Positions 1 to 36,761 of a stretch of DNA of 36,761 bases are shown piece after piece. The notes under the pieces are model-generated. The model was not told the origin of the DNA. It saw nothing but the letters and a program-made list of their open reading frames with translations, and did no database searches. A program made the translations under genes and the position numbers. Each line of letters opens with the position of its first letter. The stretch's first letter is position 1. Origin of the DNA: Candidatus Gastranaerophilales bacterium (GTDB lineage: Bacteria > Cyanobacteriota > Vampirovibrionia > Gastranaerophilales > Gastranaerophilaceae). The stretch covers positions 1 through 36,761 of the forward strand of contig CALUTG010000012.1 in NCBI GenBank assembly GCA_944323615.1, in the 5' to 3' direction.

Positions 1-1
1 A

Positions 2-829
2 GCTTTAAAAGATTTAGGATTATTGAGCTTTGATGAACCGTTTAAAAACCTTTTGACTCAGGGTATGGTATTAAAAGACGGTTCTAAAATGTCAAAATCA
101 AAAGGCAATACGGTTGATCCGGACGAAATATTTGAAAATTACGGAGCGGATACTGCGAGATTATTCATTCTTTCCGATTCACCTCCTGCAAGAGATTTTG
201 ACTGGTCCGATGCAGGTGTGGAAGGCTGTTACAAATTCTTGAACAGAGTTTGGAGACTTGTGAGTGACAACGTCTCTGATATTACCGGAGATTATAAACT
301 CACATTCCCGCTTTCTCGTGAAAATGATGATCTTGTAAGAGTTGTACATATGAGTATCAAAGGTATAACCAATGATATTTCAAACGATTTTCAGTTTAAT
401 ACTGTAATTTCTAAGTATAGAGAACTTACAAACGCTATTTACGATTGGAGAGGTAAAAAACAGGAATTAAGCGAAGAAGACAGAAATGTATTCAGCTTTG
501 CTGTTATTTCCCTTATTAAGCTTATGTCTCCTGTTACAGTTCATTTATCAGAGGAAATCTGGCATGAACTCGGATTTAACACTTCCATCCACGAAGAGCC
601 TTGGTGTGAGTGGGATGAAAATCTTGCTAAAGCCAGCAAAATAACTTTAGTTGTTCAAGTTAACGGTAAAGTTAAAGATAAGCTTGAAGTTGATGAGGGT
701 GTAAATGATGAGGAACTTAAAGCAACCGCGCTTTCCAGTGAAAAAGTAAAGGAATTAACTTCAGGAAAAGAAATTGTAAAAGTTATTGTTGTTCCGAAAA
801 AACTCGTTAATATTGTAGTAAAAGGGTAA
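2..829 (+). CDS. leuS: Leucyl-tRNA synthetase, C-terminal part (5' truncated by window edge)
   Basis: Class I aminoacyl-tRNA synthetase that charges tRNA-Leu with leucine in the cytoplasm. The open frame runs in from base 2 with no start in view, so this is the C-terminal 275 residues or so of a protein that is usually 800-900 aa. Visible landmarks are the LKDGSKMSKSKGN segment with the KMSKS ATP-binding signature, then the anticodon-binding helical domain (motif PARDFDWSDAGVEG) and the C-terminal domain (VQVNGKVKDKLEV, ending KKLVNIVVKG). A TTG at 23 is only an internal leucine codon. The gene ends in a hairpin shared with the convergent rpmB. Identification is secure from the family signatures. 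Confidence 0.96.
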   Translation, partial: ALKDLGLLSFDEPFKNLLTQGMVLKDGSKMSKSKGNTVDPDEIFENYGADTARLFILSDSPPARDFDWSDAGVEGCYKFLNRVWRLVSDNVSDITGDYKLTFPLSRENDDLVRVVHMSIKGITNDISNDFQFNTVISKYRELTNAIYDWRGKKQELSEEDRNVFSFAVISLIKLMSPVTVHLSEEIWHELGFNTSIHEEPWCEWDENLAKASKITLVVQVNGKVKDKLEVDEGVNDEELKATALSSEKVKELTSGKEIVKVIVVPKKLVNIVVKG

Positions 830-834
830 TTGAA

Positions 835-860
835 AAAGCCGGGTATTAAATCCCGGCTTT
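835..860. terminator. Bidirectional intrinsic terminator between leuS and rpmB
   Basis: A perfect 9-bp stem AAAGCCGGG (835-843) / CCCGGCTTT (852-860) encloses an 8-nt loop. A-rich sequence lies on the left and AAATTAAAAATTTTTT on the right, so both strands have a U-tract after the hairpin. It lies between the convergent leuS and rpmB stops. Confidence 0.85.
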
Positions 861-884
861 AAATTAAAAATTTTTTAAACGATA

Positions 885-1076
885 CTAAACAGCTTTTTGT
901 ACTTTTCCTGCTTTTAAGCAAGAAGTGCAAACTGTCATTCTTTTAGTTTGACCGTTAACATTTACTCTGATTTCCTGTAAATTAGGAGTTTGTCTTTTTA
1001 CGATTTGTTTATGAGAGAATGTTAATTTAGCTGCTTTAAGCGGTTTTTTACCACATACTTCACATTGTTTAGACAT
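885..1076 (-). CDS. rpmB: 50S ribosomal protein L28
   Basis: Structural protein of the large ribosomal subunit, 63 aa, normal length for bL28. It begins MSKQCEVCGKKP and carries two CxxC pairs (CEVC near residue 5 and CTSC near residue 50), which marks the zinc-binding C+ form. A good ribosome-binding site (AGAAGGAA) precedes the ATG on the minus strand. It is monocistronic here and convergent with leuS, sharing the terminator at 835-860. Confidence 0.97.
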   Translation of the reverse strand: MSKQCEVCGKKPLKAAKLTFSHKQIVKRQTPNLQEIRVNVNGQTKRMTVCTSCLKAGKVQKAV

Positions 1077-1149
1077 AATTATATTTCCTTCTTTCTACCA
1101 GTGTAAGTCTAGTTTAACCCAAACCGTTTTAGATTACAAGTGGGTATTG

Positions 1150-1173
1150 AATTGTAAATTAATTGTTACAATT
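1150..1173. promoter_or_regulatory. Palindrome upstream of the GNAT-like gene (possible operator)
   Basis: A perfect 8-bp inverted repeat AATTGTAA (1150-1157) / TTACAATT (1166-1173) with an 8-nt spacer lies in the divergent rpmB / 1215 intergenic region. It sits just upstream of the putative promoter elements of the plus-strand gene. Its size and symmetry suit a dimeric DNA-binding protein, but no regulator is identified. Confidence 0.4.
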
Positions 1174-1201
1174 GAACAAAAAAATATTTTACGGTTTAAT
1201 T

Positions 1202-1207
1202 TATAAA
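1202..1207 (+). promoter_or_regulatory. -10-like box 7 nt before the 1215 start codon (leaderless candidate)
   Basis: TATAAA is followed by 7 nt (TACCGGT) and then the ATG at 1215, with no Shine-Dalgarno sequence. An alternative reading is -35 TTGAAC (1172-1177), a 17-nt spacer and TTTAAT (1195-1200), which also leaves a leader of only about 8 nt. Confidence 0.45.
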
Positions 1208-1214
1208 TACCGGT

Positions 1215-1871
1215 ATGAAAATAGACAAAGTGAATAGTTTTGTTAATCCGAATTTTGGTGCAATCAGGGTCGCAAAAACAGCAAATGTTGTAAATAATTT
1301 GACGACTCAAATTGACTTATTCAAAATTTATAGAGGAGACCGACCTTTTTTGCAGAAACTTGCTGAGAAAGTTGATTATAGAAAACTGGCACCGTATTTA
1401 GCACAAGATATGCAGCAAAGGTGGCAGAAAATTTTAAATTATTGTATAACCAGAGCTTTTAATGAATCCAATTCAAGCTATGTGTCCGTTTCTCAAGATA
1501 AAATTTGCGGAATTATGACTTACAGCAAGGACAATAACATTATAAATTTAGATTGCATTTGTGCGATACCTCTTTCTAAAGCTGAAAGAGTAAAACAATT
1601 TAAAAAAACTATGTTTTATCAACTCTTTAAAGATGCAAGTGATATGGATGCCAGGGGAATTCATCTTGATGCTGTTACGGACGGGCCTTTTGAATTGGTT
1701 TCCAAATATGAAGAGCTGGGATTTAAAGAAGATAAAAAGCCTTCAAAGTATATTTCAATGTTTTGTAACAAGCATAAAATAGCCGAACAATTAAGAGAAC
1801 TGCCGTTTGATATTGAGTATTATGAAACGGGTGAGACAAAACACATAAATCTTCTTAAATATTTAACTTAG
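1215..1871 (+). CDS. GNAT-like N-acetyltransferase-fold protein, lineage-specific
   Basis: 218 aa, function not established. The N-terminus (MKIDKVNSFVNPNFGAIR) has the NPxFGAI style that I associate with small Gastranaerophilales proteins. The central and C-terminal part reads like a GNAT fold: KICGIMTYSKDNN looks like strand beta 4 of an acetyltransferase, and RGIHLDAVTDGPFELVSKYE followed by ELGFKED resembles the usual GNAT end pattern ending in a GF motif. A clear acetyl-CoA R/QxxGxG/A loop is not visible, so the protein may be divergent or inactive. No Shine-Dalgarno sequence precedes the ATG. The 3' end overlaps the convergent pentapeptide gene by 4 nt. Confidence 0.7.
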   Translation: MKIDKVNSFVNPNFGAIRVAKTANVVNNLTTQIDLFKIYRGDRPFLQKLAEKVDYRKLAPYLAQDMQQRWQKILNYCITRAFNESNSSYVSVSQDKICGIMTYSKDNNIINLDCICAIPLSKAERVKQFKKTMFYQLFKDASDMDARGIHLDAVTDGPFELVSKYEELGFKEDKKPSKYISMFCNKHKIAEQLRELPFDIEYYETGETKHINLLKYLT

Positions 1872-2389
1872 TAGTCAGATGGCTCGTAATCGTCATCATC
1901 TTTAAGAGAGGATAAATCATCTGAGTAAGTAGAATCAAAATCTTCCGGAAGATTATCGCTGTCAGGCCAGATGGTCTCATCATCAAATCTGCATGCATTA
2001 AGGTTATCAGCAGAAGAAAGGTCTGATGTTGATAAATCAGCTTCTCTTAATATTGCACCTGCCATATCGGATTCGTTAAAATTACAATAATCAACTTTAG
2101 AATAGCTGAAATCAGTACCGTTCAGTACGGACTCATTAAAGCTGCATTCAACAATTGAGGAACGGGTAAAATCAACCGAAGTTAAGTCGCAGTTGATAAA
2201 TTTTACTTCTGTTAACTGCGAGTCAGAAAAAGATGATGATGTTAGATCCGCATTATTAAATACAGCACCTTCAATAGATGAATTTGAAAAATCCGTTTCT
2301 GTTAAATCAACGGCTTCGCCTGTCATAGCTTCATTAAAAGCATCAACATCGGTTAAAACTAATTCTGTTAATTCTTCTTTTGATTTCAT
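1868..2389 (-). CDS. Pentapeptide-repeat protein
   Basis: 173 aa. Residues about 30-130 consist of A(D/N)LxxS/F-type pentapeptide repeats (for example FNNADLTSSSF, FINCDLTSVDF, FNESDMAGAIL), which fold as a right-handed quadrilateral beta helix. The C-terminal 40 residues are strongly acidic (SSLKDDDDYEPSDY). AGGAG lies just before the ATG and overlaps the stop of the upstream response regulator, whose coding end is 9 nt away, so it is very likely the last gene of the signalling operon. The molecular role is unknown. Its place after two response regulators suggests an adaptor or output protein, which is inference. Confidence 0.88.
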   Translation of the reverse strand: MKSKEELTELVLTDVDAFNEAMTGEAVDLTETDFSNSSIEGAVFNNADLTSSSFSDSQLTEVKFINCDLTSVDFTRSSIVECSFNESVLNGTDFSYSKVDYCNFNESDMAGAILREADLSTSDLSSADNLNACRFDDETIWPDSDNLPEDFDSTYSDDLSSLKDDDDYEPSDY

Positions 2390-2398
2390 TTTTGTCTC

Positions 2399-3025
2399 CT
2401 AATTAATCAAATTCATCTGTATAGCAAGCAACACTGCCTGGGTTCTGTTTGTAACTTTCAATTTTTTAAAAATACTGTTGAGATGGGTCTTTACGGTAAC
2501 ATCTCTTACAAAGAGTTTATCTGCAATTTCCTGATTGCTGGCACCCTTGGCAACAAGAGCAAGAACCTCTTTTTCTTTTGGTGTCAGTGCATCTATATTT
2601 GCATCCTTATTTAAGTTTATATCTTTTTTAGGAAGCGATTCCTGCTGCCATTTAGATCTTCTTAGTACCGCTTCTATTCTTGCAAGAAGGTTCGGCAGCA
2701 CAAACGGTTTTACAATATAATCATCTGCACCTATTTTTAGACCTGTTACGACTTTTTGGTCTTCGCTTACCGCAGTAATCATTATAACAGGAATGTGCTC
2801 GGTCTTTTTATTTTTTCTTATAGCTTTTAAAGTATCCCAGCCATCCATATTCGGCATCATTACATCAAGTAAAATAAGATCAAAGTTATTATCGTTGCCG
2901 GATAATATTTTAAGAGCCTCAAGCCCGTCCTGCGCAACCGTTATATCATATCCGTACATCGGGAGTGCATCTTGAAGGAATTTAGGGTTATCGTCTACTA
3001 TAAGGATTGAAGCGATTCCGTCCAT
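2399..3025 (-). CDS. NarL/FixJ-family response regulator (REC + LuxR HTH)
   Basis: 208 aa two-component transcriptional regulator. The receiver domain spans residues 5-125 with the acidic pair D11/D12, phospho-acceptor D54 (LLDVMMPNMDG), T84 and K106 (IVKPF), so it should be phosphorylatable. A LuxR-type helix-turn-helix covers about 147-208 (LTPKEKEVLALVAKG, NQEIADKLFV, TVKTHLNSIF). The ATG follows directly after the TAA of the other response regulator, so the two are translationally coupled. No histidine kinase is encoded nearby, so its partner must be elsewhere. Confidence 0.93.
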   Translation of the reverse strand: MDGIASILIVDDNPKFLQDALPMYGYDITVAQDGLEALKILSGNDNNFDLILLDVMMPNMDGWDTLKAIRKNKKTEHIPVIMITAVSEDQKVVTGLKIGADDYIVKPFVLPNLLARIEAVLRRSKWQQESLPKKDINLNKDANIDALTPKEKEVLALVAKGASNQEIADKLFVRDVTVKTHLNSIFKKLKVTNRTQAVLLAIQMNLIN

Positions 3026-3676
3026 TTACACCAATCCTTCCTTCAGCGCTTTAAGAGCTGCTTGAAGCCGGTCATCAACTTCAAGTTTTTGCAATATACT
3101 TGCCACATGAGCCTTTGTTGTATTTATACTTACAAAAAGCGTATTTGCAATTTCATTATTGCTATACCCCTCTGTAATAAGTTTTAAAATCTGTGTTTCT
3201 CTTGAGGTGAGCCCGTAATCTTTTTCCGGAAGCGGTTTCTCTGGAGTTTGTGAAGATTTTGAAGCAGCTTCAAGTACAATATGAGCTATACTTGGATCAA
3301 ACCAGGATGCTCCGTCAAGAACCGATTGTACAACCTGAGTTAATCTAATCGGATTAATTTCTTTTGAACAGTATGCATTTGCCCCTGCTTTAAGACAGTT
3401 CAGAACTTCCTGAACATCATTATGTGAGGTTAATACTACAATTTTAATTTCTCTGTTGTGGTTTTTTATGAGTTTAGAAGCTTCAATACCGTCCATTCCC
3501 GGAAGCCCTAAGTCCATAATAACCAGATCAATTGCAGTATTTTTTACTATTTCAAGAGCTTTTTCTGCTGATTCAGCTTCATAAATTGTTTCAATAAAGT
3601 CACAAGATTCAAAGGCTGTTTTCAAGCCGAATCTTGTTAATTCATGATCTTCAACTATTAAAATATTACTTTTCAT
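3026..3676 (-). CDS. NarL-family response regulator (REC + LuxR HTH)
   Basis: 216 aa from the ATG at 3676. The receiver domain begins at once (MKSNILIVEDHELTRFG) with E9/D10, phospho-acceptor D55 (IMDLGLPGMDG), T83 and K105. A LuxR HTH follows from about residue 148 (LTSRETQILKLITEG, NNEIANTLFV, TTKAHVASILQKL). The open frame extends 15 codons further upstream, but those lie inside the TPR gene and precede the normal REC start. An ATG at 3682, two codons earlier, is an equally possible start. The start overlaps the TPR stop by about 11 nt. Its receiver differs clearly from that of the downstream regulator, so the pair is not a recent duplication. Confidence 0.92.
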   Translation of the reverse strand: MKSNILIVEDHELTRFGLKTAFESCDFIETIYEAESAEKALEIVKNTAIDLVIMDLGLPGMDGIEASKLIKNHNREIKIVVLTSHNDVQEVLNCLKAGANAYCSKEINPIRLTQVVQSVLDGASWFDPSIAHIVLEAASKSSQTPEKPLPEKDYGLTSRETQILKLITEGYSNNEIANTLFVSINTTKAHVASILQKLEVDDRLQAALKALKEGLV

Positions 3677-5195
3677 AGACATTTTGATCCAGGTTGACCT
3701 TTGAAGCGTAATCCGAGTCAAGTCTTGAGCATCTTATCAACGATTGATTCGACTGCTCTATATTTCCTTTAGCACGTAGTACTAAACTTAAATAATAATA
3801 ATATTTAAAGTTGTTTTCGTCAATATAATAAGAATTGTTTAGATAAGTTTCTGCCATCGAAACGTTACCGTCTCTTAATGCCAAGTTGGCTAAACCAAGC
3901 CATATTTCATTATTAGAAATATCTACGGAAGCAATTCTTGCAAGATAATCGTCAGCTCTTTGCGGGAATACTTTTAAAGAATTTGCGAGCAAATCTTCAT
4001 CTAAGCCGTCTTTTTTGAGCAATTTTTCATAAAGCTTTTTAGATTTTTTCTCATTTTCCATTGCAAGATAAGTTTTGGCTATACCAATAGAAGCATCATT
4101 GTCTTTTGAAAGTTTTTTTGCTGTCTTGTAGTACTTAAGAGCGTCTTCATATTTTCTTTCGTCATAACTTATATCAGCTAATGTTAAAGCTGCAAGATAA
4201 GTATTTTTGTCTTCTTTGTATGCTCTTTGGGCGAATTCTTGTGCTCTTAACGGTTCATCGCACTCGTAGTAAATTCTTCCTAACAGCCCGAATATCTGCG
4301 GGGCATATTGTTTTGCCTGAAGGATTGATGCTTGCAGAACTTTAGTTGCTAAAAGACTTTTCCCTTGAAGGTGATAGTAATATGACAAGTGATAATCCTT
4401 TAAAGGCTCGTCTTTTGCAATTTTATATTCTACATACTCTTCAACGGCTCTGATTTTTTCTTGAAAATCCACTGTTAAAAAGTCTGTTTTATTTATTTCT
4501 TTTAAAAGTTTAACTGCCTGTTTTGATTTATTAGAGTCAGCAAGAATTTTTGCTTTTAGTATTTTATAATTAATGTTTTTATCATTTTGTACTATTGCAT
4601 TATTAATATATTTCAAAGCTTGCTGAAGGTTGTTAGATTTATAAAAACCTAAAGCAATCAGGTAATTTTTATAATCACTGTCTGATGTGTTAGAGTTATT
4701 TAACAATTCAGAGGTGGTTTCAATTGCCATATTGTTATAGACAATACTTGAGTATGCGTCAGCGTAGTAAATCAAATCTTTAGGTTCGACCATGCCAGAA
4801 GGATAATAAAACTGTTTAATATCTTTGACATAATTTGCCGTATAAAGATTTGTATCCAATCGTTTAAATAATGCATCCGAGAGATCAAAGAAGCCGTATT
4901 CCGCCATTTTGATACCATATAGTAAAAACACATAATCGTCATGCACAGCTCTTGATACAATATCTGCAAAATCGTCATGAGAAGCTTTCACATTTCCCTG
5001 CAGAAATCTGTTCTCGGCAGATGCGTACTTTGCTTTAACAAAGTTGTCTTTAATAACCATATCCATATTAACTGTATTTGTTTCTGCCCTTAGATTTAGC
5101 GGTTTAGCAGGAGTAGTTTCTGCTATTGCGCCTAAATTCGATATGGCTGCAAATGCCGCAAAGATTATTAAAAATTTTCTCATCGTCTTATTCAT
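3666..5195 (-). CDS. Exported TPR-repeat protein
   Basis: 509 aa. A cleavable signal peptide is predicted by eye (MNKTMRKFLIIFAAFAAISN, small residues up to AIAE), so it should be exported. The rest is helical, with tetratricopeptide-like repeats between about residues 175-235 and 300-500 (for example AQEFAQRAYKEDKNTYLAAL, DALKYYKTAKKLSKDNDASI, AETYLNNSYYIDENNFKYYY). TPR proteins are scaffolds for protein-protein contact. AGGTG lies about 11 nt before the ATG at 5195, and the start overlaps the end of the HD-GYP gene by 8 nt, showing coupling. An in-frame ATG at 5183 is an alternative. Its cell-surface location next to cytoplasmic regulators suggests a coupled envelope role, which is inference. 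Confidence 0.88.
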   Translation of the reverse strand: MNKTMRKFLIIFAAFAAISNLGAIAETTPAKPLNLRAETNTVNMDMVIKDNFVKAKYASAENRFLQGNVKASHDDFADIVSRAVHDDYVFLLYGIKMAEYGFFDLSDALFKRLDTNLYTANYVKDIKQFYYPSGMVEPKDLIYYADAYSSIVYNNMAIETTSELLNNSNTSDSDYKNYLIALGFYKSNNLQQALKYINNAIVQNDKNINYKILKAKILADSNKSKQAVKLLKEINKTDFLTVDFQEKIRAVEEYVEYKIAKDEPLKDYHLSYYYHLQGKSLLATKVLQASILQAKQYAPQIFGLLGRIYYECDEPLRAQEFAQRAYKEDKNTYLAALTLADISYDERKYEDALKYYKTAKKLSKDNDASIGIAKTYLAMENEKKSKKLYEKLLKKDGLDEDLLANSLKVFPQRADDYLARIASVDISNNEIWLGLANLALRDGNVSMAETYLNNSYYIDENNFKYYYYLSLVLRAKGNIEQSNQSLIRCSRLDSDYASKVNLDQNVYEK

Positions 5196-6855
5196 GTTCT
5201 AAATCTACACCTACGTAATATTTGTTAAATACTTGAAGCAGCATGTTACTACAATTATTTACTATTGAGTAATATAAATCAAGCAGGTTATATTTATCTA
5301 ATGTTTCATAGTCTTTTTCGTCGATTTTTGAAGAAGTATCGGAAATAAGAACTTCTACAATCCTGCTCAGTTTTAGCATTAGAAATTTGTCTACTACCTG
5401 CGGATCAAAATGGGTGCCAGACCCTTTCATAACTATATCAATAACTTTTTCTATAGGCATTTTATCACGATAATGTCTTTTTGAGGTTATTGCATCAAAC
5501 ACGTCAGATACTGCAAGAATTCTTCCTCCAAATGGGATTTCTTCTCCTTTTAATCCTCTATAATAACCGGTTCCGTCATATTTTTCATGGTGTGAGCAGG
5601 CTATATCGGTTATCTGTTGAAAATCTTTTGACATATGAATCTTTTCAAGAATATTGTGAGTGATTTCAACATGCTTTTGGATATGTTTATATTCTTCCGG
5701 CGTAAGCTTCCCTTCTTTTTGGAGAACAGAGTCTTTTATTCCGATTTTCCCGATATCATGAAGTGCTGCCGCTTTTTCTAAGATATAGATATCTTTCTTT
5801 TCCATTCCAAATTCTTTAGCAATAAGAGTTGCATACAGTTTAACTCTTGTTGAATGACCGGCTGTAATCTTATCACGGGCATCAATAGAGGATGCAAGTG
5901 TTTCAATAAAACTGTCAAATATGATTTGCTGCTCTTCAATCATTTTCTTTTGTCGTTCAAAGAGCTGGGCATTTTCCAGTGAAATACCTGCACTTGATGC
6001 GATAGCTACAAGTAAATCTTCATCATCAATAGTAAATGTTTCGTCAAATTTGTTAAGAACCTGAAATACACCGATTATTTCCTGATTAAAATTCTTAATA
6101 GGCATGCAGAGAATGGTTTTTGTCCTGTAACCTGTTTTCTTATCGACATCAGGGTTAAACCGATTGTCAGTGTAAGCATCTTTTATGTTAATTGTTTCTC
6201 CGGTTTGGACAACATGACCTGCCAAACCTCTGTCAGCCGGAATCCTTAGTTCCTTGGTATCTAAACCTGTAGCTACTTTGGAGTAAAGTTCATTATGCTC
6301 TTTATCATATAAAAAGACTGTACATCTGTCAGCATTAAGAGCTATTTTTGTTTCTTCTGCAATAGTTTTAATTAAGACATCTATATCTTTTTCTGCCGCA
6401 ACTGCCTGTCCTATTTTAACGAGGGCAATAAGCGGATCTTTTACCTGCGCATGTGTGCTCAAATGTGTGATAGGCGGACATTTGAGCATTGAATTAATTT
6501 TTTCGAAGAAATAAGTTTTTTGACACTTTATAGCTAATTTACGTGCCTTATTGTAGCTGATTGAATAGAGGGTGCTGTTCTTTTCCGTAAAATTAACATA
6601 GCTTAAAACAAGTTCATTAAGTATAGTTGTCAGATTATCTTTTGACTGTTCAACAAGAAATGTTGCATCATTCATCATCTGGTAATAACTGTTATAATCT
6701 TTTTTTACAAATTCATTAAGCGCCAAAAGGCTGAAACAAATTGCAGCATCATCATTATAAAGCTCCTTGTGCTTTACAATACTATCCCTTGCATCTTCAT
6801 ACCTTTCTTTCAGAATTTCTTCAACGGTTTCGTAAATAAAATTCTCCAGCGCCAT
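5188..6855 (-). CDS. GAF domain - HD-GYP phosphodiesterase-like protein (GYY variant)
   Basis: 555 aa from the ATG at 6855, chosen because GAGAGGG sits just upstream; the open frame continues 15 codons further but without an SD. Residues 1-135 form a helical N-terminal region, about 140-295 a GAF sensor domain (DRCTVFLYDKEHNELYSKVA, GLAGHVVQTGE, VFQVLNKFD), a connecting coiled helix follows, and about 325-500 is an HD-GYP domain. The HD pair is H366/D367 (LHDIGKIG), and HHEKYDGTGYY stands where the family has HHExxDGxGYP, so the final proline of GYP is tyrosine. HD-GYP enzymes degrade cyclic di-GMP; whether this variant is active is uncertain. First gene of the minus-strand signalling operon. 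Confidence 0.92.
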   Translation of the reverse strand: MALENFIYETVEEILKERYEDARDSIVKHKELYNDDAAICFSLLALNEFVKKDYNSYYQMMNDATFLVEQSKDNLTTILNELVLSYVNFTEKNSTLYSISYNKARKLAIKCQKTYFFEKINSMLKCPPITHLSTHAQVKDPLIALVKIGQAVAAEKDIDVLIKTIAEETKIALNADRCTVFLYDKEHNELYSKVATGLDTKELRIPADRGLAGHVVQTGETINIKDAYTDNRFNPDVDKKTGYRTKTILCMPIKNFNQEIIGVFQVLNKFDETFTIDDEDLLVAIASSAGISLENAQLFERQKKMIEEQQIIFDSFIETLASSIDARDKITAGHSTRVKLYATLIAKEFGMEKKDIYILEKAAALHDIGKIGIKDSVLQKEGKLTPEEYKHIQKHVEITHNILEKIHMSKDFQQITDIACSHHEKYDGTGYYRGLKGEEIPFGGRILAVSDVFDAITSKRHYRDKMPIEKVIDIVMKGSGTHFDPQVVDKFLMLKLSRIVEVLISDTSSKIDEKDYETLDKYNLLDLYYSIVNNCSNMLLQVFNKYYVGVDLEHE

Positions 6856-6936
6856 TAAACCCTCTCTGCAAATTATTTGCTTTATTATATAATATAACAA
6901 AAGTGCAATATATACAAATAGTGTTAAGAGGAGAGT

Positions 6937-7620
6937 ATGGAAAAGATAACTGTTTTGATTCCCGTGTATAATGAGAAAGATTCTTTGCTTGAGTTGTTGA
7001 AAAGGGTTGAATCTGTTGATTTTGGACTGGAAAAAGAAATTATTCTTGTGGATGATTTTTCGACGGATGGAACAACAGAGTTATATTCACAAATAAATCA
7101 CAAAATTTTGTATCACGAAAAAAATATGGGTAAAGGCGCGGCTCTAAGAACTGGACTAAAAGAAGCAATTGGCGATATCGTTATAATTCAGGACGCGGAT
7201 TTAGAATATAACCCGGAGGATTACATTCCTTTAGTAGAGCTGATAAAAGAAAATAAGGCTGATGTCGTTTACGGCTCAAGACTCCTTGATAACAGGAATT
7301 CCAAAAGTTTTCTTTTCCTCAGCTTTATTGCAAATAAAACACTTACTGTTCTTACAAATATTTTATTCGGTGCAAAACTTACTGATATGGAAACTTGCTA
7401 TAAGGCTTTTAGAAGAGAATTTATACAAAACATAGATATAAAATCAAACAGATTTGATTTTGAGCCTGAAATTACGGCAAAAGTCTTAAAACAAAAAGTT
7501 CGATTTAAAGAACTTCCTATAACCTACAATGCAAGGGCTTTTGATGAAGGTAAAAAAATCGGCTGGAAAGACGGGGTCCAAGCTATCTGGACTTTAATTA
7601 AATTTAGGTTTATTGATTAG
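6937..7620 (+). CDS. Family 2 glycosyltransferase (dolichyl-phosphate mannose synthase-like)
   Basis: 227 aa. The GT-A fold begins at residue 3 (ITVLIPVYNEKDSL), with ILVDDFSTDG at about 36-46, NMGKGAALRTGL at 63-74 and a metal-binding DAD motif at 86-88 (IIQDADLEYNPEDY). This matches the DPM1-like branch of GT2, which transfers a hexose from a nucleotide sugar to a polyprenyl phosphate or similar acceptor. There are no membrane helices at the C-terminus, so it is a soluble catalytic unit. AAGAGGAGAG precedes the ATG. It is divergent from the HD-GYP operon across an 80-nt AT-rich promoter region. Substrate cannot be told from sequence. Confidence 0.93.
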   Translation: MEKITVLIPVYNEKDSLLELLKRVESVDFGLEKEIILVDDFSTDGTTELYSQINHKILYHEKNMGKGAALRTGLKEAIGDIVIIQDADLEYNPEDYIPLVELIKENKADVVYGSRLLDNRNSKSFLFLSFIANKTLTVLTNILFGAKLTDMETCYKAFRREFIQNIDIKSNRFDFEPEITAKVLKQKVRFKELPITYNARAFDEGKKIGWKDGVQAIWTLIKFRFID

Positions 7621-7695
7621 GTATGTCTATAAAAATTGTTTTTAATCTTGAAGAAGAGTTTTTTTTATGCTAAAAATAATTACCAAGGAGTATTT

Positions 7696-8037
7696 ATGAA
7701 TATCAGCCCTATCACAAGTTATAAACAAAATAATAATCAGCCCTTTTTTCAGGCGGTGAATATGAAGTATTTGGAAAGAGCAAAAAAAGAGATTCAAAGG
7801 AGAAATACTATTACAGGTCATTTATTAACCTGTTTAGAATATGATGTTAAAGTTTTTCAAACAATTTCTCCTCAGGACGGAGTGGATACAATAAAAGCTA
7901 TAAGAAAATTGTTAGAAGGCAATCCTGAAAATTGGAAAAACTGGGTTAATGAACTTGTTGGCGAGTTCAAATACCTAGCAAAGAAGGAGCGAATAGAACA
8001 GCGCCGAGAAGCAAAAAAGCCTAAATCTTGTCAATAG
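7696..8037 (+). CDS. Small lineage-type hypothetical protein
   Basis: 113 aa, not recognised. Start chosen at the ATG at 7696 because AAGGAG lies 5-6 nt upstream; a longer frame from 7636 has no SD. The N-terminus (MNISPITSYKQNNNQPFFQA) resembles the leader-like N-termini seen on many small Gastranaerophilales proteins. The remainder is helical and charged (EKAKKEIQRR-like segments, then GDFKYLAKKERIEQRREAKK-like basic C-terminus). There is no signal peptide or membrane segment. The 3' end overlaps the convergent gene at 8021 by 17 nt. Confidence 0.7.
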   Translation: MNISPITSYKQNNNQPFFQAVNMKYLERAKKEIQRRNTITGHLLTCLEYDVKVFQTISPQDGVDTIKAIRKLLEGNPENWKNWVNELVGEFKYLAKKERIEQRREAKKPKSCQ

Positions 8038-8722
8038 CTTTGCATACTAAATAATTCAGTCCGGAAGCAATTCCGATTCCCGCCAATGAACCCACAGGAC
8101 CAAAGAGCATAAAACCAACAGCTCCCAATGTTGATGTTAATACAGCCGTCGAAGTTAATCTTAAGGCAGCTTTGTTTACTGCTTTAACAGGTTTTTCTCC
8201 GTTTTTTATTTCATTAGCAGCTTGACATCCCTCTATTACTCCTGATACAGCAATACCAATAACAGGAACTCTTGTCATTGCTCTGGCTGTAACTTTCCCA
8301 AAAGTACTCGGAGATTTAAAAGATTTTGCTTTCATATTAATAACATTATCAGGTGTTGATTTAATATCTTTTATTTTTGTTTTTATATCAGATTCTTGGA
8401 TTTTAAATACTTTTTTAGACAAATCTCCAAGTTTCGTATCCCAGAGAGTTTTATCCTGCCTAATTAACCAATTTCCCAGTTTCGGATTAGGGCATTTAGG
8501 AGAATTAGGATTAACATAATCTTTTAAAAGTGTTCCTTGAAAGTATGAAAACGGATGCTGAGCTTTTTTGAAATCATATGCTTTCTTATACATATATTTG
8601 TACCCGTCGCCGCATAATTTTGTCTTAATAATTTTATCCAGTTGATCAACAGCATCAACCGCATCATCAATAAGGTTTGGAAAATCTAAAGTAAGCTGGG
8701 GGTAAATATAACAAGTTTTCAC
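8021..8722 (-). CDS. Hypothetical protein with glycine-rich hydrophobic C-terminus
   Basis: 233 aa, not recognised. The N-terminal two thirds are soluble and lysine-rich. The C-terminal 85 residues contain two hydrophobic, small-residue-rich stretches (TRVPVIGIAVSGVIEG near 151 and STAVLTSTLGAVGFMLFGPV near 192, followed by GSLAGIGIASGL), which suggest membrane insertion or a glycine-zipper-like helical hairpin. Proposed start is GTG at 8722, preceded by GGGGTGAG. That start region overlaps the repeat cluster beginning near 8720, so an older start may have been replaced when the repeat inserted. No functional call can be made. Confidence 0.6.
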   Translation of the reverse strand: MKTCYIYPQLTLDFPNLIDDAVDAVDQLDKIIKTKLCGDGYKYMYKKAYDFKKAQHPFSYFQGTLLKDYVNPNSPKCPNPKLGNWLIRQDKTLWDTKLGDLSKKVFKIQESDIKTKIKDIKSTPDNVINMKAKSFKSPSTFGKVTARAMTRVPVIGIAVSGVIEGCQAANEIKNGEKPVKAVNKAALRLTSTAVLTSTLGAVGFMLFGPVGSLAGIGIASGLNYLVCKAIDKI

Positions 8723-9035
8723 CTCACCCCACCCCTGTCTTGAATTATTCGGGGTGTCGGAAAGTTCTCAGCTTCCCGACACCTTACTGGTTCCGCGTGC
8801 GGGAATGAGTTCCTTCGGATCTCCCACTCCCGCACGCTTCACCCTACCGAAAATTCGCTTTCCTGTTAGGAGAGGGAAATATTATCATTTCCCCTATCAA
8901 TCCTTCCGAGCTGAAATTTGTTTCCGTATTAAACAGGTATTTTTCGTCAGAAAAATACAGCAGCCAGTGTTTTCTTTTTCTTTATCTCCTTTTCTTTTTC
9001 TTTGCATCTGAATTAAAGAAAAAGAAAAGGAGGAG
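8723..9035. repeat. Cluster of consecutive inverted repeats (candidate dispersed intergenic element)
   Basis: This 0.3-kb gene-free stretch holds at least five hairpins in series: GGTGTCGG (8753-8760) / CCGACACC (8776-8783); GCGTGCGGGA (8795-8804) / TCCCGCACGC (8828-8837) with an inner GAG-UCC / GGA-CTC stem; GGGAAAT (8874-8880) / ATTTCCC (8887-8893); GTATTTTTC (8937-8945) / GAAAAATAC (8950-8958); and an 18-bp pyrimidine/purine stem at 8986-9003 / 9015-9032. The left part is clearly richer in G+C than its surroundings. The CACCTCACCCC left edge and AGGAGAGGG core suggest a repeated element rather than unique sequence. A spurious 85-codon frame crosses it. Confidence 0.6.
8986..9032. repeat. 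Perfect 18-bp polypyrimidine/polypurine inverted repeat
   Basis: The left arm 8986-9003 (CTCCTTTTCTTTTTCTTT) is exactly complementary to the right arm 9015-9032, with an 11-nt loop. One strand of each arm is all pyrimidine. It is the right-hand end of the inverted-repeat cluster. It is a strong hairpin but without the usual following U-tract, so a terminator role is uncertain. Confidence 0.75.
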
Positions 9036-9081
9036 CTAATATTATTAGTCAAAATTGCTTAATTTGTAAACAAATGTTACA

Positions 9082-9116
9082 AAAAAGAGCCGGAGAATTT
9101 TTCTCCGGCTCTTTTT
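9082..9116. terminator. Bidirectional intrinsic terminator downstream of ycf23
   Basis: The stem AGAGCCGGAGAA (9086-9097) / TTCTCCGGCTCT (9101-9112) has a 3-nt loop and is extended by AAAA/TTTT on the flanks. It lies 13 nt after the stop of the minus-strand ycf23 gene and has U-tracts on both strands. Confidence 0.9.
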
Positions 9117-9128
9117 ATCAAGTTATTT

Positions 9129-9887
9129 TTAAACAAGTTCAACTACATATTGAGCGTTTCTTTCTGCAATTTCAACAAGATTCTTTGCAACTGCAATCAT
9201 TGAGATTTCAGAATCAAGTTTGTTTACGCAAGAACCGCATCCGATAGCAGATGCGCCTGAAGCAAATGCTAAAGAAGCTGTAGTCGGGTTGATTCCTGTA
9301 GCTGTCATAACAGGAATTTCAATATTTCTTGTTAATTCAATTGTATTTGAAAGTGTTAATTCAGCTCTTTCAAGAAGTCCTCTTACACCGTTTGAAGGTG
9401 TTTCGTTAGAGAAGTGACCTTCTGTTTGGATTAAATCAATACCCATAGCTTCAAGTTCTCTTGCAAGCTCAATTTGTTCTCCGATTTCTAATTCACCAGG
9501 AATTGTAACGCAGAAGAAAATATCTTCCCCGTCCAGAAGTTCAAGAGTTCTTTTTGCAAGGTTTAAAACCTGAGAAGCAGAGAAGCTCATTCCTTTTTTA
9601 TAAAGTGCATCAAAGTTACCGAGTTCAATAGCATCAGCACCTAAAACAGCTGCGTGTGCAAGTTCTTCCGGTTTAACAGAAGAAACAAATATCGGTAAAT
9701 CTGTTAAATCTTTAACCATAGTGATTATGTCAGGGTTAGCGCAAATATCAACAGCGCTTGCGCCTGCTTTATCAGCTGCAAGAACAACTTTTGCAACTCT
9801 TTCTGCATCAAAATTATCAATACCTGCAATAATTTTTACAGCTCTTTTTTCGCTTAAAGCTTTTTTAAAACTTTCGATTTTTGACAT
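9129..9887 (-). CDS. ycf23: Ycf23 / DUF561 family TIM-barrel protein
   Basis: 252 aa from the ATG at 9887, which AAGGAGAG precedes at proper spacing; a longer frame to 9938 lacks an SD. The sequence follows the Ycf23 pattern known from cyanobacteria and plastids: KIIAGIDNFDAERVAKVVLA, GASAVDICANPDIITMV, LPIFVSSVKPEEL, GADAIELGNFDALY, DLIQTEGHFS, IPVMTATGINPTTASLAFAS and GASAIGCGSCVNKL. The alternating beta-alpha pattern fits a phosphate-binding TIM barrel. The biochemical function of the family is not established. It stands alone, divergent from the protease gene, with its own terminator. This is the best single phylogenetic marker in the window for a cyanobacterial relationship. Confidence 0.9.
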   Translation of the reverse strand: MSKIESFKKALSEKRAVKIIAGIDNFDAERVAKVVLAADKAGASAVDICANPDIITMVKDLTDLPIFVSSVKPEELAHAAVLGADAIELGNFDALYKKGMSFSASQVLNLAKRTLELLDGEDIFFCVTIPGELEIGEQIELARELEAMGIDLIQTEGHFSNETPSNGVRGLLERAELTLSNTIELTRNIEIPVMTATGINPTTASLAFASGASAIGCGSCVNKLDSEISMIAVAKNLVEIAERNAQYVVELV

Positions 9888-9970
9888 ATTTCTCTCCTTT
9901 TTGTGCTGATTGTATGTATTGTCCCGTCTATTATACATTAAAACTTGAACTATTACAAGAAGAAGTCCTT

Positions 9971-10020
9971 AAAAACTGATTTTATTCACCCTTCCATTCC
10001 GATTGGGTGATTGAGTTTTT
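9971..10020 (+). terminator. Terminator-like hairpin in the ycf23 / protease intergenic region
   Basis: The outer arms AAAAACT (9971-9977) and AGTTTTT (10014-10020) enclose inner arms TCACCC (9986-9991) and GGGTGA (10005-10010), followed by T-rich sequence. No plus-strand gene lies upstream, so it is either a leader attenuator of the protease gene or the end of an unseen small transcript. Confidence 0.4.
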
Positions 10021-10057
10021 TATTTAAATATTTCACTATTTACTTGGAGTAATTATT

Positions 10058-10708
10058 ATGAATAGAATCTTGTTAAGCTTGTTTTTATTATTTTTTTCAA
10101 TTCCGGTATTTGCTTTTGACAGGGAAGAACAAGCGGTAATATCTTTGTATGAAAAAATTAATCCCGCTATTGTTTGTGTAGATTCCCAGATATCAGACGG
10201 TATGTCCTGCGGAACAGGCTGCATAATTGATAAGAGAGGGATTATTCTTACAAGCGCTCATGTCGTTGATGTCGGAAAAACAGTTATTGTTACAATGTCA
10301 AACGGTCAGAATTACACAGCTAAGGTTATAAAAAAGCTGGGTGAAAATAAAGATATTGCTCTCTTAAAAATTAATGTCCCTACAGAATTAAAAACTGTTA
10401 AAATGGGAGATTCCGAGAAAATCAAAGTCGGTCAGAAAGTCCTTGCAATAGGAAATCCATTCGGCTTTAACGGAACTTTGACTCAGGGAATAATCTCAAG
10501 AATAGACTATGCAAAAAACAGAATCCAAACAGATGCGGCAATTAATCCAGGTTCTTCCGGCGGACCTTTATTAAATAAAAACGGAGAAATTATTGGTATA
10601 AATCAGGCAATTTACAATCCTGATAATAATATTTCAAATATCGGTATAGGATTTGCCATTCCGATAAATCTCGTTAAAGAGTATTTAGCGGAAATGAACA
10701 GTACTTAA
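10058..10708 (+). CDS. Secreted trypsin-like serine protease (HtrA/Deg-like, no PDZ)
   Basis: 216 aa. A signal peptide (MNRILLSLFLLFFSIPVFAF) directs export. The catalytic triad of the S1C family is visible: H68 in LTSAHVV, D99 in NKDIALLKI, and S167 in INPGSSGGPL. Other HtrA hallmarks are GTGCIID and GNPFGFNGTLTQGIIS. It ends soon after the protease domain (NIGIGFAIPINLVKEYLAEM), so the PDZ domains of DegP/DegS are missing. Envelope quality-control proteolysis or a dedicated substrate are both possible. TTGGAG precedes the ATG. It lies just upstream of a series of envelope genes reading in the same direction. Confidence 0.92.
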   Translation: MNRILLSLFLLFFSIPVFAFDREEQAVISLYEKINPAIVCVDSQISDGMSCGTGCIIDKRGIILTSAHVVDVGKTVIVTMSNGQNYTAKVIKKLGENKDIALLKINVPTELKTVKMGDSEKIKVGQKVLAIGNPFGFNGTLTQGIISRIDYAKNRIQTDAAINPGSSGGPLLNKNGEIIGINQAIYNPDNNISNIGIGFAIPINLVKEYLAEMNST

Positions 10709-10719
10709 TGAATTTATGG

Positions 10720-10725
10720 TATAAT
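10720..10725 (+). promoter_or_regulatory. -10 box 7 nt before the 10733 start codon (leaderless candidate)
   Basis: A consensus TATAAT is followed by AGCGGGT and then the ATG at 10733. There is no SD in the conventional position. A transcript begun the normal 6-8 nt after the -10 would start at or within a base or two of the ATG. Confidence 0.55.
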
Positions 10726-10732
10726 AGCGGGT

Positions 10733-11311
10733 ATGATAAAAAAACTTTTTTATACAATTATATTTTTGCTGGCAGGTATAACTTTTTCATTAGCTTCGGA
10801 ACTTCGCGGATATGATGAATTCCAGATACCTGCGGGTTACAATATCCCGATAATGTCCTTGCAGGAATTTTCTACGGCATACTGTGAAGAAGGTGAAGCC
10901 TTAAATTTTATTACTACGACTGATATATATTTGTATGAAACGAATGTTATTCCTAAAGGTACAAAAATAACAGGTTTTATTGACAAGAAGAATGAACCTG
11001 TTAAAGGTACAAATGCTTCTATGAAAGTATTTCTAAATAAGATGTATCTTCCTGACGGCTTTGAAATCCCTATAAAGGGCTATATTTATACAGCAAATGA
11101 TAACTTGATAGGCGGGGAAATGACACCTCCTCTGACCTGGAACAGGATTCCTCATTATCAAAGGTGGACAATGTTCAGGGCAATGGGTGTTTTGCAGTGT
11201 GTCCCGGGAGCGGAACGTAAAATGGGTGAGCATGTTACTATTGCTGCCGGCGCAAATTTAACGATGGTATTAGTCGCTCCGATTAATATGTCTCACACAT
11301 TAATTAATTGA
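10733..11311 (+). CDS. Exported protein, VirB10/TrbI-like beta domain (short paralogue)
   Basis: 192 aa with a signal peptide (MIKKLFYTIIFLLAGITFSL, then ASE). The mature part contains IPAGYNIPIMSLQEFSTAY, then TTTDIYLYETNVIPKGTKIT with a GFIDKKNEP turn, followed by KVFLNKMYLPDGFEIPIKGYI. The same order (pore-like IPAGT strand, VVPAGS/IPKGT strand, YLPDG-xxIPI strand) appears in the next gene, so the two are distant paralogues. The pattern resembles the beta-barrel domain of VirB10/TrbI, without the proline-rich part or the membrane anchor. Function is unknown. A promoter for the next gene overlaps its stop codon. Confidence 0.65.
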   Translation: MIKKLFYTIIFLLAGITFSLASELRGYDEFQIPAGYNIPIMSLQEFSTAYCEEGEALNFITTTDIYLYETNVIPKGTKITGFIDKKNEPVKGTNASMKVFLNKMYLPDGFEIPIKGYIYTANDNLIGGEMTPPLTWNRIPHYQRWTMFRAMGVLQCVPGAERKMGEHVTIAAGANLTMVLVAPINMSHTLIN

Positions 11312-11335
11312 CAAATACCGCTTAGATTATAAAAT
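11308..11335 (+). promoter_or_regulatory. Sigma-70-type promoter for the 11359 gene
   Basis: A perfect -35 TTGACA (11308-11313), overlapping the TGA stop of the previous gene, is followed after a 16-nt spacer by TAAAAT (11330-11335). Transcription would start near 11342, and GGGGGAGG at 11343-11350 then provides the ribosome-binding site. Confidence 0.65.
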
Positions 11336-11358
11336 GTTATAAGGGGGAGGATACTCTG

Positions 11359-12126
11359 ATGATAAATAAGAAGTTTGCAGCCGGATTGCTGTCTATAAAT
11401 CTGTTAATTTCTTCAAGTGTGGTGTTTGCCGGCTCTAATTATTCATACCAGCCTACTCAGACCCAACCGGTTTACAACAGCGGTTATTATCAAAAACCTC
11501 TTGAGTATAATAATTACAACGTTCAAAATAATACTTTGCAGGGAAATGTAATCATGGTTCCTGCAGGTACGTCGATGAGTGCTGTTTTAACAACACCGGT
11601 TTCATCCGCAGCATCAACTGTGGGTCAGAGTGTTAATATGCTTCTCGGATCTGATTTTTATTACAATAACAGGTTAGTTGCACCTGCAGGCAGTACTATA
11701 TACGGTACCGTAATTGAAGCTTCGAAAGCTAAGCATGGCAGCATGAATGGGAAGCTTAGTGTAAGATTTACTCAGATTTATACTCCTAACGGAAGCCAAA
11801 TCCCTATTTCTGCAGTGATTAAAACAGATGATGGCACGGGTGTATTGGTAGGCGGAACCAAACTTGATGTAACAAAGGACTATGCAAAAGACTTAGCGGT
11901 AGGTTCAGCAACCGGTGCTCTTTCGGGTCTTGTATTCGGGGCTCTTGCCGGAGGTAATATAGGCCGCGGGGCTGCATTAGGTACTGCAGTCGGAGCCGGC
12001 GGCGGACTTGTTAAGTCTGTTATAGATAAAGGCGATGATGTGGAAATTCCTGCAAATGCTGCGGTTGATATAGTGCTTACACAGCCGATTACAGTCAGCA
12101 CATCTTCTTATTATTATGAAAATTAG
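11359..12126 (+). CDS. Exported protein with VirB10/TrbI-like domain and glycine zipper
   Basis: 255 aa, signal peptide at 1-24 (ends VVFAG). A tyrosine/asparagine/glutamine-rich linker (25-60) is followed by a VirB10/TrbI-like beta domain: VPAGTSMSAVLTTPVSS, VNMLLGSDFYYNNRLVAPAG, STIYGTVIEASKAKHG and YTPNGSQIPISAVI. Residues about 175-215 are a glycine-rich hydrophobic hairpin (GALSGLVFGALAGGNIGRGA, then GTAVGAGGGL) of glycine-zipper type, which could insert in a membrane. The end PANAAVDIVLTQPITV repeats the PAGT strand motif. A strong GGGGGAGG site precedes the ATG. No other type IV secretion genes are present, so a conjugation role is not supported; an outer-membrane or peptidoglycan-spanning role is inferred. 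Confidence 0.7.
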   Translation: MINKKFAAGLLSINLLISSSVVFAGSNYSYQPTQTQPVYNSGYYQKPLEYNNYNVQNNTLQGNVIMVPAGTSMSAVLTTPVSSAASTVGQSVNMLLGSDFYYNNRLVAPAGSTIYGTVIEASKAKHGSMNGKLSVRFTQIYTPNGSQIPISAVIKTDDGTGVLVGGTKLDVTKDYAKDLAVGSATGALSGLVFGALAGGNIGRGAALGTAVGAGGGLVKSVIDKGDDVEIPANAAVDIVLTQPITVSTSSYYYEN

Positions 12127-12208
12127 CAGGGCAAATATTCAGTAGGATAATTAAAAAAATATTACATCAGATTATTCTATAGAAGAGAAAATTTAGAGAG
12201 ATTGAAAA

Positions 12209-13402
12209 GTGTCATTACTAGATAACAACAAAAGTTTTATAATGGACGAGGAGGACGATAAGGGTACGGAACCTTATACGCTGCCGTCAATTGTCACGAG
12301 TAAACCGGAAGTTATTCCGATAAAGAATTCTTTTATGATTTCTACGGCACTACATCCAGCTGTAGTGGCATTAATATGGTTTGTTTCGATAATGCTTGCT
12401 CTTATGGGTATTAATCTCGATTTGTTCGGAAAGCCGAAAGTTCAGCCAAAACGCGATATTGAATTTGTTCTTGTTGATAAACCGGGAAAACCGAGAGATC
12501 CGAATACAAAAAACAGGGCAGATATTGATTCAAGAAGCGGCGGTATAAATGATCCGAAGAGAAAAGTTTCAATGCCATCTCCTGCTCCTAAAAAGGCGCA
12601 AAAGCCATCGGCGGCTGCTGCAAGCGCAAATAAAATTATAAAAAAACAACAGCAAGCTGTTCATAAGCAGGTGCAAAAACAGGTTCAGCAGCAAACTCAA
12701 AAGAAACCGGTTCAACAGCCAAAGGCTCAGCCGGCTCCTACAGCAAAACCATCTCAGGCAAAACCGGCTCCTCCGACGGCAAGACCTAGTGCCAGACCTG
12801 TTTCTACGCCGTCACCTGTAGCAAAACCGTCAACACCTTTTACAGTTCCGGCACCAAAGGGAGCTCCTGTCGGTAAAACTCTATCTACCGGTCCGGTAGG
12901 CGGTTCTTCTACTGCCGGTACTCCTAAAACATCAGGCGGCAGCGGTTCACCTTCCAGTTCAGGTTCGTATGCACCAAGACCGTCTTTATCTCCGTCATCA
13001 GGAGGAGGCGGCGGACAGTTGTCAAGAGGTTCTTCTCCTGGAGGAACAGGTAATATAGGTAACCCTGGCGGCGGGGGAGGTGCTCCGGGTATTGATGCCT
13101 TGAGAGAGCCTGATTTCGGTCCTTATATGAGAGAATTGCAGAGAAGAATTAAACTCAATTGGGATCCTCCTAAAGGAAATGAAAGTAAAAGAGTTGTATT
13201 GCTCTTTAAAATAGCAAAAGACGGCAGATTGTTATCATGCAGAATTCATAAATCTTCCGGATTACAGGCGGCAGATAATGCGGCGATGAAGGCTGTAGAA
13301 CTTACGGCTCCGTTTAGACCGCTTCCGGCAGACTTTAAAGGGCAAAGTATAGATATCCAGTTTACATTTGATTACAATGTATTTGGAGCATCAAAATATT
13401 AA
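12209..13402 (+). CDS. TonB/TolA-type energy-transducer protein
   Basis: 397 aa, GTG start at 12209 with GAGAG about 8 nt upstream; the ATG at 12242 is an alternative. Residues 1-43 are cytoplasmic, 44-70 a single membrane helix (ALHPAVVALIWFVSIMLAL), about 95-295 a low-complexity periplasmic spacer (lysine/glutamine/proline-rich, then serine/glycine-rich), and about 305-397 a TonB/TolA C-terminal domain (YMRELQRRIKLNWDPPKGN, LLFKIAKDGRLLSCRIHKSS, AAMKAVELTAPFRPLPADF). Such proteins transmit proton-motive force from an ExbB/ExbD or TolQ/TolR motor across the periplasm. The motor genes follow directly. TonB and TolA cannot be told apart here. Confidence 0.88.
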   Translation: MSLLDNNKSFIMDEEDDKGTEPYTLPSIVTSKPEVIPIKNSFMISTALHPAVVALIWFVSIMLALMGINLDLFGKPKVQPKRDIEFVLVDKPGKPRDPNTKNRADIDSRSGGINDPKRKVSMPSPAPKKAQKPSAAAASANKIIKKQQQAVHKQVQKQVQQQTQKKPVQQPKAQPAPTAKPSQAKPAPPTARPSARPVSTPSPVAKPSTPFTVPAPKGAPVGKTLSTGPVGGSSTAGTPKTSGGSGSPSSSGSYAPRPSLSPSSGGGGGQLSRGSSPGGTGNIGNPGGGGGAPGIDALREPDFGPYMRELQRRIKLNWDPPKGNESKRVVLLFKIAKDGRLLSCRIHKSSGLQAADNAAMKAVELTAPFRPLPADFKGQSIDIQFTFDYNVFGASKY

Positions 13403-13444
13403 AAATGAGGATAATAAAATAAAGAGGTAAAGGGGTAAAATATT

Positions 13445-14092
13445 ATGGATTTACTATTACATTCAATTCAATTGGACTGGCCGGTATTATTGCCGATATT
13501 GATTTGTTCAATATTAACGGTTATGGTGGCAATTGACAGAGCTGCATTTTATAATGCAAACAAAAGAAACGTTATTGAGTTTATTCCGAGATTACAGAAA
13601 GAACTTGTTAAAAACAATCTTATGGGAGCTCAAAATCTTGCCGTACAATGCGGCGGTATCATTGGCGAAGTAACAGAAGAAGCTGTGAGAATTTTTTCGG
13701 AACAAAAAACAGGATTTTCCCGTTCTTTTGATATTGCAGCTGCTCTTGCAACAAGAAAGCTTGAACACAGGCTTACTATTCTTGGTACAATAGGCGGTGT
13801 TGCTCCGTTTTTAGGGTTGTTTGGTACTGTTGTCAGAATTCTGTATACTTTTCAGGATTTGGCTTCTCAAGGCAACCAGTCAGCAGCGGTAGCAATGGGT
13901 ATCGGTTCTGCTCTTATCGCAACTGCTTTTGGTTTGGGCGTTGCTATTGTTGCGGTTATTTGTTATAACACTTTCCAATCTACCGTAAAAAGATTTGAGG
14001 ATGACTTCCAGTTAATCAAACTTCTTTTCTTAAGCTTTGTAGATTCGGAAGAAGATACCGCTATTCAGTCAAAATCCAGTGTAGCTTTATAA
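13445..14092 (+). CDS. MotA/TolQ/ExbB proton-channel family protein
   Basis: 215 aa inner-membrane protein with three helices (about 12-30, 110-130 and 150-178). The conserved family core is present: LEHRLTILGTIGGVAPFLGL and FGTVVRILYTFQDLAS, then GIGSALIATAFGLGVAIVAV with the G/A-rich third helix and conserved threonine. It is shorter than Escherichia TolQ/ExbB by 15-30 residues but complete. AGGGG precedes the ATG. It forms the stator motor with the two ExbD-like proteins encoded immediately downstream and powers the TonB/TolA-like protein upstream. Confidence 0.92.
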   Translation: MDLLLHSIQLDWPVLLPILICSILTVMVAIDRAAFYNANKRNVIEFIPRLQKELVKNNLMGAQNLAVQCGGIIGEVTEEAVRIFSEQKTGFSRSFDIAAALATRKLEHRLTILGTIGGVAPFLGLFGTVVRILYTFQDLASQGNQSAAVAMGIGSALIATAFGLGVAIVAVICYNTFQSTVKRFEDDFQLIKLLFLSFVDSEEDTAIQSKSSVAL

Positions 14093-14105
14093 ATTCAGGT
14101 GAAAA

Positions 14106-14627
14106 ATGGCTATTAAATCAGGCAAAAATGCATTATTTACAGAGATTAATATAACACCGTTAACAGATATTTTTCTGGTTCTGTTAATTATCATGATGGT
14201 TGTAGCTCCGACATTTCAGTCAATAGATAATTCTATTACTATTCCGGAAGTCAACAGCGGCAACTCAATTGAGCAAGGTAAAATAACGATTTCTGTAACC
14301 AAAGACGGCACTTTGTACGTCGGAGAAAAACGTTCTTCAATAGAAACTCTTGCAGCGGATTTAGAGGCTGCTAAGGGTGATGTAAAAGACGGTGAACTTG
14401 TAGTAAAAGCTGATGAAAAGGCAAAGAGTTCAATAATTATGGATATTATGGATGCTGCGCAGGATGCACATTACAAAAAACTGATTGTAGCCGGTGAACC
14501 TTTAAACAAAAAAGATCAGAAGAAATTAGAAGAGGCTCAGGAAAAACTTCAGGATGAGACTACTTCAAACTATACATCCAATAATGTTTTACCCGAAAAT
14601 AATCAATATGAGGATTGGAGTAATTAA
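14106..14627 (+). CDS. ExbD/TolR-family protein, copy 1
   Basis: 173 aa. A short cytoplasmic N-terminus leads into one membrane helix (EINITPLTDIFLVLLIIMMV) with the essential proton-carrying aspartate D21. The periplasmic ExbD/TolR domain follows (ITISVTKDGTLYVGEKRSSI, GELVVKADEKAKSSIIMDIM, DAAQDAHYKKLIVAGEP). Unlike copy 2, it has a 35-residue charged C-terminal tail (KKDQKKLEEAQEKLQDETTS). AGGTG lies before the ATG. Its TAA stop shares a base with the ATG of copy 2 (TAATG), so the two are translationally coupled. Confidence 0.92.
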   Translation: MAIKSGKNALFTEINITPLTDIFLVLLIIMMVVAPTFQSIDNSITIPEVNSGNSIEQGKITISVTKDGTLYVGEKRSSIETLAADLEAAKGDVKDGELVVKADEKAKSSIIMDIMDAAQDAHYKKLIVAGEPLNKKDQKKLEEAQEKLQDETTSNYTSNNVLPENNQYEDWSN

Positions 14628-15004
14628 TGCGTGATAGTTTTAATGAAATTAATATAACACCGTTGACGGATATCTTTCTGGTACTGTTAATTATCATGAT
14701 GGTAATTGCTCCTATGCTGGATCAGCAGGGATTGAATCTTGCAGTGCCGGAAGTTGTGGATAAACAGCAGGTGCAGCAGGATCCTAAGATTATGAATATG
14801 ACAGTAACCTCGGATAACAGATATTTTTACGGCGAAGAAGAAGTCCCTGTTACGGAGTTGGAATCCCTTATAACAGCCCATATTAAAGAGTATCCGGACG
14901 GATTGCTAATTCAGGTTGATGATAATTCCGACCACGGAACGGTTGTTAAACTTATGGATGTTGCAAGGAATTCCGGAATGACAAGTATTTCTCTTGCTAG
15001 GTAA
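14627..15004 (+). CDS. ExbD/TolR-family protein, copy 2
   Basis: 125 aa. The membrane helix segment is nearly identical to that of copy 1 (EINITPLTDIFLVLLIIMMV), with the key aspartate at D15, but the periplasmic half is divergent (LNLAVPEVVDKQQVQ, MNMTVTSDNRYFYGEEEVPV, GLLIQVDDNSDHGTVVKLMD). Two different ExbD-type subunits with one ExbB suggest either a mixed motor or alternative subunits. GGAG lies upstream of the ATG within the end of copy 1. The last 8 nt overlap the convergent holB. Confidence 0.92.
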   Translation: MRDSFNEINITPLTDIFLVLLIIMMVIAPMLDQQGLNLAVPEVVDKQQVQQDPKIMNMTVTSDNRYFYGEEEVPVTELESLITAHIKEYPDGLLIQVDDNSDHGTVVKLMDVARNSGMTSISLAR

Positions 15005-15842
15005 TGATTTTCAGGCATAAGTCATCAAAAATATTAATTGGTTTCATGCCGAGCCGGGCTTGTTCTATGGCATCTTCAACCCGTTTTATATGGTTAATAA
15101 ATTCCGTTTGTTCAGGGTTCGATTTTAGGACACTAAGAATATAGTTTTGTATGCTCTGTAATATTTCAATAGTTGAATGCTCTTTTGTAAGATCAGCAAG
15201 TCTTTGTGAAATATCAAATACATCCCTTCTCTCAAAATTCCAATAATTTTCAAAAATGCCCGCTATCACGCCAAATTCATAATTTACCCCTTCTTTTGAC
15301 GGAACAAAAAAGCATTGGGAGCGTGAAATTATTGTTGGCAGAAGATCTTCAATATATCTGGTCAGAAATATAAAAGTAACACCCGGTTGAGGTTCTTCTA
15401 TGATTTTGAGAAGAGAATTTGCGGTTTCTGCCTGAAAATTGTTTTGATTTAGTCCTGCAATATTGCCATCCTCGTCTTTATCACAGAATATAAATACTCT
15501 GTGAAATTCGGATGCCGACATTAAAGTTTCTTTTATAAGCGCGGATTGCTTGATTGAGATAACGGTTTTTGAATCGTCATCTTCCGGTTTATTATCTACT
15601 CTTGAAAAAGTCATAACGGCAGGATGAGAGTTTTCCCTTATCCATCTGCAGTTAAGGCAATCGCAGTTATCGGTCTTATCTTGTTTGCAGTTCAAAACCC
15701 GGGCTATTTCGTTGGCGAGAATATATTGCGATTCCAGATCATTTCCGTAAAAAAGTATACTTTGCGGAATAGGTCGTGAGTTTGTACTCAAAGCCTGTGT
15801 AAAATAATTTGTTAAGAACGGGTATTTATCTGATAAGAGCAC
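14997..15842 (-). CDS. holB: DNA polymerase III delta' subunit
   Basis: 281 aa clamp-loader subunit. The AAA+-like fold is visible: a P-loop region that has lost GKT (FYGNDLESQYILANEIA), as is usual for delta', a zinc site (C52, C60, C62, C65), and NFQAETANSLLKIIEEPQPG followed by TFIFLTRYIEDLLPTIISRS, which is the sensor-1/SRC-like region (here SRSQ). GTG at 15842 is taken as start because GGAGG lies exactly 6 nt upstream; a TTG two codons earlier sits directly on that site and cannot be used. The start lies inside holA (17-nt overlap), so the two are coupled. Confidence 0.9.
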   Translation of the reverse strand: MLLSDKYPFLTNYFTQALSTNSRPIPQSILFYGNDLESQYILANEIARVLNCKQDKTDNCDCLNCRWIRENSHPAVMTFSRVDNKPEDDDSKTVISIKQSALIKETLMSASEFHRVFIFCDKDEDGNIAGLNQNNFQAETANSLLKIIEEPQPGVTFIFLTRYIEDLLPTIISRSQCFFVPSKEGVNYEFGVIAGIFENYWNFERRDVFDISQRLADLTKEHSTIEILQSIQNYILSVLKSNPEQTEFINHIKRVEDAIEQARLGMKPINIFDDLCLKIIT

Positions 15843-16788
15843 ACTCAACCTCCGATATCATGTCCAAAGATTCTCCGGATTTAATTTTACATTCTGCTTC
15901 AAAAAGATTTTCTTTTAATTTTACAAGGTCTGCCGCCTTAGTATTTTTTAACTTTTGAAGCGTTTGCTTAACTACAAACTCATGCTGTCCGGTGAGTTTA
16001 GAGAGCTCCATTGCCGATAAGTTTGATTTTGTTTTCAGAATAATCCATTTTCTTATCATAGTCTGCAGTGCTGATAACACTTCAAGCGGATGTTTTTTAT
16101 CAAGCAGCTTTTTGAATTCCAAAAGGGCCGTATCTTTTTTATTTGTCATGATAAGCTCTGCAAGGTTGAACAAATCCTGATTTGAAATTGCAATTTCTTC
16201 AACCATTTTTTTTGTTATTGTCTTTTCCGGATAAGCGAGCAATTTTAATTTATCCAGCTCTCCGTCAAATTCTCTTAAGTTGTTGCCTATATGTTCAATT
16301 AGGAGTTCAACTGCATCATCTTTTAGGGTAATATCTTTTTTCTTTCCCCTTTGCCTTATCCAGTTTGCAATATCTGATGTTTTATATGTCTTAAATGCGG
16401 CAAATTCTTTTGAGTTGTATTGGTTTAAAATCTTATAGAGTTTCCTTCTGGAATCAAGTTTTTTATTTTCATCTCTGGGAAGTTTTACCGTAAAAACAAT
16501 ATCCAAAGAGTCGGGATTGTTTTTTAAAGCATCCTCAATATCAGCAAGTTCGGAATCTTCAAAGAAATTCTTATTAGATAAAAAATACTTATCTGCATTT
16601 ACGATAATCAGCATATTTCCGAACATCATGGGCGGAGTTCTGAGTGCCGTAATTAATTCAGAGTACTCAGGATTATCCAGAACCTGAAAATTCATGGAAA
16701 TAAAATCTTGATTGAGTTTGGATTTCATATTCTCAATCTCAAGTTCAATATTAAAGTCTTCATCCCCGTAAAAAAAGTACACAGCCAT
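15826..16788 (-). CDS. holA: DNA polymerase III delta subunit
   Basis: 320 aa clamp-loader subunit that opens the beta clamp. Typical HolA features are MAVYFFYGDEDFNIELEIEN at the N-terminus, LRTPPMMFGNMLIIVNADKY (the hydrophobic beta-clamp interaction region), SDIANWIRQRGKKKDITLKD and the C-terminal collar helices (KHPLEVLSALQTMIRKWIIL). Adjacent holB supports the call. The start has no SD, and a TATAAT lies 6 nt before the ATG, so the mRNA may be leaderless. It is divergent from the small 16874 gene. Confidence 0.93.
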   Translation of the reverse strand: MAVYFFYGDEDFNIELEIENMKSKLNQDFISMNFQVLDNPEYSELITALRTPPMMFGNMLIIVNADKYFLSNKNFFEDSELADIEDALKNNPDSLDIVFTVKLPRDENKKLDSRRKLYKILNQYNSKEFAAFKTYKTSDIANWIRQRGKKKDITLKDDAVELLIEHIGNNLREFDGELDKLKLLAYPEKTITKKMVEEIAISNQDLFNLAELIMTNKKDTALLEFKKLLDKKHPLEVLSALQTMIRKWIILKTKSNLSAMELSKLTGQHEFVVKQTLQKLKNTKAADLVKLKENLFEAECKIKSGESLDMISEVECALIR

Positions 16789-16794
16789 ATTAAA

Positions 16795-16800
16795 ATTATA
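16795..16800 (-). promoter_or_regulatory. -10 box 6 nt before the holA start codon (leaderless candidate)
   Basis: On the minus strand TATAAT is followed by TTTAAT and the ATG of holA at 16788. No SD is present. A clear -35 at standard spacing is not evident. Confidence 0.55.
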
Positions 16801-16859
16801 CTATAAAAATTAATGTAAAGTTTTATGTTAACACTATTTAAAATGATATAGATATGATA

Positions 16860-16865
16860 TATAAT
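16860..16865 (+). promoter_or_regulatory. -10 box 8 nt before the 16874 start codon (leaderless candidate)
   Basis: TATAAT is followed by 8 nt and then the ATG at 16874. There is no SD. Back to back with the similar holA element, it forms a divergent pair of apparently leaderless promoters within 86 nt. Confidence 0.5.
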
Positions 16866-16873
16866 ATAGGTAT

Positions 16874-17092
16874 ATGTATATCGTCAAGAATTTGAAGGAC
16901 TATGATTTGTCCCACAAGCAAAGAGTTTTTGCTGGCTACATTAAGGATAATGTTGATTCTTTAGTTTGTTATGAAAAAGTAACAAACCGTATAGCTATGC
17001 GAAAATACTTTGCTCCAAGTGCAGATTATTCAATTTATACTACGGCTATAGCCGACCCTGCCTTATTAGCAAAGCGGGCATTAGCAGGTTAG
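16874..17092 (+). CDS. Small hypothetical protein (72 aa)
   Basis: Not recognised. 72 aa, soluble, with mixed charge, rich in tyrosine (MYIVKNLKDYDLSHKQRVFA, then NRIAMRKYFAPSADYSIYTT) and ending in an alanine-rich helix (ADPALLAKRALAG). There is no signal peptide or membrane segment. A well-placed TATAAT upstream, the tidy start and the lack of an overlapping alternative on the other strand favour a real gene. It is separate from the secreted-protein gene 42 nt downstream, which has its own promoter-like element. Confidence 0.6.
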   Translation: MYIVKNLKDYDLSHKQRVFAGYIKDNVDSLVCYEKVTNRIAMRKYFAPSADYSIYTTAIADPALLAKRALAG

Positions 17093-17121
17093 GGATTATT
17101 CACAAAAACTTTTATATGTGA

Positions 17122-17127
17122 TATTCT
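17122..17127 (+). promoter_or_regulatory. Extended -10-like box 7 nt before the 17135 start codon
   Basis: TG-A-TATTCT is an extended -10 form ending 7 nt before the ATG at 17135, again without an SD. It is weaker than the TATAAT examples, but the spacing is the same. Confidence 0.4.
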
Positions 17128-17134
17128 TAATGTT

Positions 17135-17749
17135 ATGAAAAGAATTCTTATCATAACTTTTTTAATGTTTGCAATATTACCTGTTTGTGCATCATCATTG
17201 ATGCCAAGCCTAAAACTTAACGGTAGTAAATTTACACTTTATTATAGCGCTAAATCTCCTGAAATAGGTAGCTATATAAATGAGTATTATAAATCCGGAG
17301 AAACTTATGAAAGCTGGACGGAACTCGTTGCAGTTCATCATTTCCCGACAGCTTATTCTCCTATTGATTATGCAAAAAGCATGAGTGACTATTTGGCTTC
17401 AATGAATTGTCCATGTTCAATTGAGAATGACGAAGAAAATAATCAGTCTTTAATTGATTTTATTCTGATTGACTCCTCAAGACTTCCCATAATACTGGAA
17501 TTTAATATTTTTAAATACGAAAAAAGCCCTATATGCGGCAGTGTTGCCCTTCAATACGCAAAAAGATATTTAATATATAACTTGCTTGAGGTTGATAAAG
17601 TGAAAAAGTCCTTTGAGAAGGATAGAGATAAATATCTGAACAGAGTAAAAAAGTTAGAGATACCGGATATTGTTACCTATGATATTGAAAAGGGTAAATA
17701 TACCCACCATGAGGGGATATTAATGAATAACAGCAAGCTTTTAGATTGA
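17135..17749 (+). CDS. Exported hypothetical protein
   Basis: 204 aa, function unknown. Signal peptide MKRILIITFLMFAILPVCAS with a small residue at the cleavage site. The mature part is mixed alpha/beta (LNGSKFTLYYSAKSPEIGSY, ESWTELVAVHHFPTAYSPID, LIDFILIDSSRLPIILEFNI) with a CPC pair near residue 94, and ends in a charged helix (VKKSFEKDRDKYLNRVKKLE). No metal site or catalytic motif is obvious. It sits upstream of the RND operon but is separated from it by a promoter-like TTGACT / TACTGT pair, so a shared function is not implied. Confidence 0.75.
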   Translation: MKRILIITFLMFAILPVCASSLMPSLKLNGSKFTLYYSAKSPEIGSYINEYYKSGETYESWTELVAVHHFPTAYSPIDYAKSMSDYLASMNCPCSIENDEENNQSLIDFILIDSSRLPIILEFNIFKYEKSPICGSVALQYAKRYLIYNLLEVDKVKKSFEKDRDKYLNRVKKLEIPDIVTYDIEKGKYTHHEGILMNNSKLLD

Positions 17750-17756
17750 ATGAATC

Positions 17757-17785
17757 TTGACTTAAGACCTTGTTTAGGTTACTGT
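17757..17785 (+). promoter_or_regulatory. Candidate promoter of the RND efflux operon
   Basis: TTGACT (17757-17762) and TACTGT (17780-17785) are separated by 17 nt, followed by the GGAG ribosome-binding site of the adaptor gene. No repressor gene is adjacent, unlike many acrAB/mexAB loci. Confidence 0.5.
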
Positions 17786-17825
17786 TTAAAATTGAACAAA
17801 TGAATTTTAAGACATTGGAGAGAGA

Positions 17826-19031
17826 ATGAAAAAAAATATTGTTATAATAGTAGTAATAGTTTTAGCACTTATTTTTGGACGAATGTTTGTATCTAAATTT
17901 GATAAAATTAAAACTGCAAAAATGCAGGCTAAAATGAGTACTCCGGCGGTAACAATAGAAGAAGTCGGTACACGTAATGTAGTAAGACAGTTTGAATCTC
18001 CTGCAAGAGTTGTTGCAAAATATAGGGTAAACATACTTGCGCGTATCAGCGGTTATTTGACTAAAAGTTACTTTAAAGAAGGTGATTATGTAAAAGCCGG
18101 ACAGGTTCTGTTTGAAATTGAGCCTCAGGAGTATCAATATTCTGCAAGCCAGGCTAAAGCAAATCTTGCAAATGCAAGGTCTCAATATGAATATTATGAA
18201 AAACAGCTTGCAAGGTATGAAGAATTGGTAAGCCAGGATTTTATTGCAAGGGCTGACTATGACAATATTCTTTCTCAAAGGGATGCCTTTAGAGCCCAGG
18301 TAGAAAGTGCAACAAATGCATACCGTGATGCTGAAAGAAATCTTGGTTATACACAGGTAAAATCTCCTGTTGACGGCAGAGTTGGGATTATTTCTGTAAC
18401 TGTTGGCAACTATGTTACTGCATCAAGCGGACCTCTTACTACTATTAATAGTTTCGAACCAATGTATGTAACATTTCCTTTGGATGCAAAGGATTATGCT
18501 GAGCTTGTAAGAATAGATAAAAGTGCTGATGCAAAGAGAAAAGTTGAATTTATATTTAGTACCGGAAAAAAATATGAACTTGAAGGGGTTCAGGATTTTT
18601 ATGATAACAAAATCGATGAAACTACCGGTACAATTACATTAAGAGCAACCTTTCCAAATCCAAATAACCAGTTAATTCAGGGTGATTATGGCAGAATTAT
18701 AATTTATTCAAATGCTAAAGATGATATTCCGGTTGTTCCGCAAAGTGCGACGCAGGAAAATCAGGAAGGTCGTTATTTATATATTTTAGACGAGGAAGGT
18801 TTGCCGAGGATGGTTTATATAAAAACTATGGGGCAAACTAGTGATGGCATGTGGATTGTTTCAGAAGGTGTTCAAAAGGGAGATAAGCTTGTTACCAGCG
18901 GTCTGCAAAAAATCATTCCAGGAAAACCTGTAAGAATAATTGAACCTGACCAGCAGAATACTACCCAAAAAGAAAAGAAACCAAATATATTTGTAAGATT
19001 GTTTAATAAGATGAAAGGCGTTAAAAACTAA
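17826..19031 (+). CDS. RND efflux periplasmic adaptor (AcrA/MexA family)
   Basis: 401 aa membrane-fusion protein that links an inner-membrane RND pump to TolC. An N-terminal hydrophobic anchor ([19 protein letters not shown]) has no lipobox, so it is a membrane-anchored type. Then come the beta-barrel and lipoyl halves ([35 protein letters not shown]), an alpha hairpin ([20 protein letters not shown]), and [20 protein letters not shown]. The C-terminal domain contains QGDYGRIII and [10 protein letters not shown] and ends at a lysine-rich tail. GGAG precedes the ATG. First gene of a three-gene operon with permease and TolC. Confidence 0.94.
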
Positions 19032-19044
19032 AGGAAAAAATATA

Positions 19045-22000
19045 ATGGCCGGTAATTTATTTATAAGAAGACCAAAATTTGCGATAGTAATTTCTCTTGC
19101 AATAATTCTTGCGGGGCTGATTTCTATGACAACCCTTCCTTTAGAAGAGTATCCTTCAATAACACCGCCTCAGGTTATTGTCAATGCAACTTATGCTGGT
19201 GCCAGTTCTGATGTAATTACCTCTACAATTGCAGCACCTGTTGAACTCCAATTAAATGGTATTGAAAATATGTTATATATGACTTCCGAATCAAAAAATG
19301 GCTCTTATCAATTAACATTATTTTTTGAAGTCGGGACTGATCCTGATATGGCGCTTGTAAACGTTCAAAACCGTTTGCAGCTTGTTACTCCTCGCTTGCC
19401 GGAAGAAGTGCGACGGTATGGGCTGACGGTTAGAAAGTCTACAGGTGGTCCGGGTTGTTTAATGCTTTCACTGACTTCTCCAAACGGAACATATAATTCT
19501 CTGTTCCTTGCAAACTATGCAACAATGTATGTTAAAGATGAGCTTGCACGTGTTAAAGGATGCGGTAATATCAATGTATTTGGAGCGGGTGATTATTCTA
19601 TGAGAATCTGGCTTAAACCCGATAAGATGGCAAGCTTAGGTGTTTCAACTACTGATGTAAGTAATGCCGTAAGTGCACAAAATACCCAAACTCCAGCTGG
19701 TAATATAGGTGTTGAGCCAATGGATTCACCTCAGATGATGAAATTTACGCTGAGAACTAAAGGCCGTTTGGCTGATGTAAGCGAATTTGAAAATATTGTT
19801 GTGAAATCAAATGTTGATGGCTCAAATGTTTTACTTAAAGATGTTGCCAGAGTTGAGCTGGGTGCAGAACTTTATTCATCATCTGCAACAATCGGGGGAC
19901 ATGAGTCTGCCATGATTTCAGTAGCACAGCTGCCTGAAGCAAATACTATCGATCTTGTTAATCGTATTGAAGCTAAAATGAAAGAATTGAGCAGAAGTTT
20001 CCCTAAAGATATTCAATACCATGTGCAATATGATGATACTGAATTTGTAAGAGAATCTATTCATGAGGTTATAAGTGCAATCGTACTTGCAATTGTTTTA
20101 GTTAGTGCTGTTACGTATTTATTCCTTGGAACAGCCAGAGCTTCATTGATTCCGTTCTGCGCTATTCCGGTTTCCTTAATTGGTGTATTTATATTTATGG
20201 CGCTTTTGGGATTTTCTATTAACCTTTTGATTCTATTTGGTCTAGTATTAGCTGTAGGTCTGGTTGTAGATGATGCTATTGTAGTATTGGAAAATACTCA
20301 GCGCCACATTCAGGATGGTAAAAATGCCAGAGAAGCTACGGAAATTACTATGGAAGAAGTTTTTGGTGCGGTTGTAGCGACTTCTCTCGTATTAATGGCT
20401 GTATTTGTTCCGGTTTCGTTTATGTCGGGTATTACAGGACAAATGTTCAGACAGTTTGCAGTTTGTATTGCGACTTCCATTGGTCTTTCTACTCTAGTTG
20501 CGCTGACTCTTTCCCCTGCTTTATGTGCTACAATTTTGAAATCTGGAGAATCTAAAAATGATTTTGAATTTATACAAAAATTTGAAGATTGGTTTAATGG
20601 ATTAAGGGGTAAATATTTAGATATTGTGCATGTATTTGTACAATCACCGAAGCGGACAATGCTGGTTCTTTTGGGGGTAGTTTTATTTATTCTTGTTATG
20701 TTTAAAATTACTCCTACGGGATTTCTCCCTGATGAAGATAAAGGTGCGTTCTTTACTCAGGTGCAGCTTCCTGACGGTGCAACATTATCAAGAACTGGAG
20801 AAGTTGCGCAAAAAATTACTGACCAAATTATGGAAATACCCGGGGTTGATAGTATAATTCAAGTTAACGGTTTTTCAGGTGAAAATACAGCGTTTATAGT
20901 TACTAAATTAAAACCATGGTCGGAGAGAAAAACTCGTGCCTTATCTGTTAATAATATTATTAAACAGGTTAATGCTATTACGGCAAGGTGTACGGATGCA
21001 AATTCATTTACATCTCAACCGCCTGCTATCTCAGGTATGAGTAATTTCGGCGGATTTGAATATCAGCTGTTGGATAAGGGCGGAAGAAGTTCTGATGAAT
21101 TATTTAACGAAGCAACATCTTTATTAACAGCAGCAAGGAAAAGTCCGGTATTTTCTACATTGTATACTTCTTATACAGCATCATTGCCTCAGGTTATTGT
21201 AGATGTCGAGGCTGAAAAAGCTATGGCTCAAGGAGTAACGATTTCTGAAATTTATTCTACTCTCGCCGCTCAGTTTGGGTCAACATATATTAATGACTTT
21301 AATAAATACGGAAGAGTTTATCGTGTTTATATGCAAGCAGATGCTCCATATAGAGCAACTTTAAATGATATTAATAAAGTTTATGTTAAGAATACACAAG
21401 GGAAAATGGTTCCATTAACGTCCGTTGTTACCTTGAGAAATGTCGTAGGACCGTACTCTTTGAAGAGATTTAATATGTATCCTGCTATAACAATAAATGG
21501 TACTCAGGCTAACGGTGTCAGCTCCGGTGATGCAATGGCGGAGATGGAACGTATTTCTGATGAGGTTTTACCTATTGATATGGGCTATTCTTGGTCCGGT
21601 ACATCCTTACAGGAACAGAAATCATCCGGACAAATTGGTCCGATTCTTACTATGGCTTTGACTTTCGTATATTTATTCTTAGTAGCTTTATATGAAAGCT
21701 GGACATTACCGATTGCTGTATTAATGATATCTCCGATAGCATTGTTAGGTGCTTTATTTTTCCAGTATGTATCAGGGTTAGCATTAGATATTTATGCTCA
21801 GGTCGGGTTGGTAATGTTAATCGGTTTAAGTACAAAGCAAGCAATTTTGATTGTTGAGTTTGCTAAAGATGCAATGGAAAAAGATGGAATGAATTATATA
21901 GATGCCGCTATGCAGGCTGCCAAACTCCGCTTTAGAGCTGTAATGATGACAAATATTGCATTCATTCTAGGTTTACTTCCGCTTGTTTTTGCTCGCGGGG

Positions 22001-22161
22001 CAGGTGCAGGAAGCAGACACTCTATAGGTGTGTCGGTGTTCGGAGGTATGCTTGCGGTTGCGTTTATTGGAAGTATCCTTGTTCCGGCATTCTTCGTATC
22101 TATTAATGTTATGAAAGAAAAAACAAGTGCTTTTATTGATAAACTAAGGAATAAAGGTTAA
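19045..22161 (+). CDS. RND multidrug efflux permease (HAE1 family, AcrB/MexB-like)
   Basis: 1038 aa, normal for this family. Twelve membrane helices in two halves enclose two large periplasmic loops. The N-terminus is [20 protein letters not shown]. The proton-relay residues are present: D409/D410 in [19 protein letters not shown] and K931 in [56 protein letters not shown] and the ending [20 protein letters not shown] are all HAE1 signatures. It exports hydrophobic compounds using the proton gradient as a trimer with the adaptor and TolC. Substrate cannot be predicted. It begins 13 nt after the adaptor stop. Confidence 0.96.
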
Positions 22162-23646
22162 ATGAAAAAATTATTAATAACGTTTTTAATATTATCAATG
22201 TTTCAGCAGGTTTCTTATGCCGCTTTCTGGCATAAACAGCCAAAAGAAAATATTGGAAATACTATACAAAAAGAAGAGTATCCTGACAGTAAGGAAGTAG
22301 AACCAAAGATAGATTCTAATTCAGATACCATACTTATTAAAGGCGGTATTGAAGAAACTATGGATATTACTCTTGAAGAATGCTTAAGATATGCGTTGGG
22401 GAATAACCCTAGAATTCAGGCAGCTATGCAGGATGTATTTGCATCAGATGCAAGAATTAAACAAGCTTGGTCTGCTTATTTTCCTCAATTCGGTTGGCAA
22501 ACCGGATATACCAGAATTAAGCAGCTTCAATTGTCGGATGCTTTAGGTCAAAACTTGATATTTAACTACTATGTCTTGGGTCAAATTTCTGCAACTCAGA
22601 TGCTTTATGACTTTGGGGTCACACAAAATCAGGTAACTATAAGGAAATTAGATAATCAAGGCTATAAAATTACATTAACAGGTACTGTTAATGACGTCGT
22701 CTGTGAGGTTAAAAAGGCATATTTTAATCTTCAATATACACTTGAGGCAAAAAAGGTTGCCCAGGAGATGGTAGAAAGGTATGAGGCTTTCTATAATCAG
22801 GCAAAAGCTTTTTATCAGGCAGGAACTTCTCCCAAGGTTGATGTAACAATAGCTGAAGTAAACCTAAGTAATTCTAAGCTTCTGTTAATTCAAGCTGAAA
22901 ATGCCGTAGATATTGCTATGGCAAGATTGAATAATTCAATGGGTATGCCTTACGCAAACAGATATAATATTTCCGATAACTTAAAATATAATCCTTGTGA
23001 CATAACTCTTGATCAGGCAATGAAAGTTGCCAGAGAATCAAGACCGGAGTTTCTCTTGGCTGAGGTTCAGGTTGAAGAAGCAAGACAAAATGTGAAACTT
23101 GTAAAAAAATCTTATTTCCCGCAATTGACTATTGAAGGTCAGTATCAAATAGGCGGTAGGACTTTTGTTTCAAACTATGGTTATAACTTTGGCGGCTATT
23201 TAAACTTCCCGACAATTAACGGAATGCTTATCAAAAATGAAATCAAGGAAGCAAAGGCTCTGTATTCTAAAGAGCAGGCAAATGCAGTAAATACGAAGAA
23301 TAATATTTATTATGAAGTACAGCAAGCCTATTATGCTATGATAGAACGGAAAAATTCAATCCCTGTTTCTTTTTTAGGCATGAAACAAGCTAAGGAGAAC
23401 TATGAACTTTCTTACGGCAGATATAAAGTAGGGGTTGGTAATCCTGTTGAGCTAAAGGAAGCCCAGACTCAGTATCAAAATGCGCTTTTAACTTATTATG
23501 ATTCTTTATATCAATTCAATGCTGCTAAAGCTGATTTGGAAAAATATATAGGGAAAAATATTGCTGATGGGGAAGTTCAGCTTAATACCGAAAAAAGTAA
23601 TTCGAAGGAAAAGAAAATTAAACGTCATTCAAATCATGTCTCATAG
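22162..23646 (+). CDS. TolC-family outer-membrane efflux protein
   Basis: 494 aa, signal peptide MKKLLITFLILSMFQQVSYA. Two outer-membrane efflux protein repeats follow (about 70-270 and 285-475), each with long coiled-coil helices: ITLEECLRYALGNNPRIQAA, LEAKKVAQEMVERYEAFYNQ, then ITLDQAMKVARESRPEFLLA and GVGNPVELKEAQTQYQNALL. The basic tail (NSKEKKIKRHSNHVS) is unusual but plausible. The ATG follows the TAA of the permease without a gap, so the three genes form one operon for a complete drug-efflux channel across both membranes. Confidence 0.94.
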   Translation: MKKLLITFLILSMFQQVSYAAFWHKQPKENIGNTIQKEEYPDSKEVEPKIDSNSDTILIKGGIEETMDITLEECLRYALGNNPRIQAAMQDVFASDARIKQAWSAYFPQFGWQTGYTRIKQLQLSDALGQNLIFNYYVLGQISATQMLYDFGVTQNQVTIRKLDNQGYKITLTGTVNDVVCEVKKAYFNLQYTLEAKKVAQEMVERYEAFYNQAKAFYQAGTSPKVDVTIAEVNLSNSKLLLIQAENAVDIAMARLNNSMGMPYANRYNISDNLKYNPCDITLDQAMKVARESRPEFLLAEVQVEEARQNVKLVKKSYFPQLTIEGQYQIGGRTFVSNYGYNFGGYLNFPTINGMLIKNEIKEAKALYSKEQANAVNTKNNIYYEVQQAYYAMIERKNSIPVSFLGMKQAKENYELSYGRYKVGVGNPVELKEAQTQYQNALLTYYDSLYQFNAAKADLEKYIGKNIADGEVQLNTEKSNSKEKKIKRHSNHVS

Positions 23647-23659
23647 TATATTTAATGTA

Positions 23660-23688
23660 TTGAGCAAAATTTAAAGAAAAGATATAAT
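23660..23688 (+). promoter_or_regulatory. Sigma-70-type promoter for the 23717 gene
   Basis: -35 TTGAGC (23660-23665), a 17-nt spacer and a consensus -10 TATAAT (23683-23688). The CAGGAGAG ribosome-binding site and ATG at 23717 follow. Confidence 0.7.
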
Positions 23689-23716
23689 ATATAAAGATAA
23701 GCAGGAGAGAAAAGAC

Positions 23717-23965
23717 ATGTTACCAATCATAACAGAAGAGACATCATCAGAAATTTTTTCAGAAGTATTTCAGGATGTTACAGCCTGGAGAAAGAGTATG
23801 GTTCAATACCTCAAAGAAGAAAATCCTGAAATTAATTCAGCCATACTTGAAGTAGCGAAACATGATGAGGGTATTGATTTAAAAGCAGTAGCTCTTGGAG
23901 CGTACTTATCATACAGATTAATTGAATCTGCTACCGAGAGTGAAGGTTTGGCTCTGGAAAATTAA
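23717..23965 (+). CDS. Small acidic hypothetical protein (82 aa)
   Basis: Not recognised. 82 aa, acidic and mostly helical (TEETSSEIFSEVFQDVTAWR, EENPEINSAILEVAKHDEGI, AVALGAYLSYRLIESATESE). There is no signal peptide. It is an independent transcription unit with a strong promoter, a clear CAGGAGAG site and a following terminator hairpin, so it is very likely expressed. It lies between the RND operon and the Hsp20 gene, but nothing connects it functionally to either. Confidence 0.75.
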   Translation: MLPIITEETSSEIFSEVFQDVTAWRKSMVQYLKEENPEINSAILEVAKHDEGIDLKAVALGAYLSYRLIESATESEGLALEN

Positions 23966-23986
23966 GAGTTTTATAGTTTTTTCATA

Positions 23987-24030
23987 AAAAAGAAGATATC
24001 GGTCATTATTATGTCCAATGTCTTCTTTTT
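23987..24030 (+). terminator. Intrinsic terminator after the 23717 gene
   Basis: The arms AAAAAGAAGA (23987-23996) and TCTTCTTTTT (24021-24030) are perfectly complementary, with an inner weak stem GGTCAT / ATGTCC (one T-T mismatch). A U-tract is part of the right arm. Confidence 0.7.
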
Positions 24031-24135
24031 CAATTGTTAATTTTTGGTTAAAAATAAAAGTTTTTTTTAAGAATGGAGTAATAATATAAGTGTTGGAAGT
24101 AATGTAGATGGTTCTAAAAACGAAAGGAGAACATT

Positions 24136-24591
24136 ATGAAATTCTTAATTAAAAAATCACCTGACGGATTCATAAAATCAGTAAATGATGAAATTAGTTC
24201 TATCTTAAACAGAAATTTTGACAGCTTTTTCCCTGAGTATATTTTCAATGAGGAAATGGACAAGTATGCAATGCCTGTAGAACTTCATGAATCAGAAAAA
24301 GAATACAGTGTTAAGGCAGAGCTTCCAGGGGTTAAGAAAGAAGATCTTGATATTGATATAGATAAAAATCATCTTACTATTAATGCTAAGAAAGAAGAAG
24401 AACACAAAGAGGATACAAAAGGCTTTAGAAAATCAGAATTCAGGTATGGTGAATTTTCAAGAACTGTTTATTTCCCTCAGGAAATTGATGTTGAAAAGAC
24501 TACCGCAGAACTTGAACATGGTATTTTAGCTATTAAAGCTCCAAAATTAAATGCCGAAAAAGGTGACATAAAGAAATTAACTGTTAAATAA
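24136..24591 (+). CDS. Small heat-shock protein, Hsp20/alpha-crystallin family
   Basis: 151 aa ATP-independent holdase chaperone that keeps unfolding proteins soluble in large oligomers. The alpha-crystallin domain spans about 45-140: MPVELHESEKEYSVKAELPG, VKKEDLDIDIDKNHLTINAK, the conserved SEFRYGEFSRTVYFPQEI, and GILAIKAPK, the family's G-x-L signature near the end. The C-terminal IxI-type tail is not distinct. AAAGGAG precedes the ATG. No CIRCE element is seen upstream. It is monocistronic with its own terminator. Confidence 0.95.
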   Translation: MKFLIKKSPDGFIKSVNDEISSILNRNFDSFFPEYIFNEEMDKYAMPVELHESEKEYSVKAELPGVKKEDLDIDIDKNHLTINAKKEEEHKEDTKGFRKSEFRYGEFSRTVYFPQEIDVEKTTAELEHGILAIKAPKLNAEKGDIKKLTVK

Positions 24592-24627
24592 TTTAAATAG
24601 TATCCAAATTTGACAGAAAGGAGTAAA

Positions 24628-24662
24628 AAGGGCGGAATTTGATTTAATCAAATTCCGCCCTT
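24628..24662 (+). terminator. Intrinsic terminator after the Hsp20 gene
   Basis: A perfect 16-bp stem AAGGGCGGAATTTGAT (24628-24643) / ATCAAATTCCGCCCTT (24647-24662) with a 3-nt loop is followed by CCTTTT. It separates Hsp20 from the riboswitch-controlled gene. Confidence 0.88.
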
Positions 24663-24698
24663 CCTTTTACCAGTATTTTTATGTATAATGTTTTTGAA

Positions 24699-24791
24699 AG
24701 GTTTTCTAGGGTTCCGGAGTAAAGGCTTGCTGGTCCGAGAGAAAACTCATGGAGAGATACTCCGTGTACACGGAAGGATAAAAACCTGGGA
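24699..24791 (+). promoter_or_regulatory. Guanidine-I (ykkC) riboswitch aptamer
   Basis: The conserved ykkC-family blocks occur in order and at normal spacing: CTAGGGTTCCGG (24706-24717), GGTCCGAGAGAAAAC (24732-24746), ACACGGAAGGATAAAA (24769-24784) and CCTGGGAGA (24785-24793). A 7-bp P1 closes the structure: AGGTTTT (24699-24705) with AAAACCT (24781-24787). This class binds guanidinium and commonly controls guanidine carriers and related genes. P1 shares CCT (24785-24787) with the terminator that follows, so ligand binding should prevent termination. A TATAAT at 24684-24689 is the likely -10. Confidence 0.92.
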
Positions 24792-24818
24792 GATATTTAA
24801 TATCTTTCGGGCTTTTTT
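24785..24818 (+). terminator. Riboswitch-controlled intrinsic terminator (expression platform)
   Basis: CCTGGGAGATAT (24785-24796) pairs with ATATCTTTCGGG (24800-24811), including G-U pairs, with a TTA loop, followed by CTTTTTT (24812-24818). Its 5' arm is also part of riboswitch P1, which makes the two folds mutually exclusive and predicts induction by ligand. Confidence 0.85.
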
Positions 24819-24844
24819 GTTAGTTAAAGAAGAAAGGATAATTT

Positions 24845-25162
24845 ATGGAATGGATTCACTTATTTGTAGCAGGATTATTTGAGGTGAGCTGGGCAATCTG
24901 CTTAAAGTATTCGCATGGCTTTACTGTTATTGTTCCTTCAATATTAACAATAATTTTGATGGTAGCCAGTATCTATTTTCTGGCTCTGGCGTTAAAGAGC
25001 CTGCCCTTGGGGACGGCTTATGCTATATGGACAGGGATAGGAACTCTCGGAACTGTTATTCTCGGTATAATTCTTTTTAAAGAACCGGCAACAGCATTAA
25101 GACTATTTTGTATAATGTTAATTATTTGCGGAATAACCGGATTAAAGCTGATTTCAAACTAG
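24845..25162 (+). CDS. SMR-family exporter (Gdx/SugE-type guanidinium/H+ antiporter)
   Basis: 105 aa inner-membrane protein with four helices, the standard size for small multidrug resistance proteins. The essential E13 lies in the first helix (AGLFEVSWAICLKYS). The signature GTAYAIWTGIGTLGTVILGI lies in the third, and AWAICLKYS/GLKLI-type ends are typical of the SugE/Gdx subfamily. A guanidine-I riboswitch and terminator lie directly upstream, which strongly supports a guanidinium exporter over a general drug pump. AAAGGA precedes the ATG. It is convergent with rfbA, 10 nt away. Confidence 0.92.
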   Translation: MEWIHLFVAGLFEVSWAICLKYSHGFTVIVPSILTIILMVASIYFLALALKSLPLGTAYAIWTGIGTLGTVILGIILFKEPATALRLFCIMLIICGITGLKLISN

Positions 25163-25171
25163 TTTTATATT

Positions 25172-26038
25172 TTATCTTAAATTCTTAATATATGAAAAAT
25201 ATTCATTATTTTTATACTTTTCAGCTCCGTGCTGAATTGTTGCTTTATCTAAAAACCCTACCCTGTAGGCAACTTCTTCTAAGCAGGCAATTTTAATTCC
25301 CTGATTTTCTTCAATTGTCTGGACATACTGTCCTGCTTTTAGCAAGGAAGCATGTGTTCCTGTGTCAAGCCATGCGAATCCGCGGCCTAAAAGTTCTGTA
25401 TGCAGATGTCCTTTTTCAAGATAAATTCTATTTAGGTCAGTGATTTCAAGCTCTCCTCTGGAGGATGGCTTAAGAGCCTTTGCATATTCAATAACTTTGT
25501 TATCATAGAAATAGAGTCCGGTGACTGCATAGTTAGATTTTGGGTTTTGAGGTTTCTCTTCTATTGAAAGTGCCTTCCCATTTTTATCAAATTCAACAAC
25601 CCCGAATCTTTCAGGGTCTTTTACGTAGTAGCCGAATATTGTTGCAATACCATTGTCGGCTCTTTGTACTGATTCTTTTAATGATTTTGAAAATCCTGCA
25701 CCGTAGAAAATATTATCCCCCAGAATCATTGCAACGGAATCGTTTTTGATGAATTCTTCTCCCAAAATAAAGGCTTGAGCTAAACCGTCCGGACTTGGCT
25801 GTACTTTGTATGAAAAGTTAACTCCAAATTGAGAGCCGTCTCCTAATAAGATTTGAAAGTTTTTTATATCATGCGGAGTGGAGATAATAAGAATATCTTT
25901 TATTCCGGCGAGCATTAAAACGGATATCGGATAATAGACCATAGGTTTATCGTATACAGGCAAAAGCTGTTTTGACACAACCATTGTGCTCGGGTATAAT
26001 CTTGTTCCGCTGCCTCCGGCTAATACTATACCTTTCAT
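25172..26038 (-). CDS. rfbA: Glucose-1-phosphate thymidylyltransferase
   Basis: 288 aa from the ATG at 26038, chosen because GGAGG lies directly upstream; the frame extends 13 codons further. Converts glucose-1-phosphate and dTTP to dTDP-glucose, the first step of the dTDP-rhamnose route. The nucleotide-binding loop [64 protein letters not shown] and [13 protein letters not shown] are classic RmlA motifs. It is the last gene of the rfbC-rfbB-rfbA operon. Confidence 0.96.
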
Positions 26039-26051
26039 TGATTCCCTCCTT

Positions 26052-27032
26052 TTACACAAGAACTTTCTTGTTTTCAATGGATTTTATCCAGTCCTGATTA
26101 TTTAAATACCAGTCAATTGTTATTTTTATTCCTTCTTCAAATGTTATTGAAGGTTCCCAGCCTAATTCAGAAGTTATTTTGTTATTTGCAATGGCATAAC
26201 GTCTATCGTGTCCCAATCTGTCCTCAACGTACTGAATAGAAGATTCATCCTTGCCCATTGCTTCCAAAATAAGACGTGTTATTTCAAGGTTAGTCTTTTC
26301 GTTGTGTCCGCCGATATTGTAGATTTCACCAACCTTCCCCTTATGCAGGACAACATCAATAGCCTCGCAGTGATCATATACATAGAGCCAGTCGCGGACA
26401 TTTAAGCCGTCGCCGTAGACGGGAACTTTTTCCCCTTTAAGGAGTTGAGAAATAAAGAACGGAATAAGTTTTTCAGGATACTGGTATGGTCCGTAGTTAT
26501 TAGAACATCTTGTGTTTAAGGTAGGCAGCCCGTAAGTTTCTCTGTAGGCTCTTACAAGAAGATCGGCACTGGCTTTACTTGCTGAATACGGGCTGTTTGG
26601 AGCAAGCGGGGTCGTTTCATAAAAATAACCGGTTTCGCCAAGTGAGCCGTAGACTTCATCCGTAGAAATCTGCAGGAATCTTTCTATCCCAATTTCTTTG
26701 CTTGCCTGCAGCAAGTTTAAAGTTCCCTGAATATTAGTTTCAATAAATATTTCAGGATGTTTTATAGAATTATCCACGTGAGATTCGGCAGCAAAGTTGA
26801 TAACACAATCACTCCCCGCTATTAATTCACATACAAGTTTTTTGTCACATATATTTCCGTGAATAAACGTGTAATTAGGATTATTTTCAATATCTTTTAA
26901 ATTCTCAATATTACCGCAATATGTCAGGGCATCAAGGTTAATAATTTTGTAATCCGGATGTTTTTTGAGCTCATGTCTGATAAAGCAGCTGCCTATAAAT
27001 CCGGCTCCGCCTGTTACAAGTAATACTGTCAT
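26052..27032 (-). CDS. rfbB: dTDP-glucose 4,6-dehydratase
   Basis: 326 aa extended short-chain dehydrogenase that makes dTDP-4-keto-6-deoxyglucose. NAD-binding TGGAGFIGS (7-15), the active-site trio T124-D125-E126 (QISTDEVYG) and Y149xxxK153 ([11 protein letters not shown]) are intact, and [19 protein letters not shown] and [16 protein letters not shown] confirm the RmlB subfamily. The start ATG overlaps the rfbC stop by 1 nt and lies 14 nt upstream of rfbA, so the three genes are co-transcribed. Confidence 0.97.
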
Positions 27033-27589
27033 TAGATTAATTCCTTTTTGTTAATTTCACTTAATTTAGGCTGAACCATGTCCTTATCAGACAGAATTGG
27101 TTCAAAATCGATACCCCAGTCGATATTTATATCTTTGTCGTTCCAGAGAACCCCTCTATCAGCTTGAGAATTATATTCTCCGCTTGCTTTGTAAAGGATT
27201 TCAGCTTCTTTTGATAATACAACAAATCCATGGGCAAAACCATCGGGTATAAAGAGCATATATTTGTTTTCTTCTGATAATTCAACTTTTACATATTTAC
27301 CGAAAGTTTTTGAATCAGGTCTTATGTCTACTGCAACATCATATATGCGGCCTTTGGTACATCTTACAAGCTTGGCTTGTCCGTATGGCTTTACTTGATA
27401 ATGCAAGCCTCTTAACACATGGGCTGCAGACTTGGAGTGGTTATCTTGATTGAATTCAACAGTAATTCCGTTTGCAAAAAAGTCTGATTTTTTGTAGCTT
27501 TCCAGAAAAAAGCCTCTATTGTCCCCAAAAACCTTTGGCTTTACAAGTATTATATCTTTAATTTCCTGTTTTTCAAATTCAAACGGCAT
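27032..27589 (-). CDS. rfbC: dTDP-4-dehydrorhamnose 3,5-epimerase
   Basis: 185 aa from the ATG at 27589, preceded by AAAGGAG; a longer frame to 27634 crosses the promoter. Cupin-fold enzyme that epimerises dTDP-4-keto-6-deoxyglucose. The core contains FGDNRGFFLESYK, SKSAAHVLRGLHYQ with catalytic H63, KLVRCTKGRIYDVAVDIRP with K73, and FIPDGFAHGFVVLS; Y133 is the likely acid. It is the first gene of the operon, behind a strong promoter. The fourth enzyme, RfbD, is not encoded in the window. Confidence 0.96.
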   Translation of the reverse strand: MPFEFEKQEIKDIILVKPKVFGDNRGFFLESYKKSDFFANGITVEFNQDNHSKSAAHVLRGLHYQVKPYGQAKLVRCTKGRIYDVAVDIRPDSKTFGKYVKVELSEENKYMLFIPDGFAHGFVVLSKEAEILYKASGEYNSQADRGVLWNDKDINIDWGIDFEPILSDKDMVQPKLSEINKKELI

Positions 27590-27605
27590 ATCTACTCCTT
27601 TGATT

Positions 27606-27634
27606 ATTATACTATCTATAATTACATAGCACAA
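27606..27634 (-). promoter_or_regulatory. Sigma-70-type promoter of rfbCBA
   Basis: On the minus strand -35 TTGTGC (27634-27629) and consensus -10 TATAAT (27611-27606) are separated by exactly 17 nt. Transcription would begin near 27599, just upstream of the AAAGGAG site of rfbC. Confidence 0.75.
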
Positions 27635-27681
27635 TCGGGTAGTAGTTGATAATTAACCGTATGGCTAAAATGTTTCATTTG

Positions 27682-27690
27682 TGCTAAACT
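27682..27690 (+). promoter_or_regulatory. Extended -10 box 8 nt before the 27699 start codon (leaderless candidate)
   Basis: TG-C-TAAACT is an extended -10 form (TG at 27682-27683, hexamer 27685-27690) followed by 8 nt and the ATG at 27699. No SD sequence is present for that ATG or for the in-frame GTG at 27681. Confidence 0.4.
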
Positions 27691-27698
27691 TCATAACG

Positions 27699-29369
27699 AT
27701 GAGCAGCGAATATTCATACTGGCAGGATTTTTTTAAATCGGAAAAATTTAAGAGAAATCTAAATAGTCTTAAAGGGAAACTAAAAAATAAAAAAGTAGTT
27801 TTCTATTGTAACGGTATTTATTTTGATGCTTTAAGCGACTTATATAATTTATCTGAATATTTTTCTGTAGTAGGAGTTTCTGATATAAGGTATGAACAAA
27901 GTTGTGAGCCGGATTATAAAGGTTATAAGTGTATTAAGCCTTCTGAATTAAGACACTCCGGAGCAGATTGTGTGATTATATCCTCTCCAAATCCGGATTT
28001 TATAAAAGAATATTTACAGAAAAATAACCTTGTAAAATCAGTTATTCTGCCTATTTATAAACCCCGGGAGAATCTTTTCTTTAGATTCGGGCTCGCTTTG
28101 GAGTATTTTAAAGTTACGAAAAGTCTGTACAGAAGTATAAAATACTGCTTGTGTTGCACGGAAGAAGAATTGCAGACAAAAATTAATTATGAGAAAGTCT
28201 TACAGAGGGTAAAGAAGAGGGGGAAATCAGGAGAAAAACTCAGTGTACTTTTTGTTTGTGAAGAAAATCAAAAATGGGGTTATCAGTTTGTATATGAGCT
28301 GCTGAAAAAAGATCCTGGATTTGAAGTTTTGCCGGTTGTTTTATATCCGATTATTTCAAAAAACAGAGTGGACTTTACACAGGAAAAGAATAAAGAATTT
28401 TTTGCAAAACAAGGAGTAGAATCTGTTGACGGGTATGATTACGACAAAAAAACAAAAATTGATTTAAAAACATTTGCTCCGGACATAGTTTTTTACCAGC
28501 AGCCCTGGTATCTTGAAGGAGAAAATCATCCTGTAAATCTTTCAAAATACGCGCTTACAATAATGATACCGTACGGATATACGACATTGAGCGAAAAAAA
28601 TTGGGGTTCGGATGCTGTAAGACGGGTTTATTCAAATCTGTGGATGTTTTTTTCTGAGAGTAAATATCATAACAAGTTTTATGAAAAGGCTGCGGGAATG
28701 AGGCATAAAGACAATTTGCTCGCTACCGGAACCCCGAAACTTGATTACTACCATATGCCTGTAAAACAGGAATTTGAAGACCTGTGGAAAGGCGGGAAAA
28801 ACCGTATTATCTGGGCGCCTCACCATTCAATAAACAATACGGGGCTTTGTATGAGTACTTTTGAAGAGTATTATAAGTTTTTACTTGATTTTGCAAAAAA
28901 TCACAGAGAGTATTCTTTTGTTGTCAAACCTCATCCGGCTCTGAGAAGTGCATGTGCTTCTCAGCGATTTATGACGGAAGAGGAGTACGATGCGTATATG
29001 GAAGAGTGGAATAATCTTCCAAACGCGAGTGTTTATACGGAAGGAAATTATTTTGATATTTTTAAAACTTCGGACGTCTTGGTAACAGACTGTTCATCAT
29101 TCTTTGCGGAATATTTTCCGACAGGAAACCCTATTGTTCTGCTAGATAAGAAAAATCGCGCTCCGTTTGATAAATTCGGAAAGCAGCTTGAAAAAGGGTT
29201 TTATAAAGTAAATAAACCTGAGGAGCTTCCTGTACTACTTGAAAATATATTATTGAAGAATGATGACCAGCTTGTAAACACAAGAAGAAAAATAAAAAAT
29301 AAGGTATTTTATCTTCCCGCACAAAGTGTTTCAAGTTTAATTGTTAAATTTTTGCTATCTAAGATTTAG
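27699..29369 (+). CDS. CDP-glycerol glycerophosphotransferase-like protein (TagB/TagF family) with N-terminal Rossmann-like domain
   Basis: 556 aa from the ATG at 27699; a GTG at 27681 is in frame but overlaps the -10 box. Residues about 25-110 are a Rossmann-like domain (KNKKVVFYCNGIYFDALSDL, VVGVSDIRYE, GADCVIISSPNPDF) of the kind also found on the FkbM proteins in this locus. About 185-550 is the TagB/TagF-type GT-B fold: LSVLFVCEENQKWGYQFVYE, TIMIPYGYTTLSEKNWGSDA, IIWAPHHSINN, FVVKPHPALR and VLVTDCSSFFAEYFPTGNPI. Family members add phosphopolyols to polymers. Acceptor and donor are not predictable. It is convergent with the large minus-strand operon, ends overlapping by 11 nt. Confidence 0.88.
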   Translation: MSSEYSYWQDFFKSEKFKRNLNSLKGKLKNKKVVFYCNGIYFDALSDLYNLSEYFSVVGVSDIRYEQSCEPDYKGYKCIKPSELRHSGADCVIISSPNPDFIKEYLQKNNLVKSVILPIYKPRENLFFRFGLALEYFKVTKSLYRSIKYCLCCTEEELQTKINYEKVLQRVKKRGKSGEKLSVLFVCEENQKWGYQFVYELLKKDPGFEVLPVVLYPIISKNRVDFTQEKNKEFFAKQGVESVDGYDYDKKTKIDLKTFAPDIVFYQQPWYLEGENHPVNLSKYALTIMIPYGYTTLSEKNWGSDAVRRVYSNLWMFFSESKYHNKFYEKAAGMRHKDNLLATGTPKLDYYHMPVKQEFEDLWKGGKNRIIWAPHHSINNTGLCMSTFEEYYKFLLDFAKNHREYSFVVKPHPALRSACASQRFMTEEEYDAYMEEWNNLPNASVYTEGNYFDIFKTSDVLVTDCSSFFAEYFPTGNPIVLLDKKNRAPFDKFGKQLEKGFYKVNKPEELPVLLENILLKNDDQLVNTRRKIKNKVFYLPAQSVSSLIVKFLLSKI

Positions 29370-30474
29370 CAAGCTCTTTTGGTATTGCATATAATACGGT
29401 ATCCAAATTGCATCCGAGATAATGTCCCAGTCTGAATTCATAGTTGGTAAGCCATTCTTGAAGCATTAGCGGGATAGTATAAAAATGTTCATCTGAATGG
29501 TAGATGGAAATAGCCAGCTGCGGTCTTTGTTCAATAAGTGTTCTTTTTGCTCCTTTTAGTACATTGATTTCGGCATTTTCAACATCCAGCTTTATATAAT
29601 CTATTTTTAGTCCGCGCTCAGCAGCAAAGTTATCTATATTAACCGTTTCTATTTTAATTATTTTGTGCGGACGATGGGTATCGGGTTTTGTTTCAACTAT
29701 TGCAGAACCGCCCTTGGCCTGTGTTTCTTCTCTAAACTCAAGAGTGGTTTCTTCTTTCCATAACCCTTTTTTTATAATTTCAATACGCTTTTCGTCTTTA
29801 ATAATTAAATCTATGATGTTGTCTTTAAAGTTATCGTAGCAAGGTTCAAACATATAAACCTTTTCAATATTAGGAAAATTTTGAATAAAAGTCAGCGCAG
29901 TAAATCCGTCAAGCCCGCCTCCGTCTATTGCTGTTTTTATCGCATTTTTGTTAATGAACTCAAAGTAATGTTCAAGCGCAACCTTCCCGTTGTATCTTTC
30001 AGGGTAATGTTTATTATAGTATGCCTTTATTTCAGGTTCATATTTCATACTGTTGGTTCGGGCTTTTGCCAAAAATTTAAAGAGATTTCTGTCTTTAGAG
30101 GTTTTAAAGACCTTTGCGGTTTTATTAATATCCCATTTTGGTTTTTCTTTTTGACAAAATTCATCGAAATCTTTTTTATTTGGAATAATAACATTTTTAA
30201 GTCCGAAACTTTTCATAAGTGTTCCGAGATAATACCTTGCAGAATATGACGCCGGTATTCCAGTATCAATTTCATTCAAATGTTCTGATAATTGTTTTGG
30301 TTTATAAAGAGGCAGCCCCTTTAAAGTTCCCGTTACGGATGAATCAATGAAAAATTTTACCTCGGTATCAGGTCTTTGTTTTTTGAGTTCTTCATATATT
30401 CTTTCCGCAATCCGGCTGGAACCCCATATACAGATTTTAGCGTTCTCTTTTATCTCCTTAAAACAATTATGCAT
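29359..30474 (-). CDS. FkbM-family methyltransferase with N-terminal Rossmann-like domain (copy 1)
   Basis: 371 aa. Residues 8-100 (ENAKICIWGSSRIAERIYEE, FFIDSSVTGTLKGLPLYKP) form a nucleotide-sugar-binding-like Rossmann unit. About 185-365 is the FkbM methyltransferase domain: SAM-binding TAIDGGGLDGFTALTF, VYMFEPCYDNFKDNI, IDYIKLDVENAEINVLKGAK and RPQLAISIYHSDEHFY. Family members O-methylate sugars or related hydroxyls. It is a close paralogue of the gene at 33005 (shared endings FRLGHY and VLYAIPKEL), pointing to duplication within the locus. AAAGGA precedes the ATG. Last gene of the minus-strand operon. Confidence 0.87.
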   Translation of the reverse strand: MHNCFKEIKENAKICIWGSSRIAERIYEELKKQRPDTEVKFFIDSSVTGTLKGLPLYKPKQLSEHLNEIDTGIPASYSARYYLGTLMKSFGLKNVIIPNKKDFDEFCQKEKPKWDINKTAKVFKTSKDRNLFKFLAKARTNSMKYEPEIKAYYNKHYPERYNGKVALEHYFEFINKNAIKTAIDGGGLDGFTALTFIQNFPNIEKVYMFEPCYDNFKDNIIDLIIKDEKRIEIIKKGLWKEETTLEFREETQAKGGSAIVETKPDTHRPHKIIKIETVNIDNFAAERGLKIDYIKLDVENAEINVLKGAKRTLIEQRPQLAISIYHSDEHFYTIPLMLQEWLTNYEFRLGHYLGCNLDTVLYAIPKELAKS

Positions 30475-30490
30475 ATGCTTTTCCTTTCAG

Positions 30491-31702
30491 TTATTTTGTA
30501 GTTAGCATTTTTGTTAAAATGCTTTTCATTGTATTGTAAGAGTATTCTTTAAGAAAATTAATTCTGTCTTCGCTCAGACCTTGCTTCATTGCGATTTCAA
30601 GCTGATTAACAATATAAACGCTGTCATTAAATTTATCGGGTGTGATGAATGTAGAGGCTGTTTGAATAAATTCTGAGAATCTGGTAAGTTTCTTATTCCA
30701 TACTATTCCGACAGTAGGAATTCCGAGGGATGTAGCTATTATGTTTGCGTGTAATCTCGAGGCTGCAACGGCTTTGTAAGTTTTTATTCTGTTAACAAGC
30801 TGGTCTGCACTTGTTGGTTTTGGTGCAATTAAATTAGCAGGTTTATTCAAAGTCTTTAGGAGTTTTAATCCGAATTCATAATCCACATCGCTTCCGTTGC
30901 AGAACAATTCCCACTTGTATCCCCGTCTGTCAATCTCTTTGATTATATTTAACTGCATATTTTCAGCTTCTTTGCAGCTAAACATCAGTTCGCTGTCCGA
31001 AAAAATCTTGGGACGGATAATACCTATTCCTATTAGGTCTGAATTATCCTTTTTTACGTTATAGCATTCTTGAGTCCATAATGCGGGATCAAGAATTTGC
31101 TTACACATCTTTTTATTGTACACCAACTCCTTTAGATAGTTTATATCATCTCTTGTAGTAACAGCTTTAACACATTTTTGGTCCAATAAATACTTGTATA
31201 AAAGATGCTCAATAAATACAGACGGCTTTTCGATACCTATAGCATTAAAATAAACCGGAATTTTATGTTTTTTGCAATATTCAATAACAGGATAAATTCC
31301 TCGCCATAGCTGCATATATGAATGTTGAAAAATTCCGCCGCCTGCAAAAATTACAACATCTGCATCTTTGAGCATACTATTGTAGTACTCCTGAATTTCA
31401 GGATTTGTTTTTGTATATTTTGCCCAGAAATAAATTGATGCCAGAAAAAATAAGTTTTCGGTTAGTTTTTGGGATAGTATTGATTTATAGTACAATATGT
31501 CCAAAACTTTTCTTAGTGTTCGCTGAAATTGTTTAAGCTCTTTGTAATGTACTGACGGCGGAATCATATTCCCTATCTTAATTGCAGAAGGTTCTTGAAT
31601 TTCTTCGGTAATTCTGTGCAATAAAAAATCAAACGTATCACTGATGGCTTTGTCCCCCAGTAATGACGGTTCTTCAACATAAAGTGATACAATATTTTTC
31701 AT
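30491..31702 (-). CDS. Polysaccharide pyruvyltransferase family protein (WcaK/CsaB-like)
   Basis: 403 aa. The family (polysaccharide pyruvyl transferase, PF04230-type) is recognised by ADVVIFAGGGIFQHSYMQLW near residue 110, IPVYFNAIGIEKP, VTTRDDINYLKELV, DPALW, and the C-terminal AVAASRLHANIIATSLGIPT with VGIVWNKKLTRFSEFI. Such enzymes attach ketal pyruvate from phosphoenolpyruvate to sugars, giving negative charge. The N-terminal YVEEPSLLGDKAISDTFD is also typical. Four nt separate it from the upstream methyltransferase. There is no signal or membrane segment; it acts in the cytoplasm on lipid-linked glycan. Confidence 0.87.
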   Translation of the reverse strand: MKNIVSLYVEEPSLLGDKAISDTFDFLLHRITEEIQEPSAIKIGNMIPPSVHYKELKQFQRTLRKVLDILYYKSILSQKLTENLFFLASIYFWAKYTKTNPEIQEYYNSMLKDADVVIFAGGGIFQHSYMQLWRGIYPVIEYCKKHKIPVYFNAIGIEKPSVFIEHLLYKYLLDQKCVKAVTTRDDINYLKELVYNKKMCKQILDPALWTQECYNVKKDNSDLIGIGIIRPKIFSDSELMFSCKEAENMQLNIIKEIDRRGYKWELFCNGSDVDYEFGLKLLKTLNKPANLIAPKPTSADQLVNRIKTYKAVAASRLHANIIATSLGIPTVGIVWNKKLTRFSEFIQTASTFITPDKFNDSVYIVNQLEIAMKQGLSEDRINFLKEYSYNTMKSILTKMLTTK

Positions 31703-31705
31703 AAT

Positions 31706-32263
31706 TTAATTAAAAACCTCAGCTTTAGTTATATTAGGGAAATTCCGTTTTTTGAAAAAGCAATATGATTCTCCATCGTGGTAATCTGTATGTACAATGG
31801 GAACTTCTAAAACGAAGCCGTTATCCTCAAATATTTTAACAAGTTCATTCACGGTCATATTGTTAACCCATATTACCGAACGCTTTGTTGTTATTTCTTT
31901 AAAGTGATAAGAACATACGACATAGTTCATACAGGATGCAATATTTTTTATAAAGGATTCGACATCATAAATATATTCAATAATTCCGCTGCATAAAGCA
32001 AGGTCAGCCTGTTCTTTGTAGAATTCCCCTTTATTAAAATCTACTGTTATAGTAGTCGGGCAATGTTTGTATACATCAACCGGAATATATTTTATGTTCT
32101 CCGGAATTAATTTGCTTGCCCATTGGTTACCGCATCCTAAATCCGTTATTGAATTTATTTTACTTAAATCAAGACACGAAAAGAGGTATTCTAATCGTGT
32201 AAAAAAAGAGTGTTTATACTGTAAATGCTCTGTCCATGTATTTTTATTAAGAGTTGCTGTCAT
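31706..32263 (-). CDS. Small class I SAM-dependent methyltransferase-like protein
   Basis: 185 aa. The Rossmann core begins ITDLGCGNQWASKLIPENIK (SAM loop DxGCG), then YIPVDVYKHCPTTITVDFNK with the acidic residue after strand 2, and ADLALCSGIIEYIYDVESFI and MNYVVCSYHF. The end WVNNMTVNELVKIFEDNGFV is followed by EVPIVHTDYHDG, as in other sugar methyltransferases. It lacks an N-terminal extension, so it is a minimal enzyme. It is tightly placed between the acyltransferase (4-nt gap) and the pyruvyltransferase (4-nt gap). Substrate unknown. Confidence 0.85.
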   Translation of the reverse strand: MTATLNKNTWTEHLQYKHSFFTRLEYLFSCLDLSKINSITDLGCGNQWASKLIPENIKYIPVDVYKHCPTTITVDFNKGEFYKEQADLALCSGIIEYIYDVESFIKNIASCMNYVVCSYHFKEITTKRSVIWVNNMTVNELVKIFEDNGFVLEVPIVHTDYHDGESYCFFKKRNFPNITKAEVFN

Positions 32264-32266
32264 CTA

Positions 32267-33004
32267 TTAAATCAAATCCTTTATGTATATTTTCTTTGTA
32301 TCCCAATCTTCAGGGAAGCATTTGTTCCAATTTACATTTCTTTTGACGACTTTAGCAGGAATTCCTGCCAGTATGCAATTAGTGTCATTAAATTCTTTTG
32401 TAACAATGGATCCTGCTGCGACTGTACAGTTATCCGGAATTTTACTGCCTTTTAGCAGCAGAGCTCGATGTGCTATCCAGACATGATTTCCAATTTCAAT
32501 ACTTTTTGAAGGATTTAATAGTTCATATGAGTCCAGATCATATATAGTATGTGAGTCTGTTGTTCTTAGCATAACTCCGTAACTCATCATACAACCGGAG
32601 CCGATTTTTATTTCAGTGTTGTTTGTATAGTGCATTATAAAAAAGGCTTCTTGTACAGTAAAATTTTCTCCGCATATAAATTTAGTATTATCTCCGAGAA
32701 ATATTCCTGCTGAACGGATCCCGGATGATCTGCCTATTTTTACAACATTATTGCTGCCTCTGCATATAACATCCATTTTTGCTATTCTATAAGGCTCTTT
32801 TATCTCTATATAATTGTTTTTCCCTAAAAATTTAACCTTAAGGCCCTTTATTTTTGGATTTTTAATTACGGTACCATCTAATTTAATCACAACAATTCTG
32901 TTGTTGCTGTTCACTCTTTTTAATTTTTGAGCAATCTGATATAAGATAGTACGAATAAATTTGTTTTTCCAAATCAATAATGGTATAGAATACTTAAGTT
33001 TCAT
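32267..33004 (-). CDS. Hexapeptide-repeat acyltransferase (left-handed beta-helix)
   Basis: 245 aa. The middle (about 60-215) is a left-handed beta-helix of hexapeptide repeats (NVVKIGRSSGIRSAGIFLGD, TEIKIGSGCMMSYGVMLRTT, IEIGNHVWIAHRALLLKGSK, NCTVAAGSIVTKEF), with the substrate loop DSHTIYD and the classic end CILAGIPAKVVKRNVNW. This is the O-acetyltransferase type (WcaF/maa/colanic-like) that uses acetyl-CoA. It follows the FkbM gene with no gap and precedes the methyltransferase by 4 nt. Confidence 0.9.
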   Translation of the reverse strand: MKLKYSIPLLIWKNKFIRTILYQIAQKLKRVNSNNRIVVIKLDGTVIKNPKIKGLKVKFLGKNNYIEIKEPYRIAKMDVICRGSNNVVKIGRSSGIRSAGIFLGDNTKFICGENFTVQEAFFIMHYTNNTEIKIGSGCMMSYGVMLRTTDSHTIYDLDSYELLNPSKSIEIGNHVWIAHRALLLKGSKIPDNCTVAAGSIVTKEFNDTNCILAGIPAKVVKRNVNWNKCFPEDWDTKKIYIKDLI

Positions 33005-34132
33005 TTATTTTACCAGCTCCTTAGGAATAGCATAAAGAACCGTTTCACAAATAGTTTCTCTATAGTGTCCGAGCCTGAATTCATAATCAGGCAGGAGTTC
33101 TTTTAAATATACAGGGATTTCATAAAACTGTGCTGCCGAGTGGTAGATAGAAATGGCAAGCTGAGGTCTGTGCTTAAGAAGAGTGTTTTTAGCTCCCTCT
33201 AAAGCTTCCTGTTCTGCATTTTCCAGATCCATTTTTATAAAATCAATTTTCTCAATATGATTTTGTTCAACAAAACTGTCTATAGAAACAGCATCAACTG
33301 TTATTATTTGAGCAGGACGCTTAATATCAGGTTTCTTTTCAACGACTGCAGAAGCTGCTTTAAAGCTGAACTCTTCTCTGAATGAAAGCTGGGTATCTTC
33401 TTTCCATAAAGCTTTTTGTATAATTTCGATTTCAGGATGCCTTTGTATTAATTTATCAAATAAATTATTTTTGAATGAATTGTAGCAAGGCTCAAAAGCA
33501 TACACCTTTTTACATTTCGGGAGCATTTGTAATGTTATTAATGAATGTATCCCGTTGCAAGCTCCGCCGTCAATAGCAGTTTTAATGGCATCTTTGTTTA
33601 TAAATTCAAAATAATGTTCAAACGGGTAAAGATCAATTCTGTTCGGATATTTTTTATTGTAATATTTTTCAATTTCCGGTTCATATTTTTTCTTATTATC
33701 TCGTGCTTTTGCAAGGAATCTGTATAAATTTCTTTCGGAAAGAGTTTTAAATATTTTAGCAGATTTTTCCACATTCCATTTATTCTTTTTGGTATCTTCT
33801 TTCGGGAGAAAATCTTTCGTTATAAGAACAATATTTTTTATACCAAATGCCTTAAGGATGAATTCCATATAAAACCTGTGTGCGTATGATGCTACCAATA
33901 CGGTATCAAATTCATTTAGATGCGCATCTAAATCCTGAGCGAGATAAACAGGCAATCCTTTCAACTCTCCGGAATTCTTAGAGTCTATAAAAAATTTCAC
34001 GTCTATGTCAGATCTTAGTTCCTTAAGTTTATCAAATAACTGTTCTGCAGTTTTGTTTGAGCCGTATATGCAAATTTTTGAATTCTTTGCAAGATTGTTA
34101 AATAGTTTTGTGTACTTATCCTCTTTAAGCAT
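33005..34132 (-). CDS. FkbM-family methyltransferase with N-terminal Rossmann-like domain (copy 2)
   Basis: 375 aa from the ATG at 34132, with GGAGAGGG just upstream; a TTG five codons earlier overlaps that site and is excluded. Residues 15-105 are a Rossmann-like unit (NSKICIYGSNKTAEQLFDKL, FFIDSKNSGELKGLPVYL), and about 195-370 an FkbM domain (IDGGACNGIHSLITL, VYAFEPCYNSFKNNL, IDFIKMDLENAEQEALEGAK, RPQLAISIYHSAAQFYEIPV). It shares architecture and many motifs with the gene at 29359. The start overlaps the radical SAM stop by 8 nt. Confidence 0.88.
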   Translation of the reverse strand: MLKEDKYTKLFNNLAKNSKICIYGSNKTAEQLFDKLKELRSDIDVKFFIDSKNSGELKGLPVYLAQDLDAHLNEFDTVLVASYAHRFYMEFILKAFGIKNIVLITKDFLPKEDTKKNKWNVEKSAKIFKTLSERNLYRFLAKARDNKKKYEPEIEKYYNKKYPNRIDLYPFEHYFEFINKDAIKTAIDGGACNGIHSLITLQMLPKCKKVYAFEPCYNSFKNNLFDKLIQRHPEIEIIQKALWKEDTQLSFREEFSFKAASAVVEKKPDIKRPAQIITVDAVSIDSFVEQNHIEKIDFIKMDLENAEQEALEGAKNTLLKHRPQLAISIYHSAAQFYEIPVYLKELLPDYEFRLGHYRETICETVLYAIPKELVK

Positions 34133-35126
34133 TATTTCCCTCTCCAATTAAATCTTCTATTTCTTTCCAGTTTTTCCCGATATTGTACATTGCAAGAACA
34201 GTATCTCTTTTGTCTAAACCGAAACTATCACAATTATAGCATAATTTTACATCTTTTCTCCCGTTTAGGAGCGATTGCCTGAGAGCTTTATATTTTTCAC
34301 CTCTCCAGATATCAATAAGTTTTTCTTTTGTTAAATCACCCATTGTCATTTGTCCAAGAGCATCATTACAACACAATGAAAGCTGCCCTGTAGGACGTAT
34401 TACAATCTGTGAAAAAGGCCAGAGGCAGGAACTTTTTATTCTGTAGATGTGTCTTCTGTTCTTAGCATTACCGGCTCTGTTATTTCTTAACATATGCTTA
34501 TCTATGAGTTGTATTTTTACTTTCTTCTTAAGCTCTTCGTCTTTAAGGCAGTATTCCGCAATTTCTTTTATTCTCGGATATAGGTGTTTTTCTCCCTCAT
34601 AATAATTGTCAATAACCATATAATCCAAATGTTCAATAAGTTCTTTAAACTTTTCCAGATTTAAAAGAATACCGTTTGTAAACAAAAAATTCTTTGCATC
34701 AGGCAGTTCTTCTTTTATATGTTTCACAAAACCATAGATTCTTTTATCAAGAAGCGGTTCATTGTTGGAGTATGCCGATATATATCCGCTGTAGCCAAGT
34801 TCTTTAAGTTGTCCGATGATGGAATAGAAAAGTTCGTCATCCATAACCTTGTATTCTCTTTTGTCAAGATGCTTATTTACCGGACAAAAATCGCAATCTC
34901 CGTTACAGCGGTTTAGGGTCTCGATTTCTATTGCTGTAGGGAGCGGAAAGGGTTCCTGCTGCATAAGAGACTGTAATACCTTTCGCAATTCTGTGTTTCT
35001 TTTTTTATCTCGTTTTTTGCGTCTAACATTGAGTACAAAAATTTCATAAAGCGTATTATTTTTACTAAGTATTTCAAAATAACGTTTCTTTAATGTTACT
35101 AAAAATGATAGTATCGTAAATTTCAT
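34125..35126 (-). CDS. Radical SAM / SPASM-domain protein
   Basis: 333 aa from the ATG at 35126; an upstream GTG at 35138 overlaps the previous stop (GTGA) but lies directly against the AGAGAG site, so the ATG spacing fits better. The radical SAM cluster motif is ETLNRCNGDCDFCPV with C74, C78 and C81. The barrel contains the SNNEPLLD and FLFTNGILL segments (GEPLL-like). A C-terminal SPASM-type set follows: C234, C252/C253 (GQLSLCCNDA), and C296 and C299 (LCYNC). The mixture of iron-sulfur sites suits oxidation or epimerisation of an alcohol or peptide. Its place in a glycan operon points to a sugar substrate, which is inference. Confidence 0.88.
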   Translation of the reverse strand: MKFTILSFLVTLKKRYFEILSKNNTLYEIFVLNVRRKKRDKKRNTELRKVLQSLMQQEPFPLPTAIEIETLNRCNGDCDFCPVNKHLDKREYKVMDDELFYSIIGQLKELGYSGYISAYSNNEPLLDKRIYGFVKHIKEELPDAKNFLFTNGILLNLEKFKELIEHLDYMVIDNYYEGEKHLYPRIKEIAEYCLKDEELKKKVKIQLIDKHMLRNNRAGNAKNRRHIYRIKSSCLWPFSQIVIRPTGQLSLCCNDALGQMTMGDLTKEKLIDIWRGEKYKALRQSLLNGRKDVKLCYNCDSFGLDKRDTVLAMYNIGKNWKEIEDLIGEGNNA

Positions 35127-35134
35127 ATAATTTA

Positions 35135-36319
35135 TCACTCTCTGCTTTTGTCTGTTATCAATTTTTCTATTAATTCGACTGCTCTTGCCGAAGAATTTCC
35201 GTCATCTACGCAGCCTTTTCCCCGTAAAAAATCTTCTACTTTTGATTTATATATATTATCTTCAAAATTTTCAATGTTCAATGCCAGTTCTGTATTATTT
35301 TGTGCCACAGGAAACGGCGTTTCATATAATGAGTAATAAAATCCTCTTTCGTGATTATATCTTTCAATATCCGGCGCATAAATAAACCCCGGCTTTCTTG
35401 TCAGTACAAAATCAAAAATACAGCTTGAATAATCTGTAACAGCAGCATCTGCACAGGCAAGGAGTTCCTGAACATCATCATAGGAAGATGCATCATAAAC
35501 ATAATCTTTCCCTTGCAGATCTGGTTTTGATTTTATATTCCTATGCATTCTTACAAAAATTACCCAATCTCCGCCGAATTTTTTCTCCAGAGCATTTTTT
35601 AAGTTTTCGTAGTCTAAATCGTAAATTTTTGTAGAGCAGCCCTGTCGAAAAGTCGGGACATATATAAGAATATTTTTATTTTCATCAATATTATACAGCT
35701 TGCAAATATTCTGCTTTAGCCTGTTGTTTTCCTTGAAAAAGATGTCATTTCTTGCATGTCCTATTCTTAAAATTTTCCCTTCTCCCCAAAAAGCGGATTT
35801 ATACACTCCGTCTTCAAATTCGCTGTTAGACAATAAATAGTCCTGCATTTTTGCATTTTCTATAGCGTATTCCTTCCAGCTTTTAGTAGTAATAAAAGCA
35901 TTTACATCTGCTTCAATCTTTTTTATCCCAAGGGAGCCGTGCCAGGTTTGGATATAGTATTGTTCAGGTCTTTTGGTTAAATGTTTTTTGATTAATTCTA
36001 CTTTATGATAGTTATCAACCCAGATTTTTGCAGTACATAAGTCATAAAAAGCTCTGACTGATTTTATGTTGACTTTTTTTATTCCTTTGGGGAATTTAAA
36101 ATCCCCGTTCTTAGGGTTAATAAGCCAGATTAATTTTAGTTCCGGATGAGTTTTTAACAATAACTGCGCTATATATTTAGGATTACAGCCATAGCCCATG
36201 CCTGCATAGTTAGAAAAAACTATTTTCCTTGTGTTTACCGGAAAATATTTGAAAGGCATGTATTTAAAGAAATTCTTTTTACTGTGTATTATAAAAAGTA
36301 AGACTGCAAATTTAAACAT
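35135..36319 (-). CDS. CDP-glycerol glycerophosphotransferase-like protein (TagB/TagF family, second)
   Basis: 394 aa, single-domain member. Motifs: FSNYAGMGYGCNPKYIAQLL, LIWLINPKNGDFKFPKGIKK, YYIQTWHGSLGIKKIEAD, MQDYLLSNSEFEDGVYKSAF and WGEGKILRIGHARND, then NILIYVPTFRQG, WVIFVRMHRN and ACADAAVTDYSSCIFDFVLT. Members polymerise or prime phosphopolyol chains, and WHG followed by the YDSSS-like end is typical. The N-terminal hydrophobic patch (FAVLLFIIHSKKNFFKYM) may bind the membrane. It starts 1 nt from the upstream epimerase stop, and its TGA overlaps the alternative start of the radical SAM gene. Confidence 0.89.
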   Translation of the reverse strand: MFKFAVLLFIIHSKKNFFKYMPFKYFPVNTRKIVFSNYAGMGYGCNPKYIAQLLLKTHPELKLIWLINPKNGDFKFPKGIKKVNIKSVRAFYDLCTAKIWVDNYHKVELIKKHLTKRPEQYYIQTWHGSLGIKKIEADVNAFITTKSWKEYAIENAKMQDYLLSNSEFEDGVYKSAFWGEGKILRIGHARNDIFFKENNRLKQNICKLYNIDENKNILIYVPTFRQGCSTKIYDLDYENLKNALEKKFGGDWVIFVRMHRNIKSKPDLQGKDYVYDASSYDDVQELLACADAAVTDYSSCIFDFVLTRKPGFIYAPDIERYNHERGFYYSLYETPFPVAQNNTELALNIENFEDNIYKSKVEDFLRGKGCVDDGNSSARAVELIEKLITDKSRE

Positions 36320-36320
36320 T

Positions 36321-36761
36321 TTATAATTGCTCCGCCATTTTCATTGACAATATCAGACGTTCAAACATTTCATCTAAGTCAATCCATGCTTCCCAGCCTA
36401 ACTTTTCCAGCTCGGCAGTATCAAGGATAATCTTTACAATCGGATTGTAACCTCTTTCCTTGTTGTCGATTTCATATTTTACTTCAACTCCCCCTTTTTC
36501 TGCTGCAATTCCAGCCATGTCTTTTATAGAAATTGCCGTATTCGGGTTAGCAACATTATATGCAACCTGATCTTTTCCTTTAAGTAAAATTGTAAGAAGA
36601 GCGCTGACTGCATCTGTAATATAGCAGTAATTTCGTATGGTTTCCCCTTTTGTATGTAAAACAATATTAGTTTTATTAATGACAGATTTTGCAAACTGGG
36701 CAAATACTCTGTTGTCATCTTTTGTAACTCCGGCTCCGAATGTTTGTGCAAGTCTTGCAAT
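36321..36761 (-). CDS. NAD-dependent epimerase/dehydratase (SDR family), C-terminal part
   Basis: A minus-strand frame enters at 36761 and remains open to 36321, giving the last 146 residues of a longer protein cut by the window edge. Translation reads IARLAQTFGAGVTKDDNRVF, then NYCYITDAVSALLTILLKGK, QVAYNVANPNTAISIKDMAG and ILDTAELEKLGWEAWIDLDE, the C-terminal substrate domain of extended SDR sugar epimerases/dehydratases (similar to UDP-glucuronate decarboxylases and GDP-sugar dehydratases). The NAD loop and YxxxK lie outside. The specific sugar cannot be named. It starts the visible minus-strand glycan operon, 1 nt before the TagB/F gene. Confidence 0.82.
   Translation of the reverse strand: MARLAQTFGAGVTKDDNRVFAQFAKSVINKTNIVLHTKGETIRNYCYITDAVSALLTILLKGKDQVAYNVANPNTAISIKDMAGIAAEKGGVEVKYEIDNKERGYNPIVKIILDTAELEKLGWEAWIDLDEMFERLILSMKMAEQL

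Follow-up and report, generated by a model that had tools for sequence, protein, structure and literature searches.

A BtrN-like Twitch radical SAM enzyme as a candidate tailoring enzyme of a polyol-phosphate surface polymer in Gastranaerophilales

Organization of the locus and its CDP-polyol genes

The window, i.e. the whole stretch of 36,761 nucleotides from Candidatus Gastranaerophilales that was analysed, carries near its end the gene of an oxygen-sensitive Twitch radical SAM enzyme related to BtrN. Its open reading frame lies on the minus strand at 34125..35126, as the original prediction had placed it; position 35126 is that of the ATG, and the frame runs to the stop at 34125, giving 333 amino acids. 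An alternative GTG start at 35138 gives a protein of 337 residues, and residue numbers used here count from this GTG. Upstream, on the same strand, lie a gene for a TarF/TagF-like polyol-phosphate transferase (35135..36319; PF04464, E 9e-76; 161 bits with the NCBIfam TarF model, below its cut-off of 550) and the 3' end of an extended short-chain dehydrogenase/reductase (SDR; 36321..36761, minus strand), a probable CDP-ketose reductase judging from Pfam and from the PDB match of a full-length relative. Downstream follow, all on the minus strand, genes for an FkbM-family methyltransferase (33005..34147, with a TTG start at 34147 or an ATG at 34132; PF05050, E 2.7e-18), a hexapeptide-repeat acyltransferase (32267..33004; PF00132, the Maa and WbbJ models staying below their cut-offs), a class I methyltransferase (31706..32263; PF13489), a polysaccharide pyruvyl transferase family protein (30491..31702; PF04230, E 1.6e-18) and a second FkbM-family methyltransferase (29359..30474; PF05050), which is a paralogue of the first. 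The FkbM counterparts in the nearest named record, a Candidatus Gastranaerophilales MAG locus with 98% identity (L039), match both window copies, with 54-55% identity across copies. Both FkbM proteins have long N-terminal parts, Rossmann-like by eye.

Junctions within the operon range from −23 to +16 nucleotides inside the window. The radical SAM gene had been described as coupled by overlaps to both neighbours; this held on the FkbM side at either start (23 nucleotides with the TTG, 8 with the ATG), and on the TarF-like side only if the GTG start is used, which gives a 4-nucleotide overlap where the ATG leaves a gap of 8. A convergent gene at 27681..29369 on the plus strand encodes a second CDP-glycerol-glycerophosphotransferase-like protein (PF04464, E 1e-9) with a Rossmann-like N-terminal domain. 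Beyond it, three genes at 25172-27634, adjoining the locus, resemble by eye rmlA, rmlB and rmlC of dTDP-rhamnose synthesis.

The window ends (36685-36761) in 77 bases that recur exactly as bases 1-77 of a second contig from this genome (C71), and we therefore take the SDR gene and the operon to continue there. This contig holds the rest of the SDR gene, a cytidylyltransferase gene and a gene for a Rossmann-like protein of 131 residues, all assigned by their similarity to L039 (96%). The operon thus begins with the Rossmann-like protein, the cytidylyltransferase, the SDR, the TarF-like transferase and the radical SAM enzyme, and proceeds to the FkbM protein, the hexapeptide acyltransferase, the methyltransferase, the pyruvyltransferase family protein and the second FkbM protein. 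Residues 18-104 of the convergent transferase-like protein match the profile of the 131-residue protein at the operon head.

The cytidylyltransferase of L039 scored 200.9 bits against a cut-off of 166 with NF001183, a subfamily model for D-ribitol-5-phosphate cytidylyltransferase. The best PDB match of its SDR was 8v4h/8v4g (E 9.8e-52 for 8v4h, the next at 2e-30), which PMC10918830 describes as the Campylobacter jejuni reductase that forms CDP-6-D-glucitol. In the same source, pairs of PF01128 and PF01370 proteins are predicted to make CDP-glucitol or CDP-mannitol, and L039 has such a pair, a PF01128 gene followed by that of a PF01370 SDR related to 8V4H. From the homology of cytidylyltransferase and SDR, the polymer of this locus is most likely a polyol-phosphate polymer, and the glycan-operon setting proposed earlier can be specified, by homology of the neighbour genes, as a CDP-polyol/polyol-phosphate locus. 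In another relative (L098:1115-3481), SDR and TarF-like transferase are fused into one protein of 788 residues (PF01370 and PF04464), which ties the product of the reductase to the transferase; several other SDR matches sit in open frames of 722-1041 residues.

The radical SAM protein and its kinship with BtrN

Pfam matches above the curated cut-offs were obtained for both halves of the protein, with Radical_SAM at residues 73-175 (E 2.8e-11, 44.3 bits against a cut-off of 29.5) and PF13186 at residues 238-304 (E 2.2e-13), so the radical SAM assignment is not due to chance. The protein has nine cysteines (C78, C82, C85, C197, C238, C256, C257, C300 and C303). The first three form a complete CX3CX2C motif (34884..34907, minus strand), as had been claimed, and we take them to be the ligands of the [4Fe-4S] cluster that binds SAM. 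They are invariant in both alignments (A1 and A2), in one of them across 47 sequences, and motif and Pfam matches together assign the protein to the radical SAM superfamily.

Six cysteines lie C-terminal to this motif, five of which (C238, C256, C257, C300 and C303) are invariant in a 22-row alignment, C197 not being among the invariant columns. According to PMC6231123, a Twitch domain with one auxiliary cluster has the motif CX9-15GX4C-gap-CX2C, and a seven-cysteine SPASM domain with two auxiliary clusters CX9-15GX4C-gap-CX2CX5CX3C-gap-C. The Twitch spacing is present as C238-X12-G251-X4-C256 and C300-X2-C303, and none of these residues varies across the 22 rows. Only the first four SPASM positions are found; the CX5CX3C part and the final cysteine are absent and no cysteine follows C303, which rules out a full SPASM domain. 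By its motif the C-terminal domain (34230..34427, minus strand) is thus a Twitch domain for one auxiliary cluster, with C238, C256, C300 and C303 as ligand cysteines. The five cysteines reported for a SPASM region are indeed there, as these four Twitch ligands plus C257 (34368..34370, minus strand), an extra cysteine that adjoins C256; the SPASM domain itself is not.

BtrN was the best PDB match in every comparison. A search with the single sequence gave E 7.4e-26 and 94.8 bits (next entry 15.6), and a profile search of PDB sequences gave 133 bits, followed by ChlB at 28.3. An AlphaFold model built on a 47-row alignment (mean pLDDT 93.6, pTM 0.89) retrieved substrate-bound BtrN first with Foldseek (E 1.7e-20), and in VIA-align 244 of 246 residues superposed on BtrN with Z 27.8 and an rmsd of 2.3, whereas the best entry other than BtrN had Z 14.5. 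The predicted fold is thus BtrN-like across the whole core. Residues 1-60 form only two N-terminal helices in the model, a part barely probed by the fold search.

In the alignment, C238, C256, C300 and C303 coincide with BtrN C169, C187, C232 and C235, which we take to be the ligands of its auxiliary cluster, and R221 (34476..34478, minus strand) coincides with R152, presumably located at the reacting hydroxyl. The NNEPLLD motif at residues 125-131 (34746..34766, minus strand) stands where BtrN has YGEPLLC. The pocket is not retained: F188 and E189 of BtrN, which presumably contact its substrate, are replaced by C257 and N258, and judged by these two residues the protein would not be BtrN itself, a 2-DOIA dehydrogenase. 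All 38 rows of the close subfamily, which represent 37 distinct proteins because L009 is the window itself, have Arg at R221, as do 14 of 31 more distant ones; C257 is Cys in the same 38 rows and in 16 of the 31. At the position of C257 a BtrN-like Clostridia protein (L157:1471-2235) has Phe, as does BtrN; with this BtrN-type CF pair (CFND) it is a possible BtrN orthologue.

A sharp score gap that seemed to bound the subfamily (37 ORFs at 307 bits or more, the next at 141) was lost after other phyla were added, with Pseudomonadota and Clostridia members at 280, 213, 196, 178, 171, 166 and 151 bits; the profile used was trained on proteins of alignment A1, which it also scores. Sequence similarity networks are moreover said in PMC6231123 to predict function poorly in this enzyme group.

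Were the protein a SPASM-type maturase of peptides or proteins, placed among glycan genes by accident of gene order, weak matches to many peptide-maturase models would also be expected; such matches were observed, and ChlB, SuiB and anSME do come next after BtrN in the structural ranking. All these matches are far below BtrN, however, and none of the best 25 of 30 NCBIfam models reached its cut-off, RiPP-maturase models included; among the matches listed, the top one was a tungsten-cofactor maturase model, at 50.9 bits against 380. No precursor peptide ORF was found in 21 neighbourhoods of relatives, where 15 small ORFs in flanking gaps showed no likeness between loci, and the window locus leaves no space for a small ORF beside the radical SAM gene and has none that is conserved. 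The gene furthermore lies within glycan operons in all 11 Gastranaerophilales loci, and the N-terminal part of the model, where a peptide recognition element might lie, shows two helices only. We therefore rejected a peptide maturase as the main reading on the NCBIfam results, the BtrN ranking by profile and fold, and the precursor search, and consider it very improbable. The original prediction, which had noted that no precursor gene lies nearby and had favoured glycan over peptide tailoring, is borne out on both counts by these results together with the polyol-phosphate operon; neither an adjoining peptide substrate gene in relatives nor a clustering with peptide-modifying enzymes was observed. 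The protein is very probably a BtrN-like enzyme acting on a small molecule.

Distribution and genomic contexts of relatives

Among 57 near relatives, 26 had some match at E 0.001, and four, the own genome counted, had one at 48% identity or more. At E 1e-15, 13 of 383 genomes of the family had a match, and in 10 the identity was 46% or higher. The enzyme from L040 is 78% identical. All 11 Gastranaerophilales radical SAM loci carry genes for TarF- or TagF2-type polyol-phosphate transferases, and 10 of the 11 a cytidylyltransferase gene, one contig ending within the reductase gene. A reductase of the CDP-polyol type was found in 75 of the 383 genomes (E 1e-40). Of the 10 genomes that carry the radical SAM gene, 6 have this reductase (P 0.005 by a hypergeometric test, genome relatedness being ignored). 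The other four (genus g52; L099-L102) lack a separate reductase and have a fused cytidylyltransferase-SDR gene, recognised in L100 by its domains, in L099 by similarity and in L101 and L102 by clustering, which we take to resemble the bifunctional CDP-ribitol synthase Bcs1.

In 69 of the 75 reductase genomes there is no radical SAM gene. A locus without the gene (L147) has nearly the same flanks as the window operon (94% for the Rossmann-like protein, 90% for the SDR, 87% for TagF2), and four others (L148-L150 and L152), likewise without the gene, have more distantly similar ones. On the evidence of these near-identical flanks, the radical SAM enzyme is, as far as gene content tells, an exchangeable tailoring module of the CDP-polyol locus in this family. 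At L147:3665-11590 the gene and its neighbours are swapped for other tailoring genes, and the cytidylyltransferase is a fragment of 93 residues. The Rossmann-like protein at the operon head was rejected as a dedicated partner of the enzyme since it also heads these five loci. A Lachnospiraceae protein (L058/L105) has an N-terminal extension that resembles the Rossmann-like protein by eye but was not matched by the profile of the latter.

In a 50-row tree the 11 Gastranaerophilales proteins formed one clade (100/99) within a larger one that includes Lachnospiraceae proteins (100/97); the radical SAM proteins of L108 and L112 are absent from the alignments, an antisense ORF of greater length having taken the place of the gene in L112. 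In the family that includes Parablautia muri, of which the cultured strain D42-62 carries a relative, 27 of 348 genomes had a match (33-49% identity). In its class, 9 of 391 genomes had one at E 1e-20 (four shared with the family set), and in the phylum of Pelagibacteraceae 10 of 398 did (29-40% identity). The cytidylyltransferase and reductase/TarF clusters had no member in any of 12 Lachnospiraceae neighbourhoods (L041 among them). The relative is found near glycosyltransferases (L041, L105, L109), MBOAT, CotH and VTC genes (L104), DUF6044 and flavin amine oxidoreductase genes (L111) or housekeeping genes (L107, L113). Such non-polyol contexts suggest that the wider family need not use a polyol; the substrate may instead be a sugar that many glycans share.

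Two Lachnospiraceae-type sequences (L111:9504-12096 and L085:5660-8510) have a CCCD motif at 256-259 and lie beside genes for a flavin amine oxidoreductase and a DUF6044 membrane protein; this branch may possibly represent a second cassette of the enzyme family. L085 (MT835743.1) is labelled Bacteriophage sp., shares several gene clusters and the radical SAM relative with the chromosomal region L111, and is probably a bacterial fragment. It was the best of 12 records in the phage record search. The viral contigs searched held no relative of the protein, and none of the 12 records of the plasmid search covered 80% of the query. Pelagibacteraceae relatives at about 30% identity (L042, L043, L047) adjoin genes that by eye resemble those of a CMP-sugar synthetase, a short SDR and an HMGL-like aldolase.

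Candidate substrates and reactions

We estimate at roughly 45% the probability that the role of this BtrN-like Twitch enzyme is to modify one building block of a surface polymer of the polyol-phosphate, teichoic-acid-like type. The substrate is probably a unit of the polyol-phosphate polymer of the locus: enzymes for making and polymerising CDP-polyols were identified in the operon by homology, and the frequent occurrence of polyol genes without the radical SAM gene, in the 69 genomes above, argues against it. Whether as oxidation or as epimerisation of an alcohol carbon, a radical step on CDP-polyols or polyol-phosphate units, with BtrN-type chemistry as exchangeable tailoring, is a tentative proposal, which would include the gut Lachnospiraceae relatives located in glycan loci.

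Oxidation of the carbinol is the first choice because the auxiliary-cluster ligand set of BtrN is retained, and epimerisation comes close behind. BtrN is a radical dehydrogenase of butirosin synthesis. It oxidises an alcohol carbon through hydrogen abstraction followed by loss of an electron, for which its fully ligated, low-potential auxiliary cluster with four cysteines was proposed as the acceptor (PMC9012708). By analogy, the cluster at C78, C82 and C85 would cleave SAM, and the resulting 5'-deoxyadenosyl radical would take a hydrogen from the CH-OH carbon of a CDP-polyol, polyol-phosphate or sugar unit. R221 may aid deprotonation of the substrate hydroxyl, and the four-cysteine auxiliary cluster would oxidise the ketyl radical to a ketone at an inner carbon. 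The methyl-, acetyl- and pyruvyl-transferases of the operon would then complete the unit. For a polyol or sugar unit, conversion of a secondary alcohol to a ketone is the leading reading, though slightly less likely than not; that the operon has no aminotransferase, and no ketone-using reductase besides the CDP-ketose reductase, counts against it.

A radical epimerase would abstract the same hydrogen, and a thiol, for which C257 is the candidate, would return one to the other face to give a stereoisomer. Such a reaction needs no partner, in keeping with the lack of a ketone-using enzyme in the operon; C257 is moreover constant in the close subfamily, whereas BtrN and L157 have Phe. The occurrence of Cys in about half of the distant proteins, however, makes this residue look like a common trait of the fold, and with the CC pair so common we did not accept C257 as a proven hydrogen donor. 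EpeE, which acts on a peptide, appears among the Foldseek matches with C223A entries, C223 being presumably its hydrogen-donor cysteine; its Z of 13.4 illustrates how far any solved epimerase falls short of BtrN in similarity. Cysteine donors do occur in radical SAM epimerases, such as Cys249 of NeoN, which is described as flanked by Asp248 and Tyr250 and not by a ligand cysteine (PMC10991966). NeoN and EpeE share with the window enzyme a radical SAM and an auxiliary-cluster domain, and a donor cysteine is conceivable in the latter, yet with these differing flanks C257 is not clearly the counterpart of Cys249, NeoN having been compared by its published description. We regard epimerisation as unlikely in itself, though worth retaining next to oxidation.

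AprD4 represents a family of radical dehydratases/deoxygenases, and an enzyme of this kind that acted on a polyol diol, the SDR of the operon serving as its reducing partner, would give a deoxy unit. In favour of it, the operon includes an SDR, and vicinal diols are a feature of polyols. CDP-polyol synthesis already accounts for the reductase, however, which is also present in the 69 genomes that lack the radical SAM gene. Conversely, 4 of the 11 loci (L099-L102) have the radical SAM gene without a separate reductase. A deoxygenation is therefore improbable.

BtrN has so far been known from antibiotic synthesis. A sizeable BtrN-like subfamily in the surface-polymer operons of gut bacteria would imply that radical chemistry acts on the alcohol carbons of sugars or sugar alcohols within the surface polymers of commensals, yielding glycan units that escape standard pathway prediction, and the operon offers a short list of candidate substrates. 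Among the matches listed in our literature searches there was no paper on a BtrN-like radical step in glycan loci or surface polymers, none joining BtrN, radical SAM and polysaccharide or radical SAM, FkbM and capsular polysaccharide, and, among 8 of 170 matches for Gastranaerophilales and polysaccharide, none on biosynthesis.

With BtrN (2-deoxy-scyllo-inosamine dehydrogenase, PDB 4M7S/4M7T) the window enzyme shares the fold, the CX3CX2C motif, the four auxiliary-cluster cysteines and the arginine at R152. It differs by an identity of about 26-28%, a helical N-terminal extension of 60 residues, the exchanges at F188/E189 and in the YGEPLLC motif, and its place in a surface-polymer operon, whereas the BtrN gene belongs to an aminoglycoside cluster and its product acts on an aminocyclitol. 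The order of a PF01128 gene followed by that of a PF01370 SDR recurs in HS5.18/HS5.17 of C. jejuni (CDP-6-D-glucitol) and Mnp1/Mnp2 of S. pneumoniae (CDP-mannitol), for which, unlike the window operon, the passages on these pairs in PMC10918830 mention no radical SAM gene. SpeY (PDB 7WZV/7WZX), a Twitch radical SAM enzyme whose entry title contains the word 'dehydrogenase', is a distant relative, with Z 12.8 and 16% identity.
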